Source: Rhodoflexus caldus
Lineage (GTDB): Bacteria > Bacteroidota > Bacteroidia > Cytophagales > Thermoflexibacteraceae
Assembly: GCF_021206925.1 (NCBI RefSeq)
Contig: NZ_JAJPRF010000006.1
Coordinates: 1 to 64,000, forward strand
Reading direction: 5' to 3'
DNA length: 64,000 bases
The notes under the pieces: generated by a model
What the model saw: only the letters and a program-made list of their open reading frames with translations
What the model was told of the DNA's origin: nothing
Databases searched by the model: none
Position numbers and translations under genes: made by a program
Part shown: positions 1-64,000 of the stretch, piece after piece
Position numbering within the stretch: the stretch's first letter is position 1
How the letters are laid out: every line of letters begins with the position of its first letter

Positions 1-61
1 CACTTGAACAAGAAAATGGCATGTTTCCCTTTTCCGTTTGGTGTCCCTTTTTCTGCCAACA

Positions 62-97
62 AAAAACCCGCTTAGAGATGCTTCTAAGCGGGTTTTT
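62..97 (-). terminator. Terminator hairpin downstream of tRNA-Leu
   Basis: A perfect 14-bp inverted repeat (62-75 with 84-97, 8-nt loop) has a GC core and A/T tails on both sides. It could therefore act in either direction. It lies just past the 3' end of the leftward tRNA gene and fits an intrinsic terminator for it. Confidence 0.85.
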
Positions 98-107
98 AGT
101 GCGAAAG

Positions 108-190
108 TGCCCAGAAGAGGATTCGAACCTCCACGCCATTACAGCGCCGCCACCTGAAGACGGTGCGTCTACCAATTTCGCCATCTGGGC
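108..190 (-). tRNA. tRNA-Leu (anticodon CAG)
   Basis: Read on the minus strand this folds as a class II tRNA. It has a 7-bp acceptor stem (GCCCAGA with TCTGGGC), discriminator A at 108, a D-arm containing AATTGGTAGACGC, a 5-bp anticodon stem with loop TTCAGGT giving anticodon CAG, a variable arm longer than that of class I tRNAs, and a T-arm with GGTTCGAATCC. It decodes CUG as leucine. The 3' CCA is not encoded, so it must be added after transcription. A terminator follows and a plausible promoter precedes it, so it looks like a single-gene transcript. Confidence 0.95.
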
Positions 191-202
191 GTTTTGTGGG
201 CA

Positions 203-233
203 CAAAGATGTTGTGCTTTGCTTTTATTTGCAA
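203..233 (-). promoter_or_regulatory. Predicted promoter of tRNA-Leu
   Basis: On the minus strand there is a TTG (231-233), 20 bases, then CATCTTTG (203-210). This matches the Bacteroidota pattern TTG-N20-TAnnTTTG with one mismatch in the -7 box. Transcription would start about 6 bases before the tRNA. Prediction from pattern only. Confidence 0.45.
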
Positions 234-271
234 TACCTTCACCCAAAAAACATTAACTTTTTTCGTCTGCC

Positions 272-802
272 ATGTTGTTTCGCCCTTTCAAAACAAGCGA
301 TGTAGAGCCATTAACCCTGATTGCCAATGATTTCAGCATTTGGGAAAATGTACGCGACCATTTCCCGCATCCTTACCGCATGGAAGATGCCGTGCGATGG
401 ATAGACTTTTGCAACGCACCCGAACAAACTACCAACTTTGCCATTGAATACCGCGGGCAACTGGCAGGCAGTATTGGCATTTTTCTGCGCGAAGGCAACG
501 AACGTTTTACCGGCGAAATCGGCTATTGGTTGGGGAAAGAGTTTCGCGGCAAGGGTATCATGCAGCAGGTCATACCCGACTTTTGCCGCTATTGTTTTCA
601 AACATTTGGCCTGAAACGCATTGAAGCTATTGTTTTTGCACCCAATGAAGCCTCCAAAAAAGTACTGGAAAAATCAGGGTTTCAGTTGGAAGCCATCCAT
701 AAAGATGCCTATTACAAGTGTGGCGAAATTATTGACGGCTGGCGATATGCCATTTTTCCTGCTGTTGATGAATTTATGCCAGATGCAACTTCTTCATCTT
801 AG
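272..802 (+). CDS. GNAT family N-acetyltransferase, RimJ/RimL-like
   Basis: The 176-residue protein has the layout of the RimJ/RimL branch of GNAT enzymes, which move an acetyl group from acetyl-CoA to an amino group. The first 10 residues form the strand MLFRPFKTSD. The acetyl-CoA loop is near residue 92 (YWLGKEFRGKGIMQQ), and FAPNEASKKVLEKSGF is the usual late motif. The substrate cannot be read from sequence; protein N-termini, ribosomal proteins and small amines are all possible. The gene converges on the sigma-54 regulator gene, and the two coding ends overlap by 29 bp. Confidence 0.85.
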   Translation: MLFRPFKTSDVEPLTLIANDFSIWENVRDHFPHPYRMEDAVRWIDFCNAPEQTTNFAIEYRGQLAGSIGIFLREGNERFTGEIGYWLGKEFRGKGIMQQVIPDFCRYCFQTFGLKRIEAIVFAPNEASKKVLEKSGFQLEAIHKDAYYKCGEIIDGWRYAIFPAVDEFMPDATSSS

Positions 803-2243
803 CTTTTAGCGTATTGAGGCTAATGCCCAAGGCTTTGGCAGTATGCGTCAGGTTATGACGGAAATGTTGCAACGCCCGCTGTATATGTGCTTTTTCCACT
901 TCTTCCATGTGCCAGCCGACCGGATGATGAATGTTTATGTCCGACTCGCTGTTATCTATTTCGTGCAGCACCATCTCCACCGTAACGCGAGGTTCGTGGC
1001 GATAAAAAACATACAGCCCGGCAATCAGATTTTGCAACTGCCTGATGTTGCCGGGAAAGTTGCATCGGATAATAAAATCTGTTGCCTCTGCGGAAATCGT
1101 CATTTTTCTGCCGTGATTGAGTTTTCGGGCTTGCTGTTCCCATAGGAAAATAAACAACTGCCGTCGGTCGTCTTCGGGTAAATCAGACCACGCAGGCAAG
1201 CGAATGGGGGCAGGATTCAGCCGATAGTAAAGGTCATCGCGGAAGCGACCTTGAGCAATCATCTGCGGCAAGTTGCGGTGAGTTGCGGCAATAATCCGTA
1301 CATTCACCTTGCGGGGGCGCGTATCGCCCAGCGGAGTAATCAGCCCGTCTTGCAGCACCCGCAGCAAGGACTGTTGCAGCAGCAGCGAAGCATCGCCAAT
1401 TTCATCCAAAAAAAGCGTGCCGCCGTCGGCTGCTTCAAAATAGCCGACGCGACTTTCTACCGCTCCCGTGAAAGCGCCTTTCTTGTATCCGAAAAGCTCG
1501 GCGCGAAGCAGTTCATCGGGCATGGCGGCGCAATTGACGGCCAGAAATCTTCCCTTGCCCGAAATATGGTGGATATGCCGCGCCAGTTGTTCTTTTCCCG
1601 AGCCGGAAGCGCCTGTGATGAGTGCGGGGAAATTGGGCAAAGAGGCAACCTGTTCTGCCCGATGGTAGGCCGAACGCATGGCAGGCGTAATGCAGGTATC
1701 GGCAGAGCGACTGTCGCCCCGGGTGTACATCAGCAAGCCGTAGGCCTGTGTGGATTGTTGTTTGGTAAGGTCTATCTCCAAAATTTCAGGCCGCCCGCTT
1801 TCCGTAAATTCGGGTTTGCGCATATGAAACAGGCGCGTAAAATCGCGGCAGGTAGTCAGGCAGCAAAGCACCCATGCCAGTTGCATCATCTGATACCCTG
1901 CATTGTAAAAAATATTCACCCTGCTGTCATCCCGAAGGTGCAACAAAAAAGACTCAACCTCTCCTTTGATACGAGCTAAATCTATCGGGTCGGGGATGTT
2001 CATATACACAGGCGTAATGCGATGCGCAGGAAAATCGCGCCCAAGCCTTTGCAGCATAGCCGTCATTTGCGTATCCTCGGGCTGTGAGGCTTTCATAGAG
2101 AGCAGATAGTGCCTGTCGCAATCGTGTTCGGGTATATAGTAGCGATGCAGCCGCCAAGTCATTCCGTTAATTGCAGGTACATGAGGATGGTCTTTTTCAA
2201 AATCAAAGCGATAGTCTAACCAAGAAACCAGAACATTTTTCAT
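774..2243 (-). CDS. Sigma-54-dependent activator with RtcR-like (CARF-type) sensor domain
   Basis: The 489-residue protein has three parts. Residues 1-160 resemble the CARF-type sensor of RtcR: strand, then DPIDLARIKGEVESFL, a NIFYNAGYQMMQLAWVL segment, and a closing EILEIDL strand. The central AAA+ domain has Walker A GASGSGKE (211-218), the sigma-54 contact loop GAFTGA (256-261), Walker B TLFLDE and the arginine finger region FRDDLYYRL. The C-terminus is a Fis-type helix-turn-helix (about 466-487). RtcR normally activates the RNA-repair genes rtcBA after ligand binding, but no rtcA or rtcB is in this window. The start overlaps the stop of the upstream gene as ATGA, which suggests translational coupling. 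The AAA+ and HTH parts are certain; the RtcR-like sensor is judged from pattern similarity. Confidence 0.85.
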   Translation of the reverse strand: MKNVLVSWLDYRFDFEKDHPHVPAINGMTWRLHRYYIPEHDCDRHYLLSMKASQPEDTQMTAMLQRLGRDFPAHRITPVYMNIPDPIDLARIKGEVESFLLHLRDDSRVNIFYNAGYQMMQLAWVLCCLTTCRDFTRLFHMRKPEFTESGRPEILEIDLTKQQSTQAYGLLMYTRGDSRSADTCITPAMRSAYHRAEQVASLPNFPALITGASGSGKEQLARHIHHISGKGRFLAVNCAAMPDELLRAELFGYKKGAFTGAVESRVGYFEAADGGTLFLDEIGDASLLLQQSLLRVLQDGLITPLGDTRPRKVNVRIIAATHRNLPQMIAQGRFRDDLYYRLNPAPIRLPAWSDLPEDDRRQLFIFLWEQQARKLNHGRKMTISAEATDFIIRCNFPGNIRQLQNLIAGLYVFYRHEPRVTVEMVLHEIDNSESDINIHHPVGWHMEEVEKAHIQRALQHFRHNLTHTAKALGISLNTLKAKMKKLHLA

Positions 2244-3346
2244 TGCATCTCTACCTGTTCATTGTATCTCACGTCGGTAATTTCCATTTGCAACCACGTC
2301 CAATCCTCTTCGGGGAGCTTCCATGTGGCTCGTACCTTGGAAGGAACGCGGATGCCATTGAAAGTACGCCAATTTTCGGCCGTAATTATCCATTCATGCT
2401 GTCGGGCATTCTCTTCGCTGCCCATGTAGCGCATGGCATTGAATGAGACCAAATCTCCATCGGGCGTAAAGTGGAAAATGCCGCTGCCTGTTGTTTCTCC
2501 GTAGGTCATGGTAGCGCGGGCGCTGTTGTCGTCTACGGCTTCCCACCGAATGGCAGGATGCAGCGCTGCGGACGGCAGCCAGACGATTTCCCCCAGATAG
2601 CGCTGCATGGTTCCTGTGTTGATTTTCTCATTGTCTTTACTGTCCACCATAGCAAAAGCACCCCAGAGTTGAATCTGCATCTGTCCTTTACCACCATTGA
2701 AACGGTCTCTGCCCAAAAAATAGACCAAAGGCATCATTTGTACAGTTGTTTCCCAGATAAAAGCAGGCTGCCGGACGGCATAGTATTGCACAGCGGTTGC
2801 AGAGAGCCAGTCTTTTTGTTCGGGTTTCATTTGCATCCGAATAGCCTGTGCCACTTGCGCCCGATAAATTTCAGGCTTACCTACCATGCCGGAACGACGT
2901 ATCCAACGTGCTACGGGCGATGGCAAATCGGTAAGCAAGGTATCGGTAACTATCATCGGCTCGCGGGCAGCAAGCCGTCCTATCATCTGCTCCACCTGTC
3001 GGGTTGTTTCCCGATGGAAATTATAGGTAAAAAAAGCCGCCAGCACGGCAGGTAATATCATCAAATTTGCAACAGTGCCAAAGCGGGCATCTTCCCAGAA
3101 CCCAATAATCAGGATTTGGGAAATTACGATTGCCACAGCACCGCTCAACCACCAATAGCGGCTTTCGCCAAAGCACAACGCCGCCGTCAGCAAAAACTGA
3201 ATAGCGGCCAGCAGCCACAAAATGCCCCATGCTTTGCTGATGGGCAGTGTCAATTCTTTCACGGGCGAAATAGCAAAAGCCTTTACAAAGCCTAACAGAT
3301 GAATAAGGCCGTGCAGACAGATGACAGCCAACAGAAAGTAGCGCAT
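2240..3346 (-). CDS. Membrane protein, DUF6544/DUF6920-like
   Basis: The 368-residue protein begins with about four hydrophobic helices (roughly residues 1-110). A soluble domain follows, containing YYAVRQPAFIWET, FLGRDRFNGGKGQM, GTMQRYLGEIVWLP and NGIRVPSKVRATW. These motifs recall the DUF6544/DUF6920 family, whose function I do not know. The family name is from memory, and an alignment would settle it. The gene is first in a two-gene operon: its TGA overlaps the ATG of the sigma-54 activator. That arrangement suggests the membrane protein and the sensor-regulator serve the same response, but no ligand or target can be named. Confidence 0.65.
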   Translation of the reverse strand: MRYFLLAVICLHGLIHLLGFVKAFAISPVKELTLPISKAWGILWLLAAIQFLLTAALCFGESRYWWLSGAVAIVISQILIIGFWEDARFGTVANLMILPAVLAAFFTYNFHRETTRQVEQMIGRLAAREPMIVTDTLLTDLPSPVARWIRRSGMVGKPEIYRAQVAQAIRMQMKPEQKDWLSATAVQYYAVRQPAFIWETTVQMMPLVYFLGRDRFNGGKGQMQIQLWGAFAMVDSKDNEKINTGTMQRYLGEIVWLPSAALHPAIRWEAVDDNSARATMTYGETTGSGIFHFTPDGDLVSFNAMRYMGSEENARQHEWIITAENWRTFNGIRVPSKVRATWKLPEEDWTWLQMEITDVRYNEQVEMQ

Positions 3347-3377
3347 GGCAGTAGGTTACGTAAGTTTAGTTTCATTC

Positions 3378-3385
3378 CAAATTTA
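3378..3385 (-). promoter_or_regulatory. Perfect -7 box (TAAATTTG) upstream of the DUF6544-like gene
   Basis: On the minus strand TAAATTTG fits the Bacteroidota TAnnTTTG box exactly and lies 31 bases before the ATG. I see no clear TTG at the -33 distance, so it is a weak promoter call. If the operon is driven from here by the housekeeping sigma factor, the sigma-54 activator is not strictly autoregulated. Confidence 0.4.
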
Positions 3386-3442
3386 CGGAAACGGCCTGTT
3401 TCGTTCCGATTTTTTTGTTAATTGATTCCAAAAACTGCCGCT

Positions 3443-5896
3443 ATGTCTACCAACCAATCGCCCATCAGAGGACTGACCGATGCCGAAGTGCTTGCCTCAC
3501 GGGATAAACACGGCGCAAATGTGATTGATTATCAGGAAAAAAACGGCCTGTGGGAAGTTATAAAGGGGCTTGCCAAAGAGCCTATGGTAATACTTCTGCT
3601 CATTACTGCGGCTATCTATTTTTTCAGTGGCGATGTAGAGGACGCTGTTTTTATGGCTGTGGCCATTGTATTTGTGGCAACCATTTCCATCTATCAGGAT
3701 GCCCGCACCAGAAATGCCTTAGAAAAACTGAAAAGCATCACACAACCCAATTGCAAAGTCATTCGCAACGGAGAAACCATAGAAATCCCCACAGCCGAAT
3801 TGGTAATAGGCGATGCAATGGTGGTAGAGGAAGGAACTTCCGTTCCGGCAGACGGTATCATTTTGCAGGCCAATGATTTCTCGGTCAATGAATCGCTGCT
3901 CACGGGCGAATCGCTACCCGTTTACAAAGATGCAAGCGTACAATCTCCTGTTTTTCAAGGCACTACAGTTGCCAGCGGCTTGGCAATTGCCCAAGTAAAC
4001 GCTATTGGCAAAGAAACGCAGCTTGGCAAAATCGGTAAGCAGTTGGAAAGCATCAGCGAAGAAGCTACGCCTTTGGAACGCCAAATCAACCACTTTGTGC
4101 GCATGATGGTGATAGCAGGCACAGCGGTATTTGCCTTTGTATGGCTGCTGAACTGGTTTCGCTCGGGGTTAGTAGTGGACAGTTTGCTGAAAGCGCTTAC
4201 GCTTGCCATGAGCATCTTGCCCGAAGAAATACCGGTAGCATTTACCACTTTTATGGCATTAGGCGCATGGCGGCTGATGAAAAAAGGGATTCTGATTAAG
4301 CAAATCAAAACCGTAGAAACGCTGGGCAGTGCCAATGTGATTTGCATAGACAAAACCGGCACTATTACCGAAAATCGTATGCAGTTGGTACAGGTTGTTC
4401 CCGGCGATAGCCTTAGCAAAGAGGATGTCGTGCGCATGGCCATGTGGGCCAGCGAACCCGTTCCTTTTGACCCAATGGAAACAGCCTTGCATGAGGCTTA
4501 TGCAGCAGCCGCATCTGTTGATGAACGACAGTATTTCCGCATCATCCACGAGTATCCGCTGGATGGCAAACCGCCCATGATGACCCATGTGTTTGCCAAC
4601 AGCGAAGGCAAGCGCATTATTGCTGCCAAAGGTGCGCCGGAAGCTATTTTGGCACTATCTGTACTTACTCGGGAAGAAAAATCGGCTATTGAACAGCAAG
4701 TACAAACGCTTGCTGCAGAGGGGTATCGCATATTGGCCGTAGGTGAGGCCTTGTTCAAAGGCGATGTTTTCCCGCCCCGACAGCAGGATTTTCAATTGCA
4801 GTACTACGGTCTGGTAGCATTTTACGACCCGCCCAAATCCAATATGCGTACCGTTTTGCAGGATTTTTACCGTGCAGGCATTTCCGTCAAAATCATCACC
4901 GGCGACAATGCACTCACTACCCAATCCATAGCCCGCGAAATCGGTTTTGCAGGTGCTGCCGGCAGCATCAGCGGCGAAGCACTGATGGCACTTTCCGAAG
5001 CGGAACTGCGGCAAACAGTGCAGGCAACCAATATCTTCACCCGCATGTTTCCCGAGGCCAAACTGCGGATTATCAATGCGTTAAAGGCCAACCAGAACAT
5101 AGTGGCCATGACAGGCGACGGCGTAAACGATGCCCCCGCACTCAAAGCCGCACACATAGGGATTGCAATGGGCAAAAAAGGCACGGAAATAGCCCGACAA
5201 GCAGCCTCTCTCATTTTGGTAGCCGATGACCTTTCCAAAATGGTAGAGGCCGTAGCAATGGGCAGGCGTATTTATACCAATCTGAAAAAAGCCATTCAGT
5301 ACATCATCTCCATCCACATTCCCATCATTCTGACCGTTTTCCTGCCGTTAGTGCTGAACTGGATTTATCCACATATTTTCTCACCCGTTCACATTATTTT
5401 CTTTGAACTGATTATGGGGCCTACCTGCTCTATCATCTACGAAAACGAGCCGATGGAAGCCTATGCCATGGAGCAGCCGCCGCGTCCTTTCAGCACCACC
5501 TTTTTCCGATGGAAGGAGTTGATAACCAGCATTATACAAGGTCTGTTTATCACAGCGGGGACGCTCACGGCTTATCAGGTAGCAGTTCATCAGGGGGCGG
5601 ATGAAATGCTGACACGCACGATGGTTTTTGCGACACTCATCAGTGCCAATATTTTTCTGACATTGGTCAATCGCTCTTTCAGGTACTCTGTGCTGCACAC
5701 TTTGCGTTATGCCAATCCGCTCATTCCGCTGATTATCGGCATCACCACAGCATTATCCGCCATGTTTATCTATTGGCAACCTGTGGCACATTTTTTCGGA
5801 TTTAGGCCGCTTAATTTGGCAGAAGCAGGCACGAGCATAGCTATTGGTTTTGTTTCTGTCATTTGGTACGAAGCCGTAAAGAAACTGAAACAGTGA
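3443..5896 (+). CDS. P-type cation-transporting ATPase (P2-like)
   Basis: This 817-residue inner-membrane pump couples ATP hydrolysis to cation movement. The actuator loop has TGES (154-157), the M4 segment reads ILPEEIPVAF, the phosphorylated aspartate lies in DKTGT (D303), and the hinge is MTGDGVNDAPALK. M6 reads FFELIMGPTCSIIYENEP and lacks the aspartate of calcium pumps at the ion site. Together with PEEIP in M4 instead of PEGLP, this leaves the transported ion open. A TTG codon 21 bases upstream would extend the frame, but ATG at 3443 fits the family start better. A convergent hairpin follows the gene. Confidence 0.9.
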   Translation: MSTNQSPIRGLTDAEVLASRDKHGANVIDYQEKNGLWEVIKGLAKEPMVILLLITAAIYFFSGDVEDAVFMAVAIVFVATISIYQDARTRNALEKLKSITQPNCKVIRNGETIEIPTAELVIGDAMVVEEGTSVPADGIILQANDFSVNESLLTGESLPVYKDASVQSPVFQGTTVASGLAIAQVNAIGKETQLGKIGKQLESISEEATPLERQINHFVRMMVIAGTAVFAFVWLLNWFRSGLVVDSLLKALTLAMSILPEEIPVAFTTFMALGAWRLMKKGILIKQIKTVETLGSANVICIDKTGTITENRMQLVQVVPGDSLSKEDVVRMAMWASEPVPFDPMETALHEAYAAAASVDERQYFRIIHEYPLDGKPPMMTHVFANSEGKRIIAAKGAPEAILALSVLTREEKSAIEQQVQTLAAEGYRILAVGEALFKGDVFPPRQQDFQLQYYGLVAFYDPPKSNMRTVLQDFYRAGISVKIITGDNALTTQSIAREIGFAGAAGSISGEALMALSEAELRQTVQATNIFTRMFPEAKLRIINALKANQNIVAMTGDGVNDAPALKAAHIGIAMGKKGTEIARQAASLILVADDLSKMVEAVAMGRRIYTNLKKAIQYIISIHIPIILTVFLPLVLNWIYPHIFSPVHIIFFELIMGPTCSIIYENEPMEAYAMEQPPRPFSTTFFRWKELITSIIQGLFITAGTLTAYQVAVHQGADEMLTRTMVFATLISANIFLTLVNRSFRYSVLHTLRYANPLIPLIIGITTALSAMFIYWQPVAHFFGFRPLNLAEAGTSIAIGFVSVIWYEAVKKLKQ

Positions 5897-5907
5897 TTCA
5901 AAACAAC

Positions 5908-5940
5908 GAAGCCATCCTCCGTATGCAGGAGAATGGCTTC
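5908..5940. terminator. Convergent hairpin between ATPase and TPR genes
   Basis: Arms 5908-5920 and 5928-5940 pair over 13 positions with one mismatch and a 7-nt loop. The hairpin lies between two converging genes, so it probably ends transcription from both sides. No strong T-run follows on either strand. Confidence 0.65.
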
Positions 5941-5961
5941 AAAATAACACAGGATAATTTA

Positions 5962-6669
5962 TTACTTACTGTTGTTTACGATGTACTCAACTTTTGCCAG
6001 TTTTTTCTGGGCGGTAGTCAGTTCCGATGCTTCGGAGTACTTATCAACAATGGTTCTGTAAGCCATTACCGCATTGGCATAATCTTTTTTCAGTTCGTAT
6101 GCCAAACCGAGTTTTAACAGATAAGCAGGCGTAAAGGCATCGTTCGGATAGTGCTCGGAAGCCTTTTTGTAGTACTTAATCGCATTATCCAAATCTTTTT
6201 TCTCCATGTAGGCATCGCCAATCAGGCTGTAAGCACGCGCCTGAACAAGCCAATCGTCGGCATCAAATTTTTCCAGATTTTTAATAGCTTCGTCATATTT
6301 GCCTTCTTTCAGTTGGGCAACACCCAAGTAGAAGGCCGCTAACTCACCGGCATCAGTGCTTCCGTATTGGTCTACGATTTTCTCCAAACCAATCGTGGTG
6401 TTGTTATTGTCGCCTTTGATGGCTTTGTTGATAGAGTCTTTTTCAATGTAGAAAACGGTAGGGAAAAGCTCGTTTTGGGCTTTGATATTGTTCTGTTCAC
6501 TGAAATACTTCCAGCCAATTACGCCGCCAATCAGGGCAAGCACGCCCACACCAATACCAATTACCAATTGGCGGTTATTTTTAGCAAACTCTTCTGTTTT
6601 GCTGAGCTGTTCCTGCAATGCTTCCGGACTTTCAAAAATTTCTATGCCGGCTTTGTCTTTCTCTGCCAT
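5962..6669 (-). CDS. Single-pass membrane protein with TPR repeats (YfgM-like)
   Basis: The protein has 235 residues. A charged cytoplasmic stretch (1-33) is followed by one membrane segment (about 34-54, VIGIGVGVLALIGGVIGW). The periplasmic part consists of tetratricopeptide units, for example AAFYLGVAQLKEGKYDEAI and ARAYSLIGDAYMEKKDLDNA. The architecture matches the YfgM/Tetratricopeptide_21 family, which in enterobacteria works with SecYEG and PpiD on outgoing proteins. A longer frame opens at 6726, but ATG at 6669 starts the typical charged N-terminus. It has its own leftward unit upstream of the convergent hairpin. The role in Bacteroidota is inferred. Confidence 0.8.
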   Translation of the reverse strand: MAEKDKAGIEIFESPEALQEQLSKTEEFAKNNRQLVIGIGVGVLALIGGVIGWKYFSEQNNIKAQNELFPTVFYIEKDSINKAIKGDNNNTTIGLEKIVDQYGSTDAGELAAFYLGVAQLKEGKYDEAIKNLEKFDADDWLVQARAYSLIGDAYMEKKDLDNAIKYYKKASEHYPNDAFTPAYLLKLGLAYELKKDYANAVMAYRTIVDKYSEASELTTAQKKLAKVEYIVNNSK

Positions 6670-6761
6670 TGTCGTTTTCAATTTTGAGAGCGCAAAGTTA
6701 TGTTTCCCACCTGAATTGTGGAACAACTTGCGCTATTTATTTTGTAAAGGAAGGTTAAAAC

Positions 6762-7655
6762 TCAAATATGGCGTTCGGCATGGTAAGAAGAACGCACCAG
6801 CGGCCCCGATTCAACGTACTTGAAACCGCGCTTCAAACCTTCTTCTTTGTACATGGCAAACTTATCGGGGTGGATGTATTCCACTACTTCGAGGTGCATC
6901 TTGGTAGGTTGCAAGTACTGCCCCAGTGTCAGCACATCCAAGCCGTTGGCAATCAGATCATCCATGATTTCAAATACCTCCTCGTCGGTTTCGCCCAAGC
7001 CCAGCATGATGCCGCTTTTGGTGCGCTTGCCGTATTCTTTGGTCAGGCGGATTTGCTCGAGGCTGCGCTCGTATTTTGCCTGCGGGCGCACACGGCGGTA
7101 GAGGCGCTTTACGGTCTCCATGTTGTGCGAAACCACCTCCTGCCCTGCCGAAATCATCCGATACAAAGCATCCCAGTTGCCTTTCACATCCGGAATAAGG
7201 GTTTCTATGGTTGTTTCGGGACAGCGTTCTTTCACGGCACGCACCGTCTGATACCATATTTCCGCACCTCGGTCTTTGAGTTCGTCGCGGTTGACCGAAG
7301 TAATTACGGCATGTTTCACACCCATCAGCTCAATGGCTTCCGCAACGCGCCGCGGTTCGTCGGTATCGTACTCATTGGGGCGGCCTGTGGCAACTGCACA
7401 GAAGGTGCAACTGCGTGTACATACATTCCCCAAAATCATAAAAGTGGCTGTGCCTGCGCCCCAGCACTCGCCCATATTGGGGCAGTTGCCGCTTTCGCAG
7501 ATGGTATGCAGTTTATATGTATCCACCAGTTTGCGCACCTTGGCATATTCGGGGCCTATCGGGAGCTTTACGCGCAGCCAGTCGGGCTTCCGTGCACGCA
7601 CAGGCGCTTCGACGGGAGGAGTATTGCCAAGAACGGGAAGTTCTATCATGTCCAT
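6762..7655 (-). CDS. lipA: Lipoyl synthase
   Basis: This 297-residue radical-SAM enzyme inserts two sulfur atoms into protein-bound octanoyl groups to make the lipoyl cofactor of 2-oxoacid dehydrogenases and the glycine cleavage system. Both iron-sulfur cluster motifs are present: the auxiliary cluster C53, C58, C64 and the SAM cluster C79, C83, C86 (CTRSCTFC). The conserved RSSYHA serine motif is at the C-terminus. Length and motif spacing are normal for LipA. No lipB lies nearby. A well-formed promoter (7683-7713) precedes the gene, so it is probably transcribed alone. Confidence 0.97.
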
Positions 7656-7682
7656 CGGATATCAATATTTAGCTTGTAAACA

Positions 7683-7713
7683 CAAATTTACAGGCAGATG
7701 TTTAGCCTGACAA
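7683..7713 (-). promoter_or_regulatory. Promoter of lipA
   Basis: On the minus strand TTG (7711-7713), exactly 20 bases, then TAAATTTG (7683-7690) give a full match to the Bacteroidota consensus. The start site should fall about 20 bases before the lipA ATG at 7655. Confidence 0.7.
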
Positions 7714-7721
7714 GTATTCCG

Positions 7722-8861
7722 TCAGTTGTTTCGCGCAGGTACGGATGCCATTACTCGCTCGTACATAGCTTCGTACAAGGGGCGGATTTTGTGTACGTCA
7801 AACTCTTGCGCACGTTTGAGCGCATTGGCCTTGAATTCTGGTAGTTTATCGTCCTGCAAAATAACAAGTGCATTTTTCACCATATCATCCACATCGCCCA
7901 CATCACTCATAAAGCCCGTAACCCCGTGTATGTTCAGCTCGGGCAGGCCACCGGTATTGCTGGAAATCACCGGCACTTCGCAGGCCATTGCTTCAAGGGC
8001 TGCCAAACCAAAGCTCTCTTTCTCGGAAGGCATCAAAAACAAATCGGCCACAGAGAGCACCTCTTCTATGGCATCTAATTTGCCCAAAAAGCGGATGTCG
8101 TCCATCAAACCGTTGTCTTGGCAGAGTTGCTCAATGCGCCGACGCTCGGGGCCGTCGCCAATCAGCAACATTTTGACGGGGATTTGCTGCCTCAGTCTGC
8201 AAAAAACCTTGATGGCGTCGTCTATGCGTTTCACTTTGCGGAAGTTGGACGTATGCACAATCAGGCGCTCTCCGTTGGGGCAAATGGCTTTTTTGAAGTG
8301 TTCCTTTTGTTGCTTCTTGAAGCGCGTAAGGTCAATAAAGTTGGGAATTACTTCAATCTGCTTGGTTATTTCAAAATGTTCGTAAGTATCGGCGCGCAGG
8401 CTTTCCGAAACTGTTGTAACGCCGTCGGACTGGTTGATGCTGAAAGTTACAACCGGCGCGTAACTTTCGTCTTTACCTACAAGGGTAATGTCGGTACCGT
8501 GCAGTGTGGTAACAAAAGGCACATAAAGCCCTTGCGTTTTCAGAATTTCGCGTGCCATATATGCCGCCGAAGCGTGGGGAATCGCATAGTGGACGTGTAA
8601 CAAATCCAATTGTTCAAATTTGGCTACATTGACCATTTTGCTGGCAAGTGCCAATTCATACGGCGGGTATTCAAACAAAGGATACGTGCGAATATCCACC
8701 TTATGATAATAAATATTTTCATCAAAAAGTGCCATTCGCGTAGGCTGGTCGTAGGTAATAAAATGGATTTCATGTCCTTGCCGTGCCAGCGCATTGCCTA
8801 ATTCGGTGGCTACTACTCCACTGCCGCCAAATGTCGGGTAGCAAACGATGCCTATTTTCAT
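7722..8861 (-). CDS. bshA: N-acetyl-alpha-D-glucosaminyl L-malate synthase (bacillithiol)
   Basis: This 379-residue GT4-type glycosyltransferase joins GlcNAc from UDP-GlcNAc to L-malate, the first step of bacillithiol synthesis. The N-terminus KIGIVCYPTFGGSGVVATEL and the HFITYDQPTRM segment are typical of BshA. The GT4 nucleotide-sugar motif is in the C-terminal half (PSEKESFGLAALEAMACEVPVI), and total length is normal. The deacetylase BshB and the cysteine ligase BshC are not in the window. BshA homologues are widespread in Bacteroidota, so its presence alone does not prove that bacillithiol is made. Confidence 0.93.
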   Translation of the reverse strand: MKIGIVCYPTFGGSGVVATELGNALARQGHEIHFITYDQPTRMALFDENIYYHKVDIRTYPLFEYPPYELALASKMVNVAKFEQLDLLHVHYAIPHASAAYMAREILKTQGLYVPFVTTLHGTDITLVGKDESYAPVVTFSINQSDGVTTVSESLRADTYEHFEITKQIEVIPNFIDLTRFKKQQKEHFKKAICPNGERLIVHTSNFRKVKRIDDAIKVFCRLRQQIPVKMLLIGDGPERRRIEQLCQDNGLMDDIRFLGKLDAIEEVLSVADLFLMPSEKESFGLAALEAMACEVPVISSNTGGLPELNIHGVTGFMSDVGDVDDMVKNALVILQDDKLPEFKANALKRAQEFDVHKIRPLYEAMYERVMASVPARNN

Positions 8862-9099
8862 GTAAAAAGGTTTTCGCGAGTAAAAATCAGGAGTAAGTTG
8901 TATGTTTTACACTGTAATAACTAATGCAACAGGTCTGGCCGCTCAAAAGTTTACACAAAGTTCATGTATTTGCGTATAAACATCACCGATTGACCTGCAT
9001 TTAATGTGCAGGCAACAAAAATCACATGATTCACATTCAAAAAGCAAGCAATCTGCCCGACACAAAAAACGAACAGATTACTTGTTGAATAATGCAAAA
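8862..9099. other. Intergenic stretch without a gene
   Basis: I see no supported coding frame here. There is a small stem (8994-8999 with 9007-9012) that may be incidental. The stretch ends at the composite repeat that begins at 9100. The bshA promoter should lie at its left end, but no clear TAnnTTTG box is visible. Confidence 0.5.
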
Positions 9100-9195
9100 A
9101 AACCTGACAGGCTTTTGTAGCCTATCAGGTTTAAATAGCTGCTTTTCAGAAATTTACACAAAATATTTTTCGCAAATCACTTGCGCTTTTGTATA
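9100..9195 (+). repeat. Composite hairpin-plus-tail repeat, copy A
   Basis: A hairpin (9100-9113 with 9119-9132) built around CCTGACAGG is followed by a tail at 9143-9195. The tail starts TTTTCA, carries TTTACACAAAA and ends CTTTTGTATA. The same two-part unit recurs at four other places in this window. Here it sits just downstream of the leftward thiolase gene. Confidence 0.85.
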
Positions 9196-9212
9196 GCATT
9201 GAAGGCGGTAGT

Positions 9213-10391
9213 TTACACGCGCTCTACAATCAATGCAGAAGCGCCGCCGCCGCCGTTGCAGATGGCAGCCAAGCCGTATTTGCCATTGCGCTGATGCAGC
9301 ACGTTCACCAGCGTGGTGATGATGCGCGCACCTGAGCAGCCCAACGGGTGGCCAATAGATACAGCGCCACCGTTTACGTTTACTTTGGCTTGGTCTAAGC
9401 CTAATTGCTTAATGAATGCCAAGGCTACTACCGAAAACGCTTCATTGACTTCAAAATAGTCAATGTCGCCTAAGTTCAAACCTGCTTTTTTCAGTGCACG
9501 CTCTGCTGCCGGTACGGGAGCAGTAGTGAACCACTCGGGTGCTTGCGCTGCGTCGGCAAATGATACGATGCGTGCCAAAGGTTTCAGGTTCAGGGCTTTA
9601 ACCTGTTCGCCGCTGACGATGGCAAGGGCTGCCGCGCCGTCGTTGATGGTGCTGGCATTGGCGGCTGTAACGCTGCCGTCTTTGGTGAATACTGGCTTCA
9701 GTGTCGGGATTTTATCAAAGAAAACGTTTTTGTATTCTTCGTCTTCTACCATCATAACAGGGTCGCCTTTTTTCTGCGGAATGGCAATCGGAGTGATTTC
9801 GTTCTTGAAACGACCTTCGGCCGTAGCTTCAGCGGCACGCTTGTAAGACTGAATCGCATAGGCATCCTGCTCTTCACGGCTGATTTCGTATTTGGTAGCC
9901 GTAGCGTCGGCGCATACACCCATGGCACAGCCTTGATAGCGGTCGGTCAGACCGTCATAAACCAAGCCGTCCAAGATTTCGCCGTTGCCGTACTTGTAGC
10001 CGTAGCGCGCTTTGGGGATGTAGTACGGCACGTTGCTCATGCTTTCCATACCGCCCGCAATGATGATGTCATTTTGTCCGCTCATAATACTTTGTGCGGC
10101 AAACATTACGGCTTTCATGCCCGATGCACACACTTTATTGATGGTAGTACAGGGTACGTGGTAGCCCAGCCCGGCATAGATAGCTGTCTGACGTGCGGGA
10201 GCCTGCCCCAATCCGGCGGCAATTACGTTGCCCATGAAAACTTCTTCTACCTGCTCTCCGGTAAGTCCGGCGCGGGAAACAGCCGCCTTAACGACTTCTG
10301 CACCTAATTGAGTGGCTGTAAATCCTGCAAGGCTGCCGCCAAAGCTGCCGATGGGCGTTCTGGCAGCGGAAACGATATAGGCTTCTTTCAT
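9213..10391 (-). CDS. Acetyl-CoA C-acyltransferase (thiolase)
   Basis: This 392-residue thiolase either condenses two acetyl-CoA to acetoacetyl-CoA or cleaves 3-ketoacyl-CoA. The catalytic residues sit at the canonical positions: nucleophile C88 in NKVCASGMKA, H348 in GHPLG and C378 in the CNGGGGAS loop. Sequence alone does not separate a biosynthetic acetoacetyl-CoA thiolase from a degradative one, although the length and active-site loop resemble AtoB/PhaA enzymes. It stands alone; the acyl-CoA dehydrogenase at 26350 is far away. A perfect -7 box (10417-10424) lies upstream and a composite repeat lies at the 3' end. Confidence 0.93.
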   Translation of the reverse strand: MKEAYIVSAARTPIGSFGGSLAGFTATQLGAEVVKAAVSRAGLTGEQVEEVFMGNVIAAGLGQAPARQTAIYAGLGYHVPCTTINKVCASGMKAVMFAAQSIMSGQNDIIIAGGMESMSNVPYYIPKARYGYKYGNGEILDGLVYDGLTDRYQGCAMGVCADATATKYEISREEQDAYAIQSYKRAAEATAEGRFKNEITPIAIPQKKGDPVMMVEDEEYKNVFFDKIPTLKPVFTKDGSVTAANASTINDGAAALAIVSGEQVKALNLKPLARIVSFADAAQAPEWFTTAPVPAAERALKKAGLNLGDIDYFEVNEAFSVVALAFIKQLGLDQAKVNVNGGAVSIGHPLGCSGARIITTLVNVLHQRNGKYGLAAICNGGGGASALIVERV

Positions 10392-10416
10392 TGGTGTTAT
10401 GGGTGATGTAATCGCA

Positions 10417-10424
10417 CAAATTTA
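10417..10424 (-). promoter_or_regulatory. Perfect -7 box upstream of the thiolase gene
   Basis: TAAATTTG on the minus strand lies 26 bases before the ATG and fits the TAnnTTTG consensus. A -33 element is not obvious. This 132-bp divergent region must also hold the promoter of the rightward propeller gene. Confidence 0.4.
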
Positions 10425-10523
10425 AGGCTGAAACTTGTGATATTTGGCTGCCTTTCGCTAAAATTGGAAGTTACATATCGGCCTTACATTCCTTTTTTTA
10501 TTTTTCACATTCTTGGTCAAAAT

Positions 10524-13500
10524 ATGAAGCGAAAACTTATCTGCGCTTTTTTGTGGTTTCTGCTGCCAGCGTTGGCATTACAGGCACAAACCCTCAACAT
10601 GGAAAAACTGCACGGGATGAAAGCCCGCAGTATCGGCCCGGCAGGAGTAAGCGGGCGCATCACGGCAATTGACGTGGTGTTGCGTAATCCCAACATTATC
10701 TACATCGGCTCGGCTTCGGGCGGTTTGTGGAAGTCCACCAGCGGCGGCATCAATTGGCAGCCCATTTTTGATGAGCAGCCCGTTGCTTCTATAGGTGCTA
10801 TTTCCATCTATCAGAAAAACCCCGACATTATTTGGGTTGCAACAGGTGAAGGCAACCCGCGCAACAGCCAAAACTTCGGCAACGGTGTGTATCGCAGCAA
10901 CGACGGCGGCAAATCGTGGGTGCATCTGGGGCTGGAAAATACGCGCAACATCCACCGCATTTTTGTACATCCCGACAACCCCGATGTTTGCTACGTAGGC
11001 GTGCAAGGCCCCGCTTACGGTTTCAGCATGGAGCGCGGCGTATGGAAAACCACCGATGGCGGCAAAACATGGCAGCACATCCTCAAACCCGAAAACAACA
11101 CCACAGGTGTTGGCGAAATGGTGATGGATCCGCACAATCCTGATAAGTTTATCGTCAATATGTGGGATTTCCACCGCGATGCGTGGTTTTTCCGCTCCGG
11201 CGGCCCCGGCTCCGGCTTGCACATTACGATGGACGGCGGTAAAACATGGAAGAAGTTGGGCACAGAAGACGGTTTGCCCGAAGGTACGCTGGGTAAAATG
11301 GGCTTTGCCATTGCCCGCAGCCGCCCCAATGTAGTTTATGCCCTGATTGAATCTAAGAAAAACGCTCTGTATCGCTCCGACGATGGCGGCTTCAAATGGA
11401 CAAAAGTCAGCGACCGCAACATCGGCAACCGACCGTTTTATTATGCGGAAATCTACGTAGACCCCACCAATGAAAACCGCATTTACAACCTCTATTCGGA
11501 AGTTACCCTCAGCGAAGACGGCGGCAGAACATTCCGCACACTGTTAGACAATCAGATACACTCCGACCACCACGCTTGGTGGATTCACCCTAACGACCCG
11601 GACTACATTATAGACGGCAACGACGGCGGTCTTGCCATCAGCCGCGACCGCGGTAAAACGTGGTTCTTCCCCGAAAACCTGCCGTTGAGCCAGTTTTACC
11701 ATATCAATGTGGACATGAGCATTCCTTACAAAGTCTATGGCGGTATGCAGGACAACGGCTCATGGGCAGGCCCCAGCCAAGTTTGGCGCATGGGCGGCAT
11801 CCGCAACCACGAGTGGGAAGAAACCAGCTTTGGCGATGGCTTTGACGTATTGCCCGACCGCAGCAACAACCGCTACGGTTATTCCATGTCGCAGGGCGGC
11901 AATTTAGTGCGCTACGACTTGGTGTCCGGTGCTACCAAATTCATTCGCCCGCAGCATCCCAACACCAAAGTAACCCTTCGCTACAATTGGAACGCAGCCA
12001 TTGCACACGACCCGTTTGACGATAAAACCATCTACTATGGCAGCCAATTTGTACATAAAAGCACCAATCGCGGCGACAGTTGGGAAATTATTTCTCCCGA
12101 CTTGACTACCAACGACACCTCCAAGCAAAAACAAACCGAAAGCGGTGGTTTAACCTACGATGTTACAGGGGCTGAAAACCACTGTTCTATTTTGGCCATT
12201 GCCCCGAGCGCAGTGAAAAAAGGTGTCATTTGGGTAGGCACAGATGACGGCAATTTGCAACTGACAACCGACGGCGGCGCAACTTGGACAAACGTTATCA
12301 AAAATGTCAAAGGTGTACCTGCCAACACGTGGATTCCGCAAATTCAGACTTCGCCAACCAACGAGGCAGAAGCTGTGGTCGTTTTTGATAACCACCGCCG
12401 CGACGATTGGACTTGCTATGTTTTCCGCACCAAAGACTACGGCAAAACATGGGAACGCCTTGCCGCCAACGTAAAAGGCTATGCCTTGTCATTTGCCTAT
12501 GACTTGCAAGAGCCAAACCTGATGTTTCTGGGAACGGAATTTGGCCTCTATGTAACGGTGGACGGCGGCAAAAATTGGACAAAATGGACACAAGGCTATC
12601 CGCACAACGTTTCCACGCACGACATGGTCATCCATCCACGCGAGCATGATTTGGTTATCGGAACGTTCGGGCGCTCGGCCTATATCATTGACGATATCCG
12701 CCCGCTGCGCGCCATGGCAAAAGAGGGGGTAGCAACTTTGGACAAAACCCTGAAAGTATTTGAGATTCCCGATGCGTATATGGCACATTACCGCTTCCCT
12801 GCCGGTATGCACGAATTTACGCCCGATAATACCTACACAGGCGAAAACCGCCAACGCGGGGCAATGATTAGCTTTGTGATGAACCCCAAAGATGCCAAAA
12901 CAAAAACCGACACCGTGAAGGTGGAAGTAGTAGCAGCCAACGGCGAAGTAGTGCGCACCTTCCGCGCAGGCGGCAAACCGGGCTTAAACCGCATCTACTG
13001 GAACTTCAGCAAGAAAGGGGTGCGCTTCCCGGGACAACCCAAGCCAACCAACCCGAACGCTCCCGAACCTGCGGGCGGAACAGTTGTTCCGGGCACTTAT
13101 ACCATTCGCATCAGCTATGCGGGCGTAAAAGACTCTGCCAAAGTGAACGTATTGCACGACCCACGCTACGAAACCACACCCGAAATTCTGGCCGCGCGCG
13201 AAAAACTACAAAATGATATGATGGGCTATGTCAGCAAAGCAACCGAGGTAGCAGATAATATCCGCAGCGGTCAAGACAAGATTGCACAAGTAACCCGTTT
13301 GCTGGGCGAGCGCAGCGATGACAAAGCCAAAGCCATTAAAAAGGCAGGCGATGAACTTCGCAAAAAGCTCACCGATTTGAACAAGAAAATCAGCGGCGAC
13401 AATGAATTGCAAGGGATTGTACGCCGTCCCGATGCGGTAACAGCCGTTATCGGCGAGGCAATGTCGTACTTCCGCACCACACAAGGAATGCCCGGCAGCA

Positions 13501-13652
13501 ACGAACAAGCAGTTATTAATCGGGCTATAGAGGCTATCACTAATTTGGTGAAACAAGCTAACGATTTATTTACCAATGACTGGGCAAACTACCAGAAATT
13601 GGTGAATGAAGCCAATATCACCATAGTGGAAGCTATGCCCGAAGTGAAGTAA
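10524..13652 (+). CDS. Secreted sortilin-like (VPS10/BNR-repeat) beta-propeller protein
   Basis: The 1042-residue protein begins with a signal peptide (FLWFLLPALALQAQ). I chose ATG at 10524 because it starts that peptide; the frame is open further upstream. Many Asp-box/BNR repeats of the S/T-x-D-G-G-x-x-W type follow, such as SNDGGKSW, TTDGGKTW, TMDGGKTW, SEDGGRTF and TVDGGKNW, consistent with the propeller folds of VPS10/sortilin-like proteins. After about residue 740 comes a beta-rich region and then a helical, lysine-rich C-terminus. These proteins are often annotated as glycosyl hydrolases, but no catalytic residues are evident, so the function is unknown. I see no T9SS sorting domain at the end. 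Confidence 0.85.
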   Translation: MKRKLICAFLWFLLPALALQAQTLNMEKLHGMKARSIGPAGVSGRITAIDVVLRNPNIIYIGSASGGLWKSTSGGINWQPIFDEQPVASIGAISIYQKNPDIIWVATGEGNPRNSQNFGNGVYRSNDGGKSWVHLGLENTRNIHRIFVHPDNPDVCYVGVQGPAYGFSMERGVWKTTDGGKTWQHILKPENNTTGVGEMVMDPHNPDKFIVNMWDFHRDAWFFRSGGPGSGLHITMDGGKTWKKLGTEDGLPEGTLGKMGFAIARSRPNVVYALIESKKNALYRSDDGGFKWTKVSDRNIGNRPFYYAEIYVDPTNENRIYNLYSEVTLSEDGGRTFRTLLDNQIHSDHHAWWIHPNDPDYIIDGNDGGLAISRDRGKTWFFPENLPLSQFYHINVDMSIPYKVYGGMQDNGSWAGPSQVWRMGGIRNHEWEETSFGDGFDVLPDRSNNRYGYSMSQGGNLVRYDLVSGATKFIRPQHPNTKVTLRYNWNAAIAHDPFDDKTIYYGSQFVHKSTNRGDSWEIISPDLTTNDTSKQKQTESGGLTYDVTGAENHCSILAIAPSAVKKGVIWVGTDDGNLQLTTDGGATWTNVIKNVKGVPANTWIPQIQTSPTNEAEAVVVFDNHRRDDWTCYVFRTKDYGKTWERLAANVKGYALSFAYDLQEPNLMFLGTEFGLYVTVDGGKNWTKWTQGYPHNVSTHDMVIHPREHDLVIGTFGRSAYIIDDIRPLRAMAKEGVATLDKTLKVFEIPDAYMAHYRFPAGMHEFTPDNTYTGENRQRGAMISFVMNPKDAKTKTDTVKVEVVAANGEVVRTFRAGGKPGLNRIYWNFSKKGVRFPGQPKPTNPNAPEPAGGTVVPGTYTIRISYAGVKDSAKVNVLHDPRYETTPEILAAREKLQNDMMGYVSKATEVADNIRSGQDKIAQVTRLLGERSDDKAKAIKKAGDELRKKLTDLNKKISGDNELQGIVRRPDAVTAVIGEAMSYFRTTQGMPGSNEQAVINRAIEAITNLVKQANDLFTNDWANYQKLVNEANITIVEAMPEVK

Positions 13653-13718
13653 TATCGGTCAGCAGGATACCCAAAACGGGTTTCCCGCATTGCAGCATTA
13701 CATCCGTTTGTTATACTT

Positions 13719-13817
13719 AAATCCGACGGGTCTCTAAGCCTGTCGGATTTTAAGTATCCGATTTTCAAAAATTCACACAAAAAATTTTTTGCAAAATCAC
13801 TTACGGCTTTTTAAACA
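13719..13817 (+). repeat. Composite hairpin-plus-tail repeat, copy B
   Basis: The hairpin is 13719-13730 with 13739-13750. Its stem reads ATCCGACGGG, and the partner arm carries the matching changes. The tail at 13761-13817 is more diverged than in the other copies. It lies directly after the propeller gene and is joined head to tail with copy C. Confidence 0.8.
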
Positions 13818-13818
13818 C

Positions 13819-13915
13819 AAACCTGACAGGTTTCTAACACCTGTCAGGTTTAATCGCTTGTTTTCCAATAATTTACACAAAAAATTTTTCGCAAAATCAC
13901 TTGCACTTTTGTATA
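13819..13915 (+). repeat. Composite hairpin-plus-tail repeat, copy C
   Basis: A perfect 13-bp hairpin (13819-13831 with 13839-13851) is followed by a tail at 13861-13915. The tail contains ATTTACACAAAA and CGCAAAATCACTTGC and ends TTTTGTATA. With copy B it forms a tandem pair between converging genes. Confidence 0.88.
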
Positions 13916-13934
13916 AACAGAAACGGTAAAAAGC

Positions 13935-13972
13935 AAAATCCCGACAAGTTTTCAATGACTTGTCGGGATTTT
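13935..13972. terminator. Strong hairpin terminator between converging genes
   Basis: Perfect 15-bp arms (13935-13949 and 13958-13972) have an 8-nt loop and A/T-rich outer ends. It lies 22 bases beyond the stop of the leftward peroxidase gene and serves that gene best, though it is symmetric. Its stem core CCCGACAAGT is related to the stems of the neighbouring repeats. Confidence 0.8.
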
Positions 13973-13994
13973 TGTTGTCGTCAAACTGTGGCGA

Positions 13995-14594
13995 TTAGTT
14001 AGCGCCGATGGCCGTCAATATATCATTGCTCATAGGCTTGATACCGGAGCCATAAAACTTCACCAATTCACCCTTTTCGTTAATCAAGTACTTGCAGAAA
14101 TTCCACTTAGGCGCATCACTGTTCCATCCGTTTAACTCTTTGGTAGAGAGCCACTTGTAAAGCGGGTGCATGTCATCGCCTTTAACGGAAATTTTCTCAA
14201 ACATTTGGAAAGACACTCCGTAGGTTGTGCGACAAAACTCGGCAATTTCTGCATTGCTGCCCGGCTCTTGGTTGCCGAAGTTATTCGCGGGGAAGCCCAA
14301 AATAACCACTTTGTCGCCGTGTTTCTTGTTGAGTTCTTCCAACTCGGCATACTGTGGAGTGTAGCCGCATTTGGAGGCTACGTTTACAAGCAGCACTTTT
14401 TTGCCTTTGAACGTGCTGAAGTCCACCTCATTACCGTTGATGTCCTTCATTTTAAAATCGTAGAAAGAGGGTTTTTCCTGCATGGTTGTTGTATTAATAA
14501 TGCTTGCCTCAGCCGTTTCCGGTCCGGATTTAGTTTCGTTGGCACCCACACAAGCACTTACAAACAGTAAACAAGCTAAAAAGATGTGGTTCAT
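13995..14594 (-). CDS. Glutathione peroxidase-like lipoprotein
   Basis: The 199-residue protein starts with a lipoprotein signal ending VSAC (lipidated C15) and is expected on a membrane facing the periplasm. The peroxidase fold carries the catalytic tetrad C76 (SKCGYTP), Q109 (NNFGNQEPG), W164 and N165 (KWNF). C121 is the likely resolving cysteine, as in thioredoxin-dependent members. It would reduce hydrogen peroxide or lipid hydroperoxides. The electron donor outside the cytoplasm is not evident from the neighbours. It lies downstream of the TRAP binding protein gene on the same strand, 73 bp away. Confidence 0.92.
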   Translation of the reverse strand: MNHIFLACLLFVSACVGANETKSGPETAEASIINTTTMQEKPSFYDFKMKDINGNEVDFSTFKGKKVLLVNVASKCGYTPQYAELEELNKKHGDKVVILGFPANNFGNQEPGSNAEIAEFCRTTYGVSFQMFEKISVKGDDMHPLYKWLSTKELNGWNSDAPKWNFCKYLINEKGELVKFYGSGIKPMSNDILTAIGAN

Positions 14595-14667
14595 AATAAA
14601 TTAGAAGAGGTTTAAAAATTCATTGCAACTACAACAAGTGTTGTTACACATTTGTTCGGCTTCGGCG

Positions 14668-15810
14668 CTAAATTTTTAATGCGCTTTTCGCAGATTGCAA
14701 ATCGCGGTAGAACGATTGCTCGGTTGCCTCTGAGTAGCGAATGGCGCGCTGCCTGAAATTTTCGTAGGATTCATACACTTTCTTGCTGACGGGGTCTGTC
14801 GCAATCATCTCGCGCACAACTTCCAGCAATTGCTCGTTCATTGCCGCCAATACGTCGGCAGGAAAACGGCGCAGTTCTTTTTTCTCTTCCTGAATCAGTT
14901 TGTCCAAATATTCGGCATTTTTTGCCTCTGCCTCTGCAAAAATAGTCGTGTGCAGGTGCATAATAGCTGTTTCTAAAATCGCTTTCAGGTCGTCGGTGAG
15001 TTCTGCCAGCGCATTTTTATTGACAAGAACTTCCAACGGCGTTCCGGGCTCTTGCCATCCCGGGTAGTAGTAGTATTTGGCTACGCGATGTAAGCCCAAC
15101 AGGTAGTCATGGAAGGGGCCAATCCACTCGCAGGCATCAATTACGCCGCGCTCCAAATTGGTGTAAATCTCTGCACCGGCAACCGTAATGGGCGAACCGC
15201 CGATTTTTTTTACCACCTTACCGCCCAGCCCGGGGATGCGCATAATCAGCCCTTTAAAGTCATTGATGTTGTTGATTTCGCGGTTGAACCAGCCGCCCAT
15301 TTGCATACCTGTGCATCCGCCAAGGTAAGGGACAATGTTAAAAGGTGCATATACCTCCTGCCAGAGTTGTAGCCCTCCGCCGCCAAGAATCCAAGCAATC
15401 ATCTGCTGGGAGTTCATGCCAAAGGGAATGGAAGCGAAAAATTGGGATGCCTGCACACGCCCCGCCCAATAGTAAGGAGCCGAATGCCCCAGTTCGACTG
15501 CGCCAAGACTGACCGCCTCAAAAACTTCATAGGCAGGAATGAGTTCGCCCGCACCGTACACCTGAATTTGTATGCGACCATCGGTCATTTTCTCGACCAA
15601 GCGGGCAAACTTATCTACATTTTCACCCAAAACGGGAAAATGCGGCGGCCAAGTAGTTACCATTTTCCAGCGAAAAATCTTGTCAGATTTTCGCGTTTTT
15701 TGTGCCTGATTCTCGCTGTCTGCCGACCGGCAGGCTGCCAATCCGCCACTTGCGGCAAGTACTGCCAATGTGCCTTTTTTAAGAAAGTTGCGCCTTTTAA
15801 ACGTATCCAT
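14668..15810 (-). CDS. TRAP transporter substrate-binding protein (DctP/TakP-like), orphan
   Basis: This 380-residue periplasmic binding protein has a twin-arginine signal (KRRNFLKKG) followed by GGLAAC, so it is probably a Tat-exported lipoprotein. FRWKMVTTWPP, GELIPAYEVFEAV and YTNLERGVIDACEWIGPFHD are typical of TakP-like TRAP binding proteins, which capture 2-oxo acids or similar carboxylates. No membrane subunits (DctQ, DctM) are beside it, so it either uses a distant permease or has been recruited for another task. Its ATG lies 4 bases from a palindrome shared with the divergent amidase gene. Confidence 0.88.
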   Translation of the reverse strand: MDTFKRRNFLKKGTLAVLAASGGLAACRSADSENQAQKTRKSDKIFRWKMVTTWPPHFPVLGENVDKFARLVEKMTDGRIQIQVYGAGELIPAYEVFEAVSLGAVELGHSAPYYWAGRVQASQFFASIPFGMNSQQMIAWILGGGGLQLWQEVYAPFNIVPYLGGCTGMQMGGWFNREINNINDFKGLIMRIPGLGGKVVKKIGGSPITVAGAEIYTNLERGVIDACEWIGPFHDYLLGLHRVAKYYYYPGWQEPGTPLEVLVNKNALAELTDDLKAILETAIMHLHTTIFAEAEAKNAEYLDKLIQEEKKELRRFPADVLAAMNEQLLEVVREMIATDPVSKKVYESYENFRQRAIRYSEATEQSFYRDLQSAKSALKI

Positions 15811-15814
15811 ACAA

Positions 15815-15830
15815 CAAATTTATAAATTTG
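15815..15830. promoter_or_regulatory. Perfect 16-bp palindrome with face-to-face -7 boxes
   Basis: CAAATTTATAAATTTG reads the same on both strands, so each strand carries TAAATTTG, a perfect Bacteroidota -7 box. It fills most of the 27 bp between two divergent start codons (15810 and 15838). Transcripts from it would have almost no leader. TTG-like elements lie about 31-32 bases away on each side, too far for a normal -33 box, so an operator is the alternative reading. Confidence 0.5.
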
Positions 15831-15837
15831 GCTCAGT

Positions 15838-16938
15838 ATGAAGTATTTGCCCTCAAATAAAGCGTTGCGAACGGTCATGACCGCTGTAATCGCATTGTTG
15901 GCAGGACTGCTTTCACTGCCGGCTGAGGCTCAAAAAAAGGGAAGTGCAAAAACCTCCACCAAAACTCCCGTAAAAAAAGTCAATGCTGTTGTTAAAACAC
16001 CTCCCAAAGTAGAATATAACCGTCCGCTGAAAGGCAAAACTATCCGAGTAGTGCTTGACCCCGGGCACGGCGGCCATGACCCGGGCACGCTTCGCAGTTC
16101 TCAAAAGTTCAGCCACGAAAAAGATATCGTACTGGAAATCAGTCAATTGGTTGCCAAATACATAGATGAAAACTTAGAAAACATAGAACTGATTCACACA
16201 AGACAGGCCGATAATTTTGTCAGCTTAGAGGAACGAGTAAAATTGGCAAACAGTGCCGAAGCAGATTTTTTTGTAAGCATCCACTGCAACGCCAATCCGC
16301 GCTCGTGGGTAAGCGGCACGCAAGTACACATCCACGACCACGCCTTCGTGCGCAGCCTTGCATTAGCCCAAAGCATTGACGAGGAATTTCGCGTGCGGGC
16401 ACGCCGCCCAAGTCGCGGCATCTTTAATACCAAAGACCGACGGCACAGCCTTTACGTATTGCAGTACACCACCATGCCGGGCGTATTGGTTGAAATCGGC
16501 TTCTTATCGAATAAAGAAGAGGAACGCTATCTGAACGGGCAATATGGCAAGGAAATTATTGCCTCCGCTATTTACCGTGGTTTACGCAACTATCTGGTAG
16601 CAGCAGAAACAGGTGTGCGATTCAAAACAGACAGCCCTGCCGGCAGAAAGCAGTTGGCAGAAGAAAAAGCCGACAGCGAAAAAATCCGCTATCGGGTGCA
16701 GATTACTGCCTCCGAAAAGAAGATTCCCATGACGCATCAGGACTTTAAAAAACTCAAAATGCCCGTTAAGGAGCACCTGTTCGAGGGGGAAACCTATCGC
16801 TACCGATATACGGCGGGCGATGCGTTTGATGACATTACAAAAGCCACCGAACTGATGCGGGAAGTACGAAAAAAAGGCTTTCCCGATGCCTACCTGATTA
16901 TTGACCCGCAACAAAGAGCTGAGGCCATCAAAAAGTAG
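15838..16938 (+). CDS. N-acetylmuramoyl-L-alanine amidase (AmiC-type)
   Basis: This 366-residue cell-wall hydrolase cuts the bond between N-acetylmuramic acid and the stem peptide. After a hydrophobic export signal (residues 10-32) and a basic linker comes the Amidase_3 domain. Its zinc ligands are H77 (DPGHGG), E94 and H149 (SIHCNA), and the catalytic glutamate is E219 (VLVEIGFLSNKEE). The C-terminal third (about 285-366) looks like a small wall-binding or SPOR-like domain, which is an inference. Such amidases act in daughter-cell separation and wall recycling. It diverges from the TRAP binding protein gene. Confidence 0.93.
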   Translation: MKYLPSNKALRTVMTAVIALLAGLLSLPAEAQKKGSAKTSTKTPVKKVNAVVKTPPKVEYNRPLKGKTIRVVLDPGHGGHDPGTLRSSQKFSHEKDIVLEISQLVAKYIDENLENIELIHTRQADNFVSLEERVKLANSAEADFFVSIHCNANPRSWVSGTQVHIHDHAFVRSLALAQSIDEEFRVRARRPSRGIFNTKDRRHSLYVLQYTTMPGVLVEIGFLSNKEEERYLNGQYGKEIIASAIYRGLRNYLVAAETGVRFKTDSPAGRKQLAEEKADSEKIRYRVQITASEKKIPMTHQDFKKLKMPVKEHLFEGETYRYRYTAGDAFDDITKATELMREVRKKGFPDAYLIIDPQQRAEAIKK

Positions 16939-16944
16939 CGCTTA

Positions 16945-16976
16945 TTTGCATATGTGCTTACAATGATGCAATTTTG
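16945..16976 (+). promoter_or_regulatory. Promoter of the ferric-binding lipoprotein gene
   Basis: TTTG (16945-16948), exactly 20 bases, then CAATTTTG (16969-16976) differ from the consensus by one base. The predicted start falls inside the inverted repeat at 16982-17000, a sensible place for a repressor. Confidence 0.55.
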
Positions 16977-16981
16977 CAGCT

Positions 16982-17000
16982 ATTTAGAATGGTTCTAAAT
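16982..17000 (+). promoter_or_regulatory. Inverted repeat resembling a Fur-family box
   Basis: ATTTAGAA-TGG-TTCTAAAT has perfect 8-bp arms. The 7-1-7 core TTAGAAT-G-GTTCTAA resembles Fur/PerR-family operators. It overlaps the predicted start site and ends 15 bases before the ATG of a FutA-like ferric-binding protein. Iron control is therefore likely but inferred. Confidence 0.5.
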
Positions 17001-17015
17001 TATATCTCTGCATTT

Positions 17016-18068
17016 ATGAAATTCACCTCTTTAATTGCAGCTGCAGCATTGATGCTGTTAGCTGCCTGCGGCGGCCAAAACAACCAAAGCAATCAGGAAG
17101 CTGCCACAACAGACTCACTTGTTGTGAATGTGTACACACATCGCCACTATGACGCTGACAAACAACTTTTTGCCGAATTTGAGAAAGAAACAGGTATTAA
17201 GGTAAATGTTAAAACTGCCAGCGCCGACGAGTTGCAAAAACTCATGGAAATGGAAGGCGCTAATTGCCCGGCCGACTTGCTGCTGACCGTTGATGCAGGT
17301 CGTTTGGTGCGTGCCAAAGAAAAAGGTCTGTTGCAACCCGTACAGTCGGAAATATTGAATGCCAATATTCCTGCTAACCTACGCGACAGCGAAGGCTACT
17401 GGTATTCGCTCACACAGCGCGGCCGTGTGATTGTTTACAACAAAGCCAAAGTAAAACCTTCCGATTTGAGTACTTATGAAGACTTGACAAGTGCGAAATG
17501 GAAAAAACGTATTTTAGTGCGCCCGTCCGACAACATCTACAATCAATCGCTGTTGGCTTCCATCATTGCACACAAAGGCGAAGAAGTTGCTCTGCAATGG
17601 GCGAAAGGCATTGTAGCCAATATGGCGCGCGAACCCAAAGGCAACGACCGCGACCAGATTTATGCAGTTGCCAACGGAGAAGGAGACGTAGCTATTGTCA
17701 ATACCTATTACTTAGGGCAAATGCTAAACTCAAAAGAAGCAGCTGACACTGTGGCTGCACAAAAAATCGGCATCTTTTTCCCCAATCAGGCCGACCGCGG
17801 CACGCACATGAACGTGAGTGGCGGAGGTGTTGCCAAATATGCCCCCAACAAGGCGAATGCCATCAAATTGTTAGAGTTTTTGTCTTCCGATAAAGCACAA
17901 CAAGTTTTTGCAGAAGGTAATCAGGAATACCCTGTGAAACCGGGCGTGCCACTCTCTGCCACCTTGGCAAGTTGGGGTGCTTTCAAAGGCGATACGTTGA
18001 ATATTGTGGAGTTGGGCAAACTGAATGCCGCTGCCGTAAAAATATTTGATGCCGCCGGCTGGAAATAA
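17016..18068 (+). CDS. Ferric iron ABC transporter substrate-binding lipoprotein (FutA/FbpA-like)
   Basis: The 350-residue protein opens with a lipoprotein signal (MLLAAC, lipidated C18). ATG at 17016 is chosen because it starts that signal. The mature part matches the FutA/FbpA family: VYTHRHYDADKQLFAEFEKE near the start, QRGRVIVYNK in the middle, and a tyrosine pair in VNTYYLGQM that in this family coordinates Fe3+. It should capture ferric iron in the periplasm for an ABC importer. No permease or ATPase gene is adjacent. A promoter and a Fur-like inverted repeat lie just upstream, and a terminator follows. Confidence 0.9.
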   Translation: MKFTSLIAAAALMLLAACGGQNNQSNQEAATTDSLVVNVYTHRHYDADKQLFAEFEKETGIKVNVKTASADELQKLMEMEGANCPADLLLTVDAGRLVRAKEKGLLQPVQSEILNANIPANLRDSEGYWYSLTQRGRVIVYNKAKVKPSDLSTYEDLTSAKWKKRILVRPSDNIYNQSLLASIIAHKGEEVALQWAKGIVANMAREPKGNDRDQIYAVANGEGDVAIVNTYYLGQMLNSKEAADTVAAQKIGIFFPNQADRGTHMNVSGGGVAKYAPNKANAIKLLEFLSSDKAQQVFAEGNQEYPVKPGVPLSATLASWGAFKGDTLNIVELGKLNAAAVKIFDAAGWK

Positions 18069-18094
18069 TGCTTTCATAAAGCCCTATTGCACAT

Positions 18095-18124
18095 AAAGCC
18101 ATCTCCGAAATAAGAGATGGCTTT
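18095..18124. terminator. Convergent hairpin terminator
   Basis: Perfect 11-bp arms (18095-18105 and 18114-18124) have an 8-nt loop and a short T-run on the plus strand. It ends the rightward iron-binding gene and touches the stop codon of the leftward kinase-like gene. Confidence 0.75.
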
Positions 18125-19224
18125 TATCTTTCCTCACGCAGCCGCTGATTTTCGCGTTGCAGGCGCACCACTTCCAAATACAGCAACTCATTGGTCTCTG
18201 TAATCTGACGGTTTAAATCCGCAAGTTCGCGCAGCAGTTCCCGTCGGGCAGATACAGAAGCTGTTAAGCTAACCTCTTCCTCCAATCGTCGGTTAAATGC
18301 CTTCATAATTGCGTCCAATTCCAAGGCTGCCTCGTTGAGGCGATTCAGGCAATACTCCAATTCCTGCGGGTCGTTTCGGTCAGTCTTTTGTAAGACAAGC
18401 ACCAGCCCCATAATGCGGGCAAGCGGTGCACGTACTTGGTGTGCATGAAACTCTCCATACTCTTGCAATTGCTTGTTGCGAAGGGTCAAGTCCTTGGTTT
18501 TGGCCCTGATGATATTGGCTAACTTCCGGTTAATCAAATCTAAGCGATGTTGTTTTGCTTGAAGATTATGGGTAAGTTGTGCCAGTTCTTCATTTGCCAA
18601 TTGTGTGTCGCGCAGCAATTGGACAATATTATCCTCCGATGTCAAGTTGATATGCTGCAAATAGCCGAATCCCAAAAAGAACATGGTAAAATTGACCAAT
18701 GCCGAAATAACATAAAGCGCATTGGGAGGCATTTCCTCAGACTCGTAAATCGGATAGAACAGCCGCGTTCCAAGAAATTCGGAGCCAAAAAAATTAGCAA
18801 TCACTATACCCGTACCAATTGCCATCAGCCACCTTTCGCGAATGCTTATGAGCACCATCGGCAAAATAAAAGTGGCAATGATTGTAAACTTAACGTAATA
18901 CTCATTCCTCTCCGATAGGCCAAACAGCATGTAAACACCTGCCAGCGTTCCGATTTGAGGAGCAAGAATAACCGCTATGCGTGCCAAATTATGATATCCC
19001 TGTTGGTTGAGCAGTATGGCACTAAAACTGATGCAAGCAGCCAGCAACATTACTCCAACGTAAAAAAATTTATCAGGAGCCAGCAGCGTATAAAAAATAA
19101 TAGGCAATCCGCTAATAATGGACAGTTGATTGCTTAAAACAACCCTTTTATATAAATCGGGGTCGCGAATATTGGTTGTTCCTGTATAACTCAGGCGTTT
19201 CCATAGGATTGTGAGGCGTTTCAT
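18124..19224 (-). CDS. Histidine-kinase-like membrane protein with H-box but no ATPase domain
   Basis: Of 366 residues, the first 190 hold about six hydrophobic helices, followed by a coiled coil (about 200-255). A histidine phosphoacceptor box then reads YGEFHAHQVRAPLARIMGL with H262, the form usual in Bacteroidota kinases. After the second helix the protein continues as coiled coil and stops. The N, G1 and G2 boxes of the catalytic ATPase domain are absent, and I see no separate ATPase frame downstream. It might be phosphorylated by another kinase, act as a scaffold, or be a decayed sensor. No response regulator is nearby. Confidence 0.75.
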   Translation of the reverse strand: MKRLTILWKRLSYTGTTNIRDPDLYKRVVLSNQLSIISGLPIIFYTLLAPDKFFYVGVMLLAACISFSAILLNQQGYHNLARIAVILAPQIGTLAGVYMLFGLSERNEYYVKFTIIATFILPMVLISIRERWLMAIGTGIVIANFFGSEFLGTRLFYPIYESEEMPPNALYVISALVNFTMFFLGFGYLQHINLTSEDNIVQLLRDTQLANEELAQLTHNLQAKQHRLDLINRKLANIIRAKTKDLTLRNKQLQEYGEFHAHQVRAPLARIMGLVLVLQKTDRNDPQELEYCLNRLNEAALELDAIMKAFNRRLEEEVSLTASVSARRELLRELADLNRQITETNELLYLEVVRLQRENQRLREER

Positions 19225-19285
19225 GCAGCCCGTCTGTTAGTATTCTACAAATATGCTTATTTTGGCAATAAAATCTTGAAATTTT

Positions 19286-20761
19286 ATGCTCACAATAGGG
19301 TATGACTTAGGCAGTTCGTCTGTAAAGGCGGTTCTGATGGATGTAGAAAAAGGACTTTTGCTCGCATCGGCAACTGTTCCGGCAGATGAAATGCCTATTC
19401 ATGCGCCGCAAGCAGGTTGGGCAGAGCAGCCGCCGCAGATGTGGTGGGATTATGTACAACAAGCAACCCGACAACTTCTTTCAAAAGCGCCGCAGGTATC
19501 GCCTCAGGCAATTCAAGCCATTGGTATATCCTATCAGATGCACGGGCTTGTGCTGGTAGATGAGGCGGGCAATCCGCTGCGCCCGTCTATTATCTGGTGC
19601 GACAGTCGGGCAGTTACAACGGGCGAACAAGCCTTAAAAGCCATCGGGCAGGAAAAATGCCTTCGCCACCTGCTCAATTCGCCGGGCAATTTTACGGCTT
19701 CCAAATTGCGTTGGGTAATTGAAAACGAACCGACGATATACCATAACGCCCGCTATTTCATGCTCCCGGGCGACTTCATTACATTGCAAATGACGGGAAA
19801 GGCAACGACTACCGCCTCGGGGCTTTCAGAAGGCATACTGTGGGATTTTGCAGCAGGCCAACCAGCCGATTTCCTCATGCAACATTACGGGATTCGTCGC
19901 GAAATGCTGCCCGAAATAGTGCCTACTTTCGGCATACAGGGCGAACTCACCCCCCATGCGGCAGCACAACTTGGACTGGCAGCAGGAACGCCCGTTACTT
20001 ACAGGGCAGGCGACCAACCCAATAATGCTTTTTCGCTCCACGTGCTAAACCCGGGTGAGGTTGCAGCTACGGCAGGCACTTCGGGTGTTATTTACGGGGT
20101 CGGAGAAAATGCCATCCCCGCCCCCGATATGCGTTTTAATACCTTTCTGCACGTCAATCACCGTTCTGAAACGCCGCGCATGGGTGCGTTGCTTTGTGTG
20201 AACGGCACCGGCAGCATGAATGCATGGCTGCGCCGCAACATCTGCCCAGAACTGTCCTACGATGCCATGAATGAGTTGGCAGCCACTGCCCCCCAAGGCG
20301 CTGACGGCGTGCGGGTTTATCCTTTTGGCAATGGTGCAGAGCGAGTGCTGTCAAACCGCGACGCAGGGGCGCAAATCAAAGGTGTGCAATTCAACCGACA
20401 CAGCCGTGCACATTTGCTCAGGGCAGCACAGGAAGGGATTGTTTTTGCACTTTGGTACGGCATGAAAGCCATGCAGGAAACAGGCATCCGATTTGAAACA
20501 ATTCGCGCAGGGCACGCCAACATGTTTCTCAGCCCGTTGTTTGCCCAAACCTTGGCAACGTTGAGCGGTGCAGCCATTGAATTGTTCAATACCGACGGTG
20601 CACAGGGCGCGGCACGCGGTGCAGCCATCGGTGCGGGGCTTATCGGCGAATCCGAAGCATTCAGCCGCCTGCAATGCCTCCGCCGCATAGAGCCGGAAAT
20701 TACACAACAGGCTGACTTACAAGCTATTTATGCCAACTGGGAGAAAGAAATAACAGCGTAG
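19286..20761 (+). CDS. xylB: Xylulokinase
   Basis: This 491-residue FGGY-family sugar kinase phosphorylates D-xylulose to xylulose 5-phosphate. The N-terminal phosphate loop is IGYDLGSSSVKAVLMD. GISYQMHGLVLVD and IIWCDSRA follow in the first domain. The second domain has TAGTSGVIYGV and the ADP-site region QGAARGAAIGAG. Length is normal. Xylose isomerase and transporter genes are not adjacent, so the gene is separated from its usual partners. Some FGGY enzymes use other pentuloses, and exact specificity is from family resemblance. Confidence 0.9.
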   Translation: MLTIGYDLGSSSVKAVLMDVEKGLLLASATVPADEMPIHAPQAGWAEQPPQMWWDYVQQATRQLLSKAPQVSPQAIQAIGISYQMHGLVLVDEAGNPLRPSIIWCDSRAVTTGEQALKAIGQEKCLRHLLNSPGNFTASKLRWVIENEPTIYHNARYFMLPGDFITLQMTGKATTTASGLSEGILWDFAAGQPADFLMQHYGIRREMLPEIVPTFGIQGELTPHAAAQLGLAAGTPVTYRAGDQPNNAFSLHVLNPGEVAATAGTSGVIYGVGENAIPAPDMRFNTFLHVNHRSETPRMGALLCVNGTGSMNAWLRRNICPELSYDAMNELAATAPQGADGVRVYPFGNGAERVLSNRDAGAQIKGVQFNRHSRAHLLRAAQEGIVFALWYGMKAMQETGIRFETIRAGHANMFLSPLFAQTLATLSGAAIELFNTDGAQGAARGAAIGAGLIGESEAFSRLQCLRRIEPEITQQADLQAIYANWEKEITA

Positions 20762-20771
20762 CTCGTCGGTT

Positions 20772-20788
20772 AAGCGGCCAATCCGCTT
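20772..20788 (+). terminator. Short hairpin after xylB
   Basis: Six-bp arms (20772-20777 with 20783-20788) are followed by a weakly T-rich stretch 11 bases past the xylB stop. This is a weak candidate terminator. The rest of the 133-bp gap before the rnz stop holds nothing else I can name. Confidence 0.35.
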
Positions 20789-20894
20789 GGCTTTGTGATT
20801 TCGGAGTAAGCAGTTGAGCAATTTTAAACGCATAAGTACGTTGCACGCGCTGCGGATTTCAGGCGAATGACAACACAGCACACTTTTCAATTGC

Positions 20895-21806
20895 TTAACT
20901 TGCTACCTCAAACACAGCCCCGTCTACGGCTGCCAGCGTTGCGGGAAATACCTCACATGCTTCATTGAGCAGTACATCCACCTCGCGGTAGCGCACCGAA
21001 AAATGCCCCAGCAACAACTGCCCGACTTGGGCTTTGCGAGCAATGGTAGCCGCTTGCCGTGCCGTAGAATGGAAAGTTTCTTTGGCGCGGTCTGCCATGT
21101 CGTCGGCGAAGGTGGCTTCGTGATAAAGCAAACTCACACCTTTTACCCACTCAATTACCGGTTCGTGGTAGAGCGTATCGGAACAATAGGCATAGCTGCG
21201 CAGTGGCTTAGGGGGCAGCGTATAGTCGGCTGCAAGCAGTGTCTTTCCTTGCCACAGTACATCTTCGCCGCGTTTCAAAGCCTGCAAATGCCCGAAAGGT
21301 AAGTTTGCGGGCAGCCGTTCTTTTATCAGGTTGCGCGGTTTTTCCTTTTCGCGAAACAAAAAGCCAACCACGGGCAGCCCGTGTAACAGCGGAAAAGTAC
21401 TCACCATAATTGTTTCATTGTCAATAATAACCGCAGGATTTTCCATGTCCAACGGATGAAAATGTAGCGGAAAATGCAGCACAATACCCGTGCATCGGAA
21501 TTGCACGGTCAGAACTTCCGCCAATTCGCGCGGGGCATAGAGGTCAATGGGTCGGGTACGCCCTTGCAGGCTCATGCTGGACAGCAGCCCTACCAGCCCC
21601 AAGTAATGGTCGCCGTGCAGGTGACTGATGAGGATGTGCCGAATGCGGCTTGCTTTTACGCCAAACTTCTGAATTTGCATTTGCGTGCCTTCGCCGCAGT
21701 CAATCAGGTAGAGTTGTTCGTTGAAATTAACCACTTGTGCAGGCAGCCCCCTCCCCCAGCCCGGGGTTGCGGACGAACTGCCGAGTATAGTAACGTTGAA
21801 AATCAT
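20895..21806 (-). CDS. rnz: Ribonuclease Z (tRNA 3' endonuclease)
   Basis: This 303-residue metallo-beta-lactamase enzyme removes 3' trailers from precursor tRNAs. The window's tRNA-Leu lacks an encoded CCA, which fits use of this pathway. The metal motif is SHLHGDHYLGL (H62, H64, D66, H67). GSSSATPGWGRG at the N-terminus and YCSDTLYH plus HEATFADDM later are typical of the short RNase Z form. The frame is open to 21917, but ATG at 21806 gives the canonical N-terminus. It is last in a leftward row purB, restriction enzyme, methyltransferase, rnz, 43 bp after the methyltransferase. Confidence 0.93.
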   Translation of the reverse strand: MIFNVTILGSSSATPGWGRGLPAQVVNFNEQLYLIDCGEGTQMQIQKFGVKASRIRHILISHLHGDHYLGLVGLLSSMSLQGRTRPIDLYAPRELAEVLTVQFRCTGIVLHFPLHFHPLDMENPAVIIDNETIMVSTFPLLHGLPVVGFLFREKEKPRNLIKERLPANLPFGHLQALKRGEDVLWQGKTLLAADYTLPPKPLRSYAYCSDTLYHEPVIEWVKGVSLLYHEATFADDMADRAKETFHSTARQAATIARKAQVGQLLLGHFSVRYREVDVLLNEACEVFPATLAAVDGAVFEVAS

Positions 21807-21849
21807 AATAGCCAATAATACACCGATGATTAGGTTGGTTATGAGCGTA

Positions 21850-22707
21850 TTATTCGCTGCTTGAAAAATAAGATTGCTCCGATTTCGCTGCATGAAAAAG
21901 ACGCAATTGCATTTCAACCGCTTGAATGCGTTTTCTTGCCATCATACAATATTCGGGACTTATGTCTATGCCGATATATCGCCTGCCTGTTTCACAAGCC
22001 ACTCGCAGGGTTGTACCGCTGCCGCACATAGGGTCAAAAACAATATCGCCCGGATTAGTCCATGAAATAATATGGTCTCTTACTAATTGGCACGGAAAAG
22101 GAGCAGGATGTCCTTTAGCTTCTTGGTCTTCTTCTTTTTTGCCTACCACATATTCCCAAATATTACCTTTGATTTTCTTGTCTTTCACGGGTTTAGCGAG
22201 CTTCTCGCGTACCTGTTCATTTTTTGAATAATTTTTATAAGTTGTTCCGTTTAACTCAAGACCGGCGTGCATACAATCGACCATAATCGGATTATGCGTT
22301 TTTACAACTCCTTTGCTCAATACGAACATGTATTCAAACTCATTATTATAGCGTTTGCGGTAAATCTGAGGTATGGGATTGCGTTTGCGAAAAATCATTG
22401 TGTCGTGCAAATTAAATCCGATTTCCTTGAAATAAAGTGCCTGTCTAAAACTTGTACCTGTTTCGCTTGCATCAATTGTAGCGTCTGCAACTACCCATAC
22501 TACTACGCCACCGGGTTTGGTAATTCTATAGAGCTCTCGGGCAATCTCTTCAAACGGAAATACATATCCCTTGTAGTTTCTCAAATCATCATATGGAGGC
22601 GAAGTAACAGTTAAGTCGATAAAATCATCAGCAAAATTTTGCATCACATCCACACAATTTCCTTCGATGATACTGTTAATAAACGATTCCATAGTTAATC
22701 CCGTCAT
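21850..22707 (-). CDS. DNA methyltransferase of a HindIII-like restriction-modification system
   Basis: This 285-residue SAM-dependent DNA methyltransferase has catalytic motif TSPPY (35-39) ahead of the SAM-binding motif FDPMCGSGTT, the beta-type order. The ATG overlaps the TGA of the endonuclease gene (ATGA), so the two are translationally coupled. The partner is HindIII-like, so this enzyme should protect AAGCTT. Methylation of the first adenine, as in M.HindIII, is expected, although an SPPY motif is also common in N4-cytosine enzymes. Its bases look more AT-rich than those of the neighbouring purB, which suggests transfer. Confidence 0.9.
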   Translation of the reverse strand: MTGLTMESFINSIIEGNCVDVMQNFADDFIDLTVTSPPYDDLRNYKGYVFPFEEIARELYRITKPGGVVVWVVADATIDASETGTSFRQALYFKEIGFNLHDTMIFRKRNPIPQIYRKRYNNEFEYMFVLSKGVVKTHNPIMVDCMHAGLELNGTTYKNYSKNEQVREKLAKPVKDKKIKGNIWEYVVGKKEEDQEAKGHPAPFPCQLVRDHIISWTNPGDIVFDPMCGSGTTLRVACETGRRYIGIDISPEYCMMARKRIQAVEMQLRLFHAAKSEQSYFSSSE

Positions 22708-23624
22708 TTGATATTGAATAACCCGTTATCTGAAACAGCCTGAATGGTTGCTATTCTTCTCTCAATCTGATGTACTTTCATCAGTTCTGCAATTGCTTCC
22801 TCGCGGCTCATTTGCATAATTTTTTCACGCTCTTGCGCCAGAAAACCTAATGCTTCTTCTTTACCCAAAATGATTGAATGATTAGCAATTGCCTTTTCCT
22901 GCGCCCACAAAAGCCCTATTTCTTCGGCGAAAGAAAGCATAACTTGGTTTATCGCCAACCAATAATCATTTGCAATGTCAGACGGGTTTAGTGCAGCAAT
23001 GGTTTTAAACACCTGCTCTAACAGTGTTGTGGCTTTTGTTTTTCCTGCCGTAACGGCATAATTGATAAGTACCGCTAAATGAGAGTAAGTAAAAATACAC
23101 ACATTTCGGGTAGTTGCTTGCCGATATATTTGACTTTTTCTGCCGGGTAATTGATAAATCGGGCAAACAACCATTGCATAAGGTTTACCTCGTTTCCAGC
23201 CTGCCATTGCTTCTATTTTGAAATCCTTTTGGTTTTTAGCTGTACGACTCAATCGGAATGATTTTGCATCGGCAACAAAGCTGAAAATCGAAGAAAACGT
23301 CTCAACATCAGCTGCATCAGCCCTTTCTCTAAGAACAATGCTCTGCATTCCTAAACTTCTGTATGCCAACGCCAATAAGCAATCGGTATATTTTGAATAT
23401 AGTTTTTCTTCGCTACTGTCATGCTCATAAATTTCCGGGATATTGCCGCAAAGTCTTAAATGATCTACCAGAGCTGTGATGCCCTCATTTTTAATCTCTT
23501 CTTCCAACTCTTTTTCTAAGCGGGTTGCATCTGCGCCAAAATTGCCGCTTAACTTTTGGATTTCAGTAATCCAAAATTGCCGTCGTTGAACAGCTTTGGG
23601 GGATATGATGCTATTTTCGGTCAT
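22704..23624 (-). CDS. HindIII-family type II restriction endonuclease
   Basis: This 306-residue protein matches HindIII in length and in its catalytic core VADAKSFRLSRTAKNQKDFK, which supplies the D-x-K of the PD-(D/E)xK fold (D119, K121). As I recall, this block is nearly identical in HindIII, so the expected target is A/AGCTT. Other shared points are EEKLYSK upstream of the core and SREEAIAELMK near the end. A TTG codon at 23639 would extend the frame by five residues and overlap the purB stop; ATG at 23624 is preferred. The gene sits 11 bp after purB and runs straight into the methyltransferase. Confidence 0.9.
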   Translation of the reverse strand: MTENSIISPKAVQRRQFWITEIQKLSGNFGADATRLEKELEEEIKNEGITALVDHLRLCGNIPEIYEHDSSEEKLYSKYTDCLLALAYRSLGMQSIVLRERADAADVETFSSIFSFVADAKSFRLSRTAKNQKDFKIEAMAGWKRGKPYAMVVCPIYQLPGRKSQIYRQATTRNVCIFTYSHLAVLINYAVTAGKTKATTLLEQVFKTIAALNPSDIANDYWLAINQVMLSFAEEIGLLWAQEKAIANHSIILGKEEALGFLAQEREKIMQMSREEAIAELMKVHQIERRIATIQAVSDNGLFNIK

Positions 23625-23635
23625 TATTATTATTC

Positions 23636-24979
23636 TCAAATCCCCGTATAATTAAACGGACTTACCGCCAACATTTCTGCCTTAACTGCTTCGGAAATTT
23701 CCAGTGAGCGGATAAATGTTGCAATGCTTTCCTGCGTAATACCACCCTGCCCGCGGGTGAGTGCTTTCAGGGTTTCGTAGGGTTGCGGATAGCCTTCGCG
23801 GCGAAGAATGCTTTGCAGTGCTTCGGCAACCACTGCCCAGTTGTTACTCAAATCGGCGTGCAGGCGGCTTTCATCGGGCGTGATTTTGCCCAATCCCTTT
23901 TTGAGCGATTGCAGCGCCACTACCGTATGCGCCAGCGGTACGCCCACATTGCGCAACACCGTAGAATCGGTCAAATCACGTTGCAGGCGCGAAACGGGCA
24001 GTTTTTCCGATAAAAAGCCAAAAATGGCATTGGCATAGCCCAAATTGCCTTCCGCATTTTCAAAATCAATCGGATTAACCTTGTGCGGCATGGCAGAAGA
24101 ACCAACCTCACCGGCAACTGCCTGCTGTTTGAAATAGCCCATGGAAATGTACGTCCAAACGTCGCGGGCAAAGTCAATCAAAATGGTATTGATGCGGCGC
24201 AGCGCGTCAAATAATGCTGCCAAATGGTCGTAGTTTTCAATTTGCGTAGTCCACTGCGCGCGTCGCAAACCGAGTTTTTCATTCACAAATCGGTTGGCGA
24301 AATCCTGCCAATCAACCGTCGGGTAAGCAACCTTATGCGCGTTCATATTGCCCGTAGCACCGCCGAACTTAGCACTGTAAGGAGCTGATTGCAAGGCTTT
24401 TAGCTGTTCTTCCAAGCGATAGACAAACACCTGAATTTCCTTGCCTAACCGAGTAGGCGAAGCAGGCTGCCCGTGCGTAAAAGCAAGCATCGGCAGGTTT
24501 GCCCATTGCGCCGCCATTGCTGCAAGTTTTTGCATCACATCGCCCAAAAGCGGCAGATAAACCAATGTTACAGCCTCTTTCAGCGACAGCGGAATAGCTG
24601 TATTGTTTACATCTTGCGAAGTAAGCCCAAAATGAACAAACTCTTGATAATGAGCTATTTGCAGACGCTCAAAGTGCGATTTGATAAAATACTCAACCGC
24701 CTTAACATCGTGATTAGTCGTTTTTTCTATGTCCTTGATTTGCTGCGCATCCTTTGCGGAAAAGTTGCGGTAAATATCGCGCAGCGGCTCAAACAAGTTG
24801 CGGTTAAAGCCTGCCAATTGTGGCAACGGCAACTCACAAAGGGCAATAAAATATTCAATTTCAACCTGTACGCGGTAGCGAATAAGCCCTTGTTCGGAAA
24901 AAAACGGGGCGAGCGTTTCGGTTTGTTTTCTGTAACGCCCGTCTATCGGGGAAATTGCAGAAAGTGAGGAAAGTTCCAT
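23636..24979 (-). CDS. purB: Adenylosuccinate lyase
   Basis: This 447-residue enzyme of the fumarase/aspartase superfamily acts twice in purine synthesis, on SAICAR and on adenylosuccinate. The signature loop is SSAMPHKVNPIDFENAEGN. TSQDVNNTAIP and AFTHGQPASPTRLGKE form other parts of the active site. Length and the N-terminal SAISPIDGRY are those of the E. coli-type enzyme. It is first in a leftward row; the restriction-modification pair follows it directly and may be read through from the purB promoter. Confidence 0.96.
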   Translation of the reverse strand: MELSSLSAISPIDGRYRKQTETLAPFFSEQGLIRYRVQVEIEYFIALCELPLPQLAGFNRNLFEPLRDIYRNFSAKDAQQIKDIEKTTNHDVKAVEYFIKSHFERLQIAHYQEFVHFGLTSQDVNNTAIPLSLKEAVTLVYLPLLGDVMQKLAAMAAQWANLPMLAFTHGQPASPTRLGKEIQVFVYRLEEQLKALQSAPYSAKFGGATGNMNAHKVAYPTVDWQDFANRFVNEKLGLRRAQWTTQIENYDHLAALFDALRRINTILIDFARDVWTYISMGYFKQQAVAGEVGSSAMPHKVNPIDFENAEGNLGYANAIFGFLSEKLPVSRLQRDLTDSTVLRNVGVPLAHTVVALQSLKKGLGKITPDESRLHADLSNNWAVVAEALQSILRREGYPQPYETLKALTRGQGGITQESIATFIRSLEISEAVKAEMLAVSPFNYTGI

Positions 24980-25075
24980 GCAAAGCCTTATTAAGCGGCA
25001 AATATCGGATTTTTTTTCGTCGTTATTCCCGCAAACTTTGTTACTTTGCTTTATCGTTTTTTAAACTTTGGAACA

Positions 25076-25597
25076 ATGAACGAAGGATTCAACCCCGAAA
25101 AAATTGCGGCACTCAAAGAACAGTGCAAGCAAGCCAAGAAGTCATTCATATACGTAACCGACGAGCAACAGCCCGATGAGGACTCCGCCTATTTCCAATT
25201 TGTAGGCAAGCACGACGGAAAAGAAGTAATCTTCGATGCTTTTATCTACACCCTGCGTGCCGAGTACGAAATGGCTGTATTTGATTTGGCAGAGCAACGC
25301 ATCAAGGAAAAATTCCCGAACTACACCAACTACGACGAAGCCACCGAAGAGCAGCAAGACTATTTGGATTTGCTCATTGACGAAATAGAAAGCGAAGACG
25401 AGGTAGGTGTTTCCGAATTTGTAAACATCGAAGAAGCTGTTGATTTCGGCATCGGCATTGACATCTGCCTCAATGTGGATGAAATCAACGACGAGGTGAT
25501 TGAAAAATTCGTTCGCGAATTTAACGACGGCACATTAGAGTTAGACGATTCGGTGTATTCGTTCAGCTATGCCGCCGAGGAAGGCGACGAAGAGTAG
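25076..25597 (+). CDS. Acidic protein of unknown function
   Basis: The protein has 173 residues, is rich in Asp and Glu and has no signal peptide, membrane segment or cysteine motif. Readable segments are KKSFIYVTDEQQPDEDSAYFQFVGKHDGKEVIFDAFIYTL (a beta-rich first half, shown here in part: AYFQFVGKHDGKEVIF), EEQQDYLDLLIDEIE, and a tail of alternating strands ending EEGDEE. I do not recognise a family. It probably works in the cytoplasm. ATG at 25076 is preferred over the open frame upstream because the promoter-like AAACTTTG ends four bases before it. A strong terminator follows, so it is a one-gene unit. Confidence 0.75.
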   Translation: MNEGFNPEKIAALKEQCKQAKKSFIYVTDEQQPDEDSAYFQFVGKHDGKEVIFDAFIYTLRAEYEMAVFDLAEQRIKEKFPNYTNYDEATEEQQDYLDLLIDEIESEDEVGVSEFVNIEEAVDFGIGIDICLNVDEINDEVIEKFVREFNDGTLELDDSVYSFSYAAEEGDEE

Positions 25598-25623
25598 TCC
25601 GGTTGAAAGGCTATCCAACACGT

Positions 25624-25660
25624 AAAATCCTGTCAGGTTTCAGAAACCTGACAGGATTTT
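25624..25660 (+). terminator. Strong intrinsic terminator
   Basis: A perfect 17-bp hairpin (25624-25640 and 25644-25660) with a 3-nt loop has A/T ends and lies 26 bases after the stop of the acidic protein gene. Its CCTGTCAGG core is the same as in the stems of the composite repeats, but the conserved tail is missing here. Confidence 0.88.
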
Positions 25661-25753
25661 TGCCAACTGACTGCGTCGGCAACAATATAATCAGTGTTTA
25701 TTCGTAAAATTTACAACCATCAGCATTTCTAAAATCAGCAATTAAGACAAGAC

Positions 25754-26230
25754 ATGGAAAACTCAACCGGTACCAATCAGGCTGCCGACTTAGAACAGGA
25801 ATTTCTTACCCAAATCACCAACTACGGCTTTATTATTGAGCGAACAACCAAACGCATCCGCCAAAATCTGCAACGCCGTTTCAATGCGCATCATTTCGGC
25901 GTAACGGTTGACCAGTGGGTCGTGCTGGACTGTATCCGCCAAAACCCGAGCATCAGCCAAAACGAAATTGCCGACCGCACCTTTAAAGATGCCCCCACCG
26001 TTACGCGCATCATCGACCAACTCTGTAAAAAAGGATTGACCACCCGTTCGGTAGATGAAAACGACCGCCGCAGGTTTATTGTCGAACTCACCCCCAAAGG
26101 TCATAAAAAGGTCAGCCAAATGCTTCCCGTTGTTATTGAGATGCGCAAAGACGGCTGGAAAGGACTTGATATTACTGACTATCAAAAACTTATGCACATC
26201 ATGAGCACCATTTTCAACAACTTGGATTAG
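25754..26230 (+). CDS. MarR-family transcriptional regulator
   Basis: The 158-residue protein has the MarR winged-helix plan. A first helix is followed by VDQWVVLDCIRQNPSISQNEIADRTF (read here as QNEIADRTFKDAPTVTRII for the recognition part) and a wing containing DENDRRRFIVELTPKGHKK. MarR proteins bind short palindromes as dimers and usually leave DNA when they bind a small ligand. The next gene, an acyl-CoA dehydrogenase, has two copies of TTATGC-N2-GCATAA around its promoter, which are the likely targets. An acyl-CoA or fatty acid would be a reasonable ligand, but that is inference. Confidence 0.92.
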   Translation: MENSTGTNQAADLEQEFLTQITNYGFIIERTTKRIRQNLQRRFNAHHFGVTVDQWVVLDCIRQNPSISQNEIADRTFKDAPTVTRIIDQLCKKGLTTRSVDENDRRRFIVELTPKGHKKVSQMLPVVIEMRKDGWKGLDITDYQKLMHIMSTIFNNLD

Positions 26231-26253
26231 GCGCGAAAAATTTTTTTCGGTTA

Positions 26254-26307
26254 TTATGCTTGCATAACATTTTTTTCTTTACTTTTGTATTGTTATGCAC
26301 GCATAAC
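26254..26307 (+). promoter_or_regulatory. Acyl-CoA dehydrogenase promoter with two MarR-type operators
   Basis: Operator 1 is TTATGC-TT-GCATAA (26254-26267) and includes the TTG of the -33 region. The -7 box TACTTTTG (26280-26287) follows after 17 bases. Operator 2 is GTTATGC-AC-GCATAAC (26292-26307), covering the predicted start site. The operator centres are 39 bp apart. A dimer on either site would block RNA polymerase. Confidence 0.75.
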
Positions 26308-26349
26308 AATTTTCTCTTTGTGCACCTAAATCATTAAACGCTGTATATT

Positions 26350-28146
26350 ATGGAAATGGTAGAAAGAAAAGAAGCCCTCAAAGGCGGAGAGTTCCTGATT
26401 CGCGAATCTGAAGCCCATGATGTATTCATCCCTGAGGACTTTACCGAAGAGCAACGCATGATGGCGCAAGCCTGTACGGACTTCCTGCGCACCGAAGTTT
26501 TCCCCAATGTGGACAAAATGGAAGATGTAGAGTCCGGCTTCACGATTGAGTTGATGAATAAAGCCGGCGAGCTTGGCCTTTTGGGGATCTCTGTTCCCGA
26601 AGAATACGGCGGATTGGGCATGAGTTTCAATACCTCAATGCTTGTTGCCGACGTATTGGGCACGGGCGGTTCTTTCTCTACTGCGTTTGGTGCACATACA
26701 GGCATAGGCACGCTGCCGATTCTGTACTACGGCAACGAAGAACAAAAGCGCAAATACTTGCCAAAATTGGCTACCGGCGAGTGGAAAGCCAGCTACTGCC
26801 TCACCGAACCCGATGCAGGTTCAGATGCCAATTCGGGCAAAACCAAAGCGCGCCTGAGCGAAGACGGCAAACACTACATCATCAACGGGCAAAAGATGTG
26901 GATTACAAACGCAGGTTTTGCCGATTTGTTTATCGTTTTTGCCAAAATTGATGACGATAAAAACCTGACTGCATTCATTGTAGAAAAGTCATACGGCGGC
27001 ATTACGATGAACGACGAAGAAAAGAAACTTGGTATCAAAGGTTCTTCTACCCGTCAGGTATTTTTCAATGATTGCCACGTGCCCGTAGAAAATATGCTTT
27101 CTACACGCGGCAATGGTTTTAAAATTGCCGTAAATATTCTCAATATCGGTCGTATTAAATTGGCTGCTGCCGTTATTGGTGCTTGCAAAGACGTGATTAC
27201 GATGGCTACCAACTATGCCAACGAACGCAAGCAATTCGGCAAGTCTATTTCTTCTTTCGGTGCTATCAAGCACAAAATCGGTGAGATGACTGCCCTGACC
27301 TATGCCACCGAGTCGGCAGCCTATCGTGCAGGTCAGTGCATCGAAGATAAAATCAATGCGCTGATTGCCGAAGGCATGGACGAGGCACAAGCCAAACTCA
27401 AAGGCGTAGAGCAATTTGCCATTGAGTGCGCCATTATGAAAGTGCACGGCTCCGAGGTGTTGGACTATGTGGTAGACGAAAGCCTGCAAACCTACGGCGG
27501 CATGGGCTTCTCCGAAGAAGCTCCGATGGCACGCGCTTACCGCGATGCACGTATCACACGCATCTATGAAGGCACAAACGAAATCAACCGCATGTTGCTA
27601 GTAGGTATGATTCTGAAGCGTGCAATGGCGGGCGAATTGGATGTTCTCGGCCCTGCAATGGCTGTTGCCAAAGAACTGACCAGCGTTCCTACTTTCGGTG
27701 CAATTGATGCCTCCGTACTGTTTGCCGAAGAAAAAGAAACTATCAAAGGCTTGAAAAAAGCCGTGCTGATGGTAGCAGGCAAAGCCGCCCAAACTTTCGG
27801 CCCTGCCTTGGAAGAACAGCAGGAAGTAATGATGCACGTAGCCGATATGATTATTGAAACCTACGTAGCCGAGTCTGCCCTGTTGCGCACCGAAAAACTG
27901 ATTGGTATCCGCGGTGAGGCTGCTTGCCAACAATACATCAACATGGCACGCCTGTATCTGAACCGCGCAGTGGATAAAGTAGCTTACCACGGCAAAGAAG
28001 CTATCAACAGCTTTGCTACCGGCGACGAGCAGAAAGTAATGCTGATGGGTCTGAAGCGTTTTGCAAAGATGAATCCTATCAATGCAACGGCTATTCGCCG
28101 CGAGTTGGCTGACTTTGTGATTGAGCAAAACAAGTATCCTTTCTAA
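26350..28146 (+). CDS. Acyl-CoA dehydrogenase, long form
   Basis: This 598-residue FAD enzyme oxidises acyl-CoA to enoyl-CoA in beta-oxidation. ASYCLTEPDAGSDANS and KMWITNAGFADLF are the flavin and substrate motifs. YEGTNEINR (near residue 415) carries the catalytic glutamate typical of the medium/very-long-chain group. About 180 extra residues after the core resemble the C-terminal extension of VLCAD-type enzymes, so long-chain substrates are likely. The promoter carries two palindromes likely bound by the MarR protein encoded just upstream, which suggests induction by substrate. No thiolase or hydratase is adjacent. Confidence 0.93.
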   Translation: MEMVERKEALKGGEFLIRESEAHDVFIPEDFTEEQRMMAQACTDFLRTEVFPNVDKMEDVESGFTIELMNKAGELGLLGISVPEEYGGLGMSFNTSMLVADVLGTGGSFSTAFGAHTGIGTLPILYYGNEEQKRKYLPKLATGEWKASYCLTEPDAGSDANSGKTKARLSEDGKHYIINGQKMWITNAGFADLFIVFAKIDDDKNLTAFIVEKSYGGITMNDEEKKLGIKGSSTRQVFFNDCHVPVENMLSTRGNGFKIAVNILNIGRIKLAAAVIGACKDVITMATNYANERKQFGKSISSFGAIKHKIGEMTALTYATESAAYRAGQCIEDKINALIAEGMDEAQAKLKGVEQFAIECAIMKVHGSEVLDYVVDESLQTYGGMGFSEEAPMARAYRDARITRIYEGTNEINRMLLVGMILKRAMAGELDVLGPAMAVAKELTSVPTFGAIDASVLFAEEKETIKGLKKAVLMVAGKAAQTFGPALEEQQEVMMHVADMIIETYVAESALLRTEKLIGIRGEAACQQYINMARLYLNRAVDKVAYHGKEAINSFATGDEQKVMLMGLKRFAKMNPINATAIRRELADFVIEQNKYPF

Positions 28147-28248
28147 TTCATCATATTTCCATTTCATTTGTTCCTGATACAAGCATGAGTCTGATGGCTT
28201 ATGCTTGTATGCTTTTCAGGTCATTCACCTCCAAACATCCTCCCGCTC

Positions 28249-28884
28249 ATGGAACGCTACCTCAAAAACACCTATTTTATTGACCATGAAAGCCATGCCA
28301 TTCGGGCTTTTGTAGCAAATGTTGATTTTTCGGCAGCCCGTACAGCTACGGAAAAGGCTGTCAGGTTGTACTACGCTGTTCGCGATGGCTTTCGCTATAA
28401 CCCGCACAACATATCCATGCAGCCCGAAGACTTCCGCGCAAGCGTGCAAGTGCAACGCAGCGAGGGGCATTGCATAGACAAGGCTACCATTTTGGCAGCA
28501 GCGGCGCGCGCCGTCGGTATCCCGTCAAGATTAGGTTTTGCCAACGTAACCAACCACATCGGCACGGAAAAATTAGAGAAAATTCTGGGCACTAATATTC
28601 TGGTTTTCCACGGATTCACCGAGTTGTACTTGGAAGGACAATGGGTAAAAGCCACCCCTGCCTTCAATGCAGCCCTTTGCGAAAAACTCAACGTAGAACC
28701 GTTGGAGTTTAACGGTCGTGAAGATTCTATTTTTCAGCAATTCAGCCGCAACGGCAACCGCTTTATGGAATACCTGCACGACTACGGCTCATTTGATGAC
28801 TTGCCCTTTGAGCAAATGATTGGTGAGTGGAAGAAGCATTATCCAAAACTGTTTACCGATGAAATTAAACAGTTGATTGTCTGA
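28249..28884 (+). CDS. Transglutaminase-like protein
   Basis: The 211-residue protein has a papain-fold transglutaminase core: nucleophile C75 in EGHCIDKA, then histidine H121 in VFHGFTELYLEGQW. The segment KATPAFN stands where the third catalytic residue usually sits. This variant ending occurs in a subfamily of cytoplasmic transglutaminase-like proteins whose reactions are mostly unknown; proteolysis or cross-linking are possible. There is no signal peptide. The frame opens at 28201, but ATG at 28249 fits the domain start. It follows the acyl-CoA dehydrogenase by 102 bp and may be read with it. Confidence 0.82.
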   Translation: MERYLKNTYFIDHESHAIRAFVANVDFSAARTATEKAVRLYYAVRDGFRYNPHNISMQPEDFRASVQVQRSEGHCIDKATILAAAARAVGIPSRLGFANVTNHIGTEKLEKILGTNILVFHGFTELYLEGQWVKATPAFNAALCEKLNVEPLEFNGREDSIFQQFSRNGNRFMEYLHDYGSFDDLPFEQMIGEWKKHYPKLFTDEIKQLIV

Positions 28885-29040
28885 TATTCCGCAAAAAGAC
28901 ACCTTGAAACAAATGATTGCCCACTTCTAACCGTTGCGTGTGTCTGCTCACACGACTATTGTCGCTTTTTTAGATACACATAACGCATTAATTTGCGCAA
29001 ACGCTGAGCTACGCAAATGGGATTGCATAAGCACGCGGAT

Positions 29041-29142
29041 TATACAAAAGCGCAAGAGGTTTACGAAAAATATTTTATGTAAGTTATTGAAATACAGATA
29101 TACAAACCTGACAAGCCTTTTAGTCCTGTCGGGTTTGTATAT
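29041..29142 (-). repeat. Composite hairpin-plus-tail repeat, copy D (inverted)
   Basis: This is the same unit in the opposite orientation. The tail comes first (29041-29091, beginning TATACAAAAGCGCAAG) and the hairpin second (29098-29113 with 29127-29142). It fills much of the 338-bp gap between the converging transglutaminase-like and repeat-protein genes. Nothing else in that gap (28885-29222) is supported as a gene. Confidence 0.85.
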
Positions 29143-29222
29143 ATTACGGATGACGCGATTTTCACTAGTTGTTTAAAAATCCGAAATGCTATTTTTTTAT
29201 TCACCCTCCAATCGGGAAGTTG

Positions 29223-32200
29223 TTAATTGTCGTATGCCAATGTGATTTCCTTACTGATTGGCTGGCATTCGTTATTACATCCGTCTTTAAATTTGACATA
29301 TACCCGTTTCAAACCTGCCCCATCGCGCAGCGACCATTGCTTAGTAGCTTGATAGGGCTCCCAAGTAACCCCATCATCAAATTTAGGAGAGTTGGAAACC
29401 AGCATAAATTTAGCTTTGCGGGCATTGAGCTCGAGCGTTACAAGGGTTGTTTTCGTAAGCGTTTGATTACCGACAAATTTAATCAGCCCGGGTATAGGCG
29501 CATCTGTATCTAAATAAATATTGTCGTAGGCAATACCCGATTCATTACCGGCCTCATCCCGAAACTTTACATAAATGGTTTTTTCACCGTCGCCCGGCGA
29601 AACACTCCATTCTTTGCTTTCTCTTACAGGCTCCCATGCCGCATTGTTAAAGTATTTGTTATTGCTAATCATCATTTCCTTGGCACCTTCTACCTGAATA
29701 TCCAACTTAACTCTGCCGCTTGCAGCATTGGTACATTCTTCGTTATTATTGATGACAACTTTTTCATTAACAGGTTCTTGACGGTCGAGTATGATGTTGG
29801 CTACCACAGGTTGCGTTTCATTGCCTGCCTTGTCGCGGAACTTGGCAAATACCTGTTTTTCGCCATCTTCGCCATCCAATTTCCAGTTATACAGGTAGTT
29901 TTCAAAGCGTTGCCATTTGGCATCCTTGAAATCTTTATTGTTGCTAATCATCATTTCGGTAGCATCTTGTACAGACAAACGCAGCGTTACCAACTTATTA
30001 ATATTGGTACAATAGCGCGCTCCGTTGTTAATTTTTATATCGCCGCCCTTAGGAGCAGTCATATCTAAACCGATGCGGTCGTAGGCTACCTGCGATATGT
30101 TGTTTACTCGGTCTTTGAATTTGACAAATACCATTTTTACCCCGTCTTCGCCAACGAGCGTCCAGTCTTTGGTTGTTGCATAAGGCTCCCACTTTGCTCC
30201 CCGAAAATCGTAAAAATTAGATATCATCATTTCTACGGCATCCTGAGCGACTAATTCCAGTTTTACCTGTTGGAGTTTTACTTGTTGGTTCTCGGCCAAA
30301 ATTTTCACAGAACCTTTTTTAGGGGGTGTTCTGTCCAGAATAATATCATCGGAATAGACGGCGGATTCGTTGCCGGCCTCGTCTTTAAATTTGACATATA
30401 CTGTTTTTACACCATCAGTACCGGCCAATACCCAACTGATATTCAGCTCGGAATAGCCGCGCCAGCGTTCGCCCGAAAAATCAGGCGTATTGGAAATCAT
30501 CATCAGGGTTGCCTGCTTGGCTCTCACCTTCAATACCACAACCTTATCTATATCATTAGTAATAGAGTCCCCTCTGTTGATGACAACACTGCAATCAAAC
30601 GGAGGTTTGCGGTCTAAGATAATATTGTCGGCTACCACATCCGACTCATTACCTGCTTGGTCGCGGAACTTAACCACCACGTTTTTCAAGCCGTCTTCGC
30701 CTTCCAATTCCCACTCGGCACTGGTTGCATACGGCTGCCATTTGCCGCCTGTAAAAGTGCTGTTGTTAGATATCATCATTTCTGTAGCTCCTCTGGCAAA
30801 AAGCATCAGGTTTACTTTTTTGCCGGGATGCGTGGTAAATTCTTTACCGTTGTCTATGGTAACACGGCAATCAACCGGTTTGGTGCGGTCAAGTTTAATT
30901 TTGGTGCTTGCAATATCAGAAACGTTGCCTGCTTCATCCCGAAACTTGACATATACGCCTTTTTCACCGTCATCACCCGGGCTTCCGAGTTTCCAGTTTT
31001 TGACCTCCGTACGATAAACTTCCCAGCGTGCATTGTAAAAATTGCTGGTATTGCTTATCATCATGTATTTGGCACCTTCGGCAGATATTTTCAAATTGAC
31101 CGTAGCACTTGTATCGTTGGATATCTTTGACATATCGCCTACGATTTCTACACGAGGCTTGGTCGGCGGTACTCTGTCTAATATAATCTCAGACCATGTG
31201 GTCTCGGAGATGTTACCTGCTTGGTCGCGGAATCGGACATATACCCTGCGGTTGCCGTCTTTTTCGGCAAGCGTCCATGCTGCCGCTACATTATAAGGTC
31301 GCCATGCCACATTTTGAAAGGAGCTGTCGTTGCTGATTTGCATTTCAAATGCGCCAATAGCAGATAGCCGCAGAGAAACAGACTGACTTTTGGTAAAACG
31401 GTTGCCGCCGTCTATCAATACACGGGGCATTTGCGGCGGGTCGGTATCAACAATAATTGCGTCTTGGGCAACGGCCGAATAGTTGCCGGCATCATCGCGG
31501 AAACGCACTTGCACTACTCGCTCGCCTTCGCCGGGAGGGTCTAATTTCCACTGAATGGTGCTTTGCATCGGCATCCATTCGGAACCGCCGCGAATAAATA
31601 CCTCTTTGGCACCCTGCGCACTGAGGAAAAGTGTTACTTCTTCTTTATTGGTGTACTGGTCGCCGTTGTTGATGAGCACTTTCGGGTTCAGCGGCGGCAT
31701 CATATCCATCAGAATGCGGGCGCTTACCGGTTGCGACACATTGCCCGCCACGTCGCGAAAGCGTGCAAAAATAATTTTTTCGCCGTCTTCGCCTAACAAT
31801 TGCATTTTTTTGCGTTCGGCATAGGGCACCCACTGCGCACCGACGAAATCGCTTCTGAGGCTTATCTGCATTTCTTTGGCTTCCTGCGCATAGAGTTCTA
31901 CGCTGACCACACGGTCGCGCGCGTTGGTGAAGCGTGCGCCGCCGTTAATGGTAATGCTACACTCAAAGGGGGGCTGGCGGTCTAATTCTATCACGGTTTC
32001 TACAACCTCCGAAACGTTGCCCTGATTGTCTTTGTACATTACATAAACGTTCTTCAAGCCATCGCCATCGGTGGTTTTTAAGCGCCATTTGATGGAGGTT
32101 TCGTATGGTCGCCAACGTTGGTTGGGAAAGCTGGGGTCATTGGAAATCATCATTTCGGTTGCTCCCCTGCCAAAAAGCTCAAGTACAACCAAACCCTCAG

Positions 32201-32312
32201 GGTCATTGGTAATATTTTTTCCGCCGCGCATTCGCACTGCACCATCTATTTGTGCAGATGCCGAGAGAGAGAGGAAACATGTAAGTAATACAGTAAATAT
32301 GCTATATTTCAT
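29223..32312 (-). CDS. Secreted protein of 11 tandem Ig-like repeats
   Basis: The 1029-residue protein has a signal peptide (LLTCFLSLSASAQ) and then nothing but 11 tandem units of about 90 residues. Each unit starts near INNG-x-x-TN, passes through GAxEMMISN and WxPY, then WxLxGxDGxKxVYVKFRD and AGNxS, and ends IxLDRxxP. This resembles Ig-like cell-surface modules seen in other bacterial surface proteins, where they act as stalks or adhesion units. No catalytic, anchor or T9SS sorting domain is visible at the C-terminus (ends KEITLAYDN). It lies downstream of a sodium symporter on the same strand. Surface display or matrix binding is inferred. Confidence 0.85.
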   Translation of the reverse strand: MKYSIFTVLLTCFLSLSASAQIDGAVRMRGGKNITNDPEGLVVLELFGRGATEMMISNDPSFPNQRWRPYETSIKWRLKTTDGDGLKNVYVMYKDNQGNVSEVVETVIELDRQPPFECSITINGGARFTNARDRVVSVELYAQEAKEMQISLRSDFVGAQWVPYAERKKMQLLGEDGEKIIFARFRDVAGNVSQPVSARILMDMMPPLNPKVLINNGDQYTNKEEVTLFLSAQGAKEVFIRGGSEWMPMQSTIQWKLDPPGEGERVVQVRFRDDAGNYSAVAQDAIIVDTDPPQMPRVLIDGGNRFTKSQSVSLRLSAIGAFEMQISNDSSFQNVAWRPYNVAAAWTLAEKDGNRRVYVRFRDQAGNISETTWSEIILDRVPPTKPRVEIVGDMSKISNDTSATVNLKISAEGAKYMMISNTSNFYNARWEVYRTEVKNWKLGSPGDDGEKGVYVKFRDEAGNVSDIASTKIKLDRTKPVDCRVTIDNGKEFTTHPGKKVNLMLFARGATEMMISNNSTFTGGKWQPYATSAEWELEGEDGLKNVVVKFRDQAGNESDVVADNIILDRKPPFDCSVVINRGDSITNDIDKVVVLKVRAKQATLMMISNTPDFSGERWRGYSELNISWVLAGTDGVKTVYVKFKDEAGNESAVYSDDIILDRTPPKKGSVKILAENQQVKLQQVKLELVAQDAVEMMISNFYDFRGAKWEPYATTKDWTLVGEDGVKMVFVKFKDRVNNISQVAYDRIGLDMTAPKGGDIKINNGARYCTNINKLVTLRLSVQDATEMMISNNKDFKDAKWQRFENYLYNWKLDGEDGEKQVFAKFRDKAGNETQPVVANIILDRQEPVNEKVVINNNEECTNAASGRVKLDIQVEGAKEMMISNNKYFNNAAWEPVRESKEWSVSPGDGEKTIYVKFRDEAGNESGIAYDNIYLDTDAPIPGLIKFVGNQTLTKTTLVTLELNARKAKFMLVSNSPKFDDGVTWEPYQATKQWSLRDGAGLKRVYVKFKDGCNNECQPISKEITLAYDN

Positions 32313-32331
32313 ACTTGCATAGGGCTATAAC

Positions 32332-32365
32332 CTTTTCATTATCAGGTAGATAAGCCAATGAAAAG
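32332..32365. terminator. Hairpin between symporter and repeat-protein genes
   Basis: Nine-bp perfect arms (32332-32340 and 32357-32365) with a 16-nt loop lie between two leftward genes. It may end the symporter transcript or sit in the leader of the repeat-protein mRNA. No clear T-run is present, so the call is weak. Confidence 0.35.
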
Positions 32366-32415
32366 CAATCAGACGGGCAAGGGGTAGTTTGCCTTGTATC
32401 TATCTAACGTTAAAA

Positions 32416-34131
32416 TTATGCAAAACTTGTACCATCTGTATGCTGCTTATGAAATAGTTGCAGCAGCAGCCCCAGCAAAATCACCGCTGCACAGCCAATC
32501 AGGTTGAACCAAAGATATGAAATATTTGTGAATTTCCAGCAAAACAGTACTACCATTTCGGCAAGTATGGCTGCCTGAAAAATCGCCTTTGCTTTTACGC
32601 TTTTGACATAGAAGGCGACTAAAAAAATGCCAAGAATGGTGCCGTAAAAAAGTGAGCCAAGTATATTGACCGCTTCTATCAAATTATTGCTCAATGTGCT
32701 TGCAAATTCGGCAAACAGGATGGCATAAGCCCCCCACCCGATGGTCATCCACTGAGAGGCTTTGAGATAGTGGGACTCGCTTTCGTTTGGTCTGACAGAG
32801 CGTTTATATACGTCAATAACCGTTGTGGAAGCCAGTGCGTTAAGTTCCGATGAGGTAGATGACATAGAGGCGCAAATAACAAGTGCAATGAGCAACCCAA
32901 TCAGTCCTTTGGGCAGGTAGTTGATGACGAAGGTGAGGAATACATAGTTCGTATCACTGGATTTCCCTTTGCCTTCTGCTTCATTTTGTCGGTGGATAAT
33001 GGCTAAGGCCTCATTGCGAATATCGCGGGCTGCGCTGTTTTGCGCATCTAACAGTGCTTTGGCATGGTCTATCTGCTGCGGCTCTCCCTGTTTCAGTGCT
33101 TCTACCAAAGCAATGGCCTGTTCGCGCTTTTGAGTAAAAACCTGATGATATTTTTGTTCTAATGAAATAAACTCGCTGCCGTTATCCGAACGGCGCACTT
33201 TTGCTGCTTCTACCTGATTGAAGTATAAGGGCGGCTCGTGAAACTGGTAAAATACAAATACCATAGCCCCGATAAACAATATCAGAAACTGCATCGGGAT
33301 TTTGATAAAGCCGTTGAAAATCAACCCCAAACGACTTTCGGTGGTTGATTTCCCCCCCAAGTAGCGCTGTACTTGCGACTGGTCGGTACCAAAATAAGAC
33401 AATTGTAAAAAAAATCCGCCAATGATGCCCGACCAGATGTTGTAGCGGTTGTTCCAGTCAAAACTGAAATCAATACTTTCCAGTTTGCCTGCCTTGCCTG
33501 CTACCTGTACTGCTTCCCAAACGCCTACTTCTTGCGGCATCAGGGCAAAAACCATATACAGGGCAACCATTAAGCCTACAAAAATGACAAACATTTGCTG
33601 TTTTTGGGTGATGCTGACAGCCTCGGTACCGCCTACTACGGTGTAGAGAACCACGATTCCGCCCAAAATGAGATTGACGTAAAAGATTTCCCAGCCCAAA
33701 ATAGTAGAAAGCACCAAAGCGGGGGCATAGATGGTAAGCCCTGCGGCCAACCCTCGCTGAATCAAGAACAGGAAGGCTCCAAGTGAACGGGTCTTGACAT
33801 CAAAGCGCTTTTCCAAAAACTCATAGGCCGTATAAACGTGCAAACGCTGGTATAAAGGAACGGCGGTCATACAAAGTACAACCATGGCCAATGGCAAGCC
33901 GAAATAGAACTGTACAAAGCGCATACCATCGGAGAAAGCCTGCCCGGGTGTGCTCAGGAAGGTAATGGCACTTGCCTGCGTAGCCATAATGGAAAGCCCG
34001 ATAGTGCCCCAACTCATTTTTTTGGAAAGAAGGTACTCTTTGGTGTTTTTACTTCCACGTGTTTTCCAAATGCCGTAGGCGGTGATAAAACCTATCGTAA
34101 AAATGAGAACAAACCAATCTATGGGCGACAC
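32416..34131 (-). CDS. Sodium:solute symporter (SSS family)
   Basis: This 571-residue inner-membrane protein has about 13 hydrophobic helices. SSS-family features are WGTIGLSIMATQASAITFLSTPGQ early and a discontinuous helix region with ASMSSTSSELNALASTTVIDVY later. It imports a solute with sodium; sialic acid, sugars or other solutes are possible. A soluble loop of about 100 residues rich in charged residues (around 310-400) lies between helices. The start appears to be GTG at 34131, because an in-frame stop lies 18 bases upstream and the first later ATG would remove helix 1. A terminator separates it from susD. Confidence 0.9.
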   Translation of the reverse strand: MSPIDWFVLIFTIGFITAYGIWKTRGSKNTKEYLLSKKMSWGTIGLSIMATQASAITFLSTPGQAFSDGMRFVQFYFGLPLAMVVLCMTAVPLYQRLHVYTAYEFLEKRFDVKTRSLGAFLFLIQRGLAAGLTIYAPALVLSTILGWEIFYVNLILGGIVVLYTVVGGTEAVSITQKQQMFVIFVGLMVALYMVFALMPQEVGVWEAVQVAGKAGKLESIDFSFDWNNRYNIWSGIIGGFFLQLSYFGTDQSQVQRYLGGKSTTESRLGLIFNGFIKIPMQFLILFIGAMVFVFYQFHEPPLYFNQVEAAKVRRSDNGSEFISLEQKYHQVFTQKREQAIALVEALKQGEPQQIDHAKALLDAQNSAARDIRNEALAIIHRQNEAEGKGKSSDTNYVFLTFVINYLPKGLIGLLIALVICASMSSTSSELNALASTTVIDVYKRSVRPNESESHYLKASQWMTIGWGAYAILFAEFASTLSNNLIEAVNILGSLFYGTILGIFLVAFYVKSVKAKAIFQAAILAEMVVLFCWKFTNISYLWFNLIGCAAVILLGLLLQLFHKQHTDGTSFA

Positions 34132-34187
34132 AGCTAATGCAGTTTAACAGGTGAAGTTTTCGGAGACTGCCAAAAATAGGCGTAAAA

Positions 34188-34224
34188 AAAGAAATTCCAC
34201 TCCAAAGCGGAGTGGAATTTCTTT
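34188..34224 (-). terminator. Terminator of the susCD operon
   Basis: Perfect 16-bp arms (34188-34203 and 34209-34224) with a 5-nt loop are followed on the minus strand by a run of seven T. It lies 23 bases beyond the susD stop. Confidence 0.9.
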
Positions 34225-34246
34225 CAGGAGAGGAAACAATCGGCTG

Positions 34247-35620
34247 TTATCTGCCTTGCAACAACTCCCAGTTTACTTCGGCAATCGGACGCTCCAACTG
34301 TGTAAATACAGCGCCTCTGTCCAATGCTACCGGAATTTCGTTGAGTCGGTTATAGCGGCGTGCATCTACCCAACGATGTCCCCAAGGCTCGCACCACAGG
34401 GAGTAGCGGCGTTGGAATAAAATTTCGTTGATGAGTGCATCGCGTGTAGTAGCGCCTGTATAGGCCGGTAAACCTGCCGCAGTGCGTATGCGGTTGATAG
34501 CGCGAACGGCCTCACCGCTGTTACCTGCCTGCGCGTTAGCTTCCGCATAAATCAGCACCAATTCTTCGTTGCGCAAATATTTGACAGGAGTGGTATTTGT
34601 CGGATAGCGCAAGTCTTGCCATTCGCCCGACAACGGGATGTTATCGGTAGTAACAACCACAGGCGAACTACGGCGGAAGAACTTGCGCTGTACGCGCAAA
34701 TCGCCGGGCAGCGCATCGCTAATCAGCGAGGGGTGCACCACAATCATTGTATTAACAGGTGCATTCAACACGAAAAACAACGGATTGAAGATATCGGGTG
34801 GTGCGCCGTAAACAAATGCAGGGCCGGCTTCCAAGTCACCGTCGATGTTCATAAATGACTGTCCAAGGGCAGTGAGCGCACCCTGCCAATCTTGGCGGTA
34901 CACCGCCAAACGGGCTGCTATGGCGCGGTTTAACTGACGGATAGAGGCAATTGTACCAAAGTTATTGGCAGTAAAGCCTGCAGTCAGTCGGAAGGGGAAG
35001 TTACCTGTTCCTGCACGGCTCAACTCATCGTTAGCCTCATTCAGTAAGGCATTGATGCGGGTCAGTGCTTCATTGTAAGGTACAAACGGCCCCGGGTTTA
35101 ACTCGTCCGCTACATCAATGCGGATACCGTTTTGGAACTGTCCGTTGGCCACAATCATGTACTGATACGCCTGAATGGTTTTGGTGAAACCGCTAACGGC
35201 CAAGCGCTCCTGTTCGGTCAGTACGTTGGTGTTGCGTATAGCTTGCAGCAGTACATTGCCTTGCTTGATGGTCTGATACGGCGCATCATAAGCAGGGCCT
35301 ACGCCAAAAAACTGACCGTCGGGGCGGCGCCCCCCCTGCCCTAACCAGTCTGTTTGCCAGCGCGGGTCAGAAGCGTTCAGATACCATATTTCACGGCCGA
35401 AACAGCCAAATGCAGCCGTAACCGTAAAAACATGGGCACGGTGGCGAAATTCGAGACCGCTGATGAGCGACTGAATCTGGTTGCGCGTAGCGTTTTGAGA
35501 AACGCTTTGCAAAGAAGGGTTGTTGGGGTCAATTGCGTTTTCCAACTTAAAGAAACTGCAACCGCTGTTACCCAGCAGGGCAACGGCTAAAAGACCCGCG
35601 TATATTGTTTTTTTCAACAT
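34247..35620 (-). CDS. RagB/SusD-family outer-membrane lipoprotein
   Basis: This 457-residue surface lipoprotein (signal ending GNSGC, lipidated C21) acts as the lid and binding subunit over a SusC channel. Recognisable parts are the N-terminal helical region, LRNEELVLIYAEANAQAG and INRIRTAAGLPAY (the usual SusD motif), and EILFQRRYSLWCEPWGHRW near the end. The frame opens earlier at 35662, but ATG at 35620 begins the lipoprotein signal. It follows susC by 28 bp. No polysaccharide-degrading enzyme is adjacent, so the substrate could be a glycan, peptide or other polymer. Confidence 0.93.
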   Translation of the reverse strand: MLKKTIYAGLLAVALLGNSGCSFFKLENAIDPNNPSLQSVSQNATRNQIQSLISGLEFRHRAHVFTVTAAFGCFGREIWYLNASDPRWQTDWLGQGGRRPDGQFFGVGPAYDAPYQTIKQGNVLLQAIRNTNVLTEQERLAVSGFTKTIQAYQYMIVANGQFQNGIRIDVADELNPGPFVPYNEALTRINALLNEANDELSRAGTGNFPFRLTAGFTANNFGTIASIRQLNRAIAARLAVYRQDWQGALTALGQSFMNIDGDLEAGPAFVYGAPPDIFNPLFFVLNAPVNTMIVVHPSLISDALPGDLRVQRKFFRRSSPVVVTTDNIPLSGEWQDLRYPTNTTPVKYLRNEELVLIYAEANAQAGNSGEAVRAINRIRTAAGLPAYTGATTRDALINEILFQRRYSLWCEPWGHRWVDARRYNRLNEIPVALDRGAVFTQLERPIAEVNWELLQGR

Positions 35621-35648
35621 GGTTTTCAAATGTTTAGGTAACAACTGC

Positions 35649-38642
35649 TTAGAATTCCACAATCAAATGTCCGAAGAAACGTTTGGCCGTCGGATATGGG
35701 GTAACATCCACACCTGAGCCGATTGAGCGCTGACCAAAAGTTGAGGTTTCAGGGTCGTAACCTTCATATTTGGTAAAGGTAAGCGGGTTGTTGGCTGAAA
35801 CACCTAAACGGACTCTGCCTACTTTGTCGTCAAACCATTGGGTCAATGTAGTCTTAGGAACGTTGTAGTACAAGGCAACTTCGCGCAGGCGGATATAGCT
35901 GGCATCTTGTACCCAACGGCCGGCGTTGTTGAACGGTGCAGGCGGGCGCTGACGACCGTTAGGAATACCGTCGCCGTCATCATCGTTAAACCAGCCCGGC
36001 GTAGTACCGCCTGAATCGGTCAAAAAGGCTGACAGGTTGATATTGTCGCCGCCCTGCTTCCAGTGCCAAAGCATATTGAAATCAAAGTTTTTCAGGAAGG
36101 TAATTTCGTTGAACCATGACATTTGGAATTTAGGCTGCTGGTCGCCCCAAATGGTAAATACACCCGGAGAAACTTGCGGCGTACCTACGATGGTAGTAGG
36201 TGAAATACCCTCGCGAATCCAGAATGTACCAAGTGCTGTACCGAAACCTCCTTGGAAGTATGCAGGAATACCCAAGCTCTTGGTAAGCAGGCGGTTTTGC
36301 CAGTACATCACGCGGGTAAACCAGCGGAAATTGTCTGATTGAACAGGCGTTGCACCCAATGAGATTTCCCAACCTTTATTGGAAAGCGAAGCGCGGTTGC
36401 TTGGAATGGTGTTAATACCGGTAGAAGGCGCAAGGCTCAGGTTTTGGATGTTGTTGCGAGTTTCCTTGTCGTAATAAGTTACCTCCAATTGGATGCGATT
36501 ATTAAACAAGCCTGCATCAATACCAAATTCAAGTTCGCTGGCGCGTTCAGGTTCAAGGGTTGCATTACCTGCGGCAGTAGTAACCACTGAACCAAGGAGA
36601 CCACCGATGTTAGCGGCATTCAAGGCTGTAAAGGTATTGCCGAAAGCAGGCAAACCTGCGGTTTCGCCGTAGGCAATACGCGGCTTAATTTGGTTCACAG
36701 TTTCTTTGAATGTCCAGAAATCAAAGTTGGCAACGTTTACAGCCAATGAGGCTTTGGGGAAAGCATAGAACTTATTGGCGTCGCCGTTGAGAGTTGATTT
36801 ATCCCAACGGATACCTACGGTAGCCACTACTTTGTCATCCCAGTTAGCTTCCTGCTGCGCAAATATGCCTACGTCGGTAATGCTGCTTTGCAGCGCTTGG
36901 AAGATTTCTTGTACTGTTCCTTGACGCAGGTTTTTCTGGCCGGGAGCCAAACCGCGAGAACGGGTCAGCAAGCTGTTTTCAAAGAAGTTCAGGCGAACTG
37001 TACCCACCTGAGAGTTCATGTTTACTTTGCCTATGTTGTAGTTATAGGTCAAAGCCGCTTGGAAGTTGGTATTCACGTTACGTGTTTCTCCCCAAAGCGC
37101 ATCGCCGGGGTTTGCCTGCGCACGCTGGAACTGCAAGTCTTCGGGCAAGTAAACCAATGTAGAGTTTTGCGTAAAGTCTAAACCGCCTTGCGCCACAAAT
37201 TTCAGGAGCGACTTATCGGTCTTCAACAGGTCTGCGCCAAAGTTGAATGATTGAATGAAACGATCTACCACCGAATTGTTGATACCTTTATCGGTTACGG
37301 CAATCGGGTTTTCGGCAAAATAGGGATTATCGGGATATACGCCGTTTTCATTGGGGAACAGATTGAAGTAGTTAGGTACATAAGCAATGTTATAACCGAT
37401 ACTTGCACCTGTGTTGTTCTGGTTGCCCGTAAAACCGCGGTCGGTATTGGTGCGGATGTAGTTAGAACCTACACCAAAAGAAATGCGGTCTGAAATTTTG
37501 TGGTCAATATTGGCGCGCAGCGAGTAGCGCTTAAATCCTGTACGACGCACGATACCTTCTTCGTCAGTCAGCGCACCCGATACCATGAACTTGGTTTTTT
37601 CATTGCCGCCCGATACGCTCAAACGGGTATTGAGCAGGGTGGCAGTATTGCCGTAAAAATATTTTTCATAGTCATATTTCTGTCCGGCAGCCGCACGGAA
37701 TCGGTCTAATTCTACCTGACGACGAGCAGCAGGGAAAAAGAAGTTGATTTTGGCTTCGCTCCAATCATCTACACCCAGCAATCGCTGTGCACGGGCAAAA
37801 CCCGCATCTTGTGCAAATGAGATTTTTGTACGACCTGCCGAACCTTTTTTGGTGGTAATAATGATTACACCTGCGTTGGCACGCGTACCGTAGATAGCAG
37901 CAGCAGAAGGGCCTTTCAAAACCTCAATGCTTTCAATATCGTTGGGGTTCAAGTCTGCCAAACGGTTGGGGGCATCGTCCTGCGCACCCACACCGGCACC
38001 GGCTTCTGCACCGGATACGGCAGCACGACCGTTGCGGTTCGTAGCATTGTTTACATATACGCCATCTACAATATAGAGTGGTTGCGAAGCGCCTACCAGC
38101 GAAGAAATACCACGCAGTTGCACGGAAACACCGCCACCGGGGGCGCCGCTGTTCAAATTGATATTGACACCTGTCAGTTTACCGTACAGCGCATTATCAA
38201 CTGTTTGAATTTGCGTAGTACCAATCAGTTCTTTGGCAGAAACCGTAGAAACAGCATTGGCAAGGTTACTTCTCTTTACGGAAGATGCCAAACCTGTAAT
38301 TACTACCTCTTCCAGTTTAGTAACATCTTCTGCCAGCGATACATCCACTGTGCCGCTGTTTGCATTTACTTCAACCGATTTAGACAGATAACCGATGTAA
38401 GAGAAAACCAACGTTGCAGAGCCGCTGCTGCCTACATTGATACGATAGGAGCCGTTGGCATCGGAAATAGTACCTGCCGTGGTGCCTTTTACCACAATGT
38501 TTACACCGGGCAGAGGGCTGCCGTTAGCGGCATCTTTGACCGTTCCCTGCACCGTGTACTGTGCCCAGGCAACGTTGCACATCCACAAAAGCGCAAATGC
38601 GCCCAAATAGCGGATGGCATGATTGAACGTAGAAAACTTCAT
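35649..38642 (-). CDS. SusC/RagA-family TonB-dependent outer-membrane transporter
   Basis: The 997-residue protein has a signal peptide (GAFALLWMCNVAWAQ), then a carboxypeptidase-regulatory-like domain (TVQGTVKDAANGSPLPGVNI), then a plug with IQTVDNALYGKLTGV and QPLYIVDGVYVNN, the SusC signature, then a 22-strand-type barrel ending KRFFGHLIVEF. It imports the ligand held by the SusD partner, powered through TonB. ATG at 38642 starts the signal peptide; the frame is open upstream. susC-susD form an operon closed by the terminator at 34188. Without nearby degradative genes the ligand cannot be named. Confidence 0.95.
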   Translation of the reverse strand: MKFSTFNHAIRYLGAFALLWMCNVAWAQYTVQGTVKDAANGSPLPGVNIVVKGTTAGTISDANGSYRINVGSSGSATLVFSYIGYLSKSVEVNANSGTVDVSLAEDVTKLEEVVITGLASSVKRSNLANAVSTVSAKELIGTTQIQTVDNALYGKLTGVNINLNSGAPGGGVSVQLRGISSLVGASQPLYIVDGVYVNNATNRNGRAAVSGAEAGAGVGAQDDAPNRLADLNPNDIESIEVLKGPSAAAIYGTRANAGVIIITTKKGSAGRTKISFAQDAGFARAQRLLGVDDWSEAKINFFFPAARRQVELDRFRAAAGQKYDYEKYFYGNTATLLNTRLSVSGGNEKTKFMVSGALTDEEGIVRRTGFKRYSLRANIDHKISDRISFGVGSNYIRTNTDRGFTGNQNNTGASIGYNIAYVPNYFNLFPNENGVYPDNPYFAENPIAVTDKGINNSVVDRFIQSFNFGADLLKTDKSLLKFVAQGGLDFTQNSTLVYLPEDLQFQRAQANPGDALWGETRNVNTNFQAALTYNYNIGKVNMNSQVGTVRLNFFENSLLTRSRGLAPGQKNLRQGTVQEIFQALQSSITDVGIFAQQEANWDDKVVATVGIRWDKSTLNGDANKFYAFPKASLAVNVANFDFWTFKETVNQIKPRIAYGETAGLPAFGNTFTALNAANIGGLLGSVVTTAAGNATLEPERASELEFGIDAGLFNNRIQLEVTYYDKETRNNIQNLSLAPSTGINTIPSNRASLSNKGWEISLGATPVQSDNFRWFTRVMYWQNRLLTKSLGIPAYFQGGFGTALGTFWIREGISPTTIVGTPQVSPGVFTIWGDQQPKFQMSWFNEITFLKNFDFNMLWHWKQGGDNINLSAFLTDSGGTTPGWFNDDDGDGIPNGRQRPPAPFNNAGRWVQDASYIRLREVALYYNVPKTTLTQWFDDKVGRVRLGVSANNPLTFTKYEGYDPETSTFGQRSIGSGVDVTPYPTAKRFFGHLIVEF

Positions 38643-38790
38643 AGCAAAATAGTTTTGTTTAAGTTTGATTGCCCTAAATCTAATCGGTTCGGACAAAAAA
38701 CGAATCAAGTGTGCACATTTTTTGTTCGCCTGCAACCCAACTTTAACATATTTGCCATGTAAGCTATTGGTTATCAGACATTAAGCTGAT

Positions 38791-39435
38791 TTACAGCAAC
38801 GCAGCACCTGCCGATGAGCCGATACGGTCGGCACCGGCGGCAATCATAGCCAATGCCTGCCCTTTGGTGCGGATGCCGCCCGATGCTTTTACGCCCATAT
38901 ATTCGCCTACGGTTTCGCGCATCAGGCGCACGGCGTGTTCGGTGGCACCGCCGCTGCCAAATCCGGTAGAGGTTTTTACGAAATCTGCACCCGCATCCTG
39001 TGCAATTTTGCAGGCACGGACAATTTCCTCATCGCTCAGGTAGCAGGTTTCTATAATCACTTTCAACATAGCATGGCTTTCGTGGCACATTTTGGCCAAT
39101 TGGGCAATTTCACCTTTTACCCAACTCATCACACCTGTTTTGAATGCGCCCAAATTCATCACCATGTCTATTTCCTGTGCGCCGTCTGCAAGTGCTATCT
39201 CCGTTTCGCGGACTTTTGCCTCCGTGCGATTGTAGCCTAACGGAAAACCGACCACGGTTACTAAGCGTATGTCGTGCACGCCAATGTCGCGGCGGGCTTT
39301 TTTTACCCAATAAGGTGGCACACATACGCCAACAAACCGATGCTGGATTGCTTCTTGCACTAAGCGTTCATAGTCATCTGAAACGGCAACAGGCGAAAGC
39401 AGGGTATGCTCTATGTGCTGATTTAAGGTTTCCAT
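38791..39435 (-). CDS. deoC: Deoxyribose-phosphate aldolase
   Basis: This 214-residue class I aldolase splits 2-deoxyribose 5-phosphate into glyceraldehyde 3-phosphate and acetaldehyde. The Schiff-base lysine lies in FVKTSTGFGSGGAT, and a second active-site lysine is in GVKASGGIRT. CVPPYWVKKA and VVGFPLGYNRTEAK are also typical. The frame is open to 39558, but ATG at 39435 (METLNQHIEHTLL) matches the family start. It diverges from the dienelactone hydrolase gene and precedes susC by about 150 bp. Nucleoside breakdown is the usual context, though no deo partners are present. Confidence 0.95.
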   Translation of the reverse strand: METLNQHIEHTLLSPVAVSDDYERLVQEAIQHRFVGVCVPPYWVKKARRDIGVHDIRLVTVVGFPLGYNRTEAKVRETEIALADGAQEIDMVMNLGAFKTGVMSWVKGEIAQLAKMCHESHAMLKVIIETCYLSDEEIVRACKIAQDAGADFVKTSTGFGSGGATEHAVRLMRETVGEYMGVKASGGIRTKGQALAMIAAGADRIGSSAGAALL

Positions 39436-39523
39436 CCGATGCGGGCTTGTTAAAATCCTAAACTTTCTTTTACTTACACAAGTTATCAGTGCAACTATTT
39501 GTTCACAAAAATAAACAGAACCC

Positions 39524-40399
39524 ATGCTAAAAATGCTGAGTATTGCCGCATCCCTCATTTTGGGTGCTGCATCCGTTTTTTTCTACAATCAATATCGTAG
39601 CGAGTCTGCCAATGCAGTTTGTTGCCATGTGCCCTCCTCTGCAACTGCTTCATTTGCCGCCTTCGCCTCCGACCGCGACTTTGTCAATAAGCACGAAGAG
39701 CCGCTGCCGTTCACTTTTGTTTCGCAGGCGGGCGGTCAGGAAATCAGTTATCCTACCCCGGACGGTAAAACAGCCAAAGCATGGCTGATTCCATCCAAAA
39801 AGAAAAGCAAAAACTACCTGTTCGTATTCCACGAGTGGTGGGGGCTGAACGACCACATTAAAGCAGAAGCAGAAAAATTCTACAAAGATTTACCCGATGT
39901 AAACGTTATTTGCCTCGATTTATACGACGGCCTTGTAGCCACCACACGCGAAGAAGCAGGTAAGCAAATGCAAGGACTGAAACAAGAACGTGCCGCTGCC
40001 ATTGTAAACGGCGCCATTGCCTATGCCGGCAAAAAAGCCAATATTTTCACCGTAGGCTGGTGTATGGGCGGCAGCTGGTCGCTGCAAGCTGCGCTGTTGG
40101 CAGGCAACCAAGCAAAAGGCTGTATCATTTACTATGGTATGCCCGAGAAAAATGTGGAACGCCTGAAAACACTCAATACCGATGTGCTGGGCATTTTTGC
40201 CGGACAAGAGCAGTGGATTTCGCCCAAAGTAGTGGAAGAGTTTGACGCAAACATGAAGCAGGCAGGCAAAAAACTGACCTATAAAATTTTTGATGCCGAC
40301 CATGCTTTCGCCAATCCGAGCAACCCGAAATATGCGAAAGAAGCTGCCGACGAGGCCTACGCCATGTCGTTGGACTATCTGAAAAAACGAATGAAATAG
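39524..40399 (+). CDS. Dienelactone hydrolase-family protein, exported
   Basis: The 291-residue alpha/beta-hydrolase has an N-terminal hydrophobic segment (SIAASLILGAASVFFY) that acts as a signal or anchor. The nucleophile is C180 in GWCMGGSW, the histidine is H260 in DADHAFANP, and HEWWGLND is the family's oxyanion-region motif. The acid position reads AGQEQWIS, with Glu or Gln where the family usually has Asp. Substrates of such exported members are unknown and may be esters or lactones. It is 25 bp upstream of the S41 protease gene and probably shares its transcript. Confidence 0.87.
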   Translation: MLKMLSIAASLILGAASVFFYNQYRSESANAVCCHVPSSATASFAAFASDRDFVNKHEEPLPFTFVSQAGGQEISYPTPDGKTAKAWLIPSKKKSKNYLFVFHEWWGLNDHIKAEAEKFYKDLPDVNVICLDLYDGLVATTREEAGKQMQGLKQERAAAIVNGAIAYAGKKANIFTVGWCMGGSWSLQAALLAGNQAKGCIIYYGMPEKNVERLKTLNTDVLGIFAGQEQWISPKVVEEFDANMKQAGKKLTYKIFDADHAFANPSNPKYAKEAADEAYAMSLDYLKKRMK

Positions 40400-40424
40400 T
40401 ACGAAGTTAAAAGACCCGATAACG

Positions 40425-41720
40425 ATGAAACGCCGTTTTCGTATGCTTGCATGGCTGCTGTTGGTATTTGCAGCGGCCTGCCAAAAGAAAGAAAACAATC
40501 CTATTACGGATGTAAACAGCCTGCCGATTAAGCGCTATGTTTACGAAGTAATGAAGTACATCTACTTCTGGGACACCAAAATACCGACAAACATCAATCC
40601 TGACAATTTTAGCACGCCCGAAGCCCTGATGGATGCGATGCTTTACAAACCAACCGACAGATGGAGTTACATCGTGAGGGATAACGGGGCTACGGCGGCA
40701 CAACTGCAAACAGGTTCTACGCAGGGTTTCGGTTTTCTGTGGGGATTAGACCGCGACCAAAATTTGCGATTGGTGCTGGTGCATCCCAACTCACCGGCCG
40801 AAGATGTGCGCCTGACCCGCGGAATGCGCGTATTGAGCGTTAACGGCACACCCATCAACGCAGGGGCAACCAATATCCCCCGCTTTGAAAACACTGTTTC
40901 GCTGACCGTTCAGGATGCCTCAGGCGCTATCCGCCAAGTAGAACTGCAAGCACGTAATTTTAACATGCGCGGTGTTACCCTGCGCGAAGTAAAACAGGTG
41001 GCAGGCAGAAAAGTAGGTTATTTAGTGTTTTCCATTTTCACTCAATCTTCGGTGCAGGAACTGGACGAAGCCTTCAATTTCTTCCGCAGCGAAGGTGTCA
41101 ATGAATTGGTGCTGGACATCCGCTACAACGGCGGCGGCTCACCCGAAACCGCGCAGCATCTGGCAAGCCTGATTGCGCCCAATGCGGCAGGCAGGCGCTT
41201 TTTGCAATACCAACACAACAACCAAAACACGCAGCGCAATACGGAACTTAATTTTAAAAGCGTAAACAACGGGCTGAATCTGAACCGCGTGTTCATCCTG
41301 ACTACAAGCAATACTGCCTCTGCCAGCGAGTTGGTAATCAATGGTTTACGGCCTTTTGTAAATGTACAAACCATTGGCAGCACTACCAACGGCAAATATG
41401 TCGGCGGCTATGTGTTTACGCATCGGGAAGGGTATTCAGTTGTGCCCATCAGCTTCCAGAGCATCAACGCCAACGGCGATACTTTTGCCAATGGTTTTGA
41501 GCCATCGTTCCGCGCCACCGACGACCGCACGCGCCCGTTTGGAGACCTCAACGAAAACCTGCTGGCGGCTGCCCTGCACTTCATTGCTAATGGCTCTTTT
41601 GGCGGCTACGTACAAACCGCAAGGGTAGAATCCGACAATTTCAACGAAACACTACTCTACACCGAAGACCAAGCCATTCGCCGCTTGCCGATTACAGGCG
41701 GTTTCAAACAATTGCAATAG
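40425..41720 (+). CDS. S41-family C-terminal processing peptidase, lipoprotein
   Basis: The 431-residue protein has a lipoprotein signal (LLLVFAAAC, C19). A PDZ-like segment follows (VHPNSPAEDVRLTRGMRVLSVNGT), then the tail-specific protease domain: GYLVFSIFTQSS, LVLDIRYNGGGS, the serine region TSNTASASELVINGL, and the lysine in NGKYVGGY. It would cleave proteins or peptides in the periplasm or at the cell surface. Such Bacteroidota lipoprotein S41 proteases sometimes accompany SusCD systems, but here the pair is divergent and separated by deoC. A terminator follows. Confidence 0.92.
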   Translation: MKRRFRMLAWLLLVFAAACQKKENNPITDVNSLPIKRYVYEVMKYIYFWDTKIPTNINPDNFSTPEALMDAMLYKPTDRWSYIVRDNGATAAQLQTGSTQGFGFLWGLDRDQNLRLVLVHPNSPAEDVRLTRGMRVLSVNGTPINAGATNIPRFENTVSLTVQDASGAIRQVELQARNFNMRGVTLREVKQVAGRKVGYLVFSIFTQSSVQELDEAFNFFRSEGVNELVLDIRYNGGGSPETAQHLASLIAPNAAGRRFLQYQHNNQNTQRNTELNFKSVNNGLNLNRVFILTTSNTASASELVINGLRPFVNVQTIGSTTNGKYVGGYVFTHREGYSVVPISFQSINANGDTFANGFEPSFRATDDRTRPFGDLNENLLAAALHFIANGSFGGYVQTARVESDNFNETLLYTEDQAIRRLPITGGFKQLQ

Positions 41721-41750
41721 TATTGCCAAAGCATTGATAATCAATACACT

Positions 41751-41784
41751 AAGCCCGACAAATTTTCAAAAATCTGTCGGGCTT
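41751..41784 (+). terminator. Terminator after the S41 peptidase gene
   Basis: Arms 41751-41765 and 41770-41784 pair over 15 positions with one mismatch and a 4-nt loop, followed by a T-run. The stem core GCCCGACA is again related to the composite repeat stems, but no conserved tail follows. The next gene starts only 6 bases later. Confidence 0.8.
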
Positions 41785-41790
41785 TTTAAT

Positions 41791-42573
41791 ATGCAAAAAA
41801 ATACTATCATGTACGAACATCCTGACTACGACCGCGCAACTGCTTTTCACTATGCCGCCTATCGCCCCGACTTGCACGAACGTATTTTAGCCGAATTTTT
41901 ACAGCCCATGCCGCAAGCCACAGGTTTGGATATCGGCTGTGGAACGGGACAATCGGCTATTACTCTATCCAAATTTACACGCCGCGTTATTGGCATAGAA
42001 CCAAGTGAGGCGATGTTGCAAAAAGCCTTGCAACATCCCAACGTATCTTACCTCCTGTTCAATGGCAGGGACTTGCCTTTTTCACAGCCGCAGTTTAGCA
42101 TTATCACAATGGCCGGCTCATGGTTTTATGCCGCCTCACAACACTTGCTCAATCAGTTGTTGCAAGTGCTGCTGCCCAATGGCAGTGTCCTGCTTTATGA
42201 TTTTAACATCTGCTTGTCCGATGTGTTATCAGCCCTTGGTATCAGGCTTGCCGAAACCGCGACTCCATACAATCATGCCCTTGATTTTTCGGCATTTGAG
42301 CACGCTCCTTTGCAGGTTGTGCAACAACTGAAAAAAGATATAGATTTCCCTGTTGCAGCCGAAAATCTGGTGCATCTGCTGCTGTCGTTGAAAGAAGTAT
42401 ATCTGCTGCTGCAAACAAAGTATGGCGATGCGGTCAACGTGCCCGCGATATTGCTGCATGAATTCTCACAACATTTCGGCAAAGAAAGTATCAGTTTAAG
42501 GACAACCTTATACGGTACGCGCTATCACCTGCCTGAAACAAGCGAACATATAAAAACAAATCCCCAATCGTAA
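41791..42573 (+). CDS. SAM-dependent methyltransferase
   Basis: The 260-residue class I methyltransferase has motif I in GLDIGCGTGQSAITLSK, an acidic strand end at VIGIEPSEAML, and the motif IV region FSIITMAGSWFYA. It resembles the YcgJ/UbiE-like small-molecule group, but the acceptor cannot be predicted. The frame is open upstream through the terminator hairpin, which argues for a start at ATG 41791 or at the second ATG 41809 (MYEHPDYDRA); the latter fits the domain edge equally well. Nothing in the neighbours suggests a pathway. Confidence 0.82.
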   Translation: MQKNTIMYEHPDYDRATAFHYAAYRPDLHERILAEFLQPMPQATGLDIGCGTGQSAITLSKFTRRVIGIEPSEAMLQKALQHPNVSYLLFNGRDLPFSQPQFSIITMAGSWFYAASQHLLNQLLQVLLPNGSVLLYDFNICLSDVLSALGIRLAETATPYNHALDFSAFEHAPLQVVQQLKKDIDFPVAAENLVHLLLSLKEVYLLLQTKYGDAVNVPAILLHEFSQHFGKESISLRTTLYGTRYHLPETSEHIKTNPQS

Positions 42574-42590
42574 ATCCCAAATCCCCAATC
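42558..42590 (+). repeat. Short direct repeat at the methyltransferase stop
   Basis: AAATCCCCAATC occurs at 42558-42569 and again at 42579-42590 on either side of the stop codon, with an AAATCCC fragment between. It looks like slippage-type low-complexity sequence. No function is evident. Confidence 0.6.
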
Positions 42591-42668
42591 ACAAAGCAAT
42601 TCCTGCCAACTTATGATTAGCTTTGCAGCCGAATTAGAAATGGATAACCTGATTAACTATCTCCTCTC

Positions 42669-44951
42669 ATGGCCATTAAAATCAGAAAACAGGACGCGCT
42701 GGACTATCATGCGCTGGAACGTCCCGGTAAAATAGAAGTCATTCCAACAAAAGCCACCAAGTCTCAACGCGACTTAGCACTGGCATACTCCCCGGGTGTT
42801 GCGGAACCCTGCCTTGAAATTGCCAAAAACCCCGAAGACGTTTATAAATACACTGCCAAAGGCAATCTGGTAGCCGTTATTTCCAACGGAACGGCTGTGT
42901 TGGGTCTGGGCGACATCGGCCCGGAGGCATCTAAGCCGGTAATGGAAGGCAAAGGCATTTTGTTTAAAATATTTGCAGGCATTGATGTATTTGACATAGA
43001 ACTCAACAGCCGCAATATTGACGACTTCATCCACGTTGTAAAAGCATTAGAGCCTACCTTTGGCGGGGTCAATCTGGAAGACATCAAAGCGCCCGACTGC
43101 TTTGAGATTGAAGAGCGTCTCAAAAAAGAAATGCGCATTCCGGTGATGCACGACGACCAGCACGGAACAGCCATTATCTCCGCGGCCGGCCTGATAAACG
43201 CTGCCGAACTGGTAGGCAAAAAATTGGAAGACATCAAAATCGTAGTTTCGGGTGCAGGCGCTTCCGCTATTTCGTGCGTGAAACTGTTTCTGGAAATCGG
43301 CGTAAAGCGCGAAAACATCGTCATGTGCGACAGCAAAGGCGTAGTGCGTGCCGACCGCACCGATTTGGACAAATACAAGCGCGAGTTTGCCACCTCGCGC
43401 GACCTTTACACCCTCGAGGACGCAATGAAAGGCGCGGATATGTTCCTTGGCCTGAGCAAAGCCAACGTACTGAAGCCCGAGTTGCTGCTCACAATGGCCG
43501 ACAGACCGATTGTATTTGCACTGGCCAACCCCGACCCCGAAATTGCCTACGATTTGGCAGTGGCTACCCGCAGTGATATCATCATGGCCACAGGCCGTTC
43601 CGACTACCCCAATCAGGTGAACAACGTGCTTGGCTTCCCGTTCATCTTCCGCGGCGCTTTGGATGTTCGCGCAACGGAAATCAACGATGCCATGAAACTG
43701 GCAGCCGTACATGCCATTGCCGAACTTGCACGCAAGCCCGTCCCTGAAATCGTTAATATTGCTTACAATCAGCCGAACATTACTTTTGGGCCTACCTACT
43801 TCATTCCCAAGCCGTTAGACCCGCGCCTGCTCACAACGGTAGCGCCTGCGGTTGCCAAAGCGGCTATGGAAAGCGGCGTTGCCCGTTATCAAATCACAGA
43901 CTGGGACGCCTACGAAAACGAGTTGCGCCGCCGCATGGGCAACGATGAGAACATCATGCGCGTGCTCGTAAACAAAGCCAAGCAAGACCCGCAGCGCGTT
44001 ATTTTTGCCGAAGCCGACAACTACAACGTGCTGAAAGCCGCACAGATTGTAATGGACGAAGGCATTGCCAAGCCTATCCTGCTGGGCGATAAAAACAAAA
44101 TTGCACAGCTCATTGCCGACAATGGGCTGGATTTGGGCAATGCCCCCGTAATAGACCCCTACTCTGCCGAAACAACCGAACAATGCAAACGCTACGGCGA
44201 TATTTTCTTTGAAAAACGCAAACGCCGCGGTTATAACTACAACGAAGCCCATAAGCGCATCCGCGAACGCAACTATTTCGGCATGGTGATGCTGCACGAA
44301 GGCGAAGGCGATGCGCTCATCTCAGGGATGACGCGAAAATATGAATCCGTTTTGCGTCCTGCATTGGAAATTATCGGCACAGCCGAAGCCGGTAAAAAAG
44401 TTTCCGGCATGTACATGATGCTAACCAAACAAGGCCCCATTTTCATGGCCGATACTACCGTGATTCAGAACCCGACAGCCGAAGAACTGGTAGATATCGC
44501 CCTGTTTGCCGCCGATGCCGTGCGCCGTTTTGAAATAGAACCACGCATCGCCATGCTGTCCTACTCCAACTTTGGTTCATCTAACGACCCCGAGCCTACC
44601 AAAGTGCGCAAAGCGGTGGAAATGCTCAAAGCCAAACATCCAACCCTTTGTGTGGACGGCGACATTCAGGCAAACGTAGCATTCAACAAAGAAATTCTGG
44701 AAGAAAATTATCCTTTCTCCGAATTGGTTTCCGGTGCTCCTAATATCCTGATTTTCCCTAACTTAGCAGCAGGAAACATTGCCTACAAACTGATGCAGGC
44801 CATCGGCGGTGCCGAAGCCGTAGGGCCTATCATTTTAGGTATGAAAAAAGCCGTGCACGTATTGCAATTGGGCAGTTCGGTACGCGAAATAGTAAACATG
44901 GCAACCATTGCCGTTGTAGATGCACAAAACAAAAAGCGCAAACGCTCATGA
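42669..44951 (+). CDS. maeB: NADP-dependent malic enzyme with phosphotransacetylase-like domain
   Basis: The 760-residue fusion has an N-terminal malic enzyme domain (about 1-430) and a C-terminal domain (about 430-760) like phosphate acetyltransferase. The first has [30 protein letters not shown] and [11 protein letters not shown] for NADP binding. The second includes [16 protein letters not shown] and [16 protein letters not shown]. MaeB-type enzymes convert malate to pyruvate with NADPH, and the PTA-like part is regulatory, responding to acetyl-CoA rather than catalysing. The TGA overlaps the ATG of the SlyD gene, so expression is coupled. Confidence 0.96.
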
Positions 44952-45460
44952 AAATTGAACACCACACCGTTGCTACCATCACCTACGAATTGCGTATGAG
45001 CGATGCAGCCGAAGACCAAGTTTTGGTTGAAATTGTTACCGAAGACGACCCCATGCTGTTTCTGGTGGGCGAAAGCGGTTTACCCGAAAAATTTGAAGAA
45101 ATGCTGATGGGCAAACAAGCAGGAGACACCTTTGAGTTCAGCATTGAGCCCGAGGAAGGCTACGGCGACTACGACCCCGAAGCCAAAGAACTTTTCCCGC
45201 TCGAAGCCTTCAAAATTGACGGGGAAATAGACGAAGAAATGTTGCAAATCGGCACAGTGCTACCACTCACCAACGACGAAGGCGATATGATTAGCGCGCG
45301 TGTAGAGCAAGTTACCGACAGCGGCGTATTGCTCGACTTCAATCATCCGCTGGCAGGCAAAACCATGCACTTTAAAGGCAAAGTAGTGCACGTGCGCAAT
45401 GCCACCCGTGCAGAAATTGAACACGGACACGTACACGGCCCCGGCGGCGTAGAGCATTAA
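44948..45460 (+). CDS. slyD: FKBP-type peptidyl-prolyl isomerase (SlyD-like)
   Basis: The 170-residue cytoplasmic protein has the split FKBP domain of SlyD with an inserted chaperone flap. [19 protein letters not shown] and EEGYGDYDP are in the first part, and [19 protein letters not shown] closes the FKBP fold. The short C-terminal tail [13 protein letters not shown] is histidine-rich and could bind nickel or zinc, as in SlyD. It both folds proteins and may deliver metal. The ATG overlaps the stop of maeB by four bases. Coupling to malic enzyme is unusual by function and may only reflect compact gene order. Confidence 0.92.
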
Positions 45461-45499
45461 TCTGTTTGATTAGTCGCGTATTTTCGTAAATTGCAATTT

Positions 45500-45548
45500 G
45501 ATTGATTTTCGGGCAGATGCTACTTAATTAATCGCCTGAAAATCAATC
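45500..45548 (+). terminator. Long-loop hairpin after slyD
   Basis: Fifteen-nt arms (45500-45514 and 45534-45548) pair with one mismatch around a 19-nt loop that contains TTAATTAA. It lies 40 bases past the slyD stop and is the best candidate end of that operon. A T-run is lacking. Confidence 0.5.
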
Positions 45549-45670
45549 TATTGTTATAAGCGGTTTTCTAATAAACCGTACTTTGTTGCATCATTTTTCA
45601 GAGATTGTTCCGAAATTTGCAGCAAAAGGCATCTGAAAAAAAGGCTGACAAATACGATTGCCACATACTG

Positions 45671-46411
45671 ATGAAAGAAAAGATTGATTTGTCCCGCGTT
45701 CCCCAACATATTGCCGTGATTATGGATGGTAACGGGCGCTGGGCAAAAAAAAGAGGGGCGGCAAGGGTTTTCGGTCATCGCAACGCGGTGAAAGCCGTGC
45801 AGGAAATTTCCGAAGCTTCTGCTGAGTTGGGTGTCAAATACCTGACGCTGTACGCATTTTCCACTGAGAACTGGAATCGTCCTCAGGAAGAAGTCAATGC
45901 GCTGATGCAACTATTGGTCAATACCATAGAAAAAGAGGTGCCAACGCTGCAAAAAAACAACATCAGGCTAATGACCATCGGTAACATGGAGCGCCTGCCT
46001 TCCGATTGCGTCAAAACCCTGCGAAAAGCCATTGCCGATACAGCGAACAATACCGGCATGACCGTAGTCCTTGCGCTCAGCTACAGCGGCAGATGGGAAA
46101 TACTCAACGCCGTTAAAGCAATGGCCGCCGATATTGAAGCAAAAAGACTCAGCAGCGACGATATTAACGACGAACGTTTCAACTATTACCTGAACACCTA
46201 CAACATTCCCGACCCTGAACTAATTATCCGCACAAGCGGCGAAATGCGCATCAGCAACTTTCTGCTGTGGCAACTTGCCTACTCGGAACTCTTTTTTACC
46301 GATATTCTCTGGCCTGACTTTCGGAAAGAACACTTGTACGAAGCAGTACTTTCTTACCAAAGTCGTGAACGCCGTTTCGGTAAAATCAGTGAGCAACTCG
46401 TGCAACCTTAA
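45671..46411 (+). CDS. uppS: Isoprenyl transferase (undecaprenyl diphosphate synthase)
   Basis: This 246-residue cis-prenyltransferase builds the C55 lipid carrier for peptidoglycan and surface polysaccharides. Signature motifs are HIAVIMDGNGRWAKKRG (with catalytic D19), LYAFSTENWNRP, and IIRTSGEMRISNFLLWQ near the C-terminus. ATG at 45671 is used; the open frame upstream starts with TTG and adds a non-conserved piece. It heads the block uppS, bamA, skp, skp, which is common in Bacteroidota and joins carrier-lipid supply with outer-membrane protein assembly. Confidence 0.95.
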   Translation: MKEKIDLSRVPQHIAVIMDGNGRWAKKRGAARVFGHRNAVKAVQEISEASAELGVKYLTLYAFSTENWNRPQEEVNALMQLLVNTIEKEVPTLQKNNIRLMTIGNMERLPSDCVKTLRKAIADTANNTGMTVVLALSYSGRWEILNAVKAMAADIEAKRLSSDDINDERFNYYLNTYNIPDPELIIRTSGEMRISNFLLWQLAYSELFFTDILWPDFRKEHLYEAVLSYQSRERRFGKISEQLVQP

Positions 46412-46458
46412 AAACTATTTTTGCATACGGATACAAAGCCTTGCTTTGCTTCTCAATT

Positions 46459-49017
46459 ATGAAAAAAATCATTTTCCTTTCCTTCCTGTTTTTGCATACC
46501 ATTACAGCTTTTGCGCAAATTGGCTTGGGTTTGCGAAACCGCTATCGCCAACAGGAATCGGTGGACTACACCCGCCCGCGTGATTATACCATCGCAGCCG
46601 TTACCGTCAGCGGCGCTGAACACTTAGACCGTGATGCCTTGCTCTCCATGTCGGGCTTGCGCGTGGGCGATAAAGTGCGCATACCGGGCGATGATATTAG
46701 TAATGTTATCAAAAAACTTTACAAATCAGGTATTGTCAGCGATGTTGCCGTACTGATTACGAAAACAGAGGTAGATAAGGTGTATTTGGAAATTGCCGTC
46801 AAAGAACGCGCGCGTCTTTCCCGTTTTGTATTTGAAGGCATCCGCAAAGGACAACAGGAAACCCTGAACGATAAAATTAAACTTACCAAAGGACGCATTA
46901 TCAACGATGCCCTGATAAAAAATACGGAAAATAAAATTCGCAAATATTACGAAGAAAAAGGTTTTCGCAACAGCAAGATTATTATCACCCAGCGTAAGGA
47001 CACCATCTACGGTTCCAATTCCAACTATGCCTACCTGCTCATCAAGATAGACAAAGGCCCCAAAGTACGCATCCAAAACATTGATGTTGAGGGCGTAAAC
47101 GACTTTAAAGCACAGAAAGTAATCAACAAGATGAAAAAGACCCGCGCCAAAGGTTTTAACTTGGCGAAAATATTTACACCGTCTAAATTCATCAAAGAAG
47201 AGTTCGAAAAAGACAAAAAGCATATTCTGGAATTTTACAGCAAAAACGGATACCGCAATGCCGCCATCGAGGCCGATTCGGTTTATGATATTGCCGAAGG
47301 ATTGGTGGGAATTAAACTGAAAATACACGAAGGCAAAAAATTCTACTATCGCAATATCAAATGGGTAGGTAACTTCATTTATTCCGATACGGTTCTGAAC
47401 AAAGTACTTGGCATCCAAAAAGGCGACGTTTACAACCCCGAAGAGTTGAGCAAGCGCCTGAATTTCAGCCCAACCCAACAAGATGTAACCTCATTGTACA
47501 TGGATGACGGCTACCTGTTCTTCAATATTGAACCCGTAGAAGTACAAGTAGGCGAAGACTCGATTGATATCGAACTGCGCATGTATGAAGGTGAGCAGGC
47601 AAACATCAACAAAATCAATCTGCGAGGCAATACTCGTACCAGCGACCACGTAGTTATCCGCGAATTGCGCACACTGCCCGGCAACAAATTCAGCCGTGCT
47701 GACCTGCTTCGTACTCAGCGAGAACTTTCCGCATTAGGCTACTTTGACCCTGAAAAAATAGGCATGAATCCCGTACCCAACATAGCCGACGGTACGGTAG
47801 ATATCAACTACAACGTAGAAGAACGCCCAAGCGACCAGATAGAACTCTCCGGTGGTTGGGGCGGCGCCTTCGGTTTTGTAGGAACGGTAGGTTTGGTATT
47901 CAATAATTTTTCGGCACGTAAACTAACCGATTTAAGCTCATGGAAGCCTCTGCCACAAGGCGACGGACAACGCCTGCAATTGCGTTTACAAGCCAACGGT
48001 CGCCGATTCCAGAACTATTCGCTCACATTCAGCGAACCATGGTTGGGCGGTAAAAAACGCAATGCGTTCACTATTGGCTTCAACCATTCGGTAAACCGCA
48101 CCTTTGCTGACTTTGCCATGTCCCGCCAATTGGGCTCATTGCAAGTGTCGGGCGTATCGGTAAGTCTGGGCAGACAACTGAAAGTACCCGATGACTGGTT
48201 TGTAATGACCAACGCATTGAGCTATCAGTTTTACAATCTGAATAACTTCTTTGGCTTTGGAGCAATTAATAACGGTCGATTCAACAACTTCACCTTCAAT
48301 ACTACCATATCCAGAAACAGCATTGATAACCCGACTTTCCCCCGCGAAGGTTCTAACGTATCTCTTGCCGTAACCGTAACACCGCCTTACTCGTTGTTTA
48401 CAGGCCGTGCAGAGCCATTGGTAAACGGCTCTACGCAGTGGATAGAGTACCACCGATGGATGTTCGACAACTCATGGTTCATGAAACTGACCAACAACGG
48501 CAAATTGGTTCTCCACGCACGTGCCCACATGGGCTTTATGGGTCGTTTCAATCCCAATATTGACACCAGCCCCTTTGAGCGATTTGTGCTTGGCGGCAGC
48601 GGCTTGACTATCAATAACTTCCTGTTAGGTACTGAAATTATTGGTCTGCGCGGCTATCAGGACAACACCATTCGCCCGTTAGAGCCGGACGGCAACGGCG
48701 GCTTGCGCTACAATCGCAACGGTGCAGGCGGTATCGTATATAACAAGTTTGTACTCGAGATGCGCTACCCTATATCTCTCAATCCTTCGGCAACGATTTT
48801 CGTGCTGGGTTTTGCAGAAGGCGGCAACAACTGGGGTAATTTCAAAGAGTTTAATCCTTTTGACCTGAAACGCTCCACCGGAGTGGGTGCCCGTATCTTT
48901 ATGCCGGCCTTTGGCTTGCTGGGTATTGACTGGGCATATGGTTTTGACAGCATCCCCGGCGCACCGAATATCAGCGGCAGCCAGTTTCACTTTACCATTG
49001 GCCAATTGTTAAGATAA
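46459..49017 (+). CDS. bamA: Outer-membrane protein assembly factor BamA
   Basis: The 852-residue protein has a signal peptide (FLSFLFLHTITAFAQ), then five POTRA domains over about residues 35-420 (for example YTIAAVTVSGAEHLDRDAL and YRNIKWVGNFIYSDTVLNKV). The 16-strand Omp85 barrel follows, with the conserved region GLRGYQDN and a C-terminal strand GSQFHFTIGQLLR. It inserts beta-barrel proteins into the outer membrane and is essential where tested. ATG at 46459 starts the signal peptide. The two downstream Skp-like genes encode the periplasmic chaperones that feed it. Confidence 0.96.
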   Translation: MKKIIFLSFLFLHTITAFAQIGLGLRNRYRQQESVDYTRPRDYTIAAVTVSGAEHLDRDALLSMSGLRVGDKVRIPGDDISNVIKKLYKSGIVSDVAVLITKTEVDKVYLEIAVKERARLSRFVFEGIRKGQQETLNDKIKLTKGRIINDALIKNTENKIRKYYEEKGFRNSKIIITQRKDTIYGSNSNYAYLLIKIDKGPKVRIQNIDVEGVNDFKAQKVINKMKKTRAKGFNLAKIFTPSKFIKEEFEKDKKHILEFYSKNGYRNAAIEADSVYDIAEGLVGIKLKIHEGKKFYYRNIKWVGNFIYSDTVLNKVLGIQKGDVYNPEELSKRLNFSPTQQDVTSLYMDDGYLFFNIEPVEVQVGEDSIDIELRMYEGEQANINKINLRGNTRTSDHVVIRELRTLPGNKFSRADLLRTQRELSALGYFDPEKIGMNPVPNIADGTVDINYNVEERPSDQIELSGGWGGAFGFVGTVGLVFNNFSARKLTDLSSWKPLPQGDGQRLQLRLQANGRRFQNYSLTFSEPWLGGKKRNAFTIGFNHSVNRTFADFAMSRQLGSLQVSGVSVSLGRQLKVPDDWFVMTNALSYQFYNLNNFFGFGAINNGRFNNFTFNTTISRNSIDNPTFPREGSNVSLAVTVTPPYSLFTGRAEPLVNGSTQWIEYHRWMFDNSWFMKLTNNGKLVLHARAHMGFMGRFNPNIDTSPFERFVLGGSGLTINNFLLGTEIIGLRGYQDNTIRPLEPDGNGGLRYNRNGAGGIVYNKFVLEMRYPISLNPSATIFVLGFAEGGNNWGNFKEFNPFDLKRSTGVGARIFMPAFGLLGIDWAYGFDSIPGAPNISGSQFHFTIGQLLR

Positions 49018-49038
49018 TTGCACTAACCGAAAAAGACT

Positions 49039-49605
49039 ATGCTCACGCGCTTGCTTTTTATCGCTTTGTTGCTGACGACTTTTGGGCAAGTAAATGCCCA
49101 ACGCTTCGGCTATGTGGATACACAGGTGATTGTAGAAAAAATGCCGGAGTATGCACAGGCACAAAGCGAAATAGAAAAACAAGCCGAAATATGGCGCAAA
49201 GAAGTAGAGGAAAAACAGGCAGCTGTTCAGAAAATGCGGATGGACTTTGAAGCCGAAAAAGTGCTGCTCCCCGAAGAACTGCGCCAACAACGCTTGGCCG
49301 CCATTGATGCCAAGGAAAAAGAAGTGATGGAGTTTCAAAACAAAATGTTCGGCATCGAGGGGCAAATCTATCAGAAACGCCTTGAACTGATGAAACCCAT
49401 TCAGGATAAGATATATGCAGCCGTGGAAAAAGTAGCCCGTAAACGCCGCCTGTCGTTCATTTTTGACAAAGCAGGCGATTTGGTTATGATATTTGCCGAC
49501 CCTACACACAACTACACGGACATTGTAATGGAAGAGCTGGGTATAGCAGAAAATAACCAGCAACAGGGCGGCAAACCCGGTACAGGCAAAAAAGGCAATA
49601 ATTAA
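49039..49605 (+). CDS. OmpH/Skp-family periplasmic chaperone, first copy
   Basis: The 188-residue protein starts with a signal peptide (LLFIALLLTTFGQVNAQ). The mature part has the Skp plan: strand RFGYVDTQVIVEKMPEY, a long charged coiled coil (about 40-125), then RKRRLSFIFDKAGDLVMIFADPTHNYTD returning to the base (seen as LSFIFDKAGDLVMIFAD). Skp trimers hold unfolded outer-membrane proteins. It lies 21 bp after bamA. The Gly/Gln-rich end (QQGGKPGTGKKGNN) is presumably disordered. Confidence 0.92.
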   Translation: MLTRLLFIALLLTTFGQVNAQRFGYVDTQVIVEKMPEYAQAQSEIEKQAEIWRKEVEEKQAAVQKMRMDFEAEKVLLPEELRQQRLAAIDAKEKEVMEFQNKMFGIEGQIYQKRLELMKPIQDKIYAAVEKVARKRRLSFIFDKAGDLVMIFADPTHNYTDIVMEELGIAENNQQQGGKPGTGKKGNN

Positions 49606-49626
49606 AAACTGTTAATGCGGGTTGCC

Positions 49627-49634
49627 TATATTTG
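49627..49634 (+). promoter_or_regulatory. Possible internal promoter before the second skp gene
   Basis: TATATTTG is a perfect -7 box 69 bases ahead of the second skp ATG. A -33 element is not evident at the right distance. Transcripts starting here would carry a leader of about 60 nt with a small stem (CGCTC with GAGCG). Confidence 0.45.
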
Positions 49635-49703
49635 CACCGCTCTATTTTGGAGCGCAAATTGTATTTAACAATCTGATTATTTTAAAAAAACCGCTAACGC
49701 AAC

Positions 49704-50246
49704 ATGAAAATTAAATTTTTCGCTTTCGCAATTGGGTTATTGCTGTGGGCAGGCCACTCGAAGGCTCAAATGAAAATCGGCTACACTAATCCTGACGTAA
49801 TTCTGGCGGCACTGCCGGAGGCCAAAACAATTGAAACCGAACTCAAAACTTATGGTACGCAACTCGAGAATGAGATGCAAAACAAACGCAAAGAATTGCA
49901 GACCAAGTTTGAGAACTATCAGAAAAACGTAAATGACATGACTCCCGCCATTCGCGAGAGTCGTGAGAAAGAAATCCAGACACTGAATCAGGCCTTGCAG
50001 GAATTTCAGGAGAAAGCACAGAACGATATGCAGGTAAAACAGGCGCAACTATTGCAACCTGTTTATGAGAAAATCCAAAAAGCAATTGACGATTTGGCAA
50101 AGGCTGAAAACTATGACTACATTTTGGTAGCAGATGCCGGCCAGATGCCTATCATTCTCTATGCAAAAGAAGAGTACGATATCACCAACAAGATTATCAC
50201 CAAACTTGGCGGCAAACCTATCGCAAAAGAGGAGCCTAAAAAATAA
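49704..50246 (+). CDS. OmpH/Skp-family periplasmic chaperone, second copy
   Basis: The 180-residue Skp homologue has a signal peptide (FAIGLLLWAGHSKAQ) and the motif KIGYTNPDVILAALPEA. A long Lys/Glu/Gln-rich coiled coil follows, and a closing NYDYILVADAGQMPIILYA strand pair precedes the tail. It differs enough from the first copy to be an old duplication. Two adjacent skp genes after bamA are usual in Bacteroidota. A possible own promoter (49627) may allow separate expression; a terminator ends the block. Confidence 0.92.
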   Translation: MKIKFFAFAIGLLLWAGHSKAQMKIGYTNPDVILAALPEAKTIETELKTYGTQLENEMQNKRKELQTKFENYQKNVNDMTPAIRESREKEIQTLNQALQEFQEKAQNDMQVKQAQLLQPVYEKIQKAIDDLAKAENYDYILVADAGQMPIILYAKEEYDITNKIITKLGGKPIAKEEPKK

Positions 50247-50277
50247 AGCCTTACTCCCTCTCTTACAGGTCTTTACA

Positions 50278-50313
50278 AAAAAAGCCATCCTTACGTTCAA
50301 GGATGGCTTTTTT
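50278..50313. terminator. Terminator of the bamA-skp block
   Basis: Fifteen-bp perfect arms (50278-50292 and 50299-50313) have a 6-nt loop and A/T tails on both ends, so it can also serve the converging TPR gene. Confidence 0.88.
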
Positions 50314-50416
50314 GCGCTACTGCGTGTATCACTTTTCTATCATCTTGCCAAAAAAATCAACCAATACAACAAAAAGTGCATCAGTTGGCGGAAAAACACG
50401 GTATGAACTTCTGTGG

Positions 50417-51757
50417 CTAATCTTTAATGATATCTTCGTCTGAGTCCTCTTCCATTGCTTTGGCATCGCGTAGGGCTCGCAGTTCTATTTCTGCCGCATC
50501 TTTCAGCGAGCTTCTCATTGCCATAGAAAAACCTTGTCGGGCAATGGCAATATCTCCGAATTTTTTACCTGCCAAACCCATCAGGAAGTTCATCTCGGCG
50601 GTAGTAGCCGCATCAAAGCGCTGATTGGTAAGCATAGACTGAATGAAGTCTATCGCGGCCTTGTATTCACCCTTTTTGTAAAGGGCAATGCCTTTAAACA
50701 TCACACTCTTAGGCTCAGCAGGGCTGATTTTCAGTGCTTCCTGTACTGCGGCAAGTGCATTATCGTAGTTTTGAGCGCTAAGCTCCAACTCTGCCAGTTG
50801 CACATACAAAGGCAATTGTTTGTTGCGGTCGTTAGTAGCTTCAACCGCTGTTTTCAAATTGGCAATTGTATTGCTGTGTTCCGTATTGCGTTTGGCTATC
50901 TGAGCCAGCAGTACGTAGGCCGTAGAATTGCCTTTTTCAACTTTACCTGCTTTCTCGGCATATTGCTTTGCCAAATCGTTTTCATAGACTTTGAAATAGC
51001 TGTGGCTTACATTGCAGAAATATTTGGCGGAAAATTTTTCCATGCGCGCCTTGTAGGGGCCAAAATCCGCCTTTTTCCATGCCGCATTAGCTTTGTCAAA
51101 CTCATCTAAGTGATAGTAGGCATATCCGAGTTCGTAGTAAAACTTGGCGTTCTGGTCTATCTTCATGTTTTGAAGTTTGCTTTCCACCGCAGTAACGGCG
51201 TTAATGGCCTCTTGGTATTTGCTGATTTTATTGGCAAGGCGTGCAACATAGTAGGCTACCATCTCATTATCGGGTGCTATGCGGCGCGCGTCTGCTGCTT
51301 TCTGGTAGGCCTCTGTCCAATTGCCTTCTCTGATGGCTGCCTGAATGGCAAACATCTTGTATTGCACCTTTTTGTTGATATCCGTTTCGTAATTGAACGC
51401 TTGCTCGTAGTAATAGCCTGCCTTTGTAATATCGTTTTTAGCCCGATAAATTGTTGCTAACAGTACATATGCGGGGACAAAATCATTTTTCAGTTTTAAG
51501 GTGCTTTGCAGCGAACTCAACGCCGCATCCATACGCTTAATCTGATATTCGCTTTGTGCACGGGCAAACAAATAGTTGTAGTTATTCGGCTCGCGCTGAA
51601 GCGCTTTATTGAACTCGTTAATGGCTTTCTCGTGTTGGCCGGAACGGCGCAAATTCTCGCCGTCAACATAGTGCGCAAGGCCTTCCTGTTGTGCAAATAC
51701 AGTAGAACACATCAACCACAGGGAAAAGGCAAATACGGTGGATAAAAAGTTTTTCAT
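50417..51757 (-). CDS. Exported TPR-repeat protein
   Basis: The 446-residue protein has a signal peptide (FAFSLWLMCSTVFAQ) followed by about ten tetratricopeptide units. Examples are AINEFNKALQREPNNYNYLF, DAALSSLQSTLKLKNDFVPA and NALAAVQEALKISPAEP-like segments. The acidic tail ends EEDSDEDIIKD. TPR arrays bind other proteins; a role in the periplasm is inferred from the signal. ATG at 51757 is chosen for the signal peptide; the frame opens at 51784. It lies downstream of uvrA on the same strand, with a hairpin between. Confidence 0.85.
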   Translation of the reverse strand: MKNFLSTVFAFSLWLMCSTVFAQQEGLAHYVDGENLRRSGQHEKAINEFNKALQREPNNYNYLFARAQSEYQIKRMDAALSSLQSTLKLKNDFVPAYVLLATIYRAKNDITKAGYYYEQAFNYETDINKKVQYKMFAIQAAIREGNWTEAYQKAADARRIAPDNEMVAYYVARLANKISKYQEAINAVTAVESKLQNMKIDQNAKFYYELGYAYYHLDEFDKANAAWKKADFGPYKARMEKFSAKYFCNVSHSYFKVYENDLAKQYAEKAGKVEKGNSTAYVLLAQIAKRNTEHSNTIANLKTAVEATNDRNKQLPLYVQLAELELSAQNYDNALAAVQEALKISPAEPKSVMFKGIALYKKGEYKAAIDFIQSMLTNQRFDAATTAEMNFLMGLAGKKFGDIAIARQGFSMAMRSSLKDAAEIELRALRDAKAMEEDSDEDIIKD

Positions 51758-51888
51758 AACATGAATAGTGCATAGCAAAATCAATTCAGCAGTTAGCGCC
51801 CAACCATAGGATTTGTCGTTTCAAACTAACTACATTACTTAGGTAATGTTTATGCAATTTTACAACATTTTTAACAGAAAAACAAACA

Positions 51889-51913
51889 AAAACCCAATTT
51901 TAAATTGGGTTTT
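51889..51913 (-). terminator. Terminator of uvrA
   Basis: Twelve-nt arms (51889-51900 and 51902-51913) have an inner A/T part that forms the loop, and T-rich sequence follows on the minus strand. It lies 31 bases past the uvrA stop. Confidence 0.7.
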
Positions 51914-51943
51914 CCAGTGAAAAAATGTAATAAAATGAGGTTT

Positions 51944-54754
51944 TTATAATTTATTGGCTAAAAAAGCCGATGTGTAACTTTTTGAGTTTTTTACCATTTC
52001 TTCGGGAGTACCTTCAAAAATAAGCGCTCCGCCTTGCAAACCTCCTTCGGGGCCTAAGTCTATTATCCAATCGGCGGACTTAATCACGTCCATATTGTGC
52101 TCTATAATCAGCACCGTATTACCGGCATCTACCAGCGCATTAATGGCATGAAGCAGTTTGTGTATGTCGTGAAAATGCAGGCCGGTTGTGGGTTCATCAA
52201 AAATGAAAAAGATGTGCTCATCGGTAGGGCGGCCTTTGCCAAGGAAAGAAGCCAGTTTTACGCGTTGTGCCTCTCCTCCGCTCAGCGTGCTGGACGATTG
52301 CCCCAAGCGCACATAGCCAAGCCCTACTTCGCTCAGAGGGCGCAGCTTTTCGGCTATTTTAGGTTGCGACTGAAAAAATACAAGTGCATCGGCTACTGTC
52401 ATTTCTAACACATCGGAGATGTTTTTGCCCTGATACTCAATGTCCAACACCTCCTGTTTAAATCGTTTACCGTGGCAGGCTTCGCAGGTCAGGTGTATGT
52501 CTGCCATGAACTGCATTTCAATTTTTACGATGCCCTCGCCTTCACAGGCTTCGCAACGCCCGCCATCTACGTTAAAAGAAAATGTTGCGGGTTTGTAGCC
52601 GCGCTGTTTGGCCAGCGGCAATTCGCTGTACAACTGACGGATGCCGTCGTAGGCCTTTATGTAGGTTACGGGATTGGAGCGGCTGGACTTACCGATTGGG
52701 TTCTGGTCAACAAACTCCACTTGTGTAATCATTCCCAAATCGCCGGATAGCTCATCCATTTTGCCGGTTTCCTCGCCCGAATTACCGCCTATGTATTTGC
52801 TCAATGCAGGATGTAATATTTTGCGAATCAGGGTAGACTTTCCCGAACCGCTCACCCCTGTTACAACAGTCAATGTATGGAGCGGGAACTTGACGGTGAT
52901 GTTTTTCAAGTTGTGCTCGCGTGCGCCCGATACCTGAATAAAATGCTTCCACGGCCGCCGAGCTGTCGGTGTTTTAATCTGCTCCAAACCGAGGAGATAG
53001 CGCGCAGTGAGGCTTTGAGGTGCATTTTGCAACTCATCATGCGTGCCTTGAAAAATCAGTTCGCCGCCTTCCGAACCTGCTCCCGGGCCTATATCTATAA
53101 TTTGGTCGGCCTGACGGATGACTTCTTCCTCATGCTCTACCACAATAACCGTATTCCCCACATCGCGCAGCATTTTAATCACTTCCACAAGATTTTGCGT
53201 ATCGCGAGGGTGAAGGCCTATGCTTGGCTCATCTAAAATGTACATACTACCCACCAGCGAACTGCCCAAAGACGTTGCCAGTTTGATGCGTTGAAACTCG
53301 CCGCCGGAGAGGGTAGAAGTCAAACGGTTGAGGGTCAGATAGCCTAAACCCACTTTTACCAAGTACTCCAACCTGTTCTGAATTTCAACTAATATGCGTC
53401 GGGCTACCTGTGATTCGTGCGGAGTGAGCGAAAGGTTTTGAAAGAACGCATATACATCTGCAACAGGCATCAGCACGAGGTCGGCAATGGATTGCCCGCC
53501 AATTTTTACATATTGTGCATCCTTGCGCAAGCGTGTACCGCGGCAATCGGGGCAGGTGGTGCGCCCGCGATAACGCGACAGCATCACGCGGTACTTAATT
53601 TGGTGCGATTGCGACTCTAAATAGAAAAAAAACTCGTTCAGCCCTGCAAAGTATTTATTTCCTGTCCAAAGCAGTTGCTGCTCGGCTGCCGTCAGTTCAT
53701 TATAAGGCCGATGGATGGGGAAATCAAAGCGAATGCCGTTTTTCAGCAGTGGTTCCAGCCATTCGCTCATCTTATCGGAGCGCCAAGGCGCAATAGCACC
53801 CTCGTAAACCGACAAGTGTTTATTGGGTATGACCAAATCGGGGTCTATGCCGATAATCGTTCCGAAACCTTCGCAGGTTTTGCAAGCCCCATAGGGGTTG
53901 TTAAAACTGAACAGATTAACGCTCGGCTCTTCAAACAGGATGCCGTCGGCCTCAAATTTATCGGAAAAGGTGCGCCATTGGTTGTCGGCTGTGATAACCA
54001 TGCAGATACCTTCGCCTTCAAAAAAGGCAGTCTGGATAGAGTCGGCAATGCGGTACTGGTTATCGGGGTCGTCTTTCCGAACAACATTTCGGTCTATCAA
54101 AATATGCCATTGTTTTTGCTCTTCGGCAGTTGATATGTTTTCAATCAACTCTTCTATAAAGACCACTTCATTAGCCGACGAATACAGGCGGGTGAAGCCT
54201 TTCTGTAACAATATTTTACATTCTTCGGCCAATGTGCGGCCATCCTTGCGGAGCAAAGGGCATACAATCGTAAAACGCTGACCGTCAGGCATTGCCTGAA
54301 TGTTGTCCACTATGTCCGTAACAGTGTCTTTTTTTACCGGATTGCCTGAAACGGGCGAGTAAGTCGTGCCGATACGCGCAAAAAGCAGTTTCAGGTAGTC
54401 GTAAATCTCGGTGGTTGTACCTACGGTGCTGCGCGGATTGCGGGTATTGACTTTTTGCTCAACAGCAATTGCAGGCGAAACACCTTTAATGTATTCCACG
54501 TCCGGTTTTTCCATCCGGCCCAAAAACTGACGGGCATAGGAACTCAAACTTTCCACATACATCCGTTGTCCTTCGGCAAAAAGTGTGTCAAATGCAAGCG
54601 AAGACTTGCCCGAACCCGAAAGACCTGTGATAACAACTAATTGGTTGCGAGGAATGGCAACGCTCAGGTTGCGCAGGTTGTTCACCTTAGCGCCTTTGAT
54701 AATGATATATTCGCGTGGGTCTAACTCTTCTAAGGGTATGTTGGCGGCTGGCAT
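51944..54754 (-). CDS. uvrA: Excinuclease ABC subunit A
   Basis: This 936-residue DNA-damage sensor of nucleotide excision repair contains two ABC ATPase modules. The first Walker A is TGLSGSGKSSLAFDTLF (near residue 45) and the second is TGVSGSGKSTLIRKIL. Signature motifs are STLSGGEFQRIKLA and STLSGGEAQRVKLA. The zinc modules carry CxxC pairs, for example CEACEGEGI and CEACHGKRF, with NPYGACKTCEGFG in the first module. It loads UvrB at lesions. Length and all motifs are normal. uvrB and uvrC are elsewhere, as is usual. Confidence 0.98.
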   Translation of the reverse strand: MPAANIPLEELDPREYIIIKGAKVNNLRNLSVAIPRNQLVVITGLSGSGKSSLAFDTLFAEGQRMYVESLSSYARQFLGRMEKPDVEYIKGVSPAIAVEQKVNTRNPRSTVGTTTEIYDYLKLLFARIGTTYSPVSGNPVKKDTVTDIVDNIQAMPDGQRFTIVCPLLRKDGRTLAEECKILLQKGFTRLYSSANEVVFIEELIENISTAEEQKQWHILIDRNVVRKDDPDNQYRIADSIQTAFFEGEGICMVITADNQWRTFSDKFEADGILFEEPSVNLFSFNNPYGACKTCEGFGTIIGIDPDLVIPNKHLSVYEGAIAPWRSDKMSEWLEPLLKNGIRFDFPIHRPYNELTAAEQQLLWTGNKYFAGLNEFFFYLESQSHQIKYRVMLSRYRGRTTCPDCRGTRLRKDAQYVKIGGQSIADLVLMPVADVYAFFQNLSLTPHESQVARRILVEIQNRLEYLVKVGLGYLTLNRLTSTLSGGEFQRIKLATSLGSSLVGSMYILDEPSIGLHPRDTQNLVEVIKMLRDVGNTVIVVEHEEEVIRQADQIIDIGPGAGSEGGELIFQGTHDELQNAPQSLTARYLLGLEQIKTPTARRPWKHFIQVSGAREHNLKNITVKFPLHTLTVVTGVSGSGKSTLIRKILHPALSKYIGGNSGEETGKMDELSGDLGMITQVEFVDQNPIGKSSRSNPVTYIKAYDGIRQLYSELPLAKQRGYKPATFSFNVDGGRCEACEGEGIVKIEMQFMADIHLTCEACHGKRFKQEVLDIEYQGKNISDVLEMTVADALVFFQSQPKIAEKLRPLSEVGLGYVRLGQSSSTLSGGEAQRVKLASFLGKGRPTDEHIFFIFDEPTTGLHFHDIHKLLHAINALVDAGNTVLIIEHNMDVIKSADWIIDLGPEGGLQGGALIFEGTPEEMVKNSKSYTSAFLANKL

Positions 54755-54814
54755 GACGGCTGAAAATAAACCGCAAGTTAGCTTACTTAGGGCAGATTGA
54801 AAAGAAGCGCACCA

Positions 54815-55261
54815 TTAGCGCTTGACAATGAGTTTTTTGGTAACAACGCTTTTGTTGTTTACCCACAGGGTGTAGAAATAAACCCCCGGGATGAAGCGGT
54901 CAACCGGCAGAGTCAGTTGGCGCTCGTGAGCAGACAAGGTATATTCGCCAACAATACTGCCCAAAACATTGCGCACTACTACCTTTACGCTTGTTTGGGC
55001 ATCGTAAAAAATATAGTTGAAAGAAGCGTTATCCGATGCGGGATTGGGGTAGATATTGGATATGGTAACTTGGTCGCTTACATAAAGCCAATTATCATCC
55101 GATTTCTCCGACAAAGGGGAGTTGTTTGTTACGGGAGAAACTGATAGATTTAAGCGCTCAAATGAATAATTACTCTCAACAGGGGCTTTGTTTAAAGCAT
55201 ATAAGCCCTGCCCGACAAGCAGGAGAGCAAATAAAAGAAGTCTGCGTAGTAATTTATTCAT
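54815..55261 (-). CDS. Small T9SS cargo: signal peptide plus C-terminal sorting domain
   Basis: The 148-residue protein has a signal peptide (LLLFALLLVGQGLYA), a short spacer of about 45 residues, then a type A C-terminal sorting domain. Its features are SNIYPNPASDNASFNY, VVVRNVLGSIVGEYTL and FIPGVYFYTLWVNNKSVVTKKLIVKR-type ending (GVYFY then KKLIVKR). Such domains send proteins through the type IX system and are cut off at the surface. Here almost no passenger remains, so the protein is either nearly pure sorting domain or the remnant of a larger gene. Nothing upstream continues the frame. Confidence 0.85.
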   Translation of the reverse strand: MNKLLRRLLLFALLLVGQGLYALNKAPVESNYSFERLNLSVSPVTNNSPLSEKSDDNWLYVSDQVTISNIYPNPASDNASFNYIFYDAQTSVKVVVRNVLGSIVGEYTLSAHERQLTLPVDRFIPGVYFYTLWVNNKSVVTKKLIVKR

Positions 55262-55414
55262 AGTTAGTCAGTGGGGGCTAAATGTAAACTCATATCAAAT
55301 ATACGCCAAAAAAAGATGGAAGTTGCAATTTATCCACCCCGATTTTGAGCTTTTATATCTTTTTAACAGACAAAAGTTTAGAATATTATCACTTCAACTT
55401 TATTTAACCTGAAA

Positions 55415-56917
55415 ATGAATCAACAAAACGTTTCTCAAAGGCATCCCAACGCACTTTACCTGCTTTTTGCAAGTGAAATGTGGGAACGCTTCAGCTACTA
55501 TGGTATGCGGGCTGTACTGGTGCTTTACCTGACGAAAGCACTGGCATTTGACAAAGTAGTTGCCTCTAACCTCTATGGCGGTTATGTAGGGCTGGTTTAT
55601 TTAACACCGTTGATTGGCGGTTTTGTGGCAGACCGATTCTGGGGCAACCGTCGTTCCATCCTTGTTGGCGGCATTCTGATGGCATTAGGGCAATTCTCGC
55701 TTTTCACCTCCGCCATGTTTAGAGAGGTAGAAGGATTTGGTGTAATATCGCTCTTTACGGGTTTGGGGCTGATGATTGTCGGTAACGGCTTTTTCAAACC
55801 CAACATTTCCTCTATGGTAGGCTCGCTGTATGCACCCAACGACTCCCGCCGCGATTCGGCATATACTATTTTCTACCTCGGCATCAACATCGGTGCATTC
55901 CTTGGCAACCTGATTACCAGCACCGTTGGCGATACCGGCAATCCCGATGATTTCAAGTGGGCGTTTTTGGCCGTGGGTATTGCCATGACATTAGGCACGC
56001 TCATTTTTCAATGGGGTAAAGACCGCTACCTCTATTCATGGGAAGGCAACCCTGTGGGGATGACTCCCGCAGACTCTCCGGGGGTTAAACAAGTTTATTT
56101 CTGGCTACCTGTACTCTTGCTCGTAAGCCTTGGCGTGCTGTACATTGACGCTTTTGTTTATAACATCGTATTCCCGATTCTGATTGTTTCCGCACTGGTG
56201 ATTGCCTACATCGTATTTGCCGATAAATCGCTTACAAGCGTGGACAGAGAAAAGGTGGCGGTAATTTTCATCGTTTCGTTCTTCGTGATTTTCTTCTGGG
56301 CAACTTTTGAGCAGGCTCCCGCTTCGCTGACCTTCTTTGCCGATGAGCAAACCGACCGCGAAGTTTTCGGCATCACTGTTCCGCCAAGCCTGTTCCAAAA
56401 CCTGAACTCGTTCTATATCATGATTTTCTCCCTGCCGATGGCTGTTTTCTGGGGCTTCCTGAACCGCCACAAGCTGGAACCAAGTTCACCGGTGAAGATG
56501 GCTTGGGGCCTTGTGCTGGTAGCTTTGGGCTATGTAGTCATTGAGTTTGCCGTAAAAGATTTGGCACCCGGCGTAAAAGTGAGCATGTTCTACCTAATTG
56601 GTTTGTACCTGTTGCACACACTTGGTGAACTTTGCCTCTCCCCTATTGGGCTGTCGCTGGTGAACAAACTGTCCCCTCCGAAGTTTATCTCCCTGTTGAT
56701 GGCGGTTTGGTTCCTTGCACCTGCCATTGCCAACAAGGCTGCCGGTATGATTTCAGCCCTCTATCCCGAACCGGGCAAGAGTACCTTTTTCTTAGGTATT
56801 GAAATTACCAACCTGTACGAGTTTTTCCTTATCAACGTAGGGCTGTCAGGTGCTGCTGCAATTCTGTTATTCCTGATTGCCAAGCGTTTAGATAAAATGA
56901 TGCACGGTATCAAATAA
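55415..56917 (+). CDS. Proton-dependent oligopeptide transporter (POT/PTR2 family)
   Basis: This 500-residue MFS transporter has about 14 hydrophobic helices. The POT signature is in helix 1 (EMWERFSYYGMRAVL, an ExxER motif for proton coupling). FKPNISSMVGSLY and FYLGINIGAFLGNL match the PTR2 motif, and LHTLGELCLSPIGLSL is in the C-terminal half. It imports di- and tripeptides with protons. An intrinsic terminator closes the gene, so it is a single unit. The exact peptide range cannot be read. Confidence 0.95.
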   Translation: MNQQNVSQRHPNALYLLFASEMWERFSYYGMRAVLVLYLTKALAFDKVVASNLYGGYVGLVYLTPLIGGFVADRFWGNRRSILVGGILMALGQFSLFTSAMFREVEGFGVISLFTGLGLMIVGNGFFKPNISSMVGSLYAPNDSRRDSAYTIFYLGINIGAFLGNLITSTVGDTGNPDDFKWAFLAVGIAMTLGTLIFQWGKDRYLYSWEGNPVGMTPADSPGVKQVYFWLPVLLLVSLGVLYIDAFVYNIVFPILIVSALVIAYIVFADKSLTSVDREKVAVIFIVSFFVIFFWATFEQAPASLTFFADEQTDREVFGITVPPSLFQNLNSFYIMIFSLPMAVFWGFLNRHKLEPSSPVKMAWGLVLVALGYVVIEFAVKDLAPGVKVSMFYLIGLYLLHTLGELCLSPIGLSLVNKLSPPKFISLLMAVWFLAPAIANKAAGMISALYPEPGKSTFFLGIEITNLYEFFLINVGLSGAAAILLFLIAKRLDKMMHGIK

Positions 56918-56950
56918 ACTTTGCCTTGGGTAAATATTTATAGTAACTTT

Positions 56951-56986
56951 TCGGCAGTGGCTCAAAGCCCTGCCGATTGTTTTTTT
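56951..56986 (+). terminator. Intrinsic terminator of the peptide transporter gene
   Basis: A hairpin with outer arms TCGGCAG/CTGCCGA and inner arms GGCT/AGCC has one bulged T and a 3-nt loop (56951-56976). It is followed by TTGTTTTTTT. It lies 33 bases past the stop and 5 bases before the next ATG. Confidence 0.88.
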
Positions 56987-56991
56987 ACCAT

Positions 56992-58242
56992 ATGAAGATT
57001 CACGGTATTATAGCGGGCGCGCTGCTGCTTTTATCGGCAGGCTGCTCGCAAGCACAAAAACACGTACAACAAGACGCACAAGCACCTGCCGTGCAGGCTG
57101 TCCAACCGCGTGGGGGGCAGGATGTAAGCGCCTATCCCGAATTGAAAGCAGCCTTAGACACTATTCAGCGCCGCTTTGCACCCGACAAGCGCACCGAACC
57201 GTTTTTAACGGAAAGCCAAGCCAAAGGCGACTCGCTGCTCATCAGCATTGACGTAGGGAAAAGTGAAGCCAAGCGGACATTAGACAGCCTCTCCAACACA
57301 CTGACGATACCTGTGCGTATCACCACTGTATTGTTGCCCGACCAATCGGTTGGCAATAAAGGATATGCAGTGGTCAATATATCTGTTTGCAATATCCGCA
57401 GCCGACCGGAGCACTCCGCCGAACTTGCCACGCAGGCACTGATGGGGATGCCGCTCAAAGTATGGAAAAAGAAAGGCGGCTGGTATCTGGTACAAACTCC
57501 CGACCACTACTTGGGCTGGGTAGATGGCGGCGGCATTGAGCGCATGACCCAGGCCGAAATGGCACAGTGGAAAGCCCGCAAAAAAGCCGTTTTTCTGCCG
57601 CTTTTCGGTATGGCCTACGAAAAACCCGATGTGCAGGCAGCAACCATTGCCGACCTGACAGCAGGTAATATTGTGGCCATATTGGCAGAAGCCAATGGCT
57701 TTGTGCAAATCGGATTCCCCGATGGCAGAAAGGCGTATGTACCTGATAATCAAATCAAAAAATCGGAAGAGTGGCTGGCAACAACCAAACCCTCAGAAGC
57801 TGCATTAGTCAGTACGGCACGCCGCATGATGGGTATCCCCTACTTATGGGGCGGCACTTCGCCCAAGGGAATGGATTGCAGCGGATTTACAAAAACGGTG
57901 TACTGGCTCAACGGGCTGATTATTCCGCGCGATGCCTCGCAACAAATTTGGGCAGGCGAAGAAGTGGATAATAAGCGTGATTTCTCCCGTTTGCGCCCGG
58001 GCGATTTGCTGTTTTTTGGCAAACCTGCTACCGACAGCACCGCCGAGAAAGTTATTCACGTAGGTATGTGGATTGGCAACGGAGAATTTATTCATGCTTC
58101 GGGCATGATTCGCGTCAGCAGCATGAACCCGAAAGCCGATAACTTTGACCAATACGAGTATGACCGCTACCTGCGCACCAAACGGCTGCTCAATGTCCCT
58201 AACGACAAGTACCTGATAACACCGGAAACGATATTAAAATAA
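56992..58242 (+). CDS. NlpC/P60 peptidase with two SH3 domains, lipoprotein
   Basis: The 416-residue protein has a lipoprotein signal (LLLSAGC, C18), then two bacterial SH3 modules, visible as VCNIRSRPEHSAELATQALMG and GWYLVQTPDHYLGWVDGG in the first and NGFVQIGFPDGRKAYVP in the second. The papain-like NlpC/P60 domain has C296 (MDCSGFT), H356 (IHVGMWIG) and H368 (FIHASG). It cleaves murein stem peptides, probably D-Glu to diamino acid. ATG at 56992 starts the signal. It is first in a rightward group with the SUOX-fold and hydrolase genes, each about 20 bp apart. Confidence 0.93.
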   Translation: MKIHGIIAGALLLLSAGCSQAQKHVQQDAQAPAVQAVQPRGGQDVSAYPELKAALDTIQRRFAPDKRTEPFLTESQAKGDSLLISIDVGKSEAKRTLDSLSNTLTIPVRITTVLLPDQSVGNKGYAVVNISVCNIRSRPEHSAELATQALMGMPLKVWKKKGGWYLVQTPDHYLGWVDGGGIERMTQAEMAQWKARKKAVFLPLFGMAYEKPDVQAATIADLTAGNIVAILAEANGFVQIGFPDGRKAYVPDNQIKKSEEWLATTKPSEAALVSTARRMMGIPYLWGGTSPKGMDCSGFTKTVYWLNGLIIPRDASQQIWAGEEVDNKRDFSRLRPGDLLFFGKPATDSTAEKVIHVGMWIGNGEFIHASGMIRVSSMNPKADNFDQYEYDRYLRTKRLLNVPNDKYLITPETILK

Positions 58243-58262
58243 AATCACCACCATCAGATATT

Positions 58263-58778
58263 ATGCGCTATTGGATTGCTTGGGTTCTCCTGCTGCTTAG
58301 CAGCCATCTTGCAACTGCACAGAGTAACATACGTACCACGGACAGCATGATTGTCGCAGGTGCCGTTCGTCAGCCTGTGGTTATCACAACCGACCGACTG
58401 GCGGCTATGCAGTCCGTTGCTATTCCCGACCTGCAACTCATCAGCCACAGCGGTGCCATGCGCAACAAACTGACCCGACTGCAAGGCATCCCGTTGGTGC
58501 AATTGCTCGCCGATGTAGCCATAGATGTGCCTAACCCGAAGTTGCTCAGTGAATATTTCGTTGTACTCATTGCCACCGACGGCTACAAAGTGGTATTTTC
58601 GTGGAACGAGCTTTTTAATAACCCGCTGGGACAGTCTGTGTTCGTAGTAACGAGCGAAGGCGGCAAAAGCCTGCGGGAAATGGCTGACCGCCTGCTGGTT
58701 ATCACCACATCAGATATTCACACCGGCAGACGGCACATCAAGTCGGTAGAAAAAATCATCATTCAACGTTTTGAATAA
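58263..58778 (+). CDS. Small exported SUOX-fold (oxidoreductase molybdopterin-like) protein
   Basis: The 171-residue protein has a signal peptide (WIAWVLLLLSSHLATAQ) and a short domain resembling the molybdopterin-binding fold of sulfite oxidase: LTRLQGIPLVQLLADVAI, VVLIATDGYKVVFSWNELF, then a closing strand RHIKSVEKIIIQRFE. The whole protein has no cysteine, so the usual molybdenum ligand is absent and enzymatic oxidation is unlikely. It may bind a ligand or act structurally. The family assignment rests on pattern and is moderately sure. It lies 20 bp after the NlpC/P60 gene and 20 bp before the hydrolase. Confidence 0.65.
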   Translation: MRYWIAWVLLLLSSHLATAQSNIRTTDSMIVAGAVRQPVVITTDRLAAMQSVAIPDLQLISHSGAMRNKLTRLQGIPLVQLLADVAIDVPNPKLLSEYFVVLIATDGYKVVFSWNELFNNPLGQSVFVVTSEGGKSLREMADRLLVITTSDIHTGRRHIKSVEKIIIQRFE

Positions 58779-58798
58779 GCCTTTTATCTGTTTGACCT

Positions 58799-59482
58799 AT
58801 GAAAATTACTTATTTCGGACACGCCTGTTTTCTGGTTGAGTTTGGAGGCAAAAAACTCTTGTTTGACCCGTTTATTACTGCCAATCCGCTGGCAAAAGGC
58901 ATTGACTGGCAACAAATTAAGGCAGATTATATCCTGATTACGCATGGGCATCAAGACCACGTGCTGGATGTGGAAGCCATTGCAAAAAATACCGATGCCA
59001 CACTGATTTCCAACTTTGAAATTATTACTTGGTTCAGCGAAAAAGGCCTGAAAAAAAGTCATTCCATGAATCATGGCGGGAAGTTCAGTTTTGACTTCGG
59101 CAGCGTAAAATACGTCAATGCAGTTCATTCCAGTGCTTTGCCCGATGGCAGCAACGGCGGCAACCCGGGCGGCTTTGTGATTTGGGGCAAAGACGGCTGT
59201 TTCTACGCAGCCGGCGACACTGCACTCACCGAAGACATGAAACTCATTCCGCTGACTTGTCCCAAACCCGATGTAGCTATTTTACCCATTGGCGATAATT
59301 TCACCATGGGCTATGAAGATGCTGCCATTGCTGCGGATTTTGTACAATGCAATAAAGTAATGGGCATACATTACAATACCTTCCCCCCTATCACCATTGA
59401 TACGGCAAAAGCACAGGCACATTTTGCTGCCCAAGGCAAAGAACTGCTGCTGCCTGCCATTGGCGAAACAATTTCCGTGTAA
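58799..59482 (+). CDS. Metal-dependent hydrolase, UPF0173 (metallo-beta-lactamase fold)
   Basis: The 227-residue protein has THGHQDHVLDV (H49, H51, D53, H54) for the first metal site and FDPFITANP at the N-terminus. YAAGDTALTEDM and ILPIGDNFTMG follow, and IHYNTFPPI lies near the end. These match the UPF0173/YtkL family of cytoplasmic metallo-hydrolases, whose natural substrate is not established. It is last in the NlpC/P60 group; a composite repeat follows and may terminate transcription. Confidence 0.92.
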   Translation: MKITYFGHACFLVEFGGKKLLFDPFITANPLAKGIDWQQIKADYILITHGHQDHVLDVEAIAKNTDATLISNFEIITWFSEKGLKKSHSMNHGGKFSFDFGSVKYVNAVHSSALPDGSNGGNPGGFVIWGKDGCFYAAGDTALTEDMKLIPLTCPKPDVAILPIGDNFTMGYEDAAIAADFVQCNKVMGIHYNTFPPITIDTAKAQAHFAAQGKELLLPAIGETISV

Positions 59483-59498
59483 GTTGGTATCTATACGC

Positions 59499-59595
59499 AA
59501 ACCTGACGGGTTTTAGAAATCCGTCAGGTTTTAAATACCTGTTTTTCAAGAATTTACACAAAAGTATTTTCCCCAACCACTTGCGATTTTGTATA
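59499..59595 (+). repeat. Composite hairpin-plus-tail repeat, copy E
   Basis: The hairpin (59499-59510 with 59521-59531) has the stem variant CCTGACGGG with a compensating change in the partner arm. The tail runs 59543-59595, contains ATTTACACAAAA and ends TTTTGTATA. It lies between the converging hydrolase and membrane-protein genes. Confidence 0.87.
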
Positions 59596-59647
59596 TAAGA
59601 ATTTGCAACGGATAAATCCCTGCACCATTGTTTCATGCTGTTTTGTC

Positions 59648-61198
59648 CTACTTTTTCCGAAATACCAATGCGCCGAAGGTTTGGTCGTCGCTGATAACTT
59701 CGTGGATAACTTCGTACTGCTCGGGCTTGGAAGTAAAATATTCGTAGGTCAGGCTTTCCTTGCGCAGTTCGGGGCGATACGAATAGTGCGAATCCCAAAT
59801 GAACAGGCTGCCTTTGGGCGCTGCTTTGGCATTTGCATCTGTGATGAACTGCGGGCGTGTTTTAAACTCATAGCGCGTTCTGCCCAAGTAGTAATAGAAC
59901 ATATCGTGATGCAAATAGAGTGGAGGTTCGCCGTTGGCTTGTTCATAATTTTTGTACCACTCGGCCAATCGTTGGCAGGCAGCGTCTTCGCCCGAAAGTT
60001 TGATGGGGCGAACGGTAACTAATGCAGAAAGCACCATTAACCCGCTGATTGCCAGCCACTTCTGTTCTTGTTTCAAAGGAATGAGCAGTATGAGAATCCC
60101 CAACATGGTCAGTACGAAAGGCCGCCAGTCGCGTTCATCGGTAAAAACCACGTAGTTGTGCTCGTAGGTCATGAACAGGGCTACGACAATCGCCAGACCG
60201 CCCATAACATACAGCAACAGGTTTTTAGGTTGAAAATCGTTCCACCATTCTACGGCAAAGGCTGCCATAACCGCACCCAGCGGAGCAATTACCAACAAAT
60301 AGCGCAAATTACCGCCACCCGAAGGGCCAATTTCTACTGCCTGCCAGTTGAAAATGCAATACATCAGGAAATACAAACCAAAAACCGACCAGACAATCGC
60401 ATCAGGTTGTTTGAAAAGTTGGTCTATATTGCCGCCCGCTTTTTTGATTTTCATGGTCAGATAAACCACCGTCAGCAGCACTACCGGAGCACCATAGATA
60501 GTAATGGACATCAGGAAATAATGATTGAACCCTTTGCGGGGGAAAGCCCCGCCAATTTCGCCGCTCGATTTCAGAATCTGATTGAGCAGGTACAGCGGGT
60601 CGCCTGTGATAATCCAGCCCCACACATGTTGCAGCAGCGGAAAAGTGCCCAACAGAAAGGCCGCCACCCACTGCCGACGATAGGCCAGCAGCAAAAAGTA
60701 CAGTCCGATAAACGGGTAAAACTCCTGACGGATAAATGCCACGTAACTCGCCGCCAACGCAGCCCCCGCCCACTTTTCTTTGAGATGCAGCCATATGGCG
60801 AGCGACAGCAGCAGGGCAGTAATAATTTCCGAATAGTTGCGGAAACCCAAGTTGAACCAAAGCGGCTGCAATGCCAAAGCGACAAAAGCCAAAGCAGGAA
60901 TTTTGCTGCCCAACTTCTCGGCAATGCGGTAGGCCATCAAAGCCGTGAGTGCCGCTACCACACAGTTGAAAAAAGTTACGACACCCGAACCACCCAGTGC
61001 AGGCAATGCGTAAATAAGTTTGTAGCCGGGTTTTGCCCAGTTGCTCAAAATAGAGTTAGGGCTGAACCAAAAGCCCCTCATGGAAAGAAAGTGGGCGGCC
61101 TCATCTTGCTGATAAAACCCGTTTGCAGTGAACGAATAAGCAAAATAAATGAATGCCAACAGAGTGGTAGCCGTTAGGAGTTGTTGTTTGTTCCACAT
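59648..61198 (-). CDS. Polytopic membrane protein, GT-C glycosyltransferase-like
   Basis: The 516-residue protein has about eleven hydrophobic helices and a soluble C-terminal part. After helix 1 comes NGFYQQDEAAHF, the acidic pair in the first outer loop typical of GT-C enzymes (ArnT/PMT type, which use lipid-linked sugars). AFIRQEFYPFIGLYF and SGGGNLRYLLVIAPLG are other features. It could transfer a sugar to lipid, protein or polysaccharide on the periplasmic face. The sugar and acceptor are unknown, and the family call is by topology. It heads no obvious polysaccharide cluster. Confidence 0.72.
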   Translation of the reverse strand: MWNKQQLLTATTLLAFIYFAYSFTANGFYQQDEAAHFLSMRGFWFSPNSILSNWAKPGYKLIYALPALGGSGVVTFFNCVVAALTALMAYRIAEKLGSKIPALAFVALALQPLWFNLGFRNYSEIITALLLSLAIWLHLKEKWAGAALAASYVAFIRQEFYPFIGLYFLLLAYRRQWVAAFLLGTFPLLQHVWGWIITGDPLYLLNQILKSSGEIGGAFPRKGFNHYFLMSITIYGAPVVLLTVVYLTMKIKKAGGNIDQLFKQPDAIVWSVFGLYFLMYCIFNWQAVEIGPSGGGNLRYLLVIAPLGAVMAAFAVEWWNDFQPKNLLLYVMGGLAIVVALFMTYEHNYVVFTDERDWRPFVLTMLGILILLIPLKQEQKWLAISGLMVLSALVTVRPIKLSGEDAACQRLAEWYKNYEQANGEPPLYLHHDMFYYYLGRTRYEFKTRPQFITDANAKAAPKGSLFIWDSHYSYRPELRKESLTYEYFTSKPEQYEVIHEVISDDQTFGALVFRKK

Positions 61199-61219
61199 AG
61201 GTTTTTAGTTTTAACCACC

Positions 61220-62347
61220 TCAAAACCAATAACTTTGCTTGATTACTTTCAGAAAATAGACCACCCCTTTTTTGTCTCTCAGCTCATCAATGTACGCTTG
61301 GATGTGGTTGATATCGTCTAACAGTCTTTTTTTACGGGAGCGAAATTTGGCAGCGCTGAAATCGTATTTATAGGTCAGAAAATCGCTGATGATTTTTGCA
61401 TCATCACTCTGCTGGGTATATTCCCAAAACTCTGTTTGCAGTTGGCTGAGTTGTTTGCGCAATACCTTGCAGTAGCGTTTCAGTTGCTCCTCTACTATGT
61501 CAGCCATTTTTTCCATGCCTTGCGAGTTGTGTTCCAATTGCAGGCGCATCAATTCGTAGAGGTCGTTGCGCTCATATGCCTGCGTTACTTTTTTCATCAG
61601 TTCGGTTTTTTCCTCGCGCACCTTCGGGTCGGATTCAAGGTCGGGATGCAGGGCTTTGGCCAGCGAGGTATAGATGCTGCGCACATCCTTGGCTTCCATT
61701 TGCGCCTCTTCTTTCATGCGCTTTTGGCGGGCTGTTTCTTTTTTGCTGCTCTTCTGCTCCGGCTCATCCCAATTACCGCCAAACGGATTTCCCGCCATGC
61801 GCTCGTGCATTCGCTCAAAAAAAGCCTCCGTTTTCTCTTCCGCATCTTCATCGTTGGGATTGAAACCAAACAGTTTTTCAAACAACTGATTGGCCATTTG
61901 CTCCCGTTCCTCCCGAAAAGCCATATCCTCTTCGGTTTCGTACTTTTCCAGCAATGAATCTACAAATTCATCGTCCAACACTTCCGACAACTGCTCGGCT
62001 TCATTGAGAATGAAAGCGGCCAGCGTTTTCTTTTGCCCTTTGGTAAGCGACATGGTATCGTGTATCTCATCCAATCGGTGAAGCCATGCCAATTGTTTTT
62101 CCTTTAACTCGGCAAACAGCGGCGCCAATTCGGTGAGGACTTTATCACGGGTTTTCTGCACAACAGCCTTCACACGCTCCATTTCGCGTTTGGTCTGCTC
62201 AATGGACTGCACCAAGCGATTAAATTCGCGTTGTGTGGCGTTGAGTGCTTTATCGTTGCCGGGTTGAATGCTGAGAATTATTTCGCGGGAATCTGCCTGA
62301 GGCTCATCTGCGATTTGCTGATTAACTGCTTTGGTCTTTCTGGGCAT
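61220..62347 (-). CDS. Cytoplasmic J-domain-containing protein
   Basis: The 375-residue protein is highly charged. A coiled-coil N-terminus (about 30-160) and an acidic linker lead to a J-like helix pair, DVRSIYTSLAKALHPDLE, with HPD at 234-236. EEKTELMKKVTQAYERNDLYELM follows, the usual ending of this J-domain subgroup. A further helical tail (about 270-375) completes it. The HPD motif stimulates DnaK-type chaperones, but the client is unknown. There is no glycine-rich or zinc region, so it is not a general DnaJ. It lies 6 bp downstream of the cyclophilin gene. Confidence 0.82.
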   Translation of the reverse strand: MPRKTKAVNQQIADEPQADSREIILSIQPGNDKALNATQREFNRLVQSIEQTKREMERVKAVVQKTRDKVLTELAPLFAELKEKQLAWLHRLDEIHDTMSLTKGQKKTLAAFILNEAEQLSEVLDDEFVDSLLEKYETEEDMAFREEREQMANQLFEKLFGFNPNDEDAEEKTEAFFERMHERMAGNPFGGNWDEPEQKSSKKETARQKRMKEEAQMEAKDVRSIYTSLAKALHPDLESDPKVREEKTELMKKVTQAYERNDLYELMRLQLEHNSQGMEKMADIVEEQLKRYCKVLRKQLSQLQTEFWEYTQQSDDAKIISDFLTYKYDFSAAKFRSRKKRLLDDINHIQAYIDELRDKKGVVYFLKVIKQSYWF

Positions 62348-62353
62348 CGCTTT

Positions 62354-63115
62354 TTATTTCTTCAAAACTACAACTTTTATGGGGACATCCTGCAATGGCC
62401 AATAGCCCTCGTCGGTTTCCAGCGATGCAATTTTGTCCACTATCTCCATACCGTCAATCACTTCGCCGAATACGGTATGTTCGCCGTCCAAATGGGGAGC
62501 TCCGGCCGCTTTGGCATATGCTGCACGCTGTGCGGGTGTTACTTTGAAGTTGTTTTCTCGTGCGGTGGCCTCCAATTCGGCTGCCGTATAGCGCACCCCT
62601 TGTACTATGTAAAAATCGTGTGAGGCAGAGCGTTTAGCAGGATTGTCCTTGTATTCCCGCGCCATTGCCAATGCCCCGCGCACGTGCAGATGCTTCTCAC
62701 TGATTTCCGAAGGGATGGTGTACTTGCCAATATTCATTACGGGCTTTTCGGAACCGCCCCCCTGAATCATAAAACCTTTGATGACTCGGTAAAATTCGGT
62801 TTTATCAAAGTAGCCCATTTTGGCAAGGCGAATAAAATTGGCGCGATGCAACGGCGTATCATCGTACAGCCTCAGGCGAATATTACCCATTGGTGTTTGT
62901 ATTTCTACCTCATTTTCAGGGTTTTCTGCGCCGTATCGGGTGAGTTCTGCCACTACGTTTTGCTCGTTCAGTTCAGGGAAAATAGGAGCAGCGGTTTTGG
63001 CTTTGCCCGATTTTTCGGCCTGCCGTTGCGCCACCGCGCGACGCTCCGCAGGGCTTTTGCTCTCACAGGCCGCCAACAAACCTGCAACCAGTGCCCAATA
63101 AATCAGTCGGTTCAT
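62354..63115 (-). CDS. Cyclophilin-type peptidyl-prolyl isomerase, lipoprotein
   Basis: The 253-residue protein has a lipoprotein signal (WALVAGLLAAC). The cyclophilin domain has MGNIRLRLYDDTPLHRANFIRL at its start (seen as IRLRLYDDTPLHRANFI), FYRVIKGFMIQGGG and HTVFGEVIDGMEIVDKIA. A segment of about 45 residues (YIVQGVRYTAAELEATA to AKAAGAP) interrupts the usual core between the active-site half and the closing half, as in other Bacteroidota periplasmic cyclophilins. It speeds proline isomerisation in exported proteins. It overlaps no gene and precedes the J-domain gene by 6 bp. Confidence 0.92.
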   Translation of the reverse strand: MNRLIYWALVAGLLAACESKSPAERRAVAQRQAEKSGKAKTAAPIFPELNEQNVVAELTRYGAENPENEVEIQTPMGNIRLRLYDDTPLHRANFIRLAKMGYFDKTEFYRVIKGFMIQGGGSEKPVMNIGKYTIPSEISEKHLHVRGALAMAREYKDNPAKRSASHDFYIVQGVRYTAAELEATARENNFKVTPAQRAAYAKAAGAPHLDGEHTVFGEVIDGMEIVDKIASLETDEGYWPLQDVPIKVVVLKK

Positions 63116-63176
63116 ACTGCTTTCTTTTAAATGCCAAATTTATCCCAATTTTTGGCTTGCCGAAATACAAGTCGGG

Positions 63177-63644
63177 CTACTCCTTCCAATGCTCCAAAGA
63201 AGCAATCAGCTCAGAAAGTTGTTGCTTGTTCAACAACGACACGCTTACGGGAGGATAAGGCAACAAAGAAAACCGCTCGTGGATTAGTAAAATCAGCACT
63301 TTGCTCAGGCCGTAGTTGTAGCTGTTCAGTTCGTAGTCCCTGAACTCATCTTTGCGAATTTCAATAATTTTACCGATTCGCTTTACAAAAGGAAAGGGCA
63401 ACAAATTGTAGAAATGCAGCCTGATAACCTGATTATCATTTTCGTAGCGGATGTAGGCAGGCTTTACGATGAAAAAAATACCGGTAATAAAAATGACAAT
63501 GGCAAAAATCAGGATGCGAAAGGCCGGCAGACTCATACCGAGCGACTCCCGAAAAAAGATAAGCACCAGCGGAAAAAGGAAGGCCAACGCTGCTACCAAA
63601 TAAAAACGGCGCACCTGACTGATGTTATCTATAAATGTATGCAT
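63177..63644 (-). CDS. Small membrane protein with PH-like domain
   Basis: The 155-residue protein has two hydrophobic helices (about 15-32 and 40-60). A beta-rich part follows, RYENDNQVIRLHFYNLLPFPF to VLILLIHERFSLLPYPPVSV, then a closing helix LNKQQLSELIASLEHW. This layout resembles small bacterial PH-like membrane proteins. I do not recognise a specific family, and the function is unknown. It is separate from its neighbours: 61 bp from the cyclophilin gene and divergent from the MazG gene. Confidence 0.7.
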   Translation of the reverse strand: MHTFIDNISQVRRFYLVAALAFLFPLVLIFFRESLGMSLPAFRILIFAIVIFITGIFFIVKPAYIRYENDNQVIRLHFYNLLPFPFVKRIGKIIEIRKDEFRDYELNSYNYGLSKVLILLIHERFSLLPYPPVSVSLLNKQQLSELIASLEHWKE

Positions 63645-63717
63645 CTGTTGGGCTTTTCGTTCCGGATAATTTCAAAATTAAGCAATAAATTGTCAAACAC
63701 TTATAACGCAAGCTAAA

Positions 63718-64000
63718 ATGGCACAACTCCCCGAAAAACCAACCCTTGCTGATTATCAGGCATATATGGAGCAAGTCTGCGAAGAACGCGGCTGGGCAAA
63801 AAATACGGCACTGGAACTTTTCCTGCTTTTTTCCGAAGAAGTGGGCGAACTGGCCAAAGCCATCCGCCGCCATCATCAACTCTACATAGAACCCGCCAAA
63901 GCACATAAACAGCCCAACTTGGCCGAGGAGTTTGCAGATGTGTTCGGCTATTTATTAGATTTAGCCAACCATTTCGGAATAGACCTTGAAAAGGCTTTCC
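63718..64000 (+). CDS. MazG-type nucleotide pyrophosphohydrolase (partial, runs off window)
   Basis: The first 94 residues are present. The metal-binding helix pair is seen as FSEEVGELAKAI (E40, E41, E44) and LAEEFADVFGYLLDLANHFGID (E70, E71, D74). This is the all-alpha NTP pyrophosphohydrolase fold of MazG/dCTPase enzymes, which remove pyrophosphate from nucleoside triphosphates to clean the pool. The single short domain suggests a compact MazG-like enzyme rather than the two-domain E. coli MazG, but the end is missing. Confidence 0.88.
   Translation, partial: MAQLPEKPTLADYQAYMEQVCEERGWAKNTALELFLLFSEEVGELAKAIRRHHQLYIEPAKAHKQPNLAEEFADVFGYLLDLANHFGIDLEKAF

Follow-up and report, generated by a model that had tools for sequence, protein, structure and literature searches.

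A paired operator at fadE of Rhodoflexus caldus and a candidate MarR-type repressor of beta-oxidation encoded on another contig

The analyzed stretch of Rhodoflexus caldus DNA (64,000 nucleotides, hereafter the window) carries a MarR-family gene, MarR1 (25754–26230, forward strand; Pfam MarR PF01047, 58 bits, cut-off 24.6), which ends in a stop codon at 26228–26230. It is followed by fadE (26350–28146, forward strand; start codon ATG at 26350), the regulated gene, encoding a long acyl-CoA dehydrogenase of 598 amino acids (NF058590 FadE; 786 bits, cut-off 600). Two palindromes without strand assignment occupy the intergenic region. Operator 1 (TTATGC-TT-GCATAA; 26254–26267) is an exact copy of TTATGC-N2-GCATAA, located 23 bp from the MarR1 stop codon and overlapping a presumed −33 element, the TTG of which (26260–26262, forward strand) was read from the sequence. 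Operator 2 (ATTGTTATGC-AC-GCATAACAAT; 26289–26310, with the core TTATGC-AC-GCATAA at 26293–26306) spans the presumed transcription start. Between both operators lies the −7 box TACTTTTG (26280–26287, forward strand), likewise read from the sequence and fitting TAnnTTTG. The −7/−33 consensus TAnnTTTG/TTTG is that given in PMC2483708, where the TAnnTTTG box is reported from Bacteroides fragilis and from a Flavobacterium promoter.

An original prediction, made from the sequence alone, had recognized in this region MarR-type operators bracketing a promoter, and our analysis supports it. Both copies of TTATGC-N2-GCATAA are exact and are the sole exact copies in the window, their centers are 39 bp apart as proposed, and one copy does include the TTG of the −33 element. 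The second copy was correctly placed past the −7 box, but its arms are 10 bp long instead of the suggested 7 bp. Two exact copies compare with 0.005 expected per 64 kb, and three in the genome with 0.5 expected. In an alignment of four genus members operator 1 is invariant in 14/14 columns and the −7 box in 8/8; operator 2 is invariant in 10/14 columns, and the remainder of the 125-bp 5′ region in 32/89. One of these genomes, G001, has operator 2 altered symmetrically on both arms (GTATGC..GCATAC).

The genome scan for TTATGC-N2-GCATAA that had been suggested along with the prediction returned three exact copies, the fadE pair and one located 5′ of etfBA. The motif is too narrow as originally written: the site preceding a second MarR gene, marR2, reads GTATGC..GCATAA, and that of a short-chain acyl-CoA dehydrogenase gene reads GTATGC..GCATAC. 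Since the outer base alternates between T and G among relatives, we searched for the broader motif KTATGCNNGCATAM; the 3.96-Mb genome contains five exact sites for it, with about 1.2 expected by chance anywhere. Two of them belong to fadE, and the others precede etfBA (99 bp upstream of etfB, the products carrying ETF domains), the short-chain acyl-CoA dehydrogenase gene (379 amino acids; 84 bp upstream) and the marR2–DUF2147–fadN cluster. All five exact sites stand before beta-oxidation genes, so 5/5 serve beta-oxidation, supporting the earlier proposal of a regulon motif for fatty acid degradation. Operators in front of several dispersed beta-oxidation genes characterize the functional class of fatty acid degradation regulators (FadR, PsrA, FadP), and this is the arrangement found here.

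Relaxing the motif did not extend the regulon. At one mismatch or fewer the genome has 46 matches (5 exact and 41 with one mismatch) versus 33 for the reversed pattern; with genes called as mechanical open reading frames (ORFs), 37 of the 41 lie inside an ORF (a few of these ORFs being short and possibly spurious) and 4 are intergenic. A single one is convincing, TTATGTATGCATAC at C3:100901, with another acyl-CoA dehydrogenase gene following after approximately 24 bp. An extension by one-mismatch sites was therefore rejected and the remaining sites were treated as background. GTATGC-like 16-mers with up to two mismatches were rarer than in the control (13 versus 29 per strand).

The MarR gene found behind exact sites in genomes G058, G006 and G007 is marR2. 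In R. caldus it is located on contig C4 (approximately 86.04–86.53 kb, reverse strand), and its product matches Pfam PF01047 with 48.5 bits (cut-off 24.6). MarR2 and MarR1 are only about 19–29% identical and form separate clades with 100/100 support in the tree. Among the NCBIfam matches listed at E ≤ 1e-10, no named equivalog reached its cut-off for MarR2, FabT not being among these matches. A short palindromic operator in a regulator's own and target promoters is a MarR family trait that MarR2 displays. Of 17 genomes tested, 16 have MarR2, and four of these lack a close MarR1; it was not found in G005 (a genome 89% complete), though this genome keeps one fadE site. At E ≤ 1e-20 it is absent from 201/247 sampled phylum genomes, hence the circuit is not universal. 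In the four genus members marR2 precedes fadN, as it does in G009, G058, G045, G039 and G054, with one intervening gene in some of them. In all four genus members a small gene separates the two (L134 9605–10036), and the R. caldus copy of it encodes a Pfam DUF2147 protein.

The sites are conserved well beyond the genus. All four genus genomes carry exact KTATGCNNGCATAM sites at the identical five places (20/20). In 11 other family genomes, 29/34 exact sites precede fadE, etfB, marR2, the short-chain dehydrogenase gene or, in G011, a thiolase gene; the remaining five are found before AAA ATPase genes (G008, G011), before a CCG-domain gene (G010) and inside coding sequence (G006, G010). We then scored the core TATGCN2GCATA within 300–330 bp upstream of genes in a near set of 17 genomes, consisting of R. 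caldus, G001–G011 (its family, including genus mates) plus five members of the order that gave a good match to MarR1; G012 (62% complete) and order members with a weak or no MarR1 match were left out. A wider phylum set contributed 43 marR2 promoters after removal of G021 and G045, which already belong to the near set.

The core is exact upstream of fadE in 16/17 near-set genomes and upstream of etfB in 12/17 (14/17 allowing one mismatch); at etfB, a site was absent within the scored stretch in G011 and G045, and G005 has one with two mismatches. Upstream of marR2 it is exact in 12/16 near-set and 38/43 wider-set promoters (50/59 overall), rising at up to one mismatch to 13/16, 41/43 and 54/59, respectively. 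Among 59 permuted palindromes none had an exact match in any promoter set. The five marR2 promoters failing the one-mismatch rule are those of G011 (two mismatches), G004, G154, G267 and G009, the last one scored on a shortened stretch and counted as a miss, with a two-mismatch site there and an in-frame stop in the gene. The only genome of the 17 in which no fadE site was found is G045, and this is explained by its gene order: fadE there ends a marR2–fadN–fadA–fadE cluster, and the sites stand at the head of this cluster.

Of the 16 fadE promoters having a site, 13 contain two operators, and those of G004, G005 and G021 contain a single one. Both cores are exact in 11 of these 13 pairs; in the other two, the first core deviates by one mismatch (G007) or by two (G009). 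Spacing within the pair varies from 37 to 51 bp, and such variation favors two dimers binding independently over a fixed contact. The operators also keep a relation to the promoter: TAnnTTTG starts 16–22 bp past the operator center in 13/16 fadE and 35/54 marR2 promoters having a site, versus 0–5 matches in other intervals of 7 bp, with the exception of one fadE interval, in which the 8 matches reflect operator 2. At etfB, TAnnTTTG has this position in only 2/14 promoters, and in four it starts 7 bp past the center. An operator on the −33 element, joined at fadE by another over the presumed start, is as read here the layout of a repressor.

The identity of the base outside TATGC varies together with one residue of MarR2. 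This residue, Arg68 of the recognition helix (numbered from the MSKQ start; index 60 of the counted fragment), stands just before a conserved Ser-Leu-x-Arg, at what we take to be one residue before the position of Ser62 in SlyA. The comparison covered the 56 genomes for which a MarR2 sequence and sites were both available; G009 (in-frame stop in the marR2 match), G005 (no MarR2), and G154 and G267 (no site) were dropped. The 21 genomes with Arg have 55 T, 47 G and neither C nor A at the outer base; the 33 with Thr have 41 T, 29 C, 9 A and 2 G; and the two with Gly, G006 and G010 of the window's own family, have 10 C, 5 T, 1 A and no G. The outer T is frequent in every residue class, Thr and Arg included, and the contrast is limited to G versus C: 47 G and 0 C with Arg, 2 G and 39 C with Gly or Thr. 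Fisher's test gives p = 5e-23 with phylogeny ignored, and according to the tree the residue changed independently only about three times. Gly is nested inside the Arg clade, representing one clean switch within the window's own family; the outer C is found at fadE and etfB in both G006 and G010, and the marR2 site of G010 has it as well. In SlyA, the recognition-helix residues Ser62, Val64 and Arg65 contact bases (PMC4737184).

The original prediction had assigned both operators to the adjacent gene product, that is, to MarR1 acting as the fadE repressor. MarR1 is a genuine MarR protein encoded at a mere 23 bp from operator 1, and its gene adjoins fadE in three genus members (G000, G002 and G003, the only ones among the genomes examined). 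However, in the fourth member, G001, MarR1 lies approximately 25 kb from fadE, where both operators remain, and in G008 and G011, which keep two fadE operators, no MarR1 orthologue was found (best partial matches with E of 5e-5 and 8e-5). In the loci read, the marR1 promoter stretch has no site at up to two mismatches; an operator is found in the marR2 promoter instead, and the motif tracks the helix of MarR2. No listed NCBIfam equivalog (HpaR, SlyA, BilQ, FabT and others) reached its cut-off for MarR1, with FabT scoring 26 against a cut-off of 200. The attribution to MarR1 is unsupported: MarR1 is probably not the regulator reading the fadE sites, and we rejected it as the main binder, a role that now appears highly improbable, on account of the sites in G008 and G011 and the covariation with the MarR2 helix.

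A role shared between the two proteins is somewhat easier to accommodate, albeit unlikely. MarR1 and MarR2 might compete for the two operators on offer, which would provide fadE with an additional input restricted to this genus, in which three members have MarR1 next to fadE. However, double fadE operators also occur where MarR1 is unlinked (e.g., G008, G011, G006, G010, G058 and G039), so the pair needs no second protein, and the low identity and separate clades of MarR1 and MarR2 speak against a shared site; we infer that MarR1 does not share the sites. Inverted repeats between two genes of the same strand could also be a product of chance or transcription terminators of the MarR1 gene. We give this reading practically no weight: besides the expectation of 0.005 per window, the palindromes still accompany fadE at its changed location in G001, recur in front of etfB and marR2 in other genomes and are positioned at a set spacing from the −7 box. 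Their conservation already contradicts such a reading.

Very probably, then, the fadE pair is a double operator for MarR2, a presumably acyl-CoA-released repressor of beta-oxidation that is encoded elsewhere and controls its own gene. We hypothesize that a MarR2 dimer binds KTATGCNNGCATAM (core TATGC-N2-GCATA, with a different outer base in other lineages). At fadE one dimer would occupy the −33 element and a second the presumed transcription start, and RNA polymerase would therefore be shut out from both sides. Sites of the same kind would repress marR2–DUF2147–fadN, etfBA and the short-chain acyl-CoA dehydrogenase gene, a set that would include much of the beta-oxidation pathway together with the electron carrier used by its dehydrogenases. 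Release of MarR2 would be triggered by an intermediate of the pathway, a fatty acyl-CoA being the most likely one. This choice of ligand follows from the release of CouR by a CoA thioester and from the fact that the predicted MarR2 targets make or use acyl-CoAs. Our best reading is that MarR2 is autoregulated and represses beta-oxidation in some of the Bacteroidota, with release by acyl-CoA being probable.

FadR, PsrA and FadP have acyl-CoA as a ligand. The systems listed for Proteobacteria comprise FadR of the GntR family and PsrA and FadP of the TetR family (PMC5343134). The predicted circuit resembles them in having one regulator for dispersed beta-oxidation genes and, presumably, in release by acyl-CoA; it differs in protein family, MarR2 belonging to the winged-helix MarR proteins and having TATGC-N2-GCATA as its proposed operator. 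Among the matches listed in open-licence literature none described a repressor dedicated to fatty acid degradation in Bacteroidota, and the sole match to an operator-like string came from an unrelated nematode paper. We therefore class MarR2 as a putative MarR-type catabolic repressor working like FadR and PsrA but outside their families.

Within the MarR family, CouR of Rhodococcus jostii RHA1 represses a catabolic pathway and is released by p-coumaroyl-CoA; its operator, cATTGA-N5-TCAATg, is an inverted repeat over the −35 box and is also present between couN and couR (PMC4737184). Like CouR, MarR2 appears to be a repressor of a catabolic pathway with operators over the −35/−33 element and at its own gene. 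However, the operator differs, the CouR ligand is aromatic, and the two proteins show only a weak sequence match (PDB 5cyv, E 1.8e-6; 3fm5, E 1.9e-6). FabT, the streptococcal MarR regulator of fatty acid synthesis, senses an acyl thioester, its binding being strengthened by acyl-ACP (PMC5487221). FabT and MarR2 may thus be counted together as MarR regulators of fatty acid metabolism, acyl thioester sensing being a property of FabT, but FabT controls synthesis and its binding is strengthened rather than relieved by its effector.

The circuit predicts for Bacteroidota a beta-oxidation repressor, its operator, its targets and a specificity switch of a single residue. More broadly, and with good though lesser confidence, we propose that beta-oxidation in a large part of this phylum is under one hitherto undescribed MarR-type master repressor with a readable protein–DNA code, in which Arg allows G and Gly or Thr allow C outside TATGC and operators follow the helix across the regulon. 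The double operator at fadE would act as a clamp holding the first step tightest, and the placement of MarR1 in this genus would be incidental. The nearest regulator gene can mislead, as the motif belongs, on present evidence, to a regulator encoded on another contig.

Several minor features accompany these loci. Two exact operators lie outside beta-oxidation, before AAA ATPase-like genes, at G008:C40:37920 (L214 1501) and G011:C34:14809 (L215 1501). The G011 protein, the one profiled, is a Pfam AAA_15 member, and a threonyl-tRNA-synthetase-like gene is located on the opposite side of its site. An exact operator in G010:C8 (L210 1243) precedes a gene encoding a cysteine-rich CCG-domain protein, which may belong to an electron-transfer partner of ETF. 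The beta-oxidation cluster of G045 contains, between fadN and the thiolase gene, a gene for a 23S rRNA-intervening-sequence-type protein (L135 5065–5424). Near 72 kb of G001:C85 (L024), the gene after MarR1 appears by eye to be nuclease- or transposase-like; possibly, MarR1 and fadE were separated in this genome by an insertion or a rearrangement. Finally, a palindromic repeat around AACCTGTCAGG recurs in the window at 9101–9113, 13820–13850, 25627–25657 and other positions (12 matches on both strands at up to one mismatch, 0.76 expected), and one of its copies forms a terminator-like hairpin upstream of MarR1.
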